Below the pieces are notes generated by a model. The model did not search any database. It was not told the DNA's origin and worked only from the letters and a program-made list of their open reading frames with translations. Source: Thermoleophilia bacterium (GTDB lineage: Bacteria > Actinomycetota > Thermoleophilia > Miltoncostaeales > Miltoncostaeaceae). Taken from it: 46,303 nucleotides of DNA. The first letter of the stretch is position 1; each line of letters starts with the position of its first letter. Below are positions 1 through 46,303 of this stretch, piece by piece. Where the stretch lies: assembly GCA_020848615.1 (NCBI GenBank), contig JADLHW010000098.1, positions 1 to 46,303 of the forward strand. The letters run 5' to 3'. A program made the position numbers and the translations under genes.

Positions 1-578
1 GCGCGGCTCGCCGCCGCGCCCATCGCCGACGTGCCGCCGGGGACACCGGAATGACACGGCGAGCACCTGCCGCCGGGCACCGACGGCTCCTCGCCCGGGG
101 GCTGTTCGCCCGGGTGGCCGCGCGGGTGGGCGGCATCGTGCTCCCGCCGCCGCACCTCGGCCCCGACCGACGGATGGTCACCGCCGACGGCGCGGATCCG
201 GTCGGCATGGATTCCGACGCGACCGTGCACCCGCCGCGCCGGCTGGAGGGCGGCGCCCACCGGGTGTCCGACGACGTGTTCACGGCGATCCTGGAGGCCA
301 CGGTCCGGAACCTCGCCCGCGCCGGGTTCCGCATCGTGGTCGCCCACGGTCACGGGCCGTCCACCCGGGCGTTCACCACCGGCATCCTGGGCTGGGAGGC
401 CCGGCACGCGGTGCGGCACCGCACCGCGCGGCCCACCGGCGAGCCCGGCGGGCCGGGCGGGTTCATGACCCACCACGGCGCCGCCGACGAGACCAGCATC
501 CTCATGGCCCTGCGTCCGGATCTCGTCCGGACGGACCGGCATCCCGACGACCCCGGCTCGCTGCGCGACCACTACTAG
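1..578 (+). pseudogene. creatininase-family amidohydrolase, decayed and cut by the window edge
   Basis: The gene is readable only by changing frame. Frame 1 from base 1 gives a creatininase N-terminus (APIADVPPGTPE, then stop TGA at 52-54, then HGEHLPPGTDG at 55-87), matching the family motif around E-Q-H-G-x-H-L-P-x-x-T-D. After about base 87 the family continues in frame 3 with LLARGLFARVAARVGGIVLPPP, then AGFRIVVAHGHGPSTRAF (the GHG metal/substrate loop) and HHGAADETSILMALRPDLV (the H-x-G-x-x-E-T-S motif). There is thus one nonsense codon and an apparent one-base deletion. The frame-3 part could start at ATG 51, but the product would lack the first metal-binding motif. The stop overlaps that of the convergent ABC permease (bases 575-578). 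Sequencing error is the alternative to true decay. Confidence 0.7.
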
Positions 579-1309
579 GCCGTGCGGCGCCGCAGGGTCG
601 CCGACCCCGCGGCGATGAGCGCCACCGCGAACAGCAGCACCACGCCCATGTCCCGCAGGACGTCGGCCGTCGCCCCGGCGTCGGTGGTGATGGTCCGCAT
701 CGCATCGACCGCGTAGGACAGCGGCATCACGTCGGAGGCGAGCTCCAGGGCGCGCGGCAGCCGGTCGCGCGGCACGAGCAGGCCGCACAGCAGGAACTGC
801 GGCAGCACGAAGGCGGGCAGGAACTGCACGGCCTGGAACTCGGTCGCCGCGAACGCCGACAGGAACAACCCCAGCGCGGTCCCCAGCACCGCGTCCACGA
901 CCGCGACGACCAGCAGCAGCCACGCCGGCCCGGCGACGTTCAGGTCCACCACGTACAGCGCGAACGCGCCGGCGAGCAGCGCCTGCACCGCGGCCAGGGC
1001 CCCGAACGCCACGGCGTACCCGGCCACCAGGTCGGACTTGCCGAGCGGCAGGCTCAGCAGGCGCTCCAGCGTGCCCGACTGGCGCTCCCGCAGCGTCGTG
1101 ATGCTCGTGACCAGGAACATCACCAGGAACGGGAACAGCCCCAGCAGGGGTGCGCCGATGGTGTCGAACACCGGGGTGTCGGCGTAGATCCACGCCAGCA
1201 GGCCCATCAGCACGCACGGCACCACCACCAGCAGGGCGAGCGTGCGCGGGTCGTGACGCACCTGGCGCAGCACCCGGCCCGCCGTGAGCAGCGTGAGGCG
1301 CGGGCTCAC
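575..1309 (-). CDS. ABC-2 type transporter permease
   Basis: Integral membrane subunit (244 aa) of an ABC exporter of the drug, polyketide or polysaccharide export type. About six hydrophobic segments are visible; the first follows the short N-terminal cytoplasmic stretch (LALLVVVPCVLMGLLAWIY). The motif TLRERQSGTLERLLSLPL is typical of ABC-2 permeases, as is the late segment FLPAFVLPQFLLCGLLVPRD. The start is GTG 1309, inside a GTGA overlap with the upstream ATPase gene, so the two are translationally coupled. A longer upstream frame exists but only runs through the ATPase gene. Substrate unknown. Its stop codon interlocks with the stop of the decayed creatininase gene. Confidence 0.88.
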   Translation of the reverse strand: MSPRLTLLTAGRVLRQVRHDPRTLALLVVVPCVLMGLLAWIYADTPVFDTIGAPLLGLFPFLVMFLVTSITTLRERQSGTLERLLSLPLGKSDLVAGYAVAFGALAAVQALLAGAFALYVVDLNVAGPAWLLLVVAVVDAVLGTALGLFLSAFAATEFQAVQFLPAFVLPQFLLCGLLVPRDRLPRALELASDVMPLSYAVDAMRTITTDAGATADVLRDMGVVLLFAVALIAAGSATLRRRTA

Positions 1310-2040
1310 GGCGCCACCCCCGTCCCGGCGGGCTCCACCAGCCGCAGGAACGCCCCCTCGGCGTCGGTCGCGCCCGTGCGCTCCAGCAGCGCGGGCAGGG
1401 GGTCGTCCGCCACCAGCCGCCCCTCGTGCATGAGCAGCAGCCGGTCGCAGCGCACCGCCTCGTCCATCACATGGCTCGACACCAGCAGGGTCGCGCCGCC
1501 CTCGGCCAGCCTGTGGAACAGGTTCCACAGGTCCCGGCGCAGCACCGGGTCGAGCCCGACGGTGGGCTCGTCGAGCACCAGCAGCTCCGGCGTGCCCACC
1601 AGCGCGGCACCCAGCGACACGCGGCTGAACTGCCCGCCGGAGAGCCGTGACACCCGCGCCGAGCGGTGGCCGGTGAGGTCCACGAGCTCCAGCACCCGGT
1701 CCACCTCCTCATGCACCCGGCCGCGCGGCACGCCGGTCACCGCCGCGAAGTACGCGAGGTTCTCGGCGACGGTGAGGTCCACGTACACCGACGGCGACTG
1801 GGTGACGTAGCCCACCCGGTCGCGCAGCGCGCGCGTGCCGGCGGGCAGGCCCAGCACGTCCACCGTGCCGCCGTGCGTGCGCTGGACACCGACGATGCTG
1901 CGCATGAGCGTCGACTTGCCGCACCCGCTGGGACCCAGGAGGCCCACCACCGCGCGGCGCGGGACGCGCAGCGACAGGCCCGGCAGCACCTCGCGGCCAC
2001 CGCGCACCACCCGCAGGCGGTCCACCACGATCGCGTCCAT
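1306..2040 (-). CDS. ABC transporter ATP-binding protein
   Basis: Nucleotide-binding subunit (244 aa) pairing with the downstream permease. Walker A GPSGCGKST lies at residues 36-44, the Q-loop near 81, the signature LSGGQ at 133-137, Walker B LLVLDEPT at 153-160 and the switch histidine in SSHVMDEA at 190, so it looks catalytically complete. The DEPTVGLDP form is typical of DrrA/CcmA-type exporter ATPases. ATG 2040 is chosen because the protein then begins directly with the first beta strand (MDAIVVDRLRVV); further upstream the frame is arginine/alanine-rich without family similarity. A GAGG purine run lies upstream. First gene of a two-gene operon; substrate cannot be told from sequence. 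Confidence 0.92.
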   Translation of the reverse strand: MDAIVVDRLRVVRGGREVLPGLSLRVPRRAVVGLLGPSGCGKSTLMRSIVGVQRTHGGTVDVLGLPAGTRALRDRVGYVTQSPSVYVDLTVAENLAYFAAVTGVPRGRVHEEVDRVLELVDLTGHRSARVSRLSGGQFSRVSLGAALVGTPELLVLDEPTVGLDPVLRRDLWNLFHRLAEGGATLLVSSHVMDEAVRCDRLLLMHEGRLVADDPLPALLERTGATDAEGAFLRLVEPAGTGVAP

Positions 2041-2126
2041 CTCCGCACCCGTCCTCGGATTCCTCGTTCGGCCGCACTCCGTCCCGGCCACCGGCGCCCC
2101 CGCCCGCGCCCGCGCCCGAATCATGA

Positions 2127-2360
2127 CCCGATCGGCGAACCGCGTGTGGCGAGGCGGCCCCGCGCCTCCGGCCGCGAGCGATCATCGACCCGACGACCAC
2201 CCTGCTCGCCGAGCCGTACCGGCGGCGCGGCGTCACCGTCGTGGGCGGCACGCGGGTGCTCGCCCCCGACGATCTGCTCGACATCCTCGCCGAGGGCGGA
2301 TCGGGGTACCACATCTTCGGGACGACGGTGAGCCGCACGACGCTGCGCCTCACGCCGTGA
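2127..2360 (+). pseudogene. C-terminal fragment of a DUF364-like (Rossmann-like) protein
   Basis: An open stretch bounded upstream by an in-frame TGA (2124-2126) and with no convincing start codon. It encodes IIDPTTTLLAEPYRRRGVTV followed by VGGTRVLAPDDLLDILAEGG and GYHIFGTTVSRTTL. This resembles the end of the DUF364/PF04016 putative heavy-metal chelation domain, where a PTTPL-type loop is followed by a G-V-D/T-x-x-x-G-T-x-V strand. Only about 70 codons remain and the 5' two thirds are absent: the adjacent bases belong to the ABC operon on the other strand. I read it as a remnant left by deletion. With the broken creatininase gene it suggests local gene loss at this junction. The family assignment is from memory of the motif, so moderate confidence. 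Confidence 0.5.
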
Positions 2361-2494
2361 TGCGGCGGGTGACGTCCCGTCCGACGTGAGCCCGGCGGGG
2401 CGCGGCGCCGTGCGCAGGTGACGGCTCTCGCGCCCCGCGGCGCCCGGGACGGCCCCGGGGTGACGGGTGGGCCCGCGGCGGCGGATACAGTGCG

Positions 2495-3043
2495 ATGGAT
2501 GTCGCCGACACACGGATCCGCAGCGTGACGCTGGGACGTGCCCGCGCCGCCCGTCCGGACTTCGCCGACGTGGCCGCGGCCGAGCTGGACGGCGTTCACC
2601 GCTACCTGGTGCACATGCTCCGCGACCCGGTGCTCGCCGAGGACGTCACCTCCGCCACGTTCGAGCGGGCCCTCCGCGACTGGCGCCGCTACGACCCGGC
2701 GAAGGGCCGTCCCGGCGTGTGGCTCATCGAGATCGCCCGCCGTCAGGCGCTCGACCACCTGCGCAGCGAGGGACGCCGTCGCCGGCGCGAGGAGCGGTTC
2801 GCCGCCATGGAGCCCCGCAGCGCACCGGAGCCGCGGGTGGCGGGCATCCCCGAGGAGATGCGCGTGGCGATGACCGCGCTCACCCAATCCGAGCGGGAGC
2901 TGGTGGCCCTGCGCATCGTGCTCGGCGTCGACACGGCCGAGGCGGCGCGCATCACCGGCACCACCCCCAGCGCCGTCTCAACCGCGCTGCACCGCGCGCT
3001 CGCCAAGCTCCGCACCCGCCTCCAGGACGTCGTCGATGTCTGA
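2495..3043 (+). CDS. ECF-type RNA polymerase sigma factor
   Basis: Group 4 sigma factor, 182 aa, the usual ECF length. Sigma region 2 covers about residues 28-90 (YLVHMLRDPVLAEDVTSATF, then the WRRYDP and WLIEIARRQALDHLR stretch that in the family contacts the -10 element). Region 4 covers about 128-178 (LTQSERELVALRIVLGVDTA, then a helix-turn-helix ITGTTPSAVSTALHRALAKL for the -35). It overlaps by 8 bases the next gene, a membrane-anchored protein in the usual anti-sigma position. A TACAGT hexamer lies only 3 bases before ATG 2495, too close for an ordinary -10 of this start. The signal sensed is unknown. Confidence 0.92.
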   Translation: MDVADTRIRSVTLGRARAARPDFADVAAAELDGVHRYLVHMLRDPVLAEDVTSATFERALRDWRRYDPAKGRPGVWLIEIARRQALDHLRSEGRRRRREERFAAMEPRSAPEPRVAGIPEEMRVAMTALTQSERELVALRIVLGVDTAEAARITGTTPSAVSTALHRALAKLRTRLQDVVDV

Positions 3044-3881
3044 CATCACCCCGCGGCGCCTCGACGAGCTCCTCGCCGGCGATCCGCCCCGCACCGACGC
3101 CGCGCGGGACGTCCTGCACATGGCCGCGGCCCTGCGCGGCGCCGCCCCCGGCGCACCGGACGGGCTCCGCGAGCGCGTGATGGCCACCGCCCGCACCGCG
3201 CCGGCCCGCCGGAGCCGCCTGCGGCCGCCCGCGATGTCCGCGTCCTGGACGGGGCCGGCGGTCGCCGGCGTCGCGGCGATCGTGATCGGCGCAGCGGTGA
3301 TCCTGCCCGGGCTGGGCGGGGACGGACCCGCCCGGGTGTCCACGGGCACCGAGGCCACGGCGAGGGGCGCCGGGAAGGCGGGCGCGCCCGCGGCCGGCGG
3401 CGACATGACGGCACCCGCGCCGGACGCCGTCCGGGTTCCCGCGCCGGCGCAGGCCGCCGCTCCGCCCGAGATGGCCGCCCCGTCCACGACGGCCCCCCAG
3501 GCCTCCGTCGCGGGCGCGGCCGTCGTCGTCGTGGTGGGGCCGTCGCAGGGGTGGCCGGCGACCGCGCTCGACGCCGTTGCGACCCCGCTGGAGGCATCCG
3601 GCGGCGTGGTGACCGCCGCCAGCACGGGCACGGCCCGGGACGGCCGTGAGGATCTGACGGTCGAGGCGCTGGTGCCGGCCGGAAAGGAGACGCAGGCGGT
3701 CGACGCGGTCACCGCGGCGCTGCCGGCGGAGACCGCCTGGCAGCCGTCGGAACAGACCCGCACCGCGGTGGGCAAGGACGCCGCCGGGGACACCGTGCGT
3801 CCCGACGCGGCGCCGAAGGATCTCGCCGGACCCGATGCGGTGCCCGTCATCGTGGTCGTCGTGCGGGACGGCGCGCCCTGA
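3036..3881 (+). CDS. probable membrane-anchored anti-sigma factor
   Basis: A 281-aa protein with a short N-terminal cytoplasmic part (about 1-70, with DELLAGDPPRTDAARDVLHM), one transmembrane segment at about 72-92 (GPAVAGVAAIVIGAAVILPGL) and a long Ala/Pro/Thr-rich extracytoplasmic region containing a small alpha/beta-looking module (about 160-245). No Zn-binding HxxxCxxC anti-sigma motif is present, so function is inferred from position: it starts inside the sigma gene (8-base overlap), is membrane anchored and has a size typical of ECF anti-sigma partners. The C-terminal run PVIVVVVRDGAP ends directly at the methyltransferase start. Alternative: an unrelated membrane protein co-transcribed with the sigma factor. 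Confidence 0.65.
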   Translation: MSDITPRRLDELLAGDPPRTDAARDVLHMAAALRGAAPGAPDGLRERVMATARTAPARRSRLRPPAMSASWTGPAVAGVAAIVIGAAVILPGLGGDGPARVSTGTEATARGAGKAGAPAAGGDMTAPAPDAVRVPAPAQAAAPPEMAAPSTTAPQASVAGAAVVVVVGPSQGWPATALDAVATPLEASGGVVTAASTGTARDGREDLTVEALVPAGKETQAVDAVTAALPAETAWQPSEQTRTAVGKDAAGDTVRPDAAPKDLAGPDAVPVIVVVVRDGAP

Positions 3882-4747
3882 CGACCCGCGCCTGCCCGCG
3901 GTGCGGCGCCGCGGGGAGGGCGCTGGCGCAGGCCCGCGACCGCTCCGGCGGCGCCCCCCGGCCCGTCGCGCGATGCACCGCGCGCGGTTGCGGGGTGGGG
4001 TGGACGCCGGAACCGTCGCCGGCGGCGCCGGCCGCTCCCGGCCGGGGGCCGGCGGGAGCGCTGGGCCGGCTCGCGCGGGCGCTCGCCGCGGCGGAGCTGC
4101 GCCGGCTGCTGCCCGGCGTGGGGCCCGGGATGCTCGTGATGGACGTGGGGGCGGGGGCCGGCCTGCGGGCCGACGCCCTGCTGGGCCTGGGCGCCCGGGT
4201 GCTCGCGCTGGAGCCGGACCCCGTCGAGGCGATGCGCGCCACCACGGCGCTGCGGGGCAGGGCCGTGGTGCGCTCCGTGGGCCTCGCGGAGCTGGAGCCG
4301 CACGCGGTGCGCGCCGACGCGGTGCTGTGCTGGCACGTGTTGGAGCACCTTCCCGACCTGGACCTGTCGCTCGCCCGCATGCGGGACGCGCTGCGGCCCG
4401 GGGGGACGCTGCTGGTCGCCGTGCCGAACGCCGGCGGCGCCGAGGCCCGCCTGCTGGGCGGCCGCTGGCAGGGCTGGGAGCCGGCCCGGCACCGCTGGCA
4501 CCTCACCCGCCACGCGCTGCGGAACGTCCTCACCGGGGCGGGCCTGGCGGACATCCGCATCGCGGCCCGCGGGGGATGGGCGCCGGCGCTCGGGCTCGCG
4601 GCATCGGTCGCCCCGTCGCTGGACCCGCAGCTCACCCCCTCCCCGCTGCCGGGCCTCGCCCTCGCGGCCGCGCTCACCCCCGTGTCGGGCCTCGCGCGCC
4701 TGGCCGGCGCGGGGCCGCAGCTGGTGGCGGTGGCCCGCCGGCCGTGA
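3878..4747 (+). CDS. zinc-ribbon SAM-dependent methyltransferase, CTG start
   Basis: Class I methyltransferase of the Methyltransf_11/23 type, 289 aa from CTG 3878. SAM-binding motif I is MDVGAGAGLRADALLGLG, followed by the acidic loop LALEPDP, motif LCWHVLEHLPD and the RPGGTLLVAVPN strand. N-terminal to this is a zinc ribbon (CPRCG, then CTARGCGVGWTPEP), the arrangement seen in methyltransferases with a C-x2-C ... C-x-C-G-x-x-y-x-x-P head. The first ordinary start in frame is GTG 3995, which would delete the ribbon, so the CTG that overlaps the preceding stop as CTGA is preferred. Substrate unknown. It ends 3 bases before the convergent phosphoesterase stop. Confidence 0.75.
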   Translation: MTTRACPRCGAAGRALAQARDRSGGAPRPVARCTARGCGVGWTPEPSPAAPAAPGRGPAGALGRLARALAAAELRRLLPGVGPGMLVMDVGAGAGLRADALLGLGARVLALEPDPVEAMRATTALRGRAVVRSVGLAELEPHAVRADAVLCWHVLEHLPDLDLSLARMRDALRPGGTLLVAVPNAGGAEARLLGGRWQGWEPARHRWHLTRHALRNVLTGAGLADIRIAARGGWAPALGLAASVAPSLDPQLTPSPLPGLALAAALTPVSGLARLAGAGPQLVAVARRP

Positions 4748-4750
4748 CGG

Positions 4751-5404
4751 TCAGCCGCCGCGGGGCGGCGCGAGGGGCGCGTCGACCACCTCGGTGTGGA
4801 CCACCGGGCCGCCGCCGGTGACCTCCAGCCAGGCCCAGCGGGGGCGCGGGTCCTCCACCGTCCCCTCGCCGATGGCCCCCGGGTTGACGATGAGCGCCCG
4901 CCCGGCCCGCCGCACCATCTGCTGATGGGTGTGGCCCACCACCAGCACGTCGGCCCGCAGCGCCGCCGCCTGGCGCAGCAGCCCGTCGGCGGGGGTGTCC
5001 TCGTCCACGATCACCGACAGGTCCCCGGGCTGGCCGTGCGACACGACCACCCGCACGCCGCCGACGGTGAGCTCCACGCGCCGCGGCAGGCGCTGCAGCC
5101 ACGCGATGTCGCCGGTGGTGAGCCGCCGGATCGTCCACGACCGGGACCCCACCCGGTCGGACGCCGGATGGCCGGCGGGCCGCGGGGCGCCGCGCGCCAC
5201 CTTCTGATCGGTGTTGCCCATCACGGTGGGCCACCCCAGCTCCCGCACCGTGGCGATGCACGCCGCCGGGTCGGGTCCGCGCATCACCACGTCGCCGGTG
5301 CAGACCCCGCGCGTGATGCCCCGTTCCCGCACCGCCTCCAGCACGGCGGTCAGCGCATCGTGCCGCCCGTGGATGTCACCGATGAGGGCCAGCCGCCCGC
5401 TCAT
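4751..5404 (-). CDS. calcineurin-like metallophosphoesterase (YfcE/MJ0936 type)
   Basis: Cytosolic di-metal phosphoesterase of 217 aa. The five conserved metal blocks are in order: GDIHG near the N-terminus, CTGDVVMRGPDP, VMGNTD, VVSHGQPGD and GHTHQQMVRRAG followed by NPGAIGEG. This is the compact MJ0936/YfcE arrangement, whose members act on phosphodiesters in vitro. ATG 5404 overlaps the upstream CHAD gene by 4 bases (ATGA), making it the last gene of the ppx-CHAD-CHAD-phosphoesterase operon. The context suggests a role in phosphate or polyphosphate metabolism; that is inference. Confidence 0.9.
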   Translation of the reverse strand: MSGRLALIGDIHGRHDALTAVLEAVRERGITRGVCTGDVVMRGPDPAACIATVRELGWPTVMGNTDQKVARGAPRPAGHPASDRVGSRSWTIRRLTTGDIAWLQRLPRRVELTVGGVRVVVSHGQPGDLSVIVDEDTPADGLLRQAAALRADVLVVGHTHQQMVRRAGRALIVNPGAIGEGTVEDPRPRWAWLEVTGGGPVVHTEVVDAPLAPPRGG

Positions 5405-5889
5405 GCGCGGAGGCCCAGCGCCGCCTCGAGCCGCTCCCGGAACGCCTCGTCCCGCAGGCGCCGCCACTCGCCGCGGAACCGCGCGAACAGCTCCAGGCGG
5501 CGTGCCCGCCGGCCGGCGATGAGCGTGCGGATGCCCGGCCGCAGGTCGGGCGCTCCCGGCCCGGGCGCGGCGAGCCCCAGCAGGTGCGCCTCCAGGGCCG
5601 GCACCTGCACGTCGCAGTCGTGGATGTCGCCCAGCAGGTCCTGGAGCCCCCGGATCTCCTCCAGGAACGGGGCGAGGTCGCCGGTGAACGCGGGCGCGAA
5701 GATCTCCAGGAGGTACCGCAGGCGCTTCAGGGCGATGCGCATCGCGTGCAGCTCGGCGACGTTGCCCGGGTCGTCCACCAGCCCCTCGTACCCGTACGCC
5801 TCGCCGATGCGCACGCGCAGGATGCGCCGCGCGTTGCGGCGCAGCGGCTTCCCGGGCTTCACGCCGGGCACGGGCCGCGGCCTGGCCAT
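5401..5889 (-). CDS. CHAD domain protein, C-terminal half
   Basis: 162-aa all-helical, Arg-rich protein corresponding to the second helical bundle of a CHAD (conserved histidine alpha-helical) domain. The diagnostic motif is ELHAMRIALKRLRYLLEIF (residues about 46-64, His48), the form normally found in the second half of full-length CHAD proteins, followed by GLQDLLGDIHDCDV. CHAD domains bind polyphosphate through basic surfaces. Standard CHAD proteins are about 300 aa with both bundles in one chain; here the halves are separate ORFs joined by TGATG, where the first ORF's stop shares one base with this ATG (5889). Translational coupling and heterodimer assembly are likely. See the split-CHAD finding. 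Confidence 0.82.
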   Translation of the reverse strand: MARPRPVPGVKPGKPLRRNARRILRVRIGEAYGYEGLVDDPGNVAELHAMRIALKRLRYLLEIFAPAFTGDLAPFLEEIRGLQDLLGDIHDCDVQVPALEAHLLGLAAPGPGAPDLRPGIRTLIAGRRARRLELFARFRGEWRRLRDEAFRERLEAALGLRA

Positions 5890-6404
5890 CAGCCCCCGCC
5901 CGGCCCGGCGGGCAGGTCGGCCGGATCCACGCCCGTGCGGTCGGCGACCCAGCGCTCGAAGCGCGGGCCGAACCCGGCGGCCTCCAGGGCCTCCAGCATC
6001 CCGCGGATGCGCGCGGCCTCCCCGGCGCGCCGCGCCGCCTGGGTCGCGATGAGGGCATCCACGCCCGGGCGGTCCGCCGGGCCGAGGTCCGGCAGCATGC
6101 GCCGCAGGCCGTCCATGGCGACATCCAGGTCGCGGGCCGCCCCGAGCGTGTCGGTGACCGATTTGACGACCCGCAGGCGGCGGCGGTACCCGCGCCGCGG
6201 GAACGCGGCGGCGAACGCGTCCATCGCGGCGCGCAGCCGGCGCGAGCTCACGCGCATGGCGTGCAGGGCCTCGATGTCCTCGCCGGCGAGGGTGCCGTCC
6301 CGGTGGCTCATGAGCTCCCGCCACCGCACGATCAGCACGCGTCCGGCGGCCTCCCGGAACGGCGTGGCCGGCCCGAGGCCGGGCACGTCCCAGGCCCGCG
6401 CCAC
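5889..6404 (-). CDS. CHAD domain protein, N-terminal half
   Basis: 171 aa from GTG 6404. It holds the first-half CHAD motif ALHAMRVSSRRLRAAMDAF (His48), followed by LRVVKSVTDTLGAARDLDV, the usual helix pair of the first bundle. GTG 6404 is chosen because it lies 4 bases after the ppx stop, preceded by a GGGGTGA purine-rich stretch, and keeps the leading helix (REAAGRVLIVRWRELM) that precedes the His motif in CHAD proteins. It terminates at TGA 5889-5891, sharing one base with the start of the second-half ORF. In-cis coupling with the upstream Ppx/GppA-type phosphatase points to polyphosphate. Confidence 0.8.
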   Translation of the reverse strand: MARAWDVPGLGPATPFREAAGRVLIVRWRELMSHRDGTLAGEDIEALHAMRVSSRRLRAAMDAFAAAFPRRGYRRRLRVVKSVTDTLGAARDLDVAMDGLRRMLPDLGPADRPGVDALIATQAARRAGEAARIRGMLEALEAAGFGPRFERWVADRTGVDPADLPAGPGGG

Positions 6405-6408
6405 GCGG

Positions 6409-7329
6409 TCACCCCGCCAGCGAGGCCGGTCCGCGGGCCGCGGCCTCCAACACCAGGCCCTCGCGCAGGCCGGCGGCCGACACCTCCAGCGCGTCCACGC
6501 CGAACGCCCGCCGCACGGCCTCCAGCACCGCCGCGCCCGCCAGGCACAGCCGCAGCCGGGCGGCCTCGATGCCCGTGTCCGCGGCGATGTCCTGCGACCG
6601 CGCCGAGGCGAGCACCTCGACGGCGCGCACCAGCGCGTCGCGGTCCAGACGGGGGGTGGCGGCGAGCACGCCCAGTGCCACGGCGGAACCGCCGGTGGCG
6701 ATCGCCGACGCGATCCCCGGATGCGCCTGCGCGACGGGATCGACGAACGACCGGGCGAACGCCGACATGGGTCCCAGCAGGTCCAGCGCCGGGGGATCCT
6801 GCGGCTCATACCGCTCGGTCATCTTGCGGACGCCGACGGGCACCGAGGTGACCCAGTCCAGGCCGCCGGCGTTGCCGCCCATCAGCTCCAGGCTGCCGCC
6901 GCCCAGGTCGGCGGCCATGAACCGTCCCGACCGGTCCGCGGCGCCGAGCCCCGCGAAGGTGAGGGCCGCCTCCTCCGGGCCGGACAGCACCCGCGGGCGG
7001 ATCCCGGTGGCGCGCTCCAGGACGGCGAGCAGGTCCGCGGCGTTGGCCGCCTCGCGGGCGACGGCCGTGCAGGCGATCACGATCGACCCGGCGCCGAGCG
7101 CCCTGGCCTCGCCGGCCATCGCCGCCACGGTCTGCTCGGCCACCACCATCGCGTGGGCCGGGATCACGCCCGTGCGCTCCAGCCCCTCGCCCAGAGCGGT
7201 CATCACCGAGCTCGACGCGAGGGCCACGGGCCGCCCGTCCCGGATGCGCGACACCAGCATCCGCGTCGTGTTGGTCCCAACGTCGATCGCCGCGACGATC
7301 GGGGCTCCGGTGTCGCCGGCCTCGCTCAC
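6409..7329 (-). CDS. Ppx/GppA-family phosphatase (exopolyphosphatase-like)
   Basis: 306-aa ASKHA-fold phosphatase that in this family hydrolyses terminal phosphates of polyphosphate or pppGpp. Visible motifs: phosphate-1 loop AIDVGTNTTRMLV near residue 14, CTAVAREAAN (position of the family T-S/A-x-R-x-A-x-N block), ADLGGGSLEL (second phosphate loop) and the late GLREGLVLE block. The length is that of the short two-domain Ppx class lacking the C-terminal HD-like domain. It heads the minus-strand operon with two CHAD halves, a strong contextual link to polyphosphate. The Ppx versus GppA choice cannot be made from sequence alone. Confidence 0.9.
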   Translation of the reverse strand: MSEAGDTGAPIVAAIDVGTNTTRMLVSRIRDGRPVALASSSVMTALGEGLERTGVIPAHAMVVAEQTVAAMAGEARALGAGSIVIACTAVAREAANAADLLAVLERATGIRPRVLSGPEEAALTFAGLGAADRSGRFMAADLGGGSLELMGGNAGGLDWVTSVPVGVRKMTERYEPQDPPALDLLGPMSAFARSFVDPVAQAHPGIASAIATGGSAVALGVLAATPRLDRDALVRAVEVLASARSQDIAADTGIEAARLRLCLAGAAVLEAVRRAFGVDALEVSAAGLREGLVLEAAARGPASLAG

Positions 7330-7419
7330 GGCTGGCGACGGTATCTCATGCCCCGCCCGCGCGCACGCGCTGGCGGGGCGATGTTGCAGACCCGCCGGAG
7401 CGGGACCGCGGGCGATGGG

Positions 7420-7758
7420 TCAGGCGGCGCGCCGGAGGGTGACCGGCGCCTGGGCGACCGGGGCGGCCTGCCCGCGGGTGCGGGGCGCGCGCCGCCGCTG
7501 CCCGCGGGCGCGCCGGGCGGCGGTGAAGCACACGGCGCCCGCGGCGGCGGCGAGGCCGAGCTGCCAGCCGACCATGGCACCGCCGCCCGGCGCGGAGGCG
7601 ACGGCGGCGAGCAGGAAGCCGATGACCATGCCGGCCGCATACAGGGCGACGGTGGCCGACCGGGGGCGGTGCGGCGCGGTCTCGGCGGGCTCGGGCACCG
7701 CGGCCAGGACGTGCCCGGCGCGGCGGGAGCGGGTGAGGGTGCTGGAGGAAGCGGTCAT
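7420..7758 (-). CDS. two-helix membrane protein under apparent LexA (SOS) control
   Basis: A 112-aa protein I do not recognise by family. Residues 1-33 are cytoplasmic-looking and Ser/Arg-rich; hydrophobic helices lie at about 35-55 (ATVALYAAGMVIGFLLAAVA) and 61-82 (AMVGWQLGLAAAAGAVCFTA); a strongly basic tail follows (ARRARGQRRRAPRTRGQ). ATG 7758 is preceded on the minus strand by TATTGT (7766-7771) with a 7-base gap, fitting a leaderless start. Two LexA-type palindromes (7763-7776, 7789-7802) cover the -10 and -35 zones. The gene is divergent from mraZ and the division cluster. A small SOS-induced membrane protein here would fit a division inhibitor like the unrelated YneA, DivS or ChiZ; that function is inference only. 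Confidence 0.72.
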   Translation of the reverse strand: MTASSSTLTRSRRAGHVLAAVPEPAETAPHRPRSATVALYAAGMVIGFLLAAVASAPGGGAMVGWQLGLAAAAGAVCFTAARRARGQRRRAPRTRGQAAPVAQAPVTLRRAA

Positions 7759-7762
7759 GGGG

Positions 7763-7776
7763 CGAACAATAGTTCG
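7763..7776. promoter_or_regulatory. LexA-type SOS box 1
   Basis: CGAAC-AATA-GTTCG, a perfect inverted repeat with the CGAAC-N4-GTTC spacing of Gram-positive LexA operators. It overlaps the TATTGT -10 hexamer (minus strand, 7766-7771) of the two-helix membrane protein gene, so a bound repressor would block RNA polymerase. Confidence 0.75.
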
Positions 7777-7788
7777 TGCGTCGGACGG

Positions 7789-7802
7789 CGAACAGGTGTT
7801 CC
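7789..7802. promoter_or_regulatory. LexA-type SOS box 2
   Basis: CGAAC-AGGT-GTTCC matches the published Bacillus-type LexA consensus CGAACRNRYGTTYC at every position. It lies 26 bases centre-to-centre from box 1 and covers the -35 zone of the same minus-strand promoter. Confidence 0.78.
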
Positions 7803-7967
7803 GGCGAATTCCCTCCTCGGCGCGCTCGGCGGCCCGGGGCCGGAGGGGGCGCCGGGTCGCCCGCACCGGGGTGATCCGCCGGGGGCGGCGCGCGGGCGGA
7901 ATCGCCGCCGGCGGGGGCCCCGGGGGCGCCCGTGGGGGGACCTGGCCTTCCGAGGGGGGCTGACGGA

Positions 7968-7996
7968 TTGTCATGTGGGGAGAAGTGGGGTACGGT
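7968..7996 (+). promoter_or_regulatory. mraZ promoter
   Basis: The -35 TTGTCA (7968-7973) and -10 TACGGT (7991-7996) are separated by exactly 17 bases. The -10 ends 7 bases before ATG 8004, so the transcript would start at or next to the start codon (leaderless). It drives the dcw cluster and is overlapped by the MraZ operator. Confidence 0.75.
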
Positions 7997-8000
7997 GGGG
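7975..8000 (+). promoter_or_regulatory. MraZ operator: three GTGGGG direct repeats
   Basis: GTGGGG occurs at 7975-7980, 7985-7990 and 7995-8000, an exact 10-base period. This is the arrangement known for MraZ operators (TGGG direct repeats with about 5-base spacers, one per helical turn). The repeats lie between and over the -35/-10 boxes, so MraZ probably represses its own cluster. Confidence 0.85.
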
Positions 8001-8003
8001 AAC

Positions 8004-8453
8004 ATGAACCGCCGGCTCCTCTCCGGGACCCACGAATGCAGCCTCGACGACCGTCACCGCATCGCCATCCCGGCACGGCTCCGCGAGCCGTTCGCCGACG
8101 GGGCGGTGGTGGGATGGTGGATCGACGAGTGCCTGGTCGTCGTGCCCCGGCGGGAGTGGGACGACCTGATCGGGAAGACCTTCGGGGAGATGTCCGTGCT
8201 TGACGACGAGAGCCGCGAGCTCATGCGGTTCCTGCTCGCCGGCGCGTACGAGCAGGACCTCGACAAGCAGGGCCGCGTCATGCTGCCCCCCGACCTGCGC
8301 GAGCACGGAGGCATCGGCCAGCGCGCCAGGGTCGTCGGGGCCGGCGACTATCTCGAAGTCTGGGACCCGGACCGCCTGGACCAGCGGTTCGCAGCGCTCC
8401 GGCGGGAGGGGGTGTCAGCCCGTGCCAAGCGTCTTGCCAACCGTGGTGCCTGA
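8004..8453 (+). CDS. mraZ: MraZ, transcriptional regulator of the dcw cluster
   Basis: 149-aa SpoVT/AbrB-like protein with the two MraZ half-repeats: SLDDRHRIAIPARLRE near the N-terminus and DLDKQGRVMLPPDLRE later (the D-x-K/R-x-R-x-x-x-P signature). MraZ forms a ring oligomer that binds spaced GTGGG repeats, and exactly such repeats lie immediately upstream. ATG 8004 follows GTGGGGAAC, which doubles as a purine-rich region, and is 7 bases from the -10. It is the first gene of the division and wall cluster and overlaps rsmH at its 3' end. Confidence 0.96.
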   Translation: MNRRLLSGTHECSLDDRHRIAIPARLREPFADGAVVGWWIDECLVVVPRREWDDLIGKTFGEMSVLDDESRELMRFLLAGAYEQDLDKQGRVMLPPDLREHGGIGQRARVVGAGDYLEVWDPDRLDQRFAALRREGVSARAKRLANRGA

Positions 8454-9396
8454 GGTCGTGGCGGTCCACGACCCCGTCCTGCTCGACGAGGTCGCGGACG
8501 CGCTGCGCCCCGGCCCGGGAGGCGTGGTCGTCGACTGCACGTTCGGCGCCGGCGGGCATGCCCGCCGCCTCGCGCGGAACCTCGGGCCCGGCGGCCTCTA
8601 CATCGCGATCGACCAGGACCCGGAGGTGGAGGAGCACTTCGACGCCTTCGCCGCCTCCGTGGACTGCGAGACCCGCTTCATCCGGCGCAACTTCGCCCTG
8701 GCCGTCGCGGACCTGGTGGACGAGGGCGTGCGCGCCGACTGCATCCTCATGGACCTCGGGCTGTCGTCCATGCAGATCGACCGGCCGGAGCGCGGCTTCT
8801 CGTACAGCCGCCAGGCCCCGCTGGACATGCGCATGGACCCCGACCGGGAGACCTCCGCGGCCGACCTGGTCGCCACCGCCTCCGAGCAGGACCTCACCCG
8901 CTGGTTCAGGCAGTACGGCGAGGAGCGCTTCGCCAAGCAGATCGCCCGCGCGATCGTGCGCCGCCGCGCCCAGGAGCCCATCGCGAGCACCGGCGAGCTG
9001 GTCGAGGTGGTGCGCTCCGCCGTTCCCGCCGGGGCGCTGTTCGCCGGCGGCCACCCCGCCAAGCGCGTGTTCCAGGCCCTGCGCATCGTGGTCAACGACG
9101 AGCTGGACCTCCTGCCCGGCGCGCTGGACGACGCGTTCGACCTGCTGGCCCCCGGCGGGCGCATGGCGGTCATCAGCTTCCACTCGCTCGAGGACCGGGC
9201 GGTGAAGCGGTTCATGCAGCAGCGCTCCGCGGGCTGCATCTGCCCGCCCGGCATGCCGGTGTGCGGATGCGGCCGCGACGCCGAGGCGGAGCTGCTGAAC
9301 CGCCGCGCCGTGATGCCGCACGCCTGCGAGGTGCACCGCAACCCGCGCGCCAAGAGCGCCCGGATGCGCGCCCTGCGGCGCCGGGAGGGCGCGTGA
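8446..9396 (+). CDS. rsmH: 16S rRNA m4C1402 methyltransferase RsmH
   Basis: SAM-dependent enzyme that N4-methylates C1402 of 16S rRNA. Visible: VHDPVLLDEVADAL at the N-terminus, SAM loop CTFGAGGHARRLA, IAIDQDPE, ILMDLGLSSMQID, RGFSYSRQAPLDMRMDP and the late VISFHSLEDRAVKRF; these are all RsmH hallmarks. The start is uncertain: GTG 8443 or 8446 overlap mraZ, and GTG 8458 lies just after its stop and gives MAVHDPVLL. All retain the full domain. The end overlaps ftsL as GTGA at 9393-9396. About 316 aa, normal for the family. Confidence 0.95.
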   Translation: MPEVVAVHDPVLLDEVADALRPGPGGVVVDCTFGAGGHARRLARNLGPGGLYIAIDQDPEVEEHFDAFAASVDCETRFIRRNFALAVADLVDEGVRADCILMDLGLSSMQIDRPERGFSYSRQAPLDMRMDPDRETSAADLVATASEQDLTRWFRQYGEERFAKQIARAIVRRRAQEPIASTGELVEVVRSAVPAGALFAGGHPAKRVFQALRIVVNDELDLLPGALDDAFDLLAPGGRMAVISFHSLEDRAVKRFMQQRSAGCICPPGMPVCGCGRDAEAELLNRRAVMPHACEVHRNPRAKSARMRALRRREGA

Positions 9397-9794
9397 CCGC
9401 CCGGGCCCGCGGCGCGGCCGCCGCCCGCCCCCGTCCGCGGACCCGGGAGGAGGCGCCCCGTCCGCGCCCCCGCCAGGTGCCCGCGCCGCGGGCGGCGGCC
9501 CGGCGCCGTCCGGTCGCCCGTCCCCGGGGCATCGCCCTGTGGATCCCGGCCGTGGCGATCCTGCTCGGCGGCATCGTGTGGGTGAACGTCGCCCGGCTGC
9601 AGCTCACCGACCAGACCAGCAGGGTCATCGAGCGCTCCAGCGCGGTGCGCTCCGAGATGCTGCGCCTCGAGGCGAAGTTCAACCAGCAGAACGCCTCCGT
9701 GCAGGAGCAGGCCCGCACGCGCCTGCGCATGGATCAGCCCGCCAGCGACGGCGATGTGAAGTTCCTGTCCGTGCCGTCGATCCCCACCCGGTAG
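9393..9794 (+). CDS. ftsL: FtsL-like cell division protein
   Basis: 133-aa bitopic protein in the ftsL position between rsmH and ftsI. A basic, Pro/Arg-rich cytoplasmic N-terminus (about 1-46) is followed by one transmembrane helix (IALWIPAVAILLGGIVWVNV, about 47-66) and a short periplasmic coiled coil (about 70-110) with heptad-like Leu/Ile/Val (LTDQTSRVIERSSAVRSEML). FtsL scaffolds FtsQ and FtsW/FtsI at the septum. Primary sequence is poorly conserved in the family, so the call rests on topology and gene order. It starts with GTG in a 4-base overlap with rsmH; ftsI begins 3 bases after its stop. Confidence 0.85.
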   Translation: MTARARGAAAARPRPRTREEAPRPRPRQVPAPRAAARRRPVARPRGIALWIPAVAILLGGIVWVNVARLQLTDQTSRVIERSSAVRSEMLRLEAKFNQQNASVQEQARTRLRMDQPASDGDVKFLSVPSIPTR

Positions 9795-9797
9795 GCG

Positions 9798-11603
9798 GTG
9801 AGCGGCCGGCCCCCGCAGCGCGGGCGTCCCCCGTCGGGCGCGCGCAGGCCCGTCCGACGCCGCCGGTCCCCGGCGGGGCGGGCGGTGACCCGCCGGGAGT
9901 CGAACCGGCGCATCCGCATGCTCGGCGCCCTGGTGATGGCGGGTGTGGGGCTCATGGCCCTGCGGGCGCTGTGGGTGGGCGGGGTGCGGGCCGACGCGCT
10001 CTCGACGCAGGCCAGGAACCAACAGGAGCGCACGTTCGCGGTGCCGGCCGAGCGCGGGATCATCGAGGACCGCAGCGGCATGCAGCTCGCCTCCGACAAG
10101 CCCACCGCCACCGTCTCGGCCACCCCGTACCTGGTGACCGACCCGGCCGACACCGCGGCCGCGCTGGCGCGGGTCCTGAAGGTCCCGGCGAAGGACATCG
10201 AGTCCAAGCTGCGCGACGGCGGCGGCTACGCGGTCATCGCCAAGGGCGTGGAGCAGGACGTCGCGAAGGCGATCCGGGACGAGGAGCTCACCGGCATCGA
10301 CGTCGAGGACACCTGGACCCGGTACCTGCCGCAGGGGCGCCTGGCCGCGCAGGTGGTGGGCCTGGTGGGCGACGAGGGCGGCCAGGGCGGCGTGGAGGCG
10401 GCGCTCGACACGGAGCTCACGGGGACGCCCGGCGTGCGGGAGATCTCCCGCGACCCGCTGGGGCACACGCTGCGCACCCTGCACCAGAAGGAGCCGGTGC
10501 GCGGCACCACGGTGCGCCTCAGCCTCGACTCGGCGACCCAGCTGCAGGTGGAGCGCATCCTCGCCGAGACCCGCAAGAGGTTCGGGGCCAAGAGCGCGTC
10601 GGCCGTCGTGATGCGCCCGCAGGACGGGGCGATCCTCGCGATGGCGAGCGTCCCGCGGTTCAACCCCAACGACCGCACGCGCTACGTGCCGGAGCTCGTC
10701 CGGAACCGTCCCTCCCAGGACATCTACGAGCCGGGCTCCACCTTCAAGATCGTGGCGATCGCCGGGGCCATCGAGGACGGCAAGGTCACGCCTGCCACGC
10801 GCTTCAACGTGCCCGAGACCATCACCCTGTTCGACCGCCCGCTGCGCGACTCGCACAACGAGGGCGCCACCACCTGGAGCGTGGGCGACATCCTGGAGCG
10901 GTCGTCCAACAAGGGCACCGTGCTCATCGCCCAGCGCCTCGGCGCCGAGGCCGGCAAGGCGTATCTGCCGGGAACCCCGGACAGCGACCGCCGCCTGTCG
11001 GAGTGGATCACCCGGTTCGGCTTCGGGTCGAAGACCGGCATCGACGTGCCGGGCGAGGAGTCCGGGCGCATCCCGGACATCGACAAGTACCCGGAGGAGT
11101 GGTCGGGGACGTCGATCCTCAACATCCCCATCGGCCAGGGCGTGCTGGTCACCGAGCTGCAGACCGCCCGCGCGTACGCGGCCATCGCCAACGGCGGCCG
11201 GCTGGTGACCCCCCACGTGGTCGCGAAGGTCGGCGGCCGGAAGGTCGAGCACCCGGCCGGCCGGCGGGTGATCAGCTGGAAGACCTCGCGGAAGATGGAC
11301 GCGATGCTGCGCAAGGCCGTGAGCGCGGAGGGCACCGGCTCCGCCGCCGAGGTCCCGGGCTACGACGTGGCCGGCAAGACCGGTACCGCGAACAAGATCG
11401 ACCCGAAGACCGGGAAGTACTCCCAGACCAGGTACGTGGCCTCGTTCGTGGGCTACGTGCCGGCCGGGAACCCCCAGCTGCTCATCGCCGTGACGGTCGA
11501 CGAGCCGCAGCAGCAGTCGATCTTCGGCGGTGACGTCGCCGCGCCGGCGTTCAGCCGCATCGCGCAGTTCTCCCTGCTGAGGATGGAAATCCCGCCTGCC
11601 TGA
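9798..11603 (+). CDS. ftsI: FtsI / class B penicillin-binding protein (septal transpeptidase)
   Basis: 601-aa class B PBP cross-linking septal peptidoglycan. A basic cytoplasmic N-terminus precedes one transmembrane helix at about 41-61. The PBP dimerisation module follows (RGIIEDRSGMQLAS), then the transpeptidase domain with all three active-site motifs: SxxK in EPGSTFK (Ser314), SxN as S369-S370-N371 and KTG in GKTGTAN (Lys527). No C-terminal PASTA repeats are present. The start is GTG 9798, three bases after ftsL. Context and size make it FtsI rather than an elongation PBP. Confidence 0.95.
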   Translation: MSGRPPQRGRPPSGARRPVRRRRSPAGRAVTRRESNRRIRMLGALVMAGVGLMALRALWVGGVRADALSTQARNQQERTFAVPAERGIIEDRSGMQLASDKPTATVSATPYLVTDPADTAAALARVLKVPAKDIESKLRDGGGYAVIAKGVEQDVAKAIRDEELTGIDVEDTWTRYLPQGRLAAQVVGLVGDEGGQGGVEAALDTELTGTPGVREISRDPLGHTLRTLHQKEPVRGTTVRLSLDSATQLQVERILAETRKRFGAKSASAVVMRPQDGAILAMASVPRFNPNDRTRYVPELVRNRPSQDIYEPGSTFKIVAIAGAIEDGKVTPATRFNVPETITLFDRPLRDSHNEGATTWSVGDILERSSNKGTVLIAQRLGAEAGKAYLPGTPDSDRRLSEWITRFGFGSKTGIDVPGEESGRIPDIDKYPEEWSGTSILNIPIGQGVLVTELQTARAYAAIANGGRLVTPHVVAKVGGRKVEHPAGRRVISWKTSRKMDAMLRKAVSAEGTGSAAEVPGYDVAGKTGTANKIDPKTGKYSQTRYVASFVGYVPAGNPQLLIAVTVDEPQQQSIFGGDVAAPAFSRIAQFSLLRMEIPPA

Positions 11604-11621
11604 GCGTCCGGGGCCCTCTGG

Positions 11622-11627
11622 TAGCAT
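11622..11627 (+). promoter_or_regulatory. candidate -10 box (TAGCAT) for murE
   Basis: TAGCAT lies 10 bases before ATG 11638, in the short gap after ftsI. It follows the TANNNT-N7-10-start pattern seen at several other operon heads here. No -35 is recognisable, so it may be an internal promoter of modest strength. Confidence 0.4.
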
Positions 11628-11637
11628 CGCCGCCCGG

Positions 11638-13131
11638 ATGACCCTCAGCGAGCTCGTGGAGGCGGTTCCCGGCGCGAAGCTGCTGGGACCGCACGGCGCC
11701 GAGCACCTCCCCGCACCGCCGGCGCCCGAGACGACCGTCCACCGTGCGGCCCCGCGTGCCGACGCGGCCGGCCCGGGCGATCTGTTCGCGTGTGTGCGCG
11801 GCGTCACCGCCGACGGGCACGACTTCGCGGCCCAGGCGGTGGCCGCCGGGGCGACGGCGCTCATCGTGGAGCGCCCGCTGGACCTGCCGGTGCCGCAGGT
11901 GCTGGTGCCCGACGCCCGCCTGGCCGTGGCGCTGGCCGCCGGCATCCTGGCCGGCCGCCCGGCCGACCGCCTGGCGATCGTGGGCATCACCGGCACGAAC
12001 GGCAAGACCACCTCCAGCTACCTGGTGCGCGCCGTGCTGGAGGCCGCCGGTCACCGCGCCGGCCTGGTGGGCACCGTCGAGACCATCGTGGGCGGCGCCC
12101 CCGACCCGGCGGTCCACACCACGCCCGACCCGGTGTCGCTGCACGCCCTGTTCGGCCGCATGGTCGCCGCGGGCGACACGGCGTGCGCGATGGAGGTGTC
12201 GTCCCACGCCCTCGCCCAGCGGCGGGTCGCGGGGGTGCCGTTCGCCGCCGCGGTCTTCACGAACCTCACGCGGGACCACCTGGACTACCACCCCGACGTG
12301 GAGGACTACTACCTCGCCAAGCGCCGGCTGTTCATGCGGCCCGGCGGCGACGGCCCGGACCCGCCGGGCGCGTCCAACCTGGACGACGCCCATGGGGCCC
12401 GGCTCGCCCGCGAGGCGGGCCTGCTGGGCTACGCGATCGACGCGCCCGCCGACGTGCGCCCGGTGGAGTTCCGCTCCACCGCCCTCGGCACGTGGGCGCG
12501 GGTCGCCACGCCCCGCGGGATCCTGGAGCTGGAGACGCATCTGCGCGGCCGGTTCAACCTCGCGAACGCCCTCGGCGTTATCAGCGTGGGAGAACTGATG
12601 GGGATCCCGCACGACCGCGTCGCCGCCGGGATCGGCTCGGTGCGCGGGGTTCCGGGGCGCCTGGAGCCCATCGAGGCCGGCCAGGAGTTCCAGGTGCTGG
12701 TGGACTACGCCCACACCCCGGACGCCCTCGAGACGGTCCTCACCGCGGTGCGCGGGTTCGCCGGCGACGGCCGCGTGATCGCGGTGTTCGGGTGCGGCGG
12801 CGACCGCGACCGCGGCAAGCGCCCGCAGATGGGTGCGATCGCCCGGCGGCTGGCCGACGTCGCGGTGGTGACATCCGACAACCCCCGCTCGGAGGACCCG
12901 GAGGTCATCATCCGTGCGATCCTCGACGGCGCCGAGGGGGGGCCTGCCCGCCTGGTGGTGGAGCCCGACCGGCGCGCCGCGATCGGCGCCGCCGTCGCGA
13001 TGGCGGCACCCGGCGACGTCGTGCTCATCGCCGGCAAGGGACATGAGCGCGGACAGGAGGCGCACGGCGTGATCACCCCGTTCGACGACCGCGAGGTCGC
13101 CCGGGCGGCCCTCGAGGGGGCCCCGGCGTGA
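11638..13131 (+). CDS. murE: MurE, UDP-MurNAc-tripeptide ligase (meso-DAP adding)
   Basis: 497-aa Mur ligase that adds the third residue to UDP-MurNAc-L-Ala-D-Glu. The ATP loop GITGTNGKTT is at 116-125, the central domain has HTTPDPVSLHAL and MEVSSHAL (UDP-sugar contacts), and the C-terminal domain has DYAHTPDALE and the substrate motif DNPR at 414-417. DNPR is the known determinant for meso-diaminopimelate as opposed to lysine, so the wall is predicted to be DAP-type. ATG 11638 is 34 bases after ftsI. Its end overlaps murF by 4 bases (GTGA). Confidence 0.96.
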   Translation: MTLSELVEAVPGAKLLGPHGAEHLPAPPAPETTVHRAAPRADAAGPGDLFACVRGVTADGHDFAAQAVAAGATALIVERPLDLPVPQVLVPDARLAVALAAGILAGRPADRLAIVGITGTNGKTTSSYLVRAVLEAAGHRAGLVGTVETIVGGAPDPAVHTTPDPVSLHALFGRMVAAGDTACAMEVSSHALAQRRVAGVPFAAAVFTNLTRDHLDYHPDVEDYYLAKRRLFMRPGGDGPDPPGASNLDDAHGARLAREAGLLGYAIDAPADVRPVEFRSTALGTWARVATPRGILELETHLRGRFNLANALGVISVGELMGIPHDRVAAGIGSVRGVPGRLEPIEAGQEFQVLVDYAHTPDALETVLTAVRGFAGDGRVIAVFGCGGDRDRGKRPQMGAIARRLADVAVVTSDNPRSEDPEVIIRAILDGAEGGPARLVVEPDRRAAIGAAVAMAAPGDVVLIAGKGHERGQEAHGVITPFDDREVARAALEGAPA

Positions 13132-14432
13132 GGCTCGCCATCGCCGACATCCTCGCCGCCGCTCCCACCGCCCGGCTGGCGTGCGGCGAGGCGTCCATGA
13201 CGGTGGAGGGCGCGTTCGTCGACTCGCGGTCCCCGGTGCCCGGCGCCCTGTTCGCGGGCCTGCCCGGGGAGACCGCCGACGGGGGCCTGCACGCGCCGGC
13301 CGCCCTGGACGGCGGCGCCGCCGCCGCCCTGGTGGGGGAGGCCGCATGGGAGGCGGCGGGGGAGGCGCTCGCGAGCCGGGGCCGCCCGGTGATCGTGGCC
13401 GCCCAGCCCCTGGCGGTGCTGGAGGCCGCCGGCCGGCTGGCGCTGGACCGGCTGGGCGCGCCGGTGGTGGCGGTGACCGGGTCGGTGGGGAAGACCACCA
13501 CCAAGGACATCCTGGTCGCCATGCTCCGCACCGCCGGCGTGCGGGCGGAGGGCACCCCCGGGAACCGGAATACCGAGGTCGGCGTTCCCATGTCGCTGAT
13601 CGGCCTCCCGCACGACACCGAGGTCGCCGTGGTGGAGATGGGCATGCGCGGCACCGGGCAGATCGCCGCGCTCGCCCGCCTGGCGCCGCCGCGGGTGGCC
13701 TGCATCAGCAGCATCGCCCCGGTGCACCTGGAGCTCCTGGGCACCGTGGAGGCCATCGCCGCGGCGAAGGCCGAGGTGTTCTGCACACTCGGGCCGGGCG
13801 ACACGGCGGTTGTCCCGGCGGGCGAGCCCCTGCTGGCGCCGCACCTGGCGGCCCTGCCGGACGGCGTCCGGGTGGTGGAGTTCGCCGACCTGCCGGACGG
13901 CGCGGTGGAGCTGAACCTCGGCAAGGCCTGGCAGCGACGCAACGCCGCCGCCGCGCTGGCGTGCTGCGAGGCCCTCGGGATGATGCCGCCGCGGGGCGCC
14001 AGGGTGGACGTCGACCTGTCGGCGATGCGCGGCCAGGAGCACCCGCTGGCGGTGGGCGGCACCCTCATCGAGGACTGCTACAACGCCAACCCGGTCGCCA
14101 TGCGCGCCGCGCTGACGGACCTTGCGGGGCGGACCGGCCGCCGGGTGGCGGTGCTCGGCGACATGTTCGAGCTGGGGTCCGACGAGCTCACGTACCACCG
14201 CCAGGTGGGCGAGCTGGTCGCCGACCTGGGCGTCGACCTGCTGGTGGCGGTGGGGACCCTGGCCCAGCAGTACGCGGCGGGCGCGGCGGGGGTCCCCGCG
14301 CACCGGTTCGCCGACGCCGCGGAGGCCGCGGCGGGCGTCCCCGGGCTGCTGCACGCGGGCGACGTGGTGCTGGTGAAGGCCTCCCGCGGGATGGCCCTCG
14401 AAGCCGTCGCGAACGCCGTCAGGGAGCGCTGA
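13128..14432 (+). CDS. murF: MurF, UDP-MurNAc-tripeptide--D-Ala-D-Ala ligase
   Basis: 434-aa Mur ligase completing the pentapeptide precursor. The N-terminal domain contains VDSRSPVPGALFAGLPGE, the ATP loop is VTGSVGKTTTKDIL, followed by GNRNTEVGVPMSL and VVEMGMRGTGQIA, with the C-terminal DCYNANPVAM and LGDMFELG typical of MurF. It starts at GTG 13128 inside the murE stop and ends 13 bases before mraY. All catalytic motifs are present. Confidence 0.96.
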   Translation: MRLAIADILAAAPTARLACGEASMTVEGAFVDSRSPVPGALFAGLPGETADGGLHAPAALDGGAAAALVGEAAWEAAGEALASRGRPVIVAAQPLAVLEAAGRLALDRLGAPVVAVTGSVGKTTTKDILVAMLRTAGVRAEGTPGNRNTEVGVPMSLIGLPHDTEVAVVEMGMRGTGQIAALARLAPPRVACISSIAPVHLELLGTVEAIAAAKAEVFCTLGPGDTAVVPAGEPLLAPHLAALPDGVRVVEFADLPDGAVELNLGKAWQRRNAAAALACCEALGMMPPRGARVDVDLSAMRGQEHPLAVGGTLIEDCYNANPVAMRAALTDLAGRTGRRVAVLGDMFELGSDELTYHRQVGELVADLGVDLLVAVGTLAQQYAAGAAGVPAHRFADAAEAAAGVPGLLHAGDVVLVKASRGMALEAVANAVRER

Positions 14433-14445
14433 CATCGCCGGCCAG

Positions 14446-15423
14446 ATGCCACGCATCCTGATCGCCGCGATCGGGGCCACCATGCTCATGCTGTTCCTCG
14501 GCCCCCGGTTCATCAGCTGGCTGCGGACGAACGAGGTGGGCCAGTTCGTGCGTCCCCAGGGGCTCATCCCCGACGCCCACGCCGAGAAGCAGGGCACCCC
14601 CACCATGGGCGGCCTGCTCATCCTGTTCGCCACCGCGGTGCCCTTCGTGATCCTGTCCTCGCGCAGCACCGAGGCGATGCTGGTGCTGTTCGTGACCCTG
14701 GCGAGCGGGCTCATCGGGTTCCTCGACGACTTCACCAAGATCGTCCGCAAGCGGTCCCTGGGGCTGTCCGGGAAGCTGCGCATCCTCGGCCTGGTCGTGG
14801 TGTCGGCGGTGCTGGTGTACGTGGCGACCGAGGTCGTGGGCCTCGACACGACGCTCAGCATCCAGCCCGTCCACCGCGACATCGACCTCACCCTGGCGGG
14901 GTACTTCCTGCTGGTGATGCTCGTGGTGGTGGGGTCCGCGAACGCCGTGAACCTCACCGACGGCCTGGACGGCCTCGCCGCCGGCACCACCGCCATCGCG
15001 CTGCTGAGCTTCACCGGCATCGCGTTCGTGGACGGCCGCACGGACCTGGCGATGTTCGGCGCCACGCTCATGGGCGCGTGCGTGGGCTTCCTGTGGTTCA
15101 ACTCGTTCCCGGCCCAGGTGTTCATGGGCGACACCGGCAGCTACGCCCTGGGCGGCGCGCTGGCGGCGATGGCGGTGATGACGAAGACCGAGGTGCTGCT
15201 GGGCATCATCGGCGCGATCTTCGTGGCCGAGGCCCTGTCGGTGATGATCCAGGTGGTGGTCTTCAAGCGGTACCGCCGGCGCGTGTTCCTGATGGCGCCG
15301 CTGCACCACCACTTCGAGATGGCCGGGTGGAGCGAGACGAAGATCATCGTGCGCCTGTGGCTCATCGCGCGGCTGTTCTCGGCGGTCGGCTTCACCCTGG
15401 ACTACCGGGCGGTCACGGGGTGA
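14446..15423 (+). CDS. mraY: MraY, phospho-MurNAc-pentapeptide translocase
   Basis: 325-aa polytopic enzyme making lipid I from UDP-MurNAc-pentapeptide and undecaprenyl phosphate at the inner membrane face. About ten hydrophobic helices. The MraY motifs are complete: AEKQGTPTMGGLLIL, LIGFLDDFTKI, NAVNLTDGLDGLAAG, GDTGSYALGG and the PLHHHFEMAGW loop near the C-terminus. ATG 14446. It ends in a GTGA overlap with murD at 15420. Confidence 0.97.
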   Translation: MPRILIAAIGATMLMLFLGPRFISWLRTNEVGQFVRPQGLIPDAHAEKQGTPTMGGLLILFATAVPFVILSSRSTEAMLVLFVTLASGLIGFLDDFTKIVRKRSLGLSGKLRILGLVVVSAVLVYVATEVVGLDTTLSIQPVHRDIDLTLAGYFLLVMLVVVGSANAVNLTDGLDGLAAGTTAIALLSFTGIAFVDGRTDLAMFGATLMGACVGFLWFNSFPAQVFMGDTGSYALGGALAAMAVMTKTEVLLGIIGAIFVAEALSVMIQVVVFKRYRRRVFLMAPLHHHFEMAGWSETKIIVRLWLIARLFSAVGFTLDYRAVTG

Positions 15424-16739
15424 CCGGCGGCACCGGCACGGCCCTGGTGGTGGGCCTGGGGAAGTCCGGGCGGGCGGCCGCTGCCCTGCTGCGGCGCCGC
15501 GGCTGGCGGGTGATCGCCGTCGACGGCGCCCCGCAGGTGGCGCCGGAGCTCGAGGAGCTGGGCGTCGAGGTGCGCGCCCCGTTCGGCGACCCGGTGCCCG
15601 GGGTGGACCTGGTGGTGAAGAGCCCCGGCGGGCCCGGGGAGATCCCCCAGGTCGCCGTCGCGCGCGCGGCGGGCGCGGAGGTGTGGAGCGAGATCGAGCT
15701 CGCCGCCCGGGAGATGCCGAACCCGATGATCGGCATCACGGGAACCAACGGGAAGACCACCACCACCGAGCTCACCGCGCACCTGCTGCGCGCCGCGGGG
15801 ATGAAGGCCGTCCCGTGCGGCAACCAGGGCATCGCCCTCGCGGGGCTCGTCGACGCGGTGGACCCGGCCGCGTGGCTGGTGGTGGAGTGCTCGAGCTTCC
15901 AGCTGGAGGACGCCCACTCCTTCCATCCCCGCGGCGCGGTGCTCCTGAACGTCACGCCCGACCACCTGGACCGCCACGGCACGATGGAGGCGTACACCGC
16001 CGCCAAGCTGCGGCTGTTCGCGAACCAGGTGCCCGGCGACCTGGCGATCGCCCCGGCGGGCATGGCGATCCCCGGCCGCGCGGCGGCGCGCACGGTGGCC
16101 GAGGGCCCGCGCACCGGCCCGGAGGTCGTCGCGTGGTCGCAGGGCGGCCTGCACCTGGACGGCGTCGGGCGTGTCGCGACGTGGGAGGAGATGCCGCTGC
16201 GCGGGCGGCACAACCGGCAGAACGCGCTGGCGGCGGCCGCGCTCGCCGCGCACGCCGGCGTGTCCCCCGAGGCGCTGCGGTCCGGGCTCACCACGTTCAC
16301 CGGCGTCGCGCACCGGCTGGAGCGCGTCGCCGAGATCGGCGGGGTGCTGTACGTGAACGACTCGAAGGCCACCAACCCGGACGCCGCGTGCGCGGCGCTG
16401 GACGCCTACCCGGAGGGCGTGCACCTCATCGTGGGGGGCCGCGGCAAGGGCACCTCGTTCGTGCCGCTGGCGGACGCCGCCCGCGCGGGGGTGGTGCGGG
16501 CGTACCTCATCGGGGAGGCCGGCCCGGCCGCGGGCGCCGACCTGACGGCCGCGGGCGTCCCGGTCACCGAGTCGGGCACGCTGGAGCGCGCCGTGCGCGA
16601 CGCCGCCGCCCAGGCCCGGCGCGGCGAGGTGGTGCTGCTGGCGCCCGGCTGCGCGAGCTTCGACCAGTTCGCGAACTTCGAGGCGCGCGGCGAGGCGTTC
16701 CGGGTCGCGGTGCGCGCCCTTGGGGCGGGCGCGGGGTGA
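15420..16739 (+). CDS. murD: MurD, UDP-MurNAc-L-Ala--D-Glu ligase
   Basis: 439-aa Mur ligase adding D-glutamate. The N-terminal Rossmann domain begins with LVVGLGKSGRAAA, the ATP loop is GITGTNGKTTTTEL, then ECSSFQLED and LNVTPDHLDRHG, and the C-terminal part has NDSKATNPDA and LLAPGCASFDQFANFEARG, all MurD signatures. GTG 15420 is chosen because it puts the nucleotide loop at the expected distance and gives the GTGA overlap with mraY. A longer frame upstream only runs inside mraY. A terminator-like hairpin follows its stop. Confidence 0.96.
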   Translation: MTGGTGTALVVGLGKSGRAAAALLRRRGWRVIAVDGAPQVAPELEELGVEVRAPFGDPVPGVDLVVKSPGGPGEIPQVAVARAAGAEVWSEIELAAREMPNPMIGITGTNGKTTTTELTAHLLRAAGMKAVPCGNQGIALAGLVDAVDPAAWLVVECSSFQLEDAHSFHPRGAVLLNVTPDHLDRHGTMEAYTAAKLRLFANQVPGDLAIAPAGMAIPGRAAARTVAEGPRTGPEVVAWSQGGLHLDGVGRVATWEEMPLRGRHNRQNALAAAALAAHAGVSPEALRSGLTTFTGVAHRLERVAEIGGVLYVNDSKATNPDAACAALDAYPEGVHLIVGGRGKGTSFVPLADAARAGVVRAYLIGEAGPAAGADLTAAGVPVTESGTLERAVRDAAAQARRGEVVLLAPGCASFDQFANFEARGEAFRVAVRALGAGAG

Positions 16740-16761
16740 GCACCCGGCCGCCCGAGAACCG

Positions 16762-16797
16762 TGTGTCGGGGGCGTGCATGCGGCCCCCCGGCACACA
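16762..16797 (+). terminator. terminator-like hairpin after murD
   Basis: TGTGTCGGGGG pairs with CCCCCC-GG-CACACA across a 12-base loop, with a 1-2 base bulge. There is no T-run. It separates murD from the inserted small membrane protein gene, suggesting that the mra/mur transcript is attenuated here. Confidence 0.5.
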
Positions 16798-16820
16798 GCC
16801 CCTCACCGAAGGGTGCGGGA

Positions 16821-17063
16821 ATGAACCTGCCACGGGAGAACGGCTTCTCGGCCATCGCCGGGCTCGCCGTCATCGGCCTCATCGTGGCGGCCGGCGTCGT
16901 GTTCGCCTCCCTGGAGTCGAATCGGCTCCCCGGTCGGGCGTTCGGCACGATCGCGCCGGCCGGCATCATCGTCGTGTCAGGAATCCTCGGCGCCGTCGTG
17001 AACGGGCTGAAGCGCCGTCGCTCGAGGTGCGGAGCGTCGGGCTCGGTGCCGGCGCCCACCTGA
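16821..17063 (+). CDS. small two-helix membrane protein inserted in the dcw cluster
   Basis: 80-aa protein without a recognised family. Two hydrophobic segments, about 9-29 (SAIAGLAVIGLIVAAGVVFA) and 42-62 (TIAPAGIIVVSGILGAVVNG), are separated by a short loop ESNRLPGRAFG, with a basic C-terminal tail (LKRRRSR). ATG 16821 has a GAAGGGTGCGGGA purine tract upstream. It lies between murD and ftsW, where most dcw clusters have nothing, and is convergent with a GntR regulator that ends 20 bases downstream. YtrA-type GntR regulators often sit beside membrane-protein genes, so a functional pair is possible, though the two are convergent. Confidence 0.6.
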   Translation: MNLPRENGFSAIAGLAVIGLIVAAGVVFASLESNRLPGRAFGTIAPAGIIVVSGILGAVVNGLKRRRSRCGASGSVPAPT

Positions 17064-17083
17064 TCGTGGGTTGCCGCCGGTCG

Positions 17084-17431
17084 TCATGACATCTCCCTGA
17101 TCAGGCGGATCAGGTCCGCGGTGCCGAGGCCCTGCGCACGGGCCGCCGCGATGAGCGCGCGGGCGGCCTCGGTGACCGATGCGAGCTCGGGGCCGTCGGC
17201 GGCCAGGCGGGCGCCCCGGCCCCGGCGGAACTCCAGGACGCCCTCGTCGCGCAGTTGCCGGTAGGCGGCGAGGACCGTGTTGCGGTCCACCGACAGCGCC
17301 TCGCCGAGCTCGGCGGCCGGAGGGAGCCGCTCGCCGGGGGCCAGCTCTCCCGAGGCGGCGCCCCTGCGGACGCGGGCGGCGATCTGGTCCCGGAGCCGCT
17401 CCCGCGAGCGGTGATCGACCGTCCATCGCAT
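17084..17431 (-). CDS. GntR-family (YtrA-type) transcriptional regulator
   Basis: 115-aa short GntR protein. An N-terminal winged helix-turn-helix covers about 10-75 (LRDQIAARVRRGAASGELAP, then LPPAAELGEALSVDRNTVLAAYRQLRDEGVLEFRRGRG); only a short helical tail follows (LIAAARAQGLGTADLIRLIR). This is the YtrA subfamily layout, which lacks a large effector domain. ATG 17431 lies inside an 8-bp inverted repeat (17430-17454), so the protein probably binds over its own start and near the ftsW start region. It is placed antisense within the dcw cluster, upstream of ftsW. Confidence 0.88.
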   Translation of the reverse strand: MRWTVDHRSRERLRDQIAARVRRGAASGELAPGERLPPAAELGEALSVDRNTVLAAYRQLRDEGVLEFRRGRGARLAADGPELASVTEAARALIAAARAQGLGTADLIRLIREMS

Positions 17432-17454
17432 GGTGCTGGTAGCAGTAGCACCAT
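17430..17454. promoter_or_regulatory. inverted-repeat operator between gntR and ftsW
   Basis: ATGGTGCT (17430-17437) and AGCACCAT (17447-17454) form a perfect 8-bp inverted repeat around 9 bases. It covers the gntR start codon and lies about 30 bases before the ftsW start, a position from which one regulator could control both. Confidence 0.65.
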
Positions 17455-17484
17455 CGTGACGTGGCCGTCAACGGCGAGGCCGAC

Positions 17485-18816
17485 GTGACATCGCCGAGAG
17501 GGACTGGCCGCCGCACGGCGAACCGGTGGAGGATGCCGTCGCGTTCCCGCACCCTCCGCCCGGTCCCTGCGCCCGAGGAGCGGCCGGCACCGCGGACGCG
17601 GACGCGCCACGGGCACGGCCCGGAGACCCTGCTCATCGCGGTGGTCACGGCGTTGGTGTGCTTCGGGACCGTGATGGTGTACTCGTCGTCGTCGTCCCGG
17701 GCGTTCCTGGAGGACGGCGACCCGCTGCGCTTCGTGAAGCGCCAGGTGATCTTCGCGATCGTCGGCGTGGGCGCCTACCTGCTGTGCACGCGCATCGACA
17801 TCCGCATCCTCACGCGCATCGCCGGGCCCTTCATGGGCGTCACCGTGGTGCTGCTGCTCGCCGTCCTGCTGCCCGGGGTGGGGCAGGAGATCAACGGATC
17901 CAAACGCTGGCTGCCCATGCCGGTCATCGGCCAGCTGCAGCCGTCGGAGCTCGCGAAGTTCGCGCTGGTGCTGTGGATCGCCGCCGCGGTCGCCCGCGAT
18001 CCGAAACGCCTCGGCACCCTCCGGGGCATGGTCCCGTACCTGGCGGTCACCGGTCTGCTGTCGGTCCTCATCCTCGCCGAGCCGGACCTCGGAACCGCGA
18101 GCACCCTGTTCCTGGTCGCGCTGGCCGTGCTGCTCGTCGGCGGCGCCCAGCACAAGCACGTGGGCGCGGTGTTCGGCGGGGCGATCGCCCTGTCGGCGCT
18201 GGCGATCGCCGCCGCGCCGTACCGGCGCGAGCGGCTCCTGGCGTTCCTCGACCCGATGAGCGACCCGGACGGCATCGGCTTCCAGACCCTGCAGGCCCAG
18301 ATCGCGCTGGGCTCCGGCGGGCTCACCGGCAAGGGCCTGGGCGACGGCGTCCAGAAGGCGTTCTACCTGCCGGAGGCCCACACCGACATGATCCTCGCGA
18401 CCATCGGGGAGGAGCTCGGGGTGGTCGGCGTGCTGCTGGTGCTCGCCGCGATCGGCCTCATCGCCATGCTGGCGTACCGGATCGCACTGGACTGCGCCGA
18501 CCTCCACCGGCGGCTGGTGGCCACCGGGATCGCCACGCTCATCGCGATCCAGGGCCTCGACAACATCGCCGCGGTGCTCGGCGCGTTCCCCATCACCGGG
18601 GTCCCGCTGCCCTTCGTCTCCTACGGGGGCAGTAGTCTCATCGTGCTCCTCGCGAGCATCGGCATCCTCGTCAACATCGCGCGAAGTGGGAACCGGCACG
18701 CAGCACGACAGCACTCAACGCAGGCCGGCGCGCGTGGTGATCGCGGCCGGGGGGACGGGCGGCCACGTGATGCCGGCGCTGGCGGTGGCCGAAGCGCTGC
18801 GCGAGCGGGGCGCTGA
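17485..18816 (+). CDS. ftsW: FtsW, SEDS-family septal peptidoglycan polymerase
   Basis: 443-aa SEDS protein with about ten transmembrane helices, polymerising lipid II with FtsI. Signatures: MVYSSSSSRAF in the first loop, FVKRQ, INGSKRWLPMP-x-x-x-LQPSELAKF, AEPDLGTA, the large loop with GGLTGKGLGDGVQKAFYLPEAHTDMI and GVPLPFVSYGGSSL. GTG 17485 is preferred because GCGAGG lies 5 bases upstream; ATG 17533 has its purine run with no spacer. The C-terminus runs about 130 bases into murG and ends in a low-complexity Arg/Gly/Ala tail, unusual for FtsW. An inverted-repeat operator precedes it. Confidence 0.94.
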   Translation: MTSPRGTGRRTANRWRMPSRSRTLRPVPAPEERPAPRTRTRHGHGPETLLIAVVTALVCFGTVMVYSSSSSRAFLEDGDPLRFVKRQVIFAIVGVGAYLLCTRIDIRILTRIAGPFMGVTVVLLLAVLLPGVGQEINGSKRWLPMPVIGQLQPSELAKFALVLWIAAAVARDPKRLGTLRGMVPYLAVTGLLSVLILAEPDLGTASTLFLVALAVLLVGGAQHKHVGAVFGGAIALSALAIAAAPYRRERLLAFLDPMSDPDGIGFQTLQAQIALGSGGLTGKGLGDGVQKAFYLPEAHTDMILATIGEELGVVGVLLVLAAIGLIAMLAYRIALDCADLHRRLVATGIATLIAIQGLDNIAAVLGAFPITGVPLPFVSYGGSSLIVLLASIGILVNIARSGNRHAARQHSTQAGARGDRGRGDGRPRDAGAGGGRSAARAGR

Positions 18817-19798
18817 GGTCAGCTTCGTCACCGCGAAGGGCCGCAGCGGCACCGGCATCGCCGCGGCGGAGGGCTTCCCGGAGCGCAGCATCCCCCTGCG
18901 GGGCTTCCGGCGGAGCCCCACGCCGCGCAACCTCGCCGTGCTGGGGATGGCGTTCCTCGCCGTGCCGCGGTCGCTCCTCGCCCTGCGGCGCGCCCGCGCG
19001 GACGTGATCGTCACCGGCGGCGGCTACATGGCCGGTCCCGTCGCGGTCGCAGGGTTCCTCACCCGCCGCCCCGTGGTGGCGATGGAGGCCGACTCCCGGC
19101 TGGGCCTCGCCAACCGCGTGATCGCCCCGTTCGCCAAGCGAGTCGTGCTCGCCTGGCCCCTGCGCAAGCGGGCGTCGGGCAAGTACCTGGTGGCCGGCCG
19201 CCCGGTGCGCCGGTCGGTGCTCACCGCCACGCGCACCAGCGGCCGGCGGGCGTTCGGGATCCCCCCGGACGCCACCGTGGTGGTGGTGGTGGGCGGCTCC
19301 CAGGGGGCCCGCACCCTGAACACCGCGGCGGCGGACGCCTTCGGTCCCGAACCGCCGTTCCACGTCATCCACGTGGCGGGCCCAACCCAGGTCGACGACG
19401 TGCGCGCCGCGCTGCCCGAGCGGAACGAGGCCCGGTACCGGCTGGAGGCGTACCTCGGCAACCTGCCCGAGGCCCTGGCCGCCGCCGACCTGGTGGTGTC
19501 GCGCTCGGGCGGCTCGGTGTTCGAGCTCGCCGCGATCGGCCGGGCGAGCATCCTGGTGCCGTACCCGTACGCGACCGCCGACCACCAGACCGCCAACGCC
19601 CGGTGGCTCGCGGACGCCGGCGCCGCGATCCTGCTGCCCGACGCCGACTGCACGGGTGAGCGCCTGCGGTCGCTGGTGGGCGCCCTGCTCGCCGACCGCC
19701 GCCGCCTGGAGGCCATGGCCGAGGCGGCACGGGCGATGGGCAAGCCGGACGCCGCGGACCGCATCGCCGAGGCCGTCCTGGAGGTCGCACGGCCCTGA
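18686..19798 (+). CDS. murG: MurG, lipid II-forming GlcNAc transferase
   Basis: 370-aa GT-B glycosyltransferase converting lipid I to lipid II on the cytoplasmic membrane face. Motifs: VVIAAGGTGGHVMPALAVAEAL (N-terminal G loop), TGGGYMAGPV, VVVVVGGSQGARTLN, and the UDP-GlcNAc-binding SRSGGSVFELAAIGRASILVPYPYA plus DHQTANARWL. GTG 18686 gives a 131-base overlap with ftsW; later GTGs at 18734 and 18737 would start just before the G loop. Its TGA overlaps the CTG start of murC. Confidence 0.94.
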   Translation: MGTGTQHDSTQRRPARVVIAAGGTGGHVMPALAVAEALRERGAEVSFVTAKGRSGTGIAAAEGFPERSIPLRGFRRSPTPRNLAVLGMAFLAVPRSLLALRRARADVIVTGGGYMAGPVAVAGFLTRRPVVAMEADSRLGLANRVIAPFAKRVVLAWPLRKRASGKYLVAGRPVRRSVLTATRTSGRRAFGIPPDATVVVVVGGSQGARTLNTAAADAFGPEPPFHVIHVAGPTQVDDVRAALPERNEARYRLEAYLGNLPEALAAADLVVSRSGGSVFELAAIGRASILVPYPYATADHQTANARWLADAGAAILLPDADCTGERLRSLVGALLADRRRLEAMAEAARAMGKPDAADRIAEAVLEVARP

Positions 19799-21180
19799 GC
19801 ACCCCCCGGTCCATCCACCTCGTCGGGATCGGCGGGGCGGGGATGAGCGCCCTCGCGCGCCTCGCCGTCGCCGCCGGGTACCGGGTGAGCGGCACCGACC
19901 GCGACGACTCCGCCACCCTCGCGGCGCTCCGTGCGCTGGGCGTGGACGCGATGGCCGGCCACCGGGCCGCCGCGATCCCCGCGGACTGCGCGACCCTGGT
20001 GGTGTCCACGGCCATCGCCGCGGGCAACCCGGAGCTCGCCGAGGCCGCGCGCCGGGGCATCCCGGTCGTCCACCGGGCCGATCTGCTCGCCGAGCTCATG
20101 TCCGGCCATCGCGGCCTCGCCGTCGCCGGCGCCCACGGCAAGTCCACCACCAGCGCGATGCTGCGGCTCGCCCTCGGCGGTGCCTCGGCGTGCATCGGGG
20201 CGACGGTGGAGGGCGGTGGCGGCACCGGCGCGGTGTGGGGCGAGGGCCCCTGGTTCGTGGCCGAGGCGGACGAGAGCGACCGGTCCCTGCTGCGCCTGCG
20301 CCCCGAGGGCGCGATCCTGCTGAACGTCGACCACGACCACCACTCCACCTACGCCTCGCTGGAGGAGGTGGAGGAGACGTTCGCCGCCTTCCTGGCGCAG
20401 GTGCCGGAACGCGGCGTGGTGGTGGCGGGCCCCGAGCCGCGCGCGCAGGCGCTCGCCCGGGCCTCGGGCCGGCCGGTGCGCATCGTCGGGGACGCCCCGG
20501 ACGCCTGGTGCACGGTGGGCCGCGCACCGGACGGCGCCGGCCTGCTGCGGCTCGCCGACGGCCGGGAGGTCGTGCTGCGGCTGGCGGTGCCCGGCGCCCA
20601 CAACGTCGCGAACGCCGCGTGCGCCGTGGCTCTGGCGGACTGGTGCGGGGTGGACCCGCATGCCGCGGCCGGCAATCTGGCCGCGTTCACCGGCGTCGGC
20701 CGCCGGTTCGAGCCGCGCGGCACCGCCGCCGGCGTCACGGTGATCGACGACTACGCCCACCACCCCGCGGAGGTGGCGGCCACGCTGGCGGCCGCCCGGG
20801 AGCGGTACCACGGGCGGGTCATCGCCGTCTTCCAGCCGCACCTGTACTCCCGCACCCGGGCCCTGTGGGCCGAGCTCGGCGACGCCCTGGGCGCGGCCGA
20901 CATCGCCCTGGTCACCGAGATCTACGCGGCCCGCGAGCCGCACGACCCGGGGATCAGCGGCCGCACCGTCGCCGATGCGGTGCCCCCGCCGGCGGTGGCC
21001 CGCTTCACCCCGGCCCTCGCCGACGCCCGGGACGCGGTGCTCGAGCTGGCCCGTCCCGGGGACCTCGTGCTCACCCTCGGTGCGGGCGACGTGACCACCC
21101 TCGGGCAGGAGTTGGTGGCCGCGCTGCAAAACCAATACGGCAATGGGGACTCTCCTGGCGGCGCCGAACCTCCCGCGTGA
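19795..21180 (+). CDS. murC: MurC, UDP-MurNAc--L-Ala ligase, CTG start
   Basis: 461-aa Mur ligase adding L-alanine to UDP-MurNAc. Read from CTG 19795, the N-terminus is STPRSIHLVGIGGAGMSALA, the MurC Rossmann loop. The first ATG in frame (19843) falls inside this loop and would delete HLVGIGGAG, and no ATG, GTG or TTG lies upstream in the open frame. The CTG overlaps the murG stop as CTGA, mirroring the GTGA overlaps elsewhere. Further motifs: AVAGAHGKSTTSAM (ATP loop), AEADESDRSLLRL, NVDHDHHSTY, DDYAHHPAEVAATL and FQPHLYSRTRAL. Overlaps murB by 38 bases. Confidence 0.93.
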   Translation: MSTPRSIHLVGIGGAGMSALARLAVAAGYRVSGTDRDDSATLAALRALGVDAMAGHRAAAIPADCATLVVSTAIAAGNPELAEAARRGIPVVHRADLLAELMSGHRGLAVAGAHGKSTTSAMLRLALGGASACIGATVEGGGGTGAVWGEGPWFVAEADESDRSLLRLRPEGAILLNVDHDHHSTYASLEEVEETFAAFLAQVPERGVVVAGPEPRAQALARASGRPVRIVGDAPDAWCTVGRAPDGAGLLRLADGREVVLRLAVPGAHNVANAACAVALADWCGVDPHAAAGNLAAFTGVGRRFEPRGTAAGVTVIDDYAHHPAEVAATLAAARERYHGRVIAVFQPHLYSRTRALWAELGDALGAADIALVTEIYAAREPHDPGISGRTVADAVPPPAVARFTPALADARDAVLELARPGDLVLTLGAGDVTTLGQELVAALQNQYGNGDSPGGAEPPA

Positions 21181-22072
21181 CCTGGCGCGCGACGTCTCGC
21201 TCGCGCCCTTCACCACCATCCGCGTGGGCGGTCCCGCCGACGCCCTCTCCGTCGCCCGGTCGTTCCGGGACGTCACCGCCGCCCTCGCATGGGCCCGCGA
21301 CGAGGACATGCCCGTCGCCGTGGTGGGCAAGGGCTCCAACCTGCTGGTCGACGACGCCGGGTACCGCGGCCTGGTGATCCGCCTCGCCGGGCGCCTCACG
21401 GCCATCGTCGTGCGCGGCACCGAGGTGTGGTGCGGGGGAGGGGCGTCCCTGCCGCGCGCCGTGCAGCGTGCCGCGGCCGCCGGCCTGCGCGGCCTCGAGT
21501 TCGGGGCGAGCATCCCCGGCACCGCCGGCGGGGCCGTCGCCATGAACGCCGGGGCGTACGGCACCGAGCTGAAGGACATCCTGGAGTGGGCGGTCGTGTG
21601 CGACGCCGACGGCCGGCGCCGCGTGAGCGCCGCCGACCTCGACATGACCTACCGGCACACCTCCGTGCGCCAGGACCAGGTGGTCGCCGCGGCCGCGTTC
21701 CGTCTCGCCCCGGGGGACCCGGAGGCCATCCGGGCGCTGCTGGCCGAATACCGCGGCCACCGGCGCAGCACCCAGCCCCAGGGCGTCCGCACCTTCGGCA
21801 GCGTCTTCACGAACCCGCCCGGCGGGTCCTCCGGCCGGCTGCTGGAGGCCGCCGGCTGCAAGGGCCTGCGCATCGGCGACGCCCGATTCTCGCCGAAGCA
21901 CGCGAACTTCATCGAGGCGGGCCCCGCGTGCAGCACCGCCGACGTCATCGCCCTCATGGCCGAGGGGCGCCGCCGGGTCCGCGAGGCCGGCGGGCCGCTG
22001 CTGCACGCCGAGGTGCGCTACCTGCACCCGCGGTGGGGCATCACCGCCCCGCCGCTCCCGGAGCTGTCGTGA
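21143..22072 (+). CDS. murB: MurB, UDP-MurNAc dehydrogenase (FAD)
   Basis: 309-aa FAD enzyme reducing UDP-GlcNAc-enolpyruvate to UDP-MurNAc. Motifs: FTTIRVGGPAD, VVGKGSNLLVDD, LEFGASIPGTAGGAVAMNAGAYG (FAD-binding), TYRHTSVR (active-site Arg region), GSVFTNPPGGSSGRLLEAAG with the proton-donating Ser, HANFI and LHAEVRYLHP. It is the compact type without the extra Tyr loop of E. coli MurB. ATG 21143 lies within the end of murC, and its stop overlaps ftsQ as GTGA. Confidence 0.95.
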   Translation: MGTLLAAPNLPRDLARDVSLAPFTTIRVGGPADALSVARSFRDVTAALAWARDEDMPVAVVGKGSNLLVDDAGYRGLVIRLAGRLTAIVVRGTEVWCGGGASLPRAVQRAAAAGLRGLEFGASIPGTAGGAVAMNAGAYGTELKDILEWAVVCDADGRRRVSAADLDMTYRHTSVRQDQVVAAAAFRLAPGDPEAIRALLAEYRGHRRSTQPQGVRTFGSVFTNPPGGSSGRLLEAAGCKGLRIGDARFSPKHANFIEAGPACSTADVIALMAEGRRRVREAGGPLLHAEVRYLHPRWGITAPPLPELS

Positions 22073-23208
22073 CCGGCGGCACCCACACCACGCGCCGCAC
22101 GGCCGGCGCCCGCCCGGCCCGGCCGGCGCGCCCGCACCCGGCCATCGCCCGCCGCCGCCGCGCCGTCCGCGGCCTGCCCACCCGGGCCGAGCTCGTGGCC
22201 CTGGCCGCCGCGGGCCTGGCATGCGGGGTCGCGGGGTACTGGCTCGCCACCGGCCCGGTGCTGTCGGTGCACGGCGTGCGCGCGAGCGGCTACGACCGTC
22301 CGGACGAGGCCGCCCTGGAGGCCGCCCTCACCCGCGCCGCCGACCGCGGCGGGTCGCTGCTGGCCCCGCCGGTCGGCACGATCCGCCGTGCCGCCGTGAC
22401 CTTCCCGTGGGTCGCCGACGTCTACGTGGCGCGCGACTGGCCGGTGGGGCTCGTGGTGCAGGTCACCCCGGCCCGGCCCGTCGCCATCGGCGTCCCCGCG
22501 CACGGGGCGCGGGTGCTGGTGAACACGCGCGGCCAGGTGATGGGCCCGGCCAAGGGCGTGGGCGGCCTGCCCCGCATCGTCATGCCCGGCGCCGCCCCGG
22601 AGGCCGGGCGGCGCATCCCGGCCGGCGCCCGGGCGGCGCTGCAGCTGGTGAAGTTCAGCACCCCGCAGACGGCGGCCAGGTTCCGCAAGCTCCGGATCGA
22701 GCGCGGCCGGCTGGTGGGCCTGCTGGTGAACGGCCCCGAGCTGCGGCTGGGCACCCCCACGCAGCTGCGGGCGAAGGCGCTCGCCATCGAGGCGGTCCTC
22801 ACCGACGCCAGCGCCGAGGAGGAGCGCGAGGCCACCTACCTGGACGTGTCCGTGCCGGACCACCCGGCGCTGGGCGGCCTGGTGGCGTACACCGAGCCCG
22901 TCGCCGCCGAGCCCACGTCGGCGGCCACGCCGTCCGCGGGCACCGCCGATCCCTCCGCGGGCACGTCCACGGGCGCGGCGGAGCCCACCGCGGACCCGGC
23001 GGCCGGCACGGGCGCGCAGACGCAGGCCGGCGCGGCGGGGGACACCGTGCAGGACCCGTCCGCGGGGGCCACGGACCCGTCCGCGGCGACGGGCCAGGGC
23101 GTCACGAGCGACGGTTCGGCGGACCCCGCGGCGGTGGAGGAGCCCGACCCGCTCATCGATCCGGTGACCACCGGCGGGGTGTCACCATCACCCTCAAGTG
23201 GAGGGTGA
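22069..23208 (+). CDS. ftsQ: FtsQ division protein with long Ala/Thr/Pro-rich tail
   Basis: 379-aa bitopic division protein. A basic N-terminus (1-40, RRTAGARPARPARPH) precedes a transmembrane helix at about 41-61 and a POTRA-like domain (about 64-132: VLSVHGVRASGYDR ... AAVTFPWVADVYVARDWP), then the FtsQ beta domain (VLVNTRGQVMGPA, LPRIVMPG, LGTPTQLRAKALAIEAVLTD, TYLDVSVPDHPAL). From about residue 280 a roughly 95-residue Ala/Thr/Asp/Pro/Gly-rich tail with repeated PSAG/PSA units extends outside the membrane, absent from typical FtsQ. GTG 22069 overlaps the murB stop. Its stop codon lies within an 11-bp hairpin. Confidence 0.9.
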   Translation: MTGGTHTTRRTAGARPARPARPHPAIARRRRAVRGLPTRAELVALAAAGLACGVAGYWLATGPVLSVHGVRASGYDRPDEAALEAALTRAADRGGSLLAPPVGTIRRAAVTFPWVADVYVARDWPVGLVVQVTPARPVAIGVPAHGARVLVNTRGQVMGPAKGVGGLPRIVMPGAAPEAGRRIPAGARAALQLVKFSTPQTAARFRKLRIERGRLVGLLVNGPELRLGTPTQLRAKALAIEAVLTDASAEEEREATYLDVSVPDHPALGGLVAYTEPVAAEPTSAATPSAGTADPSAGTSTGAAEPTADPAAGTGAQTQAGAAGDTVQDPSAGATDPSAATGQGVTSDGSADPAAVEEPDPLIDPVTTGGVSPSPSSGG

Positions 23209-23211
23209 TGG
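23185..23211 (+). terminator. hairpin at the ftsQ stop codon
   Basis: CCATCACCCTC (23185-23195), loop AAGTG, GAGGGTGATGG (23201-23211): a perfect 11-bp stem enclosing the ftsQ TGA. There is no T-run. It lies about 50 bases before the ftsZ promoter and may insulate ftsZ from readthrough. Confidence 0.6.
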
Positions 23212-23257
23212 CCGGTGCAGCGATCGTTGCATGCACGGGAACCGCATGGTGTCGCGC

Positions 23258-23286
23258 TTGACATGAGGGTGAGGCCTTCCTACGTT
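23258..23286 (+). promoter_or_regulatory. ftsZ promoter
   Basis: A consensus -35 TTGACA (23258-23263), a 17-base spacer and -10 TACGTT (23281-23286). This is the best -35/-10 pair in the window. It gives a leader of about 170 bases before ftsZ, in contrast with the leaderless pattern elsewhere. Confidence 0.8.
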
Positions 23287-23463
23287 CCGCATCGGGAGGC
23301 CCAGCGAGGACGGCGGATCGTGCGGTGGATCCGCGGGGGCAGGGAAGCCTGAAGTACCGATCGAGGTCTGGCCGGCGCGCCGCGCACAGACCGTCAAGTC
23401 TGAGTTGAGACACGGCCATTCCCCGGCCGTCCCAGGGGCGACCGGCGAAGGAGGGCGACCGAA
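23287..23463 (+). other. ftsZ 5' leader
   Basis: About 170 untranslated bases. Two short potential stems are visible: GCGGATC with GATCCGC near 23310-23330, and CGGCC/GGCCG shortly before the ribosome-binding site. The leader ends with AAGGAGGG about 9 bases before GTG 23464. No riboswitch class was recognised. Confidence 0.45.
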
Positions 23464-24570
23464 GTGGATGCGAACAACTACCTCGCGGTGATCAAGGTCT
23501 GCGGCGTGGGCGGTGGCGGCACGAACGCCGTGAACCGGATGATCGACGCAGGGGTCCGGGGCGTGGAGTTCATCGCCATCAACACCGACGCGCAGGCCCT
23601 CGCCATGTGCGACGCCGATCTGAAGATCCACATCGGCGGGACCCTCACCAAGGGCCTCGGCGCGGGTGCCGACCCGCGCATCGGGCGGGACGCGGCGGAG
23701 GAGAGCCGCGAGGAGCTGAAGGAGGCGGTCCGCGGCGCGGACATGGTCTTCGTCACCGCGGGCGAGGGCGGCGGCACCGGCACCGGCGCCGCACCGGTGC
23801 TCGCACAGATCGCCAAGGAGCAGGGCGCCCTCACCGTCGGCGTCGTCACCCGCCCGTTCAGCTTCGAGGGCAAGCAGCGCCAGCGCCGCGCCGACGAGGG
23901 CGTGGAGACGCTGAAGAAGTACGTCGACTCCCTCATCGTCATCCCCAACGAGCGCCTCCTGCAGGTGGTGGAGCGCCGCACCTCGATCATCGAGGCGTTC
24001 CGGATGGCGGACGACGTCCTGCGGCAGGGCGTGCAGGGCATCACGGACCTCATCACCGTGCCGGGCCTCATCAACCTGGACTTCGCCGACGTCCGCACCG
24101 TCATGGAGAACGCCGGCGCGTCGCTCATGGGCATCGGCAGCGCCTCCGGTGAGAACCGCGCCGCCGAGGCCGCCCGCGCCGCCATCTCCAGCCCGCTGCT
24201 GGAGACCAGCATGTCCGGCGCCACCGGCGTGCTGCTCAACGTCACCGGCGGGCCCGACCTGGGCCTGTTCGAGATCGACGAGGCGGCCAGCATCATCCGG
24301 GCCGCCGCCGCCGACGACTGCAACGTGATCTTCGGGGCCGTCATCGACGAGGCCGCCGGCGACCACATCCGCGTGACGGTCATCGCGACGGGCTTCGACG
24401 GCGACGGGGACCACCCCGGCGCCGACGCCGCGGAGGAGCCGGAGGCGTCCGCCCAGCCCGCGGCCGCCTCCGGGGCGGACCGCCCGACGCGCCTGGACTC
24501 CTCCGAGCGCGCCGAGCTGGAGATCCCGGACGACGCCCTGGAGATCCCGGACTTCCTGAAGGGCCGCTGA
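23464..24570 (+). CDS. ftsZ: FtsZ, tubulin-like division GTPase
   Basis: 368-aa GTPase forming the Z ring. N-terminal [42 protein letters not shown], the tubulin signature [12 protein letters not shown] at 100-111, [11 protein letters not shown], the T7 region [13 protein letters not shown] and a normal C-terminal domain. A short disordered linker leads to the conserved C-terminal peptide ([17 protein letters not shown]), the docking site for partners such as SepF. GTG 23464 has AAGGAGGG 9 bases upstream. It has its own consensus promoter and is followed by tandem GC-rich palindromes. No ftsA or sepF is present nearby. Confidence 0.97.
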
Positions 24571-24579
24571 CCCATGGCG

Positions 24580-24607
24580 GGGCGGGGCGCCGGCCGGCGC
24601 CCCGCCC
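24580..24607 (+). terminator. GC palindrome after ftsZ (first of two)
   Basis: A perfect 28-base palindrome (14 bp each side, centre 24593/24594) begins 9 bases after the ftsZ stop. It is able to form a very stable hairpin. No T-run follows. Confidence 0.55.
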
Positions 24608-24611
24608 GCAG

Positions 24612-24629
24612 GGCGGCGGCGCCGCCGCC
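24612..24629 (+). terminator. GC palindrome after ftsZ (second of two)
   Basis: GGCGGCGGC followed by its exact complement, an 18-base palindrome 4 bases after the first. The pair probably forms tandem terminator hairpins between ftsZ and gcvT. Confidence 0.45.
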
Positions 24630-24648
24630 GCCGGTCCGCGGGCCCTGG

Positions 24649-24654
24649 TAGCGT
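24649..24654 (+). promoter_or_regulatory. candidate -10 box (TAGCGT) for gcvT
   Basis: TAGCGT lies 8 bases before ATG 24663, and no purine-rich ribosome-binding site is present between them, consistent with a leaderless gcvT transcript. No clear -35. Confidence 0.5.
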
Positions 24655-24662
24655 CGCGGGAC

Positions 24663-25757
24663 ATGGCCGACGTGCGCACGACCTCGCTCCACGACCGTCA
24701 CATCGCACTGGGCGCCCGCACGGGCGACTTCGCGGGCTGGGACATGCCGCTGCAGTACACGTCCCCCCGCGCGGAGCACATGGCGGTCCGCACCGCGTCC
24801 GGGATCTTCGACGTGTCCCACATGGGGCAGCTCGAGGTGACGGGCCCGGGAGCGCGCGAGTTCCTGTCGTGGGCGCTCACCAACGACATCCGCGAGATCG
24901 GCCCGGGGCAGGGGCAGTACACGCTCATGCTCACCGACGACGGCGGCGTCATCGACGACCTCATCGCCTACGCGCTCCTGGACCGCTTCCTGCTCGTGGT
25001 CAACGCGAGCAACGTGGCCGCCTGCCGTGAGCGGCTCATGGACGGCGCCGCGGGCCTGGACATCACGGTGACCGACCGGTCGGACGAGGTGGCCATGATC
25101 GCGCTCCAGGGCCCGGCGTGGTCGTCGGTGCTCGCCCCGCTGTGCGGCACCCCCGGACCCCTGAACCTGGAGTACTTCGAGGTGACCGAGGACACGGTCG
25201 CCGGGGTCCCGGCGCTCGTGGCGCGCACCGGGTACACGGGCGAGCCGGGCGTCGAGATCATGTGCCCGTGGGAGCACGGCCCCCGGGTGTGGGACGCCCT
25301 CGCCCGCGGCGGCGCCGAGCCCTGCGGCCTGGTGGCGCGCGACACGCTGCGCACGGAGATGGGTTATCCGCTGTACGGGCAGGAGCTCAGCCGCGACCGC
25401 ACCCCGGTGGAGGCCGCGCTGCTGTGGGCGTGTGACACTGAGGGCGGCCGGTTCGCCGGCGCGGAGACCGTGCGCCGCCAGATGGCGGACGGCGTGGCGG
25501 AGAAGCTGTGCGCGTTCGAGCTCACCGAGCCCGGCATCCCGCGGCCAGGCCTGCCCGTCCTGGCCGGCGGCGAGCGCGTGGGCACCGTCACCAGCGGCAC
25601 CCTGTCGCCGGTGCTGGACCGCGGCATCGGCATGGCGTACGTGCGCGCCGACCTCGCCCGGTCCGGGAACGACATCGTCATCGACGTGCGCGGCCGCCCG
25701 CGCGCGGCCCGGACCGCCAAACGCCCCCTGGTGGCCCGCTCACCACGGAACGACTGA
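24663..25757 (+). CDS. gcvT: GcvT, glycine cleavage T protein (aminomethyltransferase)
   Basis: 364-aa tetrahydrofolate-dependent aminomethyltransferase that releases ammonia from the aminomethyl-lipoyl H protein. Motifs: LHDRHIALGARTGDFAGWDMPLQY, SGIFDVSHMGQLEVTG, YTLMLTDDGGVIDDL, ARTGYTGEPGVEIM (folate-site region), GLVARDTLRTEMGYPLYGQEL and the C-terminal GTVTSGTLSPVL. Length is normal. ATG 24663. gcvH follows 11 bases later. The P protein gene gcvP is not in the window. Confidence 0.95.
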   Translation: MADVRTTSLHDRHIALGARTGDFAGWDMPLQYTSPRAEHMAVRTASGIFDVSHMGQLEVTGPGAREFLSWALTNDIREIGPGQGQYTLMLTDDGGVIDDLIAYALLDRFLLVVNASNVAACRERLMDGAAGLDITVTDRSDEVAMIALQGPAWSSVLAPLCGTPGPLNLEYFEVTEDTVAGVPALVARTGYTGEPGVEIMCPWEHGPRVWDALARGGAEPCGLVARDTLRTEMGYPLYGQELSRDRTPVEAALLWACDTEGGRFAGAETVRRQMADGVAEKLCAFELTEPGIPRPGLPVLAGGERVGTVTSGTLSPVLDRGIGMAYVRADLARSGNDIVIDVRGRPRAARTAKRPLVARSPRND

Positions 25758-25768
25758 AAGGACCCGCT

Positions 25769-26167
25769 GTGGCCGACGAGCACTACCCCGACGACCTGCG
25801 GTACCACCGCGAGCACGACTGGGTGCGCATGGACGGCGACGTCGCCGTGTTCGGCATCACCTGGTACGCCCAGGAAGCCCTCGGCGAGGTGGTGTTCTTC
25901 GCGCCGCCCGCGGTGGGCGACACGGTCGCCAAGGACGGCACCTACGGCGAGCTGGAGTCGGTGAAGGCCGTGTCCGACGTGTACGCACCGGCCAGCGGCG
26001 AGGTGGTCGCCGTGAACGACGCCGTGGTCGCCACCCCGGAGCTGGTGAACACCGACCCGTACGGCGAGGGATGGCTGCTGCGCGTGAAGCTGTCCGACCC
26101 GTCGGAGCTGGACGCCCTGATGAGCAGGCAGGAGTACTCCGACTACCTGTCGGGGCTCTCGGCCTAG
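25769..26167 (+). CDS. gcvH: GcvH, lipoyl carrier H protein
   Basis: 132-aa lipoyl-domain protein shuttling the aminomethyl group between the P, T and L proteins. The lipoylation loop GELESVKAVSDVYAPASGEV is present with lysine at residue 66. The N-terminus YHREHDWVRMDGDVAVFGIT and C-terminus YGEGWLLRVKLSDPSELDALM, then YSDYL, are canonical. GTG 25769 is preceded by GAAAGGA 6 bases upstream. It is co-transcribed with gcvT and the LPD-like gene that starts 7 bases after its stop. Confidence 0.96.
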   Translation: MADEHYPDDLRYHREHDWVRMDGDVAVFGITWYAQEALGEVVFFAPPAVGDTVAKDGTYGELESVKAVSDVYAPASGEVVAVNDAVVATPELVNTDPYGEGWLLRVKLSDPSELDALMSRQEYSDYLSGLSA

Positions 26168-26174
26168 CCGCGTC

Positions 26175-27479
26175 GTGCCGGACGCCCGCATCTGCATCGT
26201 GGGTGGCGGTGCGGCGGGCACCGCCGCGGCGCTGCGCGGTGCCCGCCTGGGGGCGGAGGTGCTCCTGGTGGAGCGCGACGACCTAGGCGGCGCGTGGGCC
26301 CGGTGCGGCGCCGCCCCCGGAGCCGCGGTGACCGCCGCCCTGCGCCACGGCGTCCCGCCGCCGTGGCCCGAGCTGCGGGAGGCCGCCCGCGCCGCGGGCG
26401 CGGACCTGCGCGGCCGGCTGGCCGCGGATCTCGCGGACCACGGCGTCACCGTGCTGGCGGGCGACGCGACGCTCCTCGGACCCGGCACCGTCGCGGTCGA
26501 CACCGGCGGCGACCGGGTGGAGGTGAACGCCCCCACGCTGGTGCTGGCGCCCGGGTCGGAGCCGGCCCGGCCCGCCGGCCTGGACTTCCGCGACCCGCGG
26601 GTCATCGACGCGTCGCAGCTCATGGCCCTGCCGGAGCTGCCGCGCCGGGCCGTGGTGGTGGGCGGCGGTCCGATCGCGATCGGCCTGGCCGACACCCTCG
26701 CCGGGCTCGGCGTGCGGGTCGTCCTCGCCGTGCCGGGCGAGGCACCGCTCGCCGATGAGGAGCCGCGGGCCGTCGCCGCGCTGGTCGCGGGGCTGTCGGC
26801 GTGCGGCGTGCAGGTGGTCACCGGGGCGGCGTTGGAGGGCGCCGAGCCGGACGGCGGTCAGCTGCGGGTGCGCCTCGGCAACGGGACCATCCATCCCGCC
26901 GACCTGGTGGTGGCCGCCGCCGGCCGCGTTCCCGCGGTGGGTGAGCTCGACCTGGCCGCCGCGGGGGTCGACGCGGACGGCGAGGGCTTCGTCACCGTGG
27001 ACGAGCACATGCACACCGGTTCCGCCGACATCTACGCGGTGGGCGACCTGCTGCGCGGCCCCGCCATGTCCCACCTGGCCCGCGCCCAGGGGGAGCGGGC
27101 CGTCGAGCACGCCCTCGGGGCGGGGCGCCGCCGCGACCTCGGCACCGTGCCGCGCGTGGTGTGGGGGCGCACGGCGCTGGCCGCCGTGGGGCTCACCGCC
27201 CGGCGGGCCGAGTCGCTGGGCCGTGACGTGGACGTGGTGGCGAACGCACCCGGGGCGGCGGTCACCGCCGGCCGGCCGTCCCTGGCGCTGCTCACGGTGG
27301 ACCGCGCGTCGGGGCTGGTGCTGGGGGTGTCCGCGGTGGGGGACGGCGCGGCGGAGCTCATCGCCGGCGTCGCCCTCCCCATCTCCTGGGGCTGCACCGC
27401 CGCCGAGCTGGCGACCGTCGTGCCGCCGGGTCCCGGCCTGGCCGAGTCGCTCGCCGAGGCCGCCGAGCGGGCGGCCTGA
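26175..27479 (+). CDS. lipoamide dehydrogenase-like flavoprotein lacking the redox disulfide
   Basis: 434-aa two-dinucleotide-fold flavoprotein. The FAD loop IVGGGAAGTAAALRGARLGA, the NAD loop VVVGGGPIAIGLADTLAGLG and the second FAD motif IYAVGDLLRGPAMSHLARAQGE are clear, and the C-terminal dimerisation domain is present. Where lipoamide dehydrogenase has GGTCLNxGCIPSK this protein has GGAWARCGAAPGA (residues 38-50): both catalytic cysteines are replaced. The C-terminal HPTxSE active-site motif is also missing (PPGPGLAESL instead). It cannot work as a classical L protein. Its place after gcvH suggests it interacts with lipoyl-GcvH or another oxidoreductase; function unknown. GTG 26175. Confidence 0.82.
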   Translation: MPDARICIVGGGAAGTAAALRGARLGAEVLLVERDDLGGAWARCGAAPGAAVTAALRHGVPPPWPELREAARAAGADLRGRLAADLADHGVTVLAGDATLLGPGTVAVDTGGDRVEVNAPTLVLAPGSEPARPAGLDFRDPRVIDASQLMALPELPRRAVVVGGGPIAIGLADTLAGLGVRVVLAVPGEAPLADEEPRAVAALVAGLSACGVQVVTGAALEGAEPDGGQLRVRLGNGTIHPADLVVAAAGRVPAVGELDLAAAGVDADGEGFVTVDEHMHTGSADIYAVGDLLRGPAMSHLARAQGERAVEHALGAGRRRDLGTVPRVVWGRTALAAVGLTARRAESLGRDVDVVANAPGAAVTAGRPSLALLTVDRASGLVLGVSAVGDGAAELIAGVALPISWGCTAAELATVVPPGPGLAESLAEAAERAA

Positions 27480-27613
27480 TCTCCCTCGGCATCGCATTGC
27501 CGCCCGGCCCGGCGGTCGTTCGGCGCTGAGCGGCGTTCGGGGGGTTCGGCCCCTGGAACCACGGCCTGCGCCCGCCTGGATCCCACTCCGGGTCGGCGGT
27601 CGCCTCCCGCGGA

Positions 27614-27982
27614 TCAACCCGCCGTCGTGTCCCGGCGCCCTCCTCGGCGCGCACGCACGGCGACCCATGCGGTGCCCAGTCCGGCGGCGAATGCGATGCC
27701 GCCCAGCAGGGCGGGGTCCCATGCGGGGCCGAGGCGCGACACCACGACGGCCAGGGGGCAGGTCACGGCCACCGCGATGCGCCCGAACAGGGCGCGGTCG
27801 TCGAGCCGCGTGCGGGCACGCCCGCCCAGTGCGACGTCGGCGAGCGCGGCGACCGCCGCCCCGCCGGCGAGCGCCGTCATCCCGGCGACCCGCGGGACCA
27901 GGCTTCCGGCCCGCAGCAACGCGAACAGGACGATCGCGGCACCGATGCCGGCGAGGACCGCGCGTGGGTTGACCGAGCTCAT
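27614..27982 (-). CDS. small multi-pass membrane protein
   Basis: 122-aa hydrophobic protein without recognised family. Four likely helices: about 8-26 (VLAGIGAAIVLFALLRAGS), 32-51 (AGMTALAGGAAVAALADVAL), 68-84 (IAVAVTCPLAVVVSRLG) and 90-110 (ALLGGIAFAAGLGTAWVAVRA), ending in a basic tail ARRGGRRDTT. ATG 27982 has GAAGGAA about 11 bases upstream. It is divergent from the DedA gene and convergent with the LPD-like gene. The 134 bases between its stop and the LPD-like stop hold only a weak GTTC/GAAC hairpin. Confidence 0.6.
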   Translation of the reverse strand: MSSVNPRAVLAGIGAAIVLFALLRAGSLVPRVAGMTALAGGAAVAALADVALGGRARTRLDDRALFGRIAVAVTCPLAVVVSRLGPAWDPALLGGIAFAAGLGTAWVAVRARRGGRRDTTAG

Positions 27983-28046
27983 GGGGTGCCGCTGTTCCTT
28001 CGTATGGGGATGCGCTCAGGAGGGGACTGTATGGTCCCGCGCGGCC

Positions 28047-28661
28047 ATGCCGGACCTCACCGCGCCCATCGTGAACTTCGCCGTCGACCTCGTGGGCAGC
28101 CACGGGTTGTGGGCGGTGTTCATCCTGATGATCCTCGAGAGCGCGTGCATCCCGGTGCCGAGCGAGGCCATCATGCTCTTCGGCGGCTTCCTGGTGAGCG
28201 AGGGCACGCACTCGCTGTGGGCGATGGTCGCGGCCGGCGTGCTCGGCAACGTCGTGGGGTCCGCCCTGGCGTACTGGGCGGGACACGCCGGGGGCCGCGA
28301 GTGGCTCCTGCGCGTGCACTGGCTCCACATCACCGAGAAGCGCCTGGACCACGCCCAGCGCTGGTTCGACCGGTACGGCAGCTGGGCGGTGCTGGTGTCG
28401 CGGTGCCTGCCCATCATCCGCACGTTCATCTCGCTGCCGGCGGGGATGGCGGGCATGCGGTTCGGCCGGTTCATCACCCTCACCCTCGTGGGCTGCATCC
28501 CCTGGGTGCTCATGCTCACCCTCGCCGGGCGCGCGGTGGGCGACAACTGGGAGGACCTGCAGCACACCCTCCACCTGTTCGACTACGCCCTCATCGTCGC
28601 GGCGATCGGCGGTGTGGCCTACTGGATGATGCGCCGCCGCCGGCGGCTCCGCGCGGCCTGA
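28047..28661 (+). CDS. DedA-family membrane protein
   Basis: 204-aa SNARE-associated/DedA protein, a family implicated in undecaprenyl phosphate or phospholipid transport and membrane homeostasis. Motifs: FILMILESACIPVPSEAIMLFGGFLV (conserved E and PxPxE re-entrant loop), GNVVGSALAYWAGHAGGREWL, FDRYGSWAVLVSRCLPIIRTFISLPAGMAGM (the R-x-x-P-x-x-R-x-x-x-x-x-x-A-G signature) and a C-terminal helix with a basic tail MRRRRRLRAA. ATG 28047; a TATGGT hexamer lies at 28030-28035. As undecaprenyl phosphate is the carrier used by MraY, a link with wall synthesis is plausible. Confidence 0.93.
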   Translation: MPDLTAPIVNFAVDLVGSHGLWAVFILMILESACIPVPSEAIMLFGGFLVSEGTHSLWAMVAAGVLGNVVGSALAYWAGHAGGREWLLRVHWLHITEKRLDHAQRWFDRYGSWAVLVSRCLPIIRTFISLPAGMAGMRFGRFITLTLVGCIPWVLMLTLAGRAVGDNWEDLQHTLHLFDYALIVAAIGGVAYWMMRRRRRLRAA

Positions 28662-28708
28662 CGCGCCGGTAGGCTGGCCCCGTTCCGGGAGGGCGCCAGG
28701 AGGCGGGG

Positions 28709-29590
28709 ATGCGGTTCGAGGGCTTCGAGGACCGGCGGGTGCCGGTGCCCACGGCGGCGGGCACCGTCGCGGCGTGGGTGGGGGGCGAGGGCCCGCCGCT
28801 GCTGCTGCTGCACGGCTACCCGCAGTGCCGGGCGATGTGGCACCTGGCGGCCCCGCGGCTCGCGGAGCGGTGGACCGTGGTGGTGCCCGACCTGCGCGGC
28901 TACGGGGAGACCGGCACGCCGGAGCCCGACGCCGCGGCCACCACCCACAGCAAGCGCGAGATGGCCGCCGACCAGGTCGCGCTCATGCGGGAGCTCGGCT
29001 TCGCGTCGTTCGGCGTGGCGGGCCATGACCGCGGCGGCCGGGTCGCGCACCGCATGGCCCTCGACCATCCCGATGCGGTGCTGCGTGTCGCGGTGCTCGA
29101 CATCCTGCCCACGCGGACCCTGCTGCGCGGCACGGACCTGGGCTTCGCAACCGCGTACTGGCACTGGTTCTTCCTCGCCCAGGGCGGGGGACTGCCCGAG
29201 CGCATGGTCGGCGGTGACCCGGAGTGGTTCGTGCGGGAGATCATCCGGCGGTGGGCCGCGTACCCCGAGCGCCTGCATCCCGAGGCGGTGGACGAGTACG
29301 TGCGGCGGTTCACCCCGGCGGCCGTCGCGGCGTCGTGCGCCGATTACCGCGCCGCGATCGGGCCGGACCTGGAGCACGACGACGCCGACGCGGCCGCCGG
29401 GCGCGTGGTCGAGCAGCCGCTGCTCGCCCTGTGGGGCGCGGGCGGGGCGATGGGCCGCATGTACGACGTCCTGGGCGCGTGGACCGCCGTGTGCCGGGAC
29501 GCCACCGGGCACGCCGTCGACTCCGGGCACTTCCTGCCCGAGGAGGCGCCGGCCGAGACGATCGCCGCCCTCACCGCCTTCTTCGCCTGA
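28709..29590 (+). CDS. alpha/beta hydrolase of the fluoroacetate dehalogenase type
   Basis: 293-aa alpha/beta hydrolase with an Asp nucleophile. The key residues of characterised fluoroacetate dehalogenases are all in place: nucleophile and carboxylate-binding arginines in GHDRGGRVAHR (Asp107, Arg108, Arg111), acid Asp131 in VAVLDILPT, halide-pocket residues in YWHWFFLAQ (His152, Trp153), Tyr213 in ADYRAA and catalytic His274 in DSGHFLPEE. The cap region and overall length match. TAGGCT at 28670-28675 and a CAGGAGG ribosome site before ATG 28709 suggest its own transcript. Substrate range (fluoro-, chloroacetate or other esters/epoxides) cannot be fixed from sequence. Confidence 0.85.
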   Translation: MRFEGFEDRRVPVPTAAGTVAAWVGGEGPPLLLLHGYPQCRAMWHLAAPRLAERWTVVVPDLRGYGETGTPEPDAAATTHSKREMAADQVALMRELGFASFGVAGHDRGGRVAHRMALDHPDAVLRVAVLDILPTRTLLRGTDLGFATAYWHWFFLAQGGGLPERMVGGDPEWFVREIIRRWAAYPERLHPEAVDEYVRRFTPAAVAASCADYRAAIGPDLEHDDADAAAGRVVEQPLLALWGAGGAMGRMYDVLGAWTAVCRDATGHAVDSGHFLPEEAPAETIAALTAFFA

Positions 29591-29594
29591 CCGG

Positions 29595-31433
29595 TCAGCC
29601 CGGGGCGGGCGGCTGCGCGGTGCCGGTGCCGGTGGTCGTGCCGTCGGTGGTCGTGTCGCCGGAGCCGTCCGTGCCGCCGTCGTCCGGGGTATCCGGCGCG
29701 GTGGTGCCGTCCGTGGTCGTGCCGGTGCCGGACGGCCCGGTGCGCACCAGGCCGTTCTCCGGATGGTAGGTCCAGCGGTAGGTCTCGTCGCGCAGCAGCT
29801 TCGCGCCGCGGTACACCTTGCGCGTGTAGCCGATGGTGAAGCCGCCGGTGCCCATCTGCATGTCCACGACCTCCTCGCCCGGCGGCAGGGCCGGGTCGAC
29901 CTCGGTCTTCACCTGGGGGTCCACCGGGTCGGTCGGCGCGCCGCTGGTGGTCTCCACGCGGCGGTCCAGGGGGTCGGAGTACATCCGCACGGTGATGCTG
30001 TCGGACGTGGCGGACGCCGACACGTACACGGCCGCCGGCCAGTCGTTGCGCACCACCAGCTCGGGGCCGCCCCAGCTCAGGGTCGCCTCCCGGCCCATGG
30101 GGTAGCGGGAGATGTAGAACTCGTGCGGGGTGTGGGTCACGATGTCCAGCCCCGCGAAGAACGCCGCGTTGTACAGGGTCGTGGCCACCTGGCTCACCCC
30201 GCCGCCCACGGCCTCCTCGAACTTGCCGCCCGCGATCTGCGGGGCCGACACGAAGCCGCGCTCCAGCGTGCGCTGCCCCAGCACCTCGTTCAGGGACAGG
30301 CGCGCGCCGGGGGCGATGATCCGGCCGTCCAGCAGCTCCACGGCCCGCTGGATGTTCGTGACCCGCGGCTGGCAGCAGGCGTACGGCGTCGTGAACTCGC
30401 TCACCTGGCGGGTGATGCCGAGCGCCCGCAGGTCGGCGGCCGTGCGGTCCGGCTGCACCGTGCGCACGATCAGCCGCACGGTGGCGCCGGGGGCGGCGGC
30501 GAGCAGCGCCCGGGCCATCGCGTCGTCGTCGATGCCGCGGCCCGGCCGGCCGTCGACGATGTCCACCACCTGGCCGTGCGGGACGATCCGGGCGTCGCGC
30601 ATCGCGCGTTCCACGCCCCCGAACCGCCCGCGCAGCACCGCGCCCACCGCGCCGGGGTCGAGGCCCACGTCCAGGCGCGGCGCGACCGCCCGGAACCGCA
30701 GCGCCGTCCGCAGCTGCACCGCGGTGAGCCGCAGGAGTCCCCCGGGCCCGCGCACGGCGGGCGGCGCGTCCAGCAGCGCCTGTGCCTCCGCCTTGGCGCG
30801 GCGCGCCTCGTCCACGCTCACCTGCGCGGGCTGCCGGCTCACCGGCAGCGAGATCCGGGACGGCAGGGTGTCGAGCGCCGCGATGAGACGCGCCTCGTCG
30901 ATGCCGCGGCCGGCGCGCCCCGCCACCACCTTCAGGCCGCTCGCGGTGACCTCGACGGTCGCCGGCCGCGGCCGCCTGCCCAGCCGGCTCTGCACGCGGT
31001 CGACCAGGAGCTCGACGCCGTCGCCGTCCAGCGTCCACCGCAGCGGCACGCGCTTGCCGCCGCCCAGGCCGACGGCCCCCAGCAGGCGGCTGCGGAAGCT
31101 GTCGGAGTCCTGGGCGGCGCGCAGGGCCTCGTCGATCCGCGGGCGGGCGCCGAGCACGGAGGGGGAGATGCGCACCGCGAACCCGGGGCGGTCGGGCGTG
31201 ACGACCGACACCACGCCCTGGGCCACCACCGTCTTGGCGTGGCGGCGCAGCGCGGACCGCGCGACCTCGGTGCGCAGGCCGCCCACGTCGAGCCCGCCGA
31301 TGGTCACGCCCTCCGGGATGCGCGTGCCGTCGTCACGCGCGGCGGCCAGCGCCCCGGCGAGCAGGCCCAGGCCTCCGATCGCCAAGGCGGTGGCCAGTAG
31401 GATCCGTCCTCGGGTGCGTCGTCCTCGCATCAT
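29595..31433 (-). CDS. VanW/YoaR-family cell wall protein
   Basis: 612-aa exported protein. An N-terminal basic segment and hydrophobic helix (about 10-32, ILLATALAIGGLGLLAGALAA) form a signal anchor; repeated GGLDVGGL ... SALRRHA and GRGIDEARLIAAL / GRGIDDDAMARALL units mark the YoaR-like peptidoglycan-binding repeats. The VanW domain follows (EFTTPYACCQPRVTNI, RLSLNEVLGQRTLERGFVSA, GGGVSQVATTLYNAAFFAGL), then a G5-like region and a Thr/Gly/Asp-rich tail (about 560-612). VanW proteins occur with wall and glycopeptide-resistance genes but have no assigned reaction. TAGCGT (31443-31448, minus) lies 9 bases before ATG 31433, consistent with leaderless transcription. Confidence 0.9.
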   Translation of the reverse strand: MMRGRRTRGRILLATALAIGGLGLLAGALAAARDDGTRIPEGVTIGGLDVGGLRTEVARSALRRHAKTVVAQGVVSVVTPDRPGFAVRISPSVLGARPRIDEALRAAQDSDSFRSRLLGAVGLGGGKRVPLRWTLDGDGVELLVDRVQSRLGRRPRPATVEVTASGLKVVAGRAGRGIDEARLIAALDTLPSRISLPVSRQPAQVSVDEARRAKAEAQALLDAPPAVRGPGGLLRLTAVQLRTALRFRAVAPRLDVGLDPGAVGAVLRGRFGGVERAMRDARIVPHGQVVDIVDGRPGRGIDDDAMARALLAAAPGATVRLIVRTVQPDRTAADLRALGITRQVSEFTTPYACCQPRVTNIQRAVELLDGRIIAPGARLSLNEVLGQRTLERGFVSAPQIAGGKFEEAVGGGVSQVATTLYNAAFFAGLDIVTHTPHEFYISRYPMGREATLSWGGPELVVRNDWPAAVYVSASATSDSITVRMYSDPLDRRVETTSGAPTDPVDPQVKTEVDPALPPGEEVVDMQMGTGGFTIGYTRKVYRGAKLLRDETYRWTYHPENGLVRTGPSGTGTTTDGTTAPDTPDDGGTDGSGDTTTDGTTTGTGTAQPPAPG

Positions 31434-31585
31434 GCGGCTCGAACGCTACGCCGGGTCGACCGCGACCTGCGTGCAGACGTGGCTCCGGGGCACTCCCCGA
31501 TGGTCTGGCCCCCCCGAAACCCGACCGCCAGATCCCGCGGGATGCGCGATGACGGGTCCCCCGGCCGTGCCGATACCCACCGTGC

Positions 31586-31621
31586 GGGGCGCCGCAGCCT
31601 CGGGGGTCGGCGCGGCGCCCC
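31586..31621. terminator. hairpin after the Crp-family gene
   Basis: GGGGCGCCGC (31586-31595) and GCGGCGCCCC (31612-31621) form a perfect 10-bp stem with a 16-base loop, 5 bases beyond the minus-strand stop at 31626. No T-run on the minus strand. It probably ends the CPBP/Crp transcript. Confidence 0.5.
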
Positions 31622-31625
31622 TTCT

Positions 31626-32318
31626 TCAGGTCCCGGGTCCTTGGGGGCGGTCCTCGAGCCCGCGCAGGATGGTGACGGTGCGGTTGTGCACGTGGATCTC
31701 GCCCTGCTCCTGCAGGCGGCCCATCGCCAGCGTCACGGTCTCGCGCACCGCGCCCACCATGCTCGCCAGCTCCTGATGGGTGAGGCGCAGGTCCAGGCGG
31801 ACGCCGTCGGGCGTCACGCGGCCCCACCGCAGCGCGAGCTGGTGGAGCTTGCGCAGCACGCGGCGCTCCACGCTCGGCTCCAGCGAGATGGCGATGGCGA
31901 GCTCACGCTCGGCGACCTGCGCGGACAGCAGGTGGACGACGTTCTCGCCCAGCACCGGCTGGGCGACCCAGGCGCCCAGCCGCTCGCCGTCCACCAGCAC
32001 CAGGCTGGAGGCGTCGATCGCCCGGCACCGCATGGACGGCCCCACCGAGGCCCAGCTCTGCACGGGCCGCACCAGCAGGTCGCCCTCCTCCACCAGGCCG
32101 ATCACCCGGGGATGGTCGGTCACCCCGGTGAACTCCAGCGCCAGGCGCCCGCGCACCAGCACGCAGCAGCTGGCGTCGGTGCTCGACACGTCGAACGACA
32201 TGCCGGGATCGATGTCCATCTGGCGCAGTCCGGCGAGCATGTCGCGCACCAGCTCGTCCGGGCAGCCGCGGAACAGCTCGAGGCCGGCGGCCAGCACGGG
32301 ATCGGCGGCCGGCGTCAT
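31626..32318 (-). CDS. Crp/Fnr-family transcriptional regulator
   Basis: 230-aa regulator. The N-terminal cyclic-nucleotide-binding-like beta barrel (about 15-130: LELFRGCPDELVRDML, SSCCVLVRGRLALEF-type strands, GLVEEGDLLVRP) lacks an obvious full cAMP-binding PRSA signature. The C-terminal winged helix (about 150-220) has RLTHQELASMVGAVRETVTLAMGRLQEQGEI, the Crp-type recognition helix. Cysteine pair CC at about 51-52; no Fnr-type iron-sulfur cysteine cluster is seen. ATG 32318 overlaps the CPBP protease gene stop as ATGA, so the two are co-translated. Effector and regulon unknown. Confidence 0.9.
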   Translation of the reverse strand: MTPAADPVLAAGLELFRGCPDELVRDMLAGLRQMDIDPGMSFDVSSTDASCCVLVRGRLALEFTGVTDHPRVIGLVEEGDLLVRPVQSWASVGPSMRCRAIDASSLVLVDGERLGAWVAQPVLGENVVHLLSAQVAERELAIAISLEPSVERRVLRKLHQLALRWGRVTPDGVRLDLRLTHQELASMVGAVRETVTLAMGRLQEQGEIHVHNRTVTILRGLEDRPQGPGT

Positions 32319-33094
32319 CCCTGCGCGACGAGCGCGATGCTCGCGACGATGTTGACGGTGGCGTGCGCGGTCACGCACGCCCAGTACCCGCGCCACCGGT
32401 AGACCCAGGCCAGGCCGATGCCCACCACCACCAGGGCGATCCACCGGGGCCAGAACAGGTCGATCCAGGCGTCCAGGTGCACGCTGCCGAAGATGAGCCC
32501 GCTCACGATCGCGGCCGGCCAGAACGCCAGGCGGCGGGTGAGCGCCCGCAGGAGCAGCACCCGGAACACCAGCTCCTCGCCCAGCGGCGCCAGGACCACC
32601 AGCGCGAACACCGTGAGCACCGCGCCCCACGCCCCGGGACCGAGCGTCTGCGACGTGTCATCCAGGCGGTCCTCCAGGCCCGGGTCGATCTGCATGCCCA
32701 GCACGATGATCACGCCGGCGGCGATGATCATCCCGATGCCCAGGTTCAGGCCGTGCAGGACGGCCCCGCGCAGGCTGTGCTTGCGCGCCAGCGCGACGCG
32801 GCGCTCGTGCGCCGGCAGCCGCATGAGCAGCGCCACGCCGAAGCCCAGGATCGCGGCGCCGCCCACCACGACCGCCACGGTGCCGATCGCGTCCTCGTGC
32901 TCGTCGCCGAACACCGCGTAGCCCACGCCGGCCACGACGAACAGCACCAGGAACGCCAGCAGCACGGCGCCGGGGGGCGACAGCACCCGCCACCAGAAGC
33001 CCGGCGTCCTCGGCAGGCCGGCGCGCGGAGGCGGGAGCACCGCGCCCGGCGGCGGTGGGGGTGGCGGCAGGGGTGGCGGGGATGCGGACTCCAC
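32315..33094 (-). CDS. CPBP-family intramembrane metalloprotease
   Basis: 259-aa polytopic protein of the CPBP/Abi (CAAX protease-like) family. A Pro-rich cytoplasmic N-terminus (PPPLPPPPPPPGAVLPPP) precedes about seven helices. Catalytic motifs: EELVFRVLLLRAL (EExxxR), FGSVHLDAW (FxxxH) and HATVNIVASI. In the family these coordinate a metal within the membrane. GTG 33094 is preceded on the minus strand by TATCAT (33103-33108) with an 8-base gap, so transcription is probably leaderless. It is divergent from scpA and coupled to the Crp-type regulator gene. Confidence 0.88.
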   Translation of the reverse strand: MESASPPPLPPPPPPPGAVLPPPRAGLPRTPGFWWRVLSPPGAVLLAFLVLFVVAGVGYAVFGDEHEDAIGTVAVVVGGAAILGFGVALLMRLPAHERRVALARKHSLRGAVLHGLNLGIGMIIAAGVIIVLGMQIDPGLEDRLDDTSQTLGPGAWGAVLTVFALVVLAPLGEELVFRVLLLRALTRRLAFWPAAIVSGLIFGSVHLDAWIDLFWPRWIALVVVGIGLAWVYRWRGYWACVTAHATVNIVASIALVAQG

Positions 33095-33102
33095 TGCGAC
33101 CG

Positions 33103-33108
33103 ATGATA
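33103..33108 (-). promoter_or_regulatory. candidate -10 box (TATCAT) for the CPBP gene
   Basis: TATCAT on the minus strand, 8 bases before GTG 33094, with no ribosome-binding site between. It fixes the GTG as the likely start. Confidence 0.55.
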
Positions 33109-33165
33109 CGAGGCGGACGGCGCACGGCGCCGGGCGCGCGGTGGCGGCCGTCCGGGTCGTCCCGG

Positions 33166-33171
33166 TACCAT
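33166..33171 (+). promoter_or_regulatory. candidate -10 box (TACCAT) for scpA
   Basis: TACCAT lies 9 bases before ATG 33181, divergent from the CPBP promoter 58 bases away. No Shine-Dalgarno sequence precedes the ATG. Confidence 0.5.
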
Positions 33172-33180
33172 CGCCGCGGC

Positions 33181-33915
33181 ATGCCCGCCCTCTCACGTGA
33201 CCCGCTGCGCCTGCCCCTGGAGCTCGACCTGTTCGAGGGGCCGCTCGACCTGCTGCTCACGCTGGTGCTGCGCGAGGAGGTCGACCTCGCCGAGCTGCCG
33301 CTCGCGGAGGTGGTCGGCGCGACGCTCGAGGGCGGGGAGCCGTGGGACCCGCCCCCCGCCGGGGAGCTCATCCTGCTGCTCGCCGCCGTGGCCGAGCTGA
33401 AGGCCCGCCGCCTGGTTGGCGAGGACGACGAGGAGCTGGTTCCCGATCCCGAGGCCGAGGAGGTGCGGGAGCGCCTCGCCCAGCGCCTCATCGCGTACGC
33501 GCCGTTCCGGCGGGCCGCCGCCTGGCTCGCCGAGCAGGACGGCGTGGACGGCGCCGTGCGGTACCGGCGCGTGCCGCTTGAGGCCGCCGCCCCGCCGGCC
33601 GTGCGGGACGACCCGGCCGAGCTCGCGGCCACGATGTCCCGGCTGCTGCGCGAGCCGCCGGCCCCCTCCCTGGCCCACCTCAATCGCATGCGCGTGAACG
33701 TGGGCGAGCTGGTCGTGCGCCTGCGGGGCCTCCTCAGCCGTTCCGGCACCGCGAGCTACGAGCGCATGACCGAGGGAGCGGGGGCCCTGGAGCAGGGCAT
33801 GACCCTCCTCGCGTGCCTGGAGCTCGCCCGGCGTGGCGAGGCGACGCTGCACCAGCCCGTGCCGTTCGGGGACATCGCCGTCCGGGCCGCGGGATCCAAG
33901 GCACCGCCGTCGTGA
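33181..33915 (+). CDS. scpA: ScpA, kleisin subunit of SMC condensin
   Basis: 244-aa kleisin linking SMC heads and binding ScpB. The N-terminal signature LELDLFEGPLDLLLTLVLREEVDLAELPLAEVV is canonical, followed by ELILLLAAVAELKARRLV, a variable acidic middle (GEDDEELVPDPEAEEVRERL) and a C-terminal winged-helix segment MTLLACLELARRGEATLHQPVPFGDI. ATG 33181. GTGA overlap with scpB. The scpA-scpB-rluB order is common in Gram-positives. Confidence 0.95.
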   Translation: MPALSRDPLRLPLELDLFEGPLDLLLTLVLREEVDLAELPLAEVVGATLEGGEPWDPPPAGELILLLAAVAELKARRLVGEDDEELVPDPEAEEVRERLAQRLIAYAPFRRAAAWLAEQDGVDGAVRYRRVPLEAAAPPAVRDDPAELAATMSRLLREPPAPSLAHLNRMRVNVGELVVRLRGLLSRSGTASYERMTEGAGALEQGMTLLACLELARRGEATLHQPVPFGDIAVRAAGSKAPPS

Positions 33916-34487
33916 GCGAGCTGCCCCGCCAGATCGAGGCCCTGCTGTTCATCAGCCCGGAGCCGCTCCCCGTGGCGCGCCTGTCGGAGCTCACCGGCGA
34001 GGACGCCGAGCCCGTGCGCCGGGCCCTGGTCGAGCTCGCCGAGCGCCACGGCCCCGGGGCGGCCCTCGAGATCGCCGAGGTGGCCGGCGGCTTCGCGCTG
34101 CGCGTGCGCGCCGACCTCGGCGAGGTGTGCGACCGGCTCCGCGCACGGCCGCCGGAGGACCGGCTGTCGCCCGCGGCCCTCGAGACCCTTGCCGTGGTCG
34201 CCTACATGGAGCCCATCTCCCGGCCCGAGATCGGCCGCATGCGCGGCGTGTCGGCGGACGCCACGGTCGCCGGCCTGCTGGAGCGTGGGCTGCTGGAGGA
34301 GGCCGGCCGCCCCGGGGAGGGCGGCGCCATGCGGTACCGCACCACCCGGGCGTTCCAGGAGCGCTTCGGCCTGCGGGGCCCCGAGGACCTGCCCCAGCTC
34401 GACCGGTTCGAGCTCACCGGGCCCGAGGCCGACGCGGTGCGCCGCCGCCTCGCCGAGGCCGGCCACATGGGCGACGCCGATGGGTGA
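33912..34487 (+). CDS. scpB: ScpB, SMC condensin accessory protein
   Basis: 191-aa protein with two winged-helix domains that dimerises and binds ScpA. Motifs: IEALLFISPEPLPVARLSEL, FALRVRADLGEV, LSPAALETLAVVAYMEPISRPEIGRMRGVSAD and MRYRTTRAFQERFGLRGPEDLPQL. GTG 33912 overlaps the scpA stop. The end overlaps rluB by 8 bases. Confidence 0.95.
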   Translation: MSELPRQIEALLFISPEPLPVARLSELTGEDAEPVRRALVELAERHGPGAALEIAEVAGGFALRVRADLGEVCDRLRARPPEDRLSPAALETLAVVAYMEPISRPEIGRMRGVSADATVAGLLERGLLEEAGRPGEGGAMRYRTTRAFQERFGLRGPEDLPQLDRFELTGPEADAVRRRLAEAGHMGDADG

Positions 34488-35241
34488 GCTTGAGCGCTGG
34501 CCCGCGCCGGGCACGCGCATCCACCGGGCGCTGGCCCAGGCCGGCGTCGCGAGCCGCCGCCGGGCCGAGGAGATGGTGGCCGGGGGACGGGTCCGGGTGA
34601 ACGGCGAGACGGCCGTCATCGGCCAGCCCGTGGGCCCGGGCGACACCATCACCGTCGACGACCGGCCGGTGCGGCCGGAGCCGGTGCGCGTGCTCGTGCT
34701 GAACAAGCCGCGCGGCGTGGTGACGACCGTGAGCGACCCGCAGGGCCGCCCCACCGTCCTCGACGACCTGCCGGACGACGTGCGCCTGTTCCCCGTCGGG
34801 CGCCTCGACATCGACACCACCGGCGTCCTGCTGCTCACCAACGACGGGGAGCTCACCAACCGGCTGCTGCATCCCCGCGGCAAGGTGGCCAAGGCGTACG
34901 AGGCGCTGGTGGAGGGCCGGGTCTCGGCGGAGACCCTCCGGGTGCTGCGGTCCGGCGTCGACCTCGACGACGGCATCACCCATCCGGCGCGGGTGGACCC
35001 GATGGACCGGCAGCACCCGGGCGGCACGTGGCTGCGGCTGGAGATCACCGAGGGACGCAACCGCATCGTCAAGCGCATGTGCGCGGCCGTGGGGCATCCG
35101 GTCATGCGCCTGCACCGCGCGCGGTTCGCGGGCCTCGGCACGCAGGGCCTGAAGCCCGGCCAGTGGCGGGTGCTCACCGCCGACGAGCTGCGGCGCGTGC
35201 GCCGGGCCGCCGGACTGGACGGGGCGAAGGAGGCCGCGTGA
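34480..35241 (+). CDS. rluB: RluB-type 23S rRNA pseudouridine synthase
   Basis: 253-aa RsuA/RluB-family pseudouridine synthase. An S4 RNA-binding domain at about 7-55 (RIHRALAQAGVASRRRAEEMVAGGRVRVNG) is followed by the catalytic domain with LNKPRGVVTTVSDPQGRPTV, GRLDIDTTGVLLLTNDGEL (catalytic Asp in RLD) and EGRNRIVKRMCAAVGHPVMRLHRARF. Modifies 23S rRNA near the peptidyl transferase centre in characterised homologues. ATG 34480 gives 8-base coupling with scpB, and GTGA overlap leads into aroH. Confidence 0.93.
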   Translation: MGELERWPAPGTRIHRALAQAGVASRRRAEEMVAGGRVRVNGETAVIGQPVGPGDTITVDDRPVRPEPVRVLVLNKPRGVVTTVSDPQGRPTVLDDLPDDVRLFPVGRLDIDTTGVLLLTNDGELTNRLLHPRGKVAKAYEALVEGRVSAETLRVLRSGVDLDDGITHPARVDPMDRQHPGGTWLRLEITEGRNRIVKRMCAAVGHPVMRLHRARFAGLGTQGLKPGQWRVLTADELRRVRRAAGLDGAKEAA

Positions 35242-35609
35242 ACACCCCGGCCGTGCTGCGCGCCGTGCGCGGCGCCATCACCGTGGACGCCGACACCGCG
35301 GAGGAGATCCGCGGGGGCACCACGGACCTCATGGCCGCCCTCCTGGAGCGCAACGCCCTGGAGGTGGGCGAGATGGTCTCCATCCTGTTCACCGTCACGC
35401 CGGACCTGCGCGCGGAGTTCCCCGCGGTGGCCGCGCGGCAGATGGGCCTGTCGTCGGTGCCGCTGCTGTGCGCCGGCGAGATCGACGTGCCGGGGGCGAT
35501 GCGGCGGTGCATCCGGGTGATGGTGCACTGCTACATGCCGCCGCAGCGCCCGGTGCGACACGTGTACCTCCGGGAGGCCCGTCAGCTTCGGACGGACCTC
35601 CCGGAGTAG
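35238..35609 (+). CDS. aroH: AroH-type chorismate mutase
   Basis: 123-aa trimeric chorismate mutase of the Bacillus AroH class, converting chorismate to prephenate. Motifs: VRGAITVDADTAEEIRGGTTDLMAALLERN, MVSILFTVTPDLRAEFPAVAARQMG, VPLLCAGEIDVPGAMRRCIRVMVHCY and the C-terminal RPVRHVYLREARQLRTDL. Arg and Glu active-site residues (RGA near the N-terminus, CAGEIDV, RHVYL) are present. GTG 35238 has AAGGAGG 6 bases upstream inside rluB. It connects to hisC/aroF/tyrA further right. Confidence 0.94.
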   Translation: MNTPAVLRAVRGAITVDADTAEEIRGGTTDLMAALLERNALEVGEMVSILFTVTPDLRAEFPAVAARQMGLSSVPLLCAGEIDVPGAMRRCIRVMVHCYMPPQRPVRHVYLREARQLRTDLPE

Positions 35610-35667
35610 CCGCTCCGGCGGGGGGTCGGGCGGACTTGGCACCTTTTTCGACCTTGGGCAGGCGAAC

Positions 35668-36291
35668 TTGACCGCTGTGGCGCGTCTCGGCGCCGTCGTG
35701 CTCGTGGCACTGGCGGTCGCGGGAGTTCCGTCATTCATCACCGGTGGTGGGACCACGTTCACCCCATGCCCCGGCGGCCCCACCGAGGCCTGCGCCCGCA
35801 TCGGCGGCGACGGGCCGCGCCTGCGGCTGCAGCATGTTCCGGGCACGCGACCGGTCGGGGTGCCCGCCCGTGTGGCGGTGGTGTTCGGCGACGCCCCCGA
35901 GGCGGCCCCGGACGTGCTGCGCCAGGCGGTCCTGCGCCTGGCGGCGCCGGCGGACATCGCCCGGGCGCTGGAGGTGCTCGACCGGCCGGCCGTGGTCGCC
36001 GCCGGGCGGGCCGACGCGTTCGCGGCGATCGCCGCGGCGCGCGCGGCGGGCGTGGACGGCCTCATCCTGGTGGATCCGCCGGCGACCGGGCGTGTGTCCG
36101 GGCCGCGCCTGGAGGTGTCGACGCTCATGGTGTCCGATCGGCGGCCCCCCGCGGAGGTCACCGCCCTGTCGGTGCGTCCGCTGGTGCTGCTGCGCCGCCC
36201 GGGGGACCTGAACGACTGCGTGCGGCGCGTGCTCGCCGGGTTCGCCCGGGAGCCACTCTCACCGCGCCCGGACGTCACCGACTGCCGCTGA
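35668..36291 (+). CDS. putative exported protein, degenerate alpha/beta-hydrolase-like
   Basis: 207 aa if started at TTG 35668; GTG 35677 is an alternative. The N-terminus is hydrophobic (LGAVVLVALAVAGVPSFITG), a signal peptide or anchor. The rest alternates strands and helices (RVAVVFGDAPEAAPDVLRQA, RPAVVAAGRADAFAAIAAAR, GVDGLILVDPPATG) in an order like an alpha/beta-hydrolase fold, but the nucleophile elbow GxSxG is replaced by GRADAF and no catalytic His is evident. Four cysteines (CPGGPTEAC near the N-terminus; DC twice near the C-terminus) could form disulfides outside the membrane. No family recognised. It follows aroH by 58 bases and is convergent with nadC. Confidence 0.6.
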   Translation: MTAVARLGAVVLVALAVAGVPSFITGGGTTFTPCPGGPTEACARIGGDGPRLRLQHVPGTRPVGVPARVAVVFGDAPEAAPDVLRQAVLRLAAPADIARALEVLDRPAVVAAGRADAFAAIAAARAAGVDGLILVDPPATGRVSGPRLEVSTLMVSDRRPPAEVTALSVRPLVLLRRPGDLNDCVRRVLAGFAREPLSPRPDVTDCR

Positions 36292-36300
36292 GCCGCGGCG

Positions 36301-37164
36301 TCACGCGTCGATGTCGAGCCCCAGGTCGAGGGTGGGGGCGCTGTGGGTGAGGGCGCCCACGCTCACGGCGTCCACGCCGCATCGCGCGTGCTCGGCGGCG
36401 CGCTCGAGGGTCATCCGCCCCGACGCCTCCAGCCTCGCGCGGCCCGCGACCAGGGTCACCGCCTCCCGGGTGGTGGCGGCGTCCATGTTGTCCAGCAGGA
36501 TCCAGTCCACCCGGGCGTCCAGCGCGGTGCGCACGCCGTCCAGGTCGTCCGCCTCGACCTCCACCAGCAGGTCCGGCCAGCGTTGCCGGGAGGCCGCCAC
36601 CGCGTCGGCCAGGCCGGCGCCCGCGATGGCCAGGTGGTTGTCCTTCACCAGCACGCGGTCGAACAGGCCGCGCCGGTGGTTGGTGCCCCCGCCCGCGGCC
36701 ACCGCGGCCTTCTCCAGGTCGCGCAGGCCGGGCGTGGTCTTGCGGGTGTCGAGCACCTGCGCGGGCGCGCACGCGTCCACGAACGACCGCGTCATGGTCG
36801 CGATGCCCGACAGCCGGCACAGCAGGTTCAGGAGGGTGCGCTCGGCGGCCAGGACGTTGCGGGCCGGGCCGGTGAGGTCCGCCACCACGGTGCCGGGCGT
36901 CAGCGCGGCGCCGTCGGCGAGGTGCCAGGTGCCGTCCACGCCGGTCTGCCGCAGCACCTCCTCGCCGGCGCGGCGTCCCGCCAGCACGCCGTCCTGGCGG
37001 GAGACGACGCGGGCGGTGGTGACCGCGGACTCCGGGATGAGCAGCTGGGAGGTCACGTCGCCCCGGTCGCCGAGGTCCTCTGCGAGCGCCATGCGCACCA
37101 CGTCCCGGACCCCGGGGCCGGCGACGCCGGTGAGCATCTGGGGCGAGGCCGCGACGATGCTCAT
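36301..37164 (-). CDS. nadC: NadC, quinolinate phosphoribosyltransferase
   Basis: 287-aa enzyme converting quinolinate and PRPP to nicotinate mononucleotide. Motifs: ALAEDLGDRGDVTSQLLIP, LNLLCRLSGIATMTRSFVDA, LDTRKTTPGLRDLEKAAVAAGGGTNHRRGLFDRVLVKDNHL (substrate-binding block), VEVEADDLDGV, ILLDNMD and the closing EASGRMTLERAAEHARCGVDAVSVGALTHSA. ATG 37164 overlaps nadA by 4 bases (ATGA). Last gene of nadB-nadA-nadC. Confidence 0.96.
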   Translation of the reverse strand: MSIVAASPQMLTGVAGPGVRDVVRMALAEDLGDRGDVTSQLLIPESAVTTARVVSRQDGVLAGRRAGEEVLRQTGVDGTWHLADGAALTPGTVVADLTGPARNVLAAERTLLNLLCRLSGIATMTRSFVDACAPAQVLDTRKTTPGLRDLEKAAVAAGGGTNHRRGLFDRVLVKDNHLAIAGAGLADAVAASRQRWPDLLVEVEADDLDGVRTALDARVDWILLDNMDAATTREAVTLVAGRARLEASGRMTLERAAEHARCGVDAVSVGALTHSAPTLDLGLDIDA

Positions 37165-38261
37165 GCGAGTGCCAGCATCCGGTCGAGGGCCACCCGGGCC
37201 CAGCGCTTCATGTCGTCGTCGACGTCCACGACGTTCACGATCTCGCCGGCGGCGAGGGACTCCAGGCACCAGGTGAGCTTGGGCAGCGTGATGCGGTTCA
37301 TCGTCACGCAGGGGCAGATGTGCTCGTTCAGGCAGCGGATCGCCTTGTCGGGGTGCCGAAGCCGCAGCCGGTCCACCAGGTTCCAGTCGGTGCCGATCAC
37401 GATGGAGCTGCCGGCGGGAAGCTCCTCGCAGCGGCGGATGATGTACTCGGTGGAGCCGTCCTCGTCGGCCGCCGCCCCCACCGGTCGCGGGCACTCCGGG
37501 TGCACGATCACCCGGACACCCGGGTCGGCGGCGCGGGCCTCCTCGATCTGCCGCACCGTGAACGTGGTGTGGACGTTGCAGAAGCCCTTCCACAGGATGA
37601 GGCGCGTGCCGGCCAGGCGTGCCGGGTCGGCGCCGCCCAGCTCGGCGACCCGGGGGTCCCACACCACGCCGTGGTCCTCGGGCATGCCGATGCGCACGCC
37701 GGTGTTGCGGCCCAGGTGCTCGTCGGGGAAGAAGAACACCGCGTCCCCCTCCGACAGCGCCCAGCGGAACGCCCGCTCGGCGTTACCGGAGGTGCACACC
37801 GCGCCGCCGTGCTCGCCCACGAACGCCTTCAGGTCGGCGCCGGAGTTCATGTAGGTGAGGGGGATGACGCGCTTGCCCGGCAGGGCGGCGGTCATCTGCG
37901 CCCAGGCGTCCCGCACCGTGAAGATGTCCGCGCACTCGGCCAGGTGGCACCCGGCGCCCAGGTCCGGCAGCACCACGGTCTGGTGCGGCTGGGACAGGAT
38001 GTCGGCGGACTCGGCCATGAAGTAGACGCCGAGGAACAGGATGAGGTCGGCCTGCGTGGCGGCGGCGCCGCGCTGGGCGAGCAGGAACGAGTCGCCGGTG
38101 ATGTCGGCGAAGTCCATGACCTCGTGCTTCTGGTAGTGGTGCCCCAGGATGACCAGGCGGTCGCCCAGCGCGGCGCGCGCGGCCCATGCCCGCTCGAGCA
38201 GCTCGGGCGTGGGGACGTCCTCGGGGACGGGGATCGCGCAGGCGGGTCCGACGGTGCTCAC
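37161..38261 (-). CDS. nadA: NadA, quinolinate synthase (4Fe-4S)
   Basis: 366-aa iron-sulfur enzyme condensing iminoaspartate with dihydroxyacetone phosphate. Motifs: LVILGHHYQKHEVMDFAD, GDSFLLAQRGAA, FMAESADIL, LPDLGAGCHLAECAD (cysteine at about 105), YMNSGADLKAFVGEHGGAVCTSGNAERAF, VIVHPECPRPV, STEYIIRRCEELP and MNRITLPKLTWCLE. Cysteines for the cluster are therefore present. Starts at GTG 38261, overlapping the nadB stop (GTGA). Confidence 0.96.
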   Translation of the reverse strand: MSTVGPACAIPVPEDVPTPELLERAWAARAALGDRLVILGHHYQKHEVMDFADITGDSFLLAQRGAAATQADLILFLGVYFMAESADILSQPHQTVVLPDLGAGCHLAECADIFTVRDAWAQMTAALPGKRVIPLTYMNSGADLKAFVGEHGGAVCTSGNAERAFRWALSEGDAVFFFPDEHLGRNTGVRIGMPEDHGVVWDPRVAELGGADPARLAGTRLILWKGFCNVHTTFTVRQIEEARAADPGVRVIVHPECPRPVGAAADEDGSTEYIIRRCEELPAGSSIVIGTDWNLVDRLRLRHPDKAIRCLNEHICPCVTMNRITLPKLTWCLESLAAGEIVNVVDVDDDMKRWARVALDRMLALA

Positions 38262-39856
38262 GCTGCCTCCTTGGCACGGGTCGCGGCGGGGATGTGGCGC
38301 CGCACGGGGCGGGCCGGGGTCAGGGCGAACGGCTCGCCGCCGAGCCACGCGATGCGGTGCGCGAGCTCGGGACGGGCCCGGGGGTGGTCGGTGCGGAAGT
38401 GGGCGCCGCGGCTCTCGCGGCGGTACGCGGCGGCGGCCACCATGAGGCGCGCCGTGCGGGCCATGGCCCGCGTCTCGTGGTCGGGCGGCGTGCCGAGCCG
38501 GTCGAGCAGGCCCGCGGCGGTCACCAGCCCGGCCTCGTCGCGCTCCAGGCCGGCGTGCCGCCACATGACCTCCCGGATGCGGTCGGCGGCGCCGGGGTTC
38601 GGCGTGCCCCCGCCCGCGGGGTCGCGCACCGGCCGCGGCGGCAGCGCGAACCAGGCCTCGCCGCCGCGGCGGATGTCGTCGGCGGCCCGCACGGCCATGA
38701 CGGCGCCCTCCAGCAGGCTGTTGGAGGCCAGCCGGTTGGCGCCGTGCAGGCCGGTGCTTGCGCATTCGCCCACCGCGTACAGGCCGGGGAGGGTGGTGCG
38801 GCCGGACATGTCGGCCAGCACCCCGCCGATGGCGTAGTGCGCGGCCGGCGTGACCGGGATGGGGTCGCGGGCCAGGTCCAGGCCGTGCTCGGCGCAGGCC
38901 GCCGCGATGTTGGGGAACCGCTCGAGGACCCGGGCGGGGTCGAGGTGCGACAGGTCGAGGGTGACGTCCCGCCCGTCGCGCAGGGAGGTGCTGGCCACGG
39001 CCCGGGCCACGACGTCGCGGGGGCCCAGCTCGGCGAGCGGGTGGACGTCGAGCATGAACCGGTGGCCACGCGCGTCGCGCAGGTACGCGCCCTCGCCGCG
39101 CACGGCCTCGCTCACCAGCTGCAGGGGGGAGGGGCCGATCGCCAGGGCGGTGGGGTGGAACTGGACCATCTCGAGGTCCGCCACCGCGGCGCCGGCGGCG
39201 GCCGCCAGGGCCACCCCGTCGCCGGTCGCGCCCGCGGGGTTGGTGGTGCGGGCGTACAGCTGCCCGGAGCCGCCGGTGGCGAGCACCACGGCCCGGGCGG
39301 TGCGTACCCGCGACACGCCGTCCGGCCCGGCGGTCTCCAGGCCGGTCACGGCGCCGTTGCGCACCAGCAGCCGCAGCGCCGTCTCGTGCTCGGCGATCGC
39401 GATGCGCGGGTCGCGCCGCACCACCTCCAGCAGCGCGGCGACCACGCCGGCGCCGGTGGCGTCGCCGCCGGCGTGCACGATGCGGTGCTCGCCGTGGGCC
39501 GCCTCGCGGCCCAGCGCCAGGCGCCCGTGCTCGCGGTCGAAGGCCACGCCCAGGCGCATGAGCTCGGCGATGCGCCGCGGCCCCTCCTGGGTGGTGATGC
39601 GCACCGCCTCGGGGTCGCAGATGCCCGCCCCGGCGGCCAGGGTGTCGGCCGCGTGCTTGTCGGGGGAGTCGTCGTCACCCATGGCGGCGGCGATGCCGCC
39701 CTGCGCGTACCGGGTGGAGCCGTGCGCCGGATCACCCTTGGTGACCAGCACCACGTCGCCGTGGGCGGCGGCGCGGATGGCCGTGAGCATGCCGGCGATC
39801 CCGGATCCCACCACGATCACCGGGTCCGGGGCGTGTCCTGTGGTCCGTGAGTTCAC
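38258..39856 (-). CDS. nadB: NadB, L-aspartate oxidase
   Basis: 532-aa FAD oxidase converting aspartate to iminoaspartate. FAD loop VIVVGSGIAGMLTAIRAA near the N-terminus, GSTRYAQGGIAAAMGDDDS, HGEHRIVHAGGDATG, VVLATGGSGQLYARTTNP, EMVQFHPTAL, SEAVRGEGAYLRDARGHRFM, HYAIGGVLAD, VGECASTGLHGANRLASNSLLEG: all NadB/SdhA-family signatures. GTG 39856 is preferred over ATG 39889 because a TTGACA-N17-AAGCGT promoter lies 9 bases before it, as at other leaderless genes here; ATG 39889 lies inside the -35. It heads the NAD operon and is covered by two palindromic operators. Confidence 0.94.
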   Translation of the reverse strand: MNSRTTGHAPDPVIVVGSGIAGMLTAIRAAAHGDVVLVTKGDPAHGSTRYAQGGIAAAMGDDDSPDKHAADTLAAGAGICDPEAVRITTQEGPRRIAELMRLGVAFDREHGRLALGREAAHGEHRIVHAGGDATGAGVVAALLEVVRRDPRIAIAEHETALRLLVRNGAVTGLETAGPDGVSRVRTARAVVLATGGSGQLYARTTNPAGATGDGVALAAAAGAAVADLEMVQFHPTALAIGPSPLQLVSEAVRGEGAYLRDARGHRFMLDVHPLAELGPRDVVARAVASTSLRDGRDVTLDLSHLDPARVLERFPNIAAACAEHGLDLARDPIPVTPAAHYAIGGVLADMSGRTTLPGLYAVGECASTGLHGANRLASNSLLEGAVMAVRAADDIRRGGEAWFALPPRPVRDPAGGGTPNPGAADRIREVMWRHAGLERDEAGLVTAAGLLDRLGTPPDHETRAMARTARLMVAAAAYRRESRGAHFRTDHPRARPELAHRIAWLGGEPFALTPARPVRRHIPAATRAKEAA

Positions 39857-39901
39857 GTCAACCTGACGCTTTCCGAGGGGGGAACTCATGTCAAGTTGAC
39901 A
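39856..39901 (-). promoter_or_regulatory. nadB promoter with two 13-bp palindromic operators
   Basis: On the minus strand, -35 TTGACA (39889-39894), a 17-base spacer, then AAGCGT (39866-39871). Two palindromes of common form nGTCA-N3-TGACn, CGTCA-ACC-TGACG (39856-39868) and TGTCA-AGT-TGACA (39889-39901), are centred 33 bases apart, one at the start codon and one over the -35. This is the layout of a NAD-responsive repressor site pair. The regulator is not encoded recognisably in the window. Confidence 0.65.
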
Positions 39902-39991
39902 ATAACGATGCGCCGCCGCCGCGCAAGGGCCCCGGCCGCACTTGGCCGAGGCGCAACCCGGGCGGTCCCGGCACCGCGCGCCGCGCTCTCG

Positions 39992-39997
39992 TAGACT
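39992..39997 (+). promoter_or_regulatory. candidate -10 box (TAGACT) for hisC
   Basis: TAGACT lies 8 bases before GTG 40006, with no ribosome-binding site between. It supports that GTG as a leaderless start. Confidence 0.55.
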
Positions 39998-40005
39998 CGG
40001 GCGCC

Positions 40006-41130
40006 GTGAGCATCGTCACCTCCCCGCGCCTCGGCGCCATGCCGCACTACGAGCCGGGCCTCACGACCGCCGACGTCCTGCGCAAGTACGGCCTGGACGC
40101 CGCCGTCAAGCTGGCCTCCAACGAGAGCCCGTTCCCGCCGCTGCCGCAGGTGGAGGCCGCGATCCGCGAGGCCGTCGGGGGCCTCAACCGGTACCCGGAC
40201 GGCGCGGGCCGGGCCCTGCGCCGGGCGCTGGCCGAGCTGCACGGCGTGGACCCCGACCAGGTGGTGCTGGGCAACGGTTCCTGCGACATCATCCTGCTCG
40301 CCGGCCAGGCGCTGCTGGACCCGGGCACCACGCTGGTGCACCCCGAGCCGTCGTTCTCGCTGTACCCGCACCTGCCCGCCGCGGCCGGCGCGGAGGCCGT
40401 GGCGGTGCCGGTGGACGGGGTGGGCCGAAACGACCTGGACGCCATGGCGGCGGCCGTCGACGAGCGCACGCGCCTGGTCATCCTGTGCAACCCCAACAAC
40501 CCCACCGGCGGGTACGTGGCCGCCGACGCCATCGAGCGGTTCCTCGACATGATCCCCGGCGACGTGCCGGTGCTGCTGGACGAGGCGTACCACGACTTCG
40601 TGACCGAGCTGGACCGGGGCCGCGGCATCAGCATGGCGCGGGTGCGGCCCAACCTCATGGTGCTGCGCACGTTCAGCAAGGCGCACGGGCTGTGCGGCCT
40701 GCGGATCGGCTACGGCGTGGGCGGGGAGGCCTGGATCCGCACCATCGACGCGGTCCGCCAGCCGTTCAACACCAACACGCTCGCCCAGGCGGCGGCGCTG
40801 GAGGGCCTGCGGCACCTCGGCGAGACCGAGCGGCGCGTCCAGGAGACCATCCGGGAGCGGGAGCGCGTGCAGGCCGCGCTCACCGCGATGGGCGTGCCCT
40901 TCCTGCCCAGCCAGGCGAACTTCGTGCTGGTCGGGGCCGGCGCGGACGCCGCCGCCGGCACCGCGGTGCACGAGCGGCTGCTGGCCTCGGGCGTGATCGT
41001 GCGCGACGGCGCCGCGCTGGGCGCCCCCGGCCGGCTGCGGGTGTCCATCGGCACACCGCCGGAGAACGATGCGTTCCTCGCCGCCGCGGCCGACGTGCTC
41101 GGCTCGCCCGCGGCGGCCGCACCGGGCTGA
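40006..41130 (+). CDS. hisC: HisC-family aminotransferase (histidinol-phosphate or aromatic)
   Basis: 374-aa fold-type I PLP aminotransferase. Motifs: KLASNESPFPPLPQVEAAI, LNRYPDGAGRALRRALAE, VVLGNGSCDIILLAGQALLDPG, LCNPNNPTGGYV, LLDEAYHDFV, RTFSKAHGLCGLRIGYGVG (PLP lysine about 225) and the C-terminal RVSIGTPPENDAFLAA. The family includes histidinol-phosphate and aromatic amino acid aminotransferases. Because aroF and tyrA follow on the same strand and no other his genes are near, an aromatic role is likely. GTG 40006 from the promoter spacing. A short hairpin follows the stop. Confidence 0.9.
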   Translation: MSIVTSPRLGAMPHYEPGLTTADVLRKYGLDAAVKLASNESPFPPLPQVEAAIREAVGGLNRYPDGAGRALRRALAELHGVDPDQVVLGNGSCDIILLAGQALLDPGTTLVHPEPSFSLYPHLPAAAGAEAVAVPVDGVGRNDLDAMAAAVDERTRLVILCNPNNPTGGYVAADAIERFLDMIPGDVPVLLDEAYHDFVTELDRGRGISMARVRPNLMVLRTFSKAHGLCGLRIGYGVGGEAWIRTIDAVRQPFNTNTLAQAAALEGLRHLGETERRVQETIRERERVQAALTAMGVPFLPSQANFVLVGAGADAAAGTAVHERLLASGVIVRDGAALGAPGRLRVSIGTPPENDAFLAAAADVLGSPAAAAPG

Positions 41131-41142
41131 CCGGCCGCCGGG

Positions 41143-41158
41143 CCCCGGATCGCCGGGG
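41143..41158 (+). terminator. short hairpin after hisC
   Basis: CCCCGG-ATCG-CCGGGG, a perfect 6-bp GC stem 12 bases beyond the hisC stop. No T-run, so terminator function is weakly supported. Confidence 0.4.
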
Positions 41159-41310
41159 TCGCGCGATGCGCGCACCGGCTATGCTCGGCCGGGCTGCCGC
41201 TTCGGGTCTCACGACCGGACGGCGGCGCCGCGCCGTGCCGCCGCCCCCACGGGCGCCGGCCGACGGCGCCCAACCACCTGCAAACCCCGATGATTTCGGC
41301 GGGCCGAGTG
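41159..41310 (+). promoter_or_regulatory. aroF upstream region with TATGCT -10 candidate
   Basis: A TATGCT hexamer (41180-41185) is a good -10 candidate. It would give a leader of about 100-120 bases before aroF, very GC-rich, with a GGCGCC/GGCGCC pairing near 41260-41270. No Trp/Tyr/Phe-rich leader peptide was found, so classical attenuation is not supported. Confidence 0.4.
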
Positions 41311-42357
41311 ATGATGATCGTGATGGGTGAGGGCGCGACGGAGGAGCAGATCGCGCACGTGGTGGAGCGGATCGAGCGCTCCGGGGCGCGGGCCCACGTG
41401 TCCCGCGGCGAGTTCGTCACGCTCATCGGCGCCATCGGCGACGACCGGGAGCTGGTCGCGTCGATGCAGCTGGATTCGGAGCCGGGGGTCGAGAAGGTCG
41501 TCCCCATCCTCAAGCCGTACAAGCTGGTGTCCCGCGACTTCCGCGGCGGCAACGAGGTGCTCGAGATCGCCGGCCGCCGGATCGGCGGGGACAACTTCTG
41601 CCTCATCGCCGGCCCGTGCACCGTCGAGTCCCGCGACCAGACGATGACCACCGCGCAGGTCGTGAAGGACGCGGGCGCCGCCATGCTCCGCGGCGGCGCG
41701 TTCAAGCCGCGCACCTCGCCGTACACGTTCCAGGGGCTCGGCAATGAGGCCCTGCGCATCCTCGCCGAGGCGCGCGAGGCCACCGGCCTGCCCGTCGTCA
41801 CCGAGGTCATGGACGTGCGGCAACTCGAGGATGTCCTCGAGGTGGCCGACGTGATTCAGCTCGGTGCCCGCAACATGCAGAACTTCGACCTCCTGAAGGA
41901 GGTGGGCCGCACCGACACCGCCGTCCTGCTCAAGCGGGGCCTGTCGGCCACCATCGAGGAGTGGCTCCTCTCCGCCGAGTACATCGCGCGGGAGGGCAAC
42001 GACCGCATCATGCTGTGCGAGCGCGGCATCCGGACGTTCGAGACCGCCACCCGGTCCACCCTCGACATCTCCTCCGTGCCGGTCGCGAAGGCGAACTCCG
42101 GCCTGCCGGTCATCGTCGACCCGTCGCACGCGGCGGGGCGCCGCGACTGGATCCTGCCGATGGCCCGCGCGGCCGTGGTGGCCGGCGCCGACGGCCTCAT
42201 CGTCGAGGTGCACCCGTCGCCGGAGACCGCGCTGTGCGACGGTCCGCAGGCCCTCTACGCCGACGGCTTCGCCGCGTGGGTCGCGGACGTGAAGCGCTGC
42301 GTGGACCTCATGGGCAAGGTCATGGCCGGCGGTGAGCCGGTCCCCGTCGGCGCCTGA
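41311..42357 (+). CDS. aroF: 3-deoxy-7-phosphoheptulonate (DAHP) synthase, AroF type Ibeta
   Basis: 348-aa first enzyme of the shikimate pathway. A ferredoxin-like N-terminal domain (about 1-70: MIVMGEGATEEQIAHVVERIERSGARAHVSRGE) is the regulatory domain of class Ibeta enzymes, followed by the TIM barrel: NFCLIAGPCTVESRDQ, LRGGAFKPRTSPYTFQG, VIQLGARNMQNFDLLKEVG, LLKRGLSATIEEWLLSAEYI, VDPSHAAGRRDWI and VEVHPSPETALCDG. ATG 41311 or 41314 fits the family N-terminus; ATG 41290 would add seven residues without similarity. The 3' end overlaps tyrA by 26 bases. Confidence 0.95.
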   Translation: MMIVMGEGATEEQIAHVVERIERSGARAHVSRGEFVTLIGAIGDDRELVASMQLDSEPGVEKVVPILKPYKLVSRDFRGGNEVLEIAGRRIGGDNFCLIAGPCTVESRDQTMTTAQVVKDAGAAMLRGGAFKPRTSPYTFQGLGNEALRILAEAREATGLPVVTEVMDVRQLEDVLEVADVIQLGARNMQNFDLLKEVGRTDTAVLLKRGLSATIEEWLLSAEYIAREGNDRIMLCERGIRTFETATRSTLDISSVPVAKANSGLPVIVDPSHAAGRRDWILPMARAAVVAGADGLIVEVHPSPETALCDGPQALYADGFAAWVADVKRCVDLMGKVMAGGEPVPVGA

Positions 42358-43471
42358 GCGGGCCGCCGGGCGGGTCCCCCGCGGCCCCGTCGCCCTCATC
42401 GGCGTCGGGCTCATGGGGGGCTCGCTCGGCCGTGCGCTCCTGGCCGCGGGCGTCACGGAGGTCCGCGCGCACGATCCCCACGAGGGGGTCGCCGACCAGG
42501 CGGTCGCCCTGGGGGCCGCGACCTCGGCCGCCGGCACGCTCGCCGGCGCCTGTGACGGCGCGTCGTGCGTGGTCATCGGCGCCCCGGTCCCGGCGATCCC
42601 CGGGCTCGCCCGCGCGGCCCTCGCGGCGTCGCCGGACGACTGCCTGGTCACCGACATGGGCTCCGCCAAGCGCGGCGTGGTCGAGGCCCTCACCCCGGCC
42701 CAGCGCGAGCGGTTCATCGGCGGGCACCCCATCTGCGGCGGGGAGCGCTCCGGCGTCGCCGCCGGCCGGGACGACCTCTTCCGCGGGGCGACGTGGTTCC
42801 TCACGCCCACCGCGGAGGCCCGGCCCATGCTGTTCGAGCGCCTGCACGCGATGATCGCGGCGGTGGGGGCGGTGCCCGTCGCCATCGACGCCGCGGTGCA
42901 CGACCGCCTCATGGCCCTGGTGAGCCACGTGCCGCACGTGCTCGCCGCCGCCCTCATCCACCAGGCCGCCGCCACCGCGCCGGAGGGACGCGAGGCCCTG
43001 CGCTCCGCCGGGCCGTCGTTCCAGGACCTCACCCGCGTCGCCGGGTCGAACCCGCCGCTGTGGGCCGACATCCTGCTGTCCAACCGGGACGCGGTGGTGG
43101 AGGCGCTCGCGGACTTCCGCGGCCGGCTCGCCGAGGTGGAGGGGGCGGTCGCCCGCGGCGATCGTGCGGCGCTGCTGACGTTCGTGGCGGACGCCGCCGA
43201 GGGTCGGGAGCGCCTGCGCTCCGGGGGGGACGAGCCGGCCGGGGAGGCGTGGGCCATCGTCACCGACATCCCCGACCTGCCGGGCGCCCTGTCGGAGATC
43301 GCCACCGCGCTCGGGCACGCGCACATCAACATCACCGACCTCGCGCTGCAGCCGCACCCGCCCGGCGGGGTGGGGGAGCTGGTGGTGCGCGTGGACGGCG
43401 CGGCCGCCGCCGCCGAGGCGGTGCGCCTCATCGGCGAGCGGGGCTACACGGTGCGGGCCGCCCCGGTCTGA
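42332..43471 (+). CDS. tyrA: prephenate dehydrogenase with C-terminal ACT domain
   Basis: 379-aa enzyme oxidatively decarboxylating prephenate to 4-hydroxyphenylpyruvate. The N-terminal NAD fold begins ALIGVGLMGGSLGRALLAAG, with VVIGAPVPAIPGLARAAL, VTDMGSAKRGVVEAL and FIGGHPICGGERSGVAAGRDDLFRGATWFLTP (catalytic His region), then AVHDRLMALVSHVPHVLAAAL. The last about 80 residues (WAIVTDIPDLPGALSEIATALGHAHINITDLAL) form an ACT domain, suggesting tyrosine feedback inhibition. GTG 42332 is inside aroF. Ends in a hairpin shared with the convergent hydrolase. Confidence 0.95.
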   Translation: MSRSPSAPERAAGRVPRGPVALIGVGLMGGSLGRALLAAGVTEVRAHDPHEGVADQAVALGAATSAAGTLAGACDGASCVVIGAPVPAIPGLARAALAASPDDCLVTDMGSAKRGVVEALTPAQRERFIGGHPICGGERSGVAAGRDDLFRGATWFLTPTAEARPMLFERLHAMIAAVGAVPVAIDAAVHDRLMALVSHVPHVLAAALIHQAAATAPEGREALRSAGPSFQDLTRVAGSNPPLWADILLSNRDAVVEALADFRGRLAEVEGAVARGDRAALLTFVADAAEGRERLRSGGDEPAGEAWAIVTDIPDLPGALSEIATALGHAHINITDLALQPHPPGGVGELVVRVDGAAAAAEAVRLIGERGYTVRAAPV

Positions 43472-43481
43472 GGCCCCGGGG
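43461..43481. terminator. hairpin between convergent tyrA and hydrolase
   Basis: CCCCGG (43461-43466) and CCGGGG (43476-43481) around a 9-base loop, spanning the tyrA stop and the gap to the minus-strand hydrolase stop at 43482. It is symmetric and could serve both strands. Confidence 0.45.
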
Positions 43482-44315
43482 TCAGATGCCGCGGCGCGCC
43501 ATGAGGTCCAGCACGGCGGCCGACAGGGACCCGCCGCGCCACGCCAGGGGGCTCTCGCCCGGAGCCTCGACCACGAACTCGCATCCCGGGATGAGGCGGG
43601 CGTACTCCTCGGCCACCGAGAGGGGATGGTCGGGGTCGAGTTCGTCCCGGCTGCCCACCACGAGCACCGGCACGCGCAGGTCCCGCAGGGCCTCGACGCC
43701 GTCGAACGCGGCGGTGCGGGGGATCGCGGCGAGGGCCGCCGCGACGCCGTCCGGGTGCTCGTGCCGCTCCATCCGCTGCCGCACCACGGTCGTGATCGAC
43801 GACCGCCACTTCTCGGGGACGCGCGGCTCACCCATGGCGGCCATGAAGCCCTCGACCCCGCCGGTCGCCAGGCCCCGCGACAGGGCATCCCAGCGCGTCA
43901 TGTCCGCCGCCGGGTGGCCGCGGTGCGCCGGGGTCACGATCACCAGGCCCCGCACGCGCTCCGGATGCGTGAACGCCACGGCCAGCGCGGTGGCGGAGCC
44001 CATCGACTGGCCCATCAGCACCGCGTCCCGGGCCCCGGAGGCATCGAGGACCGCGACGGCGTCGTCGGCCAGCGTGGGCCGGTAGGCGTACTCCACGGGA
44101 TCGGCCGGCGGTGTGGACCGCCCATGGCCGCGCGCGTCGTAGGAGATCACCCGCCGGCCGGCGCGCTCCAACCCGCGGGAGCCGTGCAGGACGTACCGCC
44201 GGGTGGCCGTGAGCCCGTGCAGGAGCAGGACCTCCGGGCCCTCGCCGGCGGACTCGGCGTCCAGCACCACGCCGCCGCCCCGGTCCACCCGGAACGGCCC
44301 CTCGGACACCGCCAT
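43482..44315 (-). CDS. alpha/beta hydrolase with an atypical catalytic triad
   Basis: 277-aa soluble alpha/beta hydrolase. Oxyanion-side strand LLLHGLTATRRYV, SYDARGHGRSTPP, nucleophile elbow GQSMGSATALAV (Ser) and strand VLVVGSRDELDPDHP (acid Asp) are present. At the expected catalytic histidine, usually G-x-G-H-s-P, the sequence is APGESPLAW, with Glu instead of His. So the fold and nucleophile are intact but the base is missing or displaced. ATG 44315 shares one base with the stop of the MocR gene (TGATG), so the two are coupled. Function unknown. Confidence 0.85.
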   Translation of the reverse strand: MAVSEGPFRVDRGGGVVLDAESAGEGPEVLLLHGLTATRRYVLHGSRGLERAGRRVISYDARGHGRSTPPADPVEYAYRPTLADDAVAVLDASGARDAVLMGQSMGSATALAVAFTHPERVRGLVIVTPAHRGHPAADMTRWDALSRGLATGGVEGFMAAMGEPRVPEKWRSSITTVVRQRMERHEHPDGVAAALAAIPRTAAFDGVEALRDLRVPVLVVGSRDELDPDHPLSVAEEYARLIPGCEFVVEAPGESPLAWRGGSLSAAVLDLMARRGI

Positions 44316-45766
44316 CAGACCACCAGCCCCCCGTCGCAGGCCGTGTGCCGGTACGCCTCCCAGGCGGCGGCCATCCGCCGGATCCCCTCCCGCAGCTCCC
44401 CGGGCTCGCCCAGCAGCGAGATCCTCAGCCGGTCCTGGTGGCCCCCGGTGGCCGACATCGCCGAGCCCGGCAGCACCAGCACCCCGGCGCGCTGCGCGGC
44501 CTGCGCGTAGGCGCGCGCGTCGCCCCAGGGCATCCGCACCCACAGCGTCGCGCCACCCGGCGGCGGCGTGTACTCCCAGTCCGGCAGCAGCTCGGCCATC
44601 GCCGCGTCCGCGGCGTCGGCGGCGGCCCGCACGATGCCCCGGCGCGCCTCGGCCGCCGCGTCGAAGCGGTCCATCAGGTGCAGCGCCATCACCTGGCTCG
44701 GCACGGACCCGCCCAGGTCCGCGAGCAGCCGGGCGCGCGCGAGGCGTTCGGCGAGCGACCGCGGCGCCCGCACCCAGCCGATGCGGAACCCGCCCCACAT
44801 CGTCTTGCTGAGCGACCCGACGGTGAGGACGGGGGCCTCCGGATCGTGGTGGGCGAGGCCCAGCGGCGGGCGGCGTCCGCGGATCCAGATGTGACGCAGC
44901 ACCTGGTCGTCCACCACCGGGATTCCGGTGCGGCGCGACAGCTCGGCGATGCGGGCCGCGCGATCGGGGGCCAGGAGCGCCCCGGTGGGGTTGTGGAAGC
45001 TCGGCACCACGTAGATCAGCGCGGGGCGGTGGCGCACCGCCTGGGTCTCCAGGACGTCCGGGAGGATCCCGTCGCCGTCCATGGGCACCGGGATGGGCCG
45101 TGCCCCGCGCGAGCGCAGGATGTCCAGGGCGCCGGGGTAGGTGGGATCCTCGATGAGCGCCGCGGCATCGGGCCGCACCAGCAGGGACGCGATGAGGGAG
45201 ATCGCCTGCTGGCCGCCGTTGGTCACCACGATCTGGGCGGGTTCGGTGGGCAGCCCCTCCCGCGTGTACCGCTCGGCGATCGCGGCCCTCAGGGCGGGCA
45301 GCCCGCCGGGCAGGTAGCCCAGCCCGGTCATGCCGTCGGCGAGCTGGGCGCCGGTCCACGACCGCACGGCCTCGACCACCACGGGGTTCACGGGCGGGCA
45401 GGCGGCGGTGAGGTCCACCATCGCCCCGTCGCCCTCGTCGAACATCGATCCGAACAGCTCGGAGGTGATCCCGGCGCTCGACCCGGCGCGCGGCGCGGTG
45501 GACGCCTTCGGGATCCAGGTGCCGCGCCCCTGACGGCTGGCGAGGCGGCCGGTGCGCTTGAGCGACCCGTAGGCCGTGACGACCGTGGTGCGGCTCACCC
45601 CCAGCTCCGCCGCGAGCTCCCGCTCGGTGGGCAGCAGCGCCTCGCCGGGCAGCTCGCCCCGCTCGATCACGCGGGTGAGGCCGCCGGCGAGCCGCTCATG
45701 CAGCGGTCCATTGCCCTCGGCCCAATGCCCCAGGAGCGAGCCCATTCGTCGCGCGGAGACCCTCAT
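44315..45766 (-). CDS. MocR-type GntR regulator with aminotransferase domain
   Basis: 483-aa chimeric regulator. A GntR winged helix covers about 21-86 (LAGGLTRVIERGELPGEALLPTERELAAELGVSRTTVVTAYGSLKRTG), followed by a PLP fold-type I aminotransferase-like domain with NGGQQAISLIASLL, EDPTYPGALDIL, YVVPSFHNPTGALL, VVDDQVLRHIWI and the PLP lysine in VGSLSKTMWGGFRIGWV (about 321). MocR proteins such as PdxR and GabR sense PLP or amino compounds. ATG 45766. Upstream lies a CCAAT-GG-ATTGG palindrome between divergent promoters, so it probably controls itself and the divergent zinc-ribbon gene. Confidence 0.9.
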   Translation of the reverse strand: MRVSARRMGSLLGHWAEGNGPLHERLAGGLTRVIERGELPGEALLPTERELAAELGVSRTTVVTAYGSLKRTGRLASRQGRGTWIPKASTAPRAGSSAGITSELFGSMFDEGDGAMVDLTAACPPVNPVVVEAVRSWTGAQLADGMTGLGYLPGGLPALRAAIAERYTREGLPTEPAQIVVTNGGQQAISLIASLLVRPDAAALIEDPTYPGALDILRSRGARPIPVPMDGDGILPDVLETQAVRHRPALIYVVPSFHNPTGALLAPDRAARIAELSRRTGIPVVDDQVLRHIWIRGRRPPLGLAHHDPEAPVLTVGSLSKTMWGGFRIGWVRAPRSLAERLARARLLADLGGSVPSQVMALHLMDRFDAAAEARRGIVRAAADAADAAMAELLPDWEYTPPPGGATLWVRMPWGDARAYAQAAQRAGVLVLPGSAMSATGGHQDRLRISLLGEPGELREGIRRMAAAWEAYRHTACDGGLVV

Positions 45767-45804
45767 GGGGTCCAATACTCGCAGATAGGCCCTTTCCAGC
45801 CAAG

Positions 45805-45843
45805 GCCCAATGGATTGGTATTCAGTCCAAGAGGTCCTATGGG
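45805..45843. promoter_or_regulatory. divergent promoters sharing a CCAAT-GG-ATTGG palindrome
   Basis: CCAAT-GG-ATTGG (45807-45818) lies where the -35 elements of both directions meet. On the plus strand: TTGGTA (45815-45820), 17 bases, TATGGG (45838-45843). On the minus strand: TTGGGC (45805-45810), 17 bases, TATCTG. Extra TCCAA half-sites lie at 45771-45775 and 45826-45830, giving the direct-plus-inverted arrangement typical of MocR operators. Confidence 0.55.
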
Positions 45844-45856
45844 AAGGAGACGCACG

Positions 45857-46018
45857 ATGCTGGGAATCGATTGCCCGCACTGCGGGCCCACGCTGGTCTG
45901 GGAGTCCCGTCTCAGCGGATTCGAGAACACCCCGGCCGGCATCCTCGTGCGCTTCCGCTGCTACTGCGGCCACGAGGGCACGATGCTCACCGGGCGCCGC
46001 CGCCGCGCCCACGCCTAG
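45857..46018 (+). CDS. zinc-ribbon miniprotein divergent from the MocR regulator
   Basis: 53-aa protein MLGIDCPHCGPTLVWESRLS ... VRFRCYCGHEGTMLTGRRRRAHA. Two cysteine pairs, CPHCG (6-9) and CYCGH (about 36-39), would fold as a single zinc ribbon; the tail is basic. ATG 45857 has a strong AAGGAGA ribosome site 6 bases upstream and a promoter at 45815-45843. It is too small for an enzyme and is possibly a nucleic-acid-binding or adaptor protein. Position opposite the MocR gene suggests it is its target. No family name recognised. Confidence 0.7.
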   Translation: MLGIDCPHCGPTLVWESRLSGFENTPAGILVRFRCYCGHEGTMLTGRRRRAHA

Positions 46019-46039
46019 GACGCACGGAGGGGAGGGGGG

Positions 46040-46114
46040 ATGCACACGCACCCCGAGCTGCTGCGGATGATCCTCCGCCAGCGGACGTCGGCCGCCCGCC
46101 GCGGCCGCCGGTAG
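46040..46114 (+). CDS. 24-residue basic peptide ORF
   Basis: ATG 46040 to TAG 46114 encodes MHTHPELLRMILRQRTSAAR plus GRR. It is preceded by a strong purine tract (GGAGGGGAGGGGGG) and followed by a perfect 12-bp terminator. It resembles short Arg-rich MH-x-PEL-type miniproteins seen in actinobacteria (from memory). It lies 21 bases after the zinc-ribbon gene and may share its transcript. Confidence 0.5.
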   Translation: MHTHPELLRMILRQRTSAARRGRR

Positions 46115-46144
46115 GCCGGACGCCCGCCGGTCACCGGGAATGCC

Positions 46145-46173
46145 GGGAAGGCCCGCCCAGAGCGGGCCTTCCC
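46145..46173 (+). terminator. intrinsic-type terminator after the small ORFs
   Basis: GGGAAGGCCCGC (46145-46156), loop CCAGA, GCGGGCCTTCCC (46162-46173): a perfect 12-bp stem followed by CCATTTGGG. It is the most convincing terminator in the window although the T-run is short. Confidence 0.75.
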
Positions 46174-46303
46174 CCATTTGGGTCAGCGGACCGTCCTGGG
46201 GCGCGTGGCCCTTGCGCATCGCGGGACGCGGCGGGCATCGCGGACCGTAGATGGGTTGCCGCGGTCTGCGGCCAACGGATCCATCCGCCCCTGGAGGTGC
46301 ACC
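46174..46303 (+). other. non-coding right edge with a ribosome site near the end
   Basis: No gene is seen here. GGAGGTG at 46293-46299, four bases before the window end, looks like a Shine-Dalgarno sequence for a plus-strand gene starting just outside. Confidence 0.45.

Follow-up and report, generated by a model that had tools for sequence, protein, structure and literature searches.

A CTG start codon is proposed for murC in a Thermoleophilia genome whose family appears to use CTG as a start

The infC gene of E. coli starts at AUU and is autoregulated by IF3. It offers a conserved, deliberately poor start in a translation-related gene, as we likewise propose here, but the genes and the codon described below are others, and they were identified by sequence comparison. 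Bacterial GTG and TTG starts provide a second point of comparison, as they share with CTG in this study a first-position mismatch with fMet-tRNA(CAU), a Shine-Dalgarno (SD) sequence upstream, and interchange with ATG or GTG in relatives. In addition, the four-nucleotide stop/start overlap of NTGA termination-reinitiation sites (ATGA or GTGA) is the same as the one conserved at the murG-murC junction of the family studied here; however, the overlap start in our case is CTG, while PMC10666635 speaks only of ATGA or GTGA. CUG has been reported to work at 0.86% of the efficiency of AUG in E. coli and to account for 0.024% of bacterial starts (PMC11497404), and switches to CUG were found for 2 of 61,358 ancestral AUG, 1 of 5,080 GUG and 1 of 2,468 UUG codons (PMC5622118). 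Given this weakness and rarity, a CTG start is surprising for an essential gene. In contrast to such reports on non-AUG starts, an essential ribosomal gene here has CTG at its start position throughout a family.

We focused on the murG/murC junction in a 46,303-nucleotide stretch of Thermoleophilia DNA (the window; Table 1). Preceded by the stop TGA 19657-19659, the murC frame extends without interruption from 19660 to 21180, and in its overlap with murG it is open for 45 codons upstream. When all in-frame codons between that TGA and ATG 19843 were read, no ATG, GTG or TTG was found; CTG 19795 is the sole NTG codon ahead of the GIGGAG loop, and the next one is ATG 19843 itself. An earlier note on this DNA had placed the MurC loop upstream of the first in-frame ATG, with no canonical start before it and with the CTG overlapping the murG TGA as CTGA, and our reading bears this out in every respect. 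The overlap measures four nucleotides. Besides three ATGA overlaps, the window holds at least seven in-frame GTGA overlaps, in line with the "at least six" of the earlier note. C is the last base before the stop in 232 of 511 sampled gene pairs of the genome; since a C before the murG stop is common by chance, the CTGA is in itself unremarkable, and what is remarkable is the absence of any other start.

Table 1. Features discussed in the text. Plain positions refer to the window; the remaining ones are given by locus, with genome and contig in brackets.
Feature	Location	Strand	Remarks
murG	18686..19798	+	stop TGA 19796-19798; exact start uncertain; NCBIfam TIGR01133, E 1.3e-75
GGAGGT, Shine-Dalgarno-like	19780..19785	+	9 nt before CTG
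CTG, proposed murC start codon	19795..19797	+	CTGA 19795-19798 overlaps murG stop
murC, UDP-N-acetylmuramate--L-alanine ligase	19795..21180	+	461 aa counted from CTG; TIGR01082, E 1.2e-117
GIGGAG nucleotide loop of MurC	19825..19842	+	5' of first ATG; solved MurC chains align from residue 5
First in-frame ATG of murC	19843..19845	+	start here would remove the loop
In-frame GTGA overlaps in the window	13129, 15421, 22070, 33913, 35239	+	
In-frame GTGA overlaps in the window	38260, 1308	-	
rplJ (ribosomal protein L10)	L173:10924-11448 (G000:C7)	+	starts CTG AAC CGG behind AAGGAGGTGA
RNase E/G	L195:851-2305 (G000:C99)	+	starts CTG AAC ACC AAG behind AGGAGG
dinB (polymerase IV-like)	L191:6640-5603 (G000:C94)	-	CTG start in both species of the genus

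The murC product passes the equivalog model TIGR01082 (393.8 bits against a cut-off of 335.1), with profile positions 2-448 of 449 falling on residues 7-440. We considered whether murC might instead begin at another near-cognate codon or at ATG 19843 and yield a shorter protein, as the frame contains ATC 19813 (with ATC 19828, the only other near-cognates ahead of the ATG) and as ATG 19843 is the choice of a gene finder limited to ATG, GTG and TTG. However, the ATG would cost the protein its GIGGAG loop: from there, the match to Pfam Mur_ligase begins at profile position 12 and falls from 91.5 to 72.1 bits, and the N-terminal GxGGxG loop is contained in the product only with a start at CTG 19795 or ATC 19813. 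The latter encodes an isoleucine that many family members have within the protein, whereas the family starts align with the CTG, and a shorter MurC is therefore quite improbable. Moreover, the GGAGGT upstream of the CTG forms a duplex of -10.5 kcal/mol with a typical 16S tail (the reference used for this energy), which beats three quarters of the sampled GTGA junctions of the genome.

The junction was then compared among relatives, nearly all of which are drafts or MAGs. G000, the draft genome that contains the window, measures 3.64 Mb, and the only other species of its genus (G001), whose MurC is 84% identical in amino acids, likewise reads CTGA at this base, in a diverged context and with no ATG, GTG or TTG nearby. 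Among the 30 genomes of the family, the junction reads GTGA in 20, ATGA in five, TTGA in one and CTGA in two, these being G000 and G001, while the remaining two have TGATG or no overlap. The alignment of the murG/murC junction suggested in the earlier note thus places CTGA in this genus only and GTG, ATG or TTG at the homologous site in nearly all the others, and CTG 19795 sits at what the sequence alignment identifies as the start position of the family murC. One might suspect that a GTG was misread or misassembled as CTG in a single draft contig from a genome in which GTGA is the usual form; nevertheless, the same CTGA in the independent G001 genome, despite the diverged context, and the recurrence of CTG starts in three other genes make such an error very unlikely indeed. 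Overall, the lack of alternatives, the homologous family starts, the same codon in G001 and the good SD sequence support the claim of the earlier note that murC needs a CTG start, and murC of G000 appears to start at CTG 19795. As a separate observation, the ftsW frame (17449-18816) overlaps the murG start by about 80 nt or more, while most neighbours overlap by 4 nt.

MurC could also be made without a start of its own, as a fusion to MurG through a -1 frameshift, since the two frames overlap and that of murC is open far upstream. MurG, however, is complete to its TGA (the TIGR01133 profile is reached to position 352 of 353), relatives have plain GTG or ATG starts at the junction, and nothing similar can serve rplJ or RNase E/G, so that we regard a frameshift as highly improbable. 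A start at CTG is accordingly retained. When 399 class genomes were searched by pattern for a CTGA immediately preceding the MurC loop, 21 matches were obtained, of which three are in frame with murC: those of G000 and G001, which have no ATG beside them, and one in G004 that reads CTGATG and hence has an ATG. Among 80 named loci, 41 had a readable murC loop, and a canonical start was present within 90 nt in all 41. The MurG sequence does not force a C before the stop, as this base is the fourfold-degenerate third position of its codon (CCC or ACC). Between G000 and G001, 61% of the fourfold-degenerate C positions of murG stayed C and 33% became G; with such retention, the presence of CTG in both species does not by itself speak for selection. 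The silent change from CTG to GTG was open to both species and was not taken. CTG seems only tolerated at murC, in contrast to rplJ and RNase E/G.

The earlier note had treated murC as a single oddity, a view that does not hold, as several putative CTG starts occur in the genus and the family (rplJ, RNase E/G and dinB). These conserved cases were found through CTGA junctions without a start and through genes lacking a canonical start near the beginning of their coding region. Over 625 kb of G000, we counted 27 CTGA junctions that match the phase of the following gene; most of them read CTGATG or have a GTG or ATG nearby, and were left out of the count of CTG starts, and few have no start nearby. 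One of the junctions with a likelier alternative lies in the window, at the gcvT-side stop (25754-25772), where CTGA is in phase with a gcvH-like gene in both species; a start at the GTG (ATG in G001) 15 nt beyond it is more probable. Two other genes are possible, weaker candidates: coaE (L196:1970-2554, G000:C100), which may start at CTG, with no SD sequence seen and with its model beginning at position 3, and a DUF309-like gene named by eye from its motif (L216:8392-8730, G001:C7), at a CTGA junction whose nearest upstream canonical start is 84 nt away.

The most consistent case is rplJ, which has CTG at its proposed start in all 30 family genomes, covering nine genera, and in 21 of 21 distinct sequences. 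The motif GGAGGTGA at -12 to -5 of this codon is conserved across the family, while the four bases adjoining the codon vary. In five family genomes the frame has only 2-7 open codons upstream of the CTG, with no other start, and in two g4 genomes and one g9 genome an ATG or GTG lies within 30 nt upstream. Outside the family, 20 genomes representing nine other families of the class were compared, and the aligned codon is ATG in 17 of them, GTG in two and CTC, a non-start codon, in one, the last having an ATG two codons before. An Rfam search did not find a leader element at rplJ, and when the rplJ start was sought across the phylum, the pattern used matched 4 of 396 genomes and was too narrow to say anything on other classes. 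A search limited to open-licence papers found no report of CTG for rplJ or for Thermoleophilia. The nearby secE was also considered as a gene without a start and was rejected, as an ATG is present farther upstream.

For RNase E/G, the putative start codon is CTG in 25 of the 30 family genomes (nine genera) and TTG in two, the remaining three being structurally different. Many members of the family lack a canonical in-frame start for both RNase E/G and rplJ. The class-wide RNase E/G pattern matched mainly this family; in another one (f5), CTG was found in G075 and ATG in two other genomes. As for dinB, the aligned start in the related genera g12, g3 and g11 is GTG or ATG.

The initiator tRNA was found to be ordinary, with every full-length copy read carrying the CAT anticodon and the GGG/CCC stem pairs (three G-C). 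A pattern search for an initiator tRNA with a CAG anticodon, or with a stem change fitting CUG, found none; a more diverged second initiator would escape such a pattern. With an ordinary initiator, CTG must be read with a first-position mismatch. Two observations concern the tRNA genes themselves: in G008 (L361) and G012 (L370), the initiator tRNA gene has its 3' half repeated at a distance of 1.5 to 7.3 kb from a further copy of this motif, as though tRNA-fMet had taken up an integrating element, and G025 has two copies about 5 kb apart.

These results also bear on why CTG has been kept. One explanation, which agrees with the one we favor that murC starts at CTG and departs from it on this point, is that CTG is not weak here: the initiation machinery would accept it roughly as readily as GTG, and starts of this kind would be neutral. 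Their occurrence in essential, presumably highly expressed genes fits such a scenario. Under neutrality, however, C should drift to G, A or T, and no drift is seen in the 21 distinct rplJ sequences; the RNase E/G site shows only C or T; and the initiator tRNA is ordinary. We therefore consider neutrality doubtful. The invariant C at rplJ, and the restriction of the RNase E/G site to C or T, with neither A nor G, suggest instead that CTG at these two genes is kept by selection as a weak start.

Taken together, we find it very probable, from the comparisons made here, that murC starts at CTG 19795 by SD-aided reinitiation, in a family that uses CTG as a start. The ribosome that finishes murG at the overlapping TGA would be kept near by the GGAGGT and would restart on the CTG with the ordinary fMet-tRNA (CAU), tolerating the mismatch as it does with GTG and TTG. 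Termination-reinitiation is the likely route, judging from the four-nucleotide overlap kept in nearly all of the family, and the SD sequence would also allow fresh initiation. On this account, CTG would be a real, low-frequency fourth NTG start in this Thermoleophilia family, fixed at rplJ and nearly so at RNase E/G, and would have arisen at murC and dinB within this genus. At rplJ and RNase E/G, the weak start would be kept, most simply, to set the dose of the product, with a strong SD sequence offsetting its weakness. Each L10 requires several copies of L7/L12, and a weak rplJ start could help to hold L10 below L7/L12. A broader proposal, which we advance tentatively and hold at somewhat less than even confidence, is that CTG serves the family as a regulatory start under selection, which would make the synthesis of L10 and RNase E/G weak and sensitive to the balance of initiation factors (e.g., IF3), with a ribosome that accepts CTG well enough for further essential genes, murC among them, to slip onto it.

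Under usual settings, gene finders limit starts to ATG, GTG and TTG. Such programs would truncate or drop genes that start with CTG, and the truncated MurC, L10 and RNase E/G would resemble defective proteins. Furthermore, a family with CTG fixed in an essential ribosomal gene makes it testable why CTG, alone among the NTG codons, is almost excluded as a start in bacteria, and also lets one ask whether the weakness of a start can be deliberately maintained to set the dose of a protein.

Follow-up and report, generated by a model that had tools for sequence, protein, structure and literature searches.

A genus-specific pseudo-lipoamide dehydrogenase directly downstream of gcvH in a Thermoleophilia bacterium

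The gene that directly follows gcvH in the DNA described here, which we term lpdX, encodes a real pseudo-lipoamide dehydrogenase (pseudo-Lpd) that is specific to a single genus of uncultured actinobacteria. LpdX cannot carry out the known disulfide (dithiol) chemistry of its family, and with moderate confidence we consider it to be a retained, FAD-holding protein with a non-disulfide role, likely as a non-catalytic partner, scaffold or regulator. An ancient and well-understood redox enzyme thus appears to have lost the sites of both its half-reactions, while its flavin-binding part has been kept under selection. Our literature search, as judged by the search listings, turned up no publication that describes a glycine-cleavage operon with a redox-dead Lpd.

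The window, by which we mean the whole stretch of 46,303 nucleotides analysed, contains the following features. Canonical rows are those of the reference alignment described below, and G001 is the second genome of the same genus.

23464..24570, + strand: ftsZ, the upstream anchor for synteny
24663..25757, + strand: gcvT (401 bits; cut-off 300)
25769..26167, + strand: gcvH, the sole GcvH detected in the genome
26175..27479, + strand: lpdX, encoding a predicted FAD-binding pseudo-Lpd of 434 aa, with a GTG start
26202..26219, + strand: FAD dinucleotide-binding GxGxxG motif, residues 10-15, kept
26295..26312, + strand: former redox centre CxxxxC, now Trp41 ... Ala46 by alignment; same in G001
26322..26324, + strand: codon 50, the flavin-side Lys of CIPxK changed to Ala; Lys in 34/34 canonical rows
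26676..26684, + strand: codons 168-170, Gly168 to Ala and Glu170 to Gly in the NAD-binding GxGxxGxE; same in G001
26730..26732, + strand: codon 186, the acidic residue ending the second strand of the NAD domain changed to Val (Glu186 to Val); same in G001
27429..27431, + strand: codon 419, the catalytic His changed to Gly by alignment; the G001 contig ends earlier

Residues lost and kept in LpdX

A preliminary description of this DNA had proposed a redox-dead Lpd coupled to gcvH, and this is supported: only 7 bp lie between the gcvH stop and the lpdX start. GcvH itself carries the sequence ESVKA, which we take to be the lipoyl-lysine motif. The LpdX protein matches the Pfam domains Pyr_redox_2 (residues 5-306, 142 bits) and Pyr_redox_dim (residues 325-430, 51 bits), and the nearest curated model is that of lipoamide dehydrogenase (TIGR01350), against which it scores 221.6 bits, below the cut-off of 408.8. 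Neither of two related models is reached. NF005883, a quinone-dehydrogenase model that we assume to be the one for Rv3303c, gives 141.7 bits against a cut-off of 479, while the soluble transhydrogenase model NF003585, whose members belong to the same superfamily and likewise do not have a complete cysteine pair, gives only 165.7 bits against 465. The same genome encodes a member of the latter family on contig C28 (636 bits). From an AlphaFold model of LpdX (26 aligned sequences, mean pLDDT 91.7), which over its whole length is closest to solved Lpd structures (2eq6, Foldseek TM 0.93; VIA Z 45.8, rmsd 2.0, 425 residues aligned), we are confident in predicting that LpdX keeps the overall Lpd fold.

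As a canonical reference we used 34 Lpd rows, having excluded six of 42 tree rows (L057, L035, L003, L056, L004 and L054) that are transhydrogenase-like, MerA-like or on very long branches; one of these, L003, is without the second Cys (CVNTGT). L010 and L013 are partial rows. In L013 (L050; G014 contig C282) the Lpd C-terminus at the contig end reads VSYTHLTLPTN..., which by its appearance is presumably sequencing adapter read-through. At least 95% conservation is seen at 62 columns of the canonical rows, and LpdX retains 39 of these.

Both redox cysteines are present in 34/34 canonical rows, and alignment places Trp41 and Ala46 at their positions in LpdX, as had been proposed. Between them sits Cys44, which is common to the two species (that of the window and G001) and is distinct from the old redox cysteines. 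The catalytic His is found in 33 of the 34 rows, the remaining row, L013, being cut short. The HPT-E motif had been described as missing altogether; this is correct for the His (now Gly419) and the Thr, but the Glu of the catalytic dyad is retained (Glu424).

The changes extend to the nicotinamide side. Lys50, Gly168, Glu170 and Glu186 are each invariant in 34/34 canonical rows, and all four are changed in LpdX, with Ala168 in place of the last Gly in the NAD-binding GxGxxG. By comparison with glutathione reductase we take Lys50 and Glu170 to be a pair near the flavin, and the Glu186 position to be the acidic residue that binds the NAD ribose. Given the loss of these residues, the NAD site of LpdX is not intact: the earlier claim of an intact NAD domain holds at the level of the Pfam domain and fails at the residues Ala168, Gly170 and Val186. 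NAD(H) would probably be a poor substrate for LpdX, if it is used at all.

The FAD determinants, by contrast, are intact, as first described. Gly10, Gly12, Gly15 and Glu33 are the same as in 34/34 canonical rows, and LpdX also retains Gly38-Gly39, the GD motif (Gly290-Asp291) and His300; these residues suggest that it binds FAD. Over residues 1-39, LpdX and the Lpd of a sister genus share 72% identity, within the 69-74% seen between canonical Lpds across genera, whereas identity falls to 21% in the active helix, 30% in the NAD domain and 31% in the interface domain. Thus the FAD-binding start of the protein has changed at the usual pace, and the rest faster. Compared with canonical dihydrolipoyl dehydrogenase (E3, the L-protein, TIGR01350), then, LpdX is alike in fold, FAD motifs and dimerisation domain, but lacks the CxxxxC and the catalytic His, has an altered NAD site, and carries a deletion of ∼15 residues behind the active-site helix. 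Its composition is also unusual, with 0 Lys in 434 residues, and 21% Ala compared with 12-15% in sister Lpds.

Descent from an operon L-protein gene

We inspected the locus in 12 of the 42 genomes of the family. The genes ftsZ-gcvT-gcvH are consecutive in 10 of the 12, at the end of the division cluster; the exceptions are G003, whose contig begins just before gcvT, and G004, where no ftsZ was found close by. Three genomes from two genera (G003, G005 and G014) have the order gcvT-gcvH-gcvPA-gcvPB-lpd, and the operon lpd of all three carries CVNRGC, with HPT in the two that are complete. In the window's genus, both genomes (G000 and G001) have the disarmed lpdX directly after gcvH and no gcvPA-gcvPB genes here. 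Five further genomes (G006, G007, G009, G010 and G011) show no lpd match at their gcvT-gcvH locus and carry a long gcvP at another site, and two (G004 and G012) have gcvPA-gcvPB with no adjoining lpd match.

In a 42-row Lpd tree, the disarmed pair (support 100/100) groups with the three operon Lpds (support 81/97), on a stem of 2.55 changes/site. Long branches can be misplaced in trees, but synteny agrees independently with this placement, given that lpdX occupies the same position in the gcv operon as the L-protein gene of the sister genera. Thus, LpdX is the orthologue of the canonical operon Lpd. The preliminary description was right to see a Lpd homologue, but "paralogue" is better replaced by syntenic orthologue. 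Furthermore, it had asked whether the loss of the cysteines is conserved in relatives; it is, in both members of the genus, but not in the sister genera (three genomes, two genera). As a canonical Lpd stands at the locus in those genera, the loss of the redox residues is lineage-specific. The states before and after the change are therefore both available at one locus, making the fate of a flavoprotein left without its electron routes directly testable.

A gene for a 405-aa flavoprotein with weak Pfam matches (L049:7911-9128; homologues L048, L094 and L098) stands after lpd in G003 and G005, and directly after gcvH in G006 and G011; it was not detected in the window.

The absence of gcvP from the window is confirmed, and the rest of the system that the preliminary description suggested looking for is found elsewhere in the genome. 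A long fused GcvP is encoded on contig C28 (L043:10410-13832; 1373 bits, against a cut-off of 859), and two Lpds score above the TIGR01350 cut-off, on contigs C53 and C162. The order, length and opening residues of the genes ahead of the C53 lpd suggest that they encode E1 and E2 of a 2-oxoacid dehydrogenase. With gcvP and canonical Lpds present, glycine cleavage can run without LpdX as its L-protein, and we infer that it does so. The C28 GcvP ORF has ∼200 residues ahead of the GcvP model match, which starts at residue 203, and the true start codon may lie further downstream.

Distribution and selection

The second genome is a public MAG, Actinobacteria bacterium Ga0077560, whose contig LNFL01000153 ends inside lpdX, so that the sequence reaches residue 274 and is without residues 275-434. 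It shares the LpdX substitutions within residues 1-274, and in neither species is the lpdX frame broken within the available sequence. When the absent C-terminal part was sought in this genome, only other Lpd paralogues matched. We searched a class sample of 399 genomes, the whole family of 42, a phylum sample of 396, and public genome contigs. Within these genome samples, and among the public-contig matches listed, the disarmed Lpd occurs only in the two genus members, and so in 2 of 42 family genomes, with the proviso that the strict E-value limits used (1e-48, 1e-47 and 1e-52) would miss a very distant disarmed Lpd. Three phylum matches (L105-L107) and one family match (L104) carry canonical motifs.

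For comparison of stem lengths, trees were built from the same family genomes, with 12 rows for gcvT and gcvH and 10 for ftsZ and lpd (the ftsZ row of G011 contains a stop and was kept). The stem leading to the genus measures 0.14 changes/site for gcvT, 0.20 for gcvH, 0.17 for ftsZ and 2.72 for lpd, yet the lpd distance between the two species is only 0.215. Between them, lpdX has a dN/dS of 0.170 (bootstrap 95% 0.119-0.240; dS 0.63, 274 codons), and the same simple counting method gives 0.19 for gcvT, 0.26 for gcvH, 0.10 for ftsZ and 0.24 for murB. The lpdX value lies within the span of these neighbours. Thus, purifying selection acts on lpdX across residues 1-274. In the old active-site loop (residues 30-52), 23/23 positions are identical at a dS of 0.55; the 30-residue identical run around this loop is not significant alone (permutation p 0.136).

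We read the stem as a period of relaxation or redirection followed by renewed selection, and the rise in Ala and the absence of Lys might be the product of GC-driven drift during a relaxed period. Given that lpdX is still apparently selected, its function has probably changed. The preliminary description had allowed that canonical motifs in relatives would make this a lineage-specific decayed copy. Lineage-specific it is; but with the changes common to both genus members and a dN/dS of 0.17 over 274 codons, decay does not follow.

Possible roles of LpdX

The history that we favour begins with an ancestral operon, gcvT-gcvH-gcvPA-gcvPB-lpd, from whose L-protein gene lpdX descends. Loss of gcvPA and gcvPB from the locus in the window's genus, where a long GcvP at an unlinked site and canonical Lpds on other contigs can run glycine cleavage, would have freed lpd from its old job. 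The disulfide centre was lost, together with the catalytic His, the Lys beside the flavin and the chief residues of the NAD site, while the FAD-binding half and the fold were retained. LpdX would most likely now be a non-catalytic flavoprotein partner, scaffold or regulator co-produced with GcvT and GcvH, and we infer a regulatory or structural role. More tentatively, a FAD protein blind to both NAD and thiols might, together with GcvT and GcvH, sense or gate lipoyl-GcvH by means of its flavin; if so, the operon would retain a pseudo-enzyme regulator in place of its reductase.

The nearest characterised relatives of LpdX indicate that such proteins can retain FAD and gain new roles (PMC6296175). 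Irc15p of Saccharomyces cerevisiae is a Lpd homologue with Tyr and Ala at the places of the redox cysteines; it is described as an FAD-binding protein that accepts electrons from NADH and passes them to menadione and ferricyanide, though not to lipoamide; it retains the His-Glu dyad and has a link to microtubules (PMC6296175). The same source gives Mycobacterium tuberculosis LpdA (Rv3303c) as keeping one cysteine and no complete dyad, and as reducing quinones without being a disulfide reductase (PMC6296175). On these descriptions, LpdX resembles Irc15p in having an aromatic residue and Ala where the two cysteines stood, and M. tuberculosis LpdA in lacking the disulfide centre and a complete dyad. 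It differs from Irc15p in the loss of the His and the NAD-site residues and in its place in a gcv locus rather than a tie to microtubules, and from M. tuberculosis LpdA in having lost both cysteines and in falling below the NF005883 cut-off; what sets it apart from the two is that the His and both cysteines are lost together, with damage to the NAD site. By tree and synteny, LpdX arose separately from Irc15p, within one actinobacterial family.

That LpdX might similarly be an NAD(P)H-dependent diaphorase or quinone reductase, its FAD still reduced by NAD(P)H and handing electrons on to quinones or other acceptors without a disulfide, is suggested by the Trp/Ala pair, so like the Tyr/Ala of an enzyme that is active with NADH, and by the fold retained in the model. 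However, Gly168, Glu170, Glu186 and Lys50 are lost in both species, and the NF005883 score is far short of its cut-off. Because of this NAD-site damage we give an ordinary electron-transfer role fed by NAD(P)H less weight than the preliminary description did, and we rank a quinone reductase, which we think rather unlikely, second after an FAD-holding pseudo-Lpd. We are slightly more doubtful that lpdX is a relic on its way out, still unbroken while selection relaxes after the loss of gcvPA/gcvPB. The canonical Lpd that sister genera have at this locus, the very long stem, the compositional drift and the narrow distribution would all suit a relic. Against this stand a dN/dS as low as that of working neighbours even at its upper bound of 0.24, a frame intact as far as sequenced, and two species 0.215 apart in lpd after a stem of more than 2.5.

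The retention of FAD determinants with both ordinary electron routes removed, the Cys44 common to both species and the adjoining single-copy gcvH could also fit a flavoprotein with a non-nicotinamide donor (ferredoxin, an ETF-like protein, or a thiol via Cys44) and electron exchange, in either direction, with lipoyl-GcvH or another partner. We regard this as improbable, since no donor gene was recognised at the lpdX locus and a lone cysteine displaced by two residues from the old site offers little to build on. An assembly or sequencing artefact might be suspected, given that both genomes are drafts and that the G001 contig ends within lpdX, but in our view the second genome, a MAG obtained independently from the same genus, refutes it, and we give it practically no credence. 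The two assemblies agree at 83% identity with a dS of 0.63, too far apart to be one error copied twice, and the ORF list gives no support to a compensating frameshift as the origin of the odd loop. For annotation, the name "dihydrolipoyl dehydrogenase" applied to lpdX would imply a complete gcv operon at this locus that does not exist.
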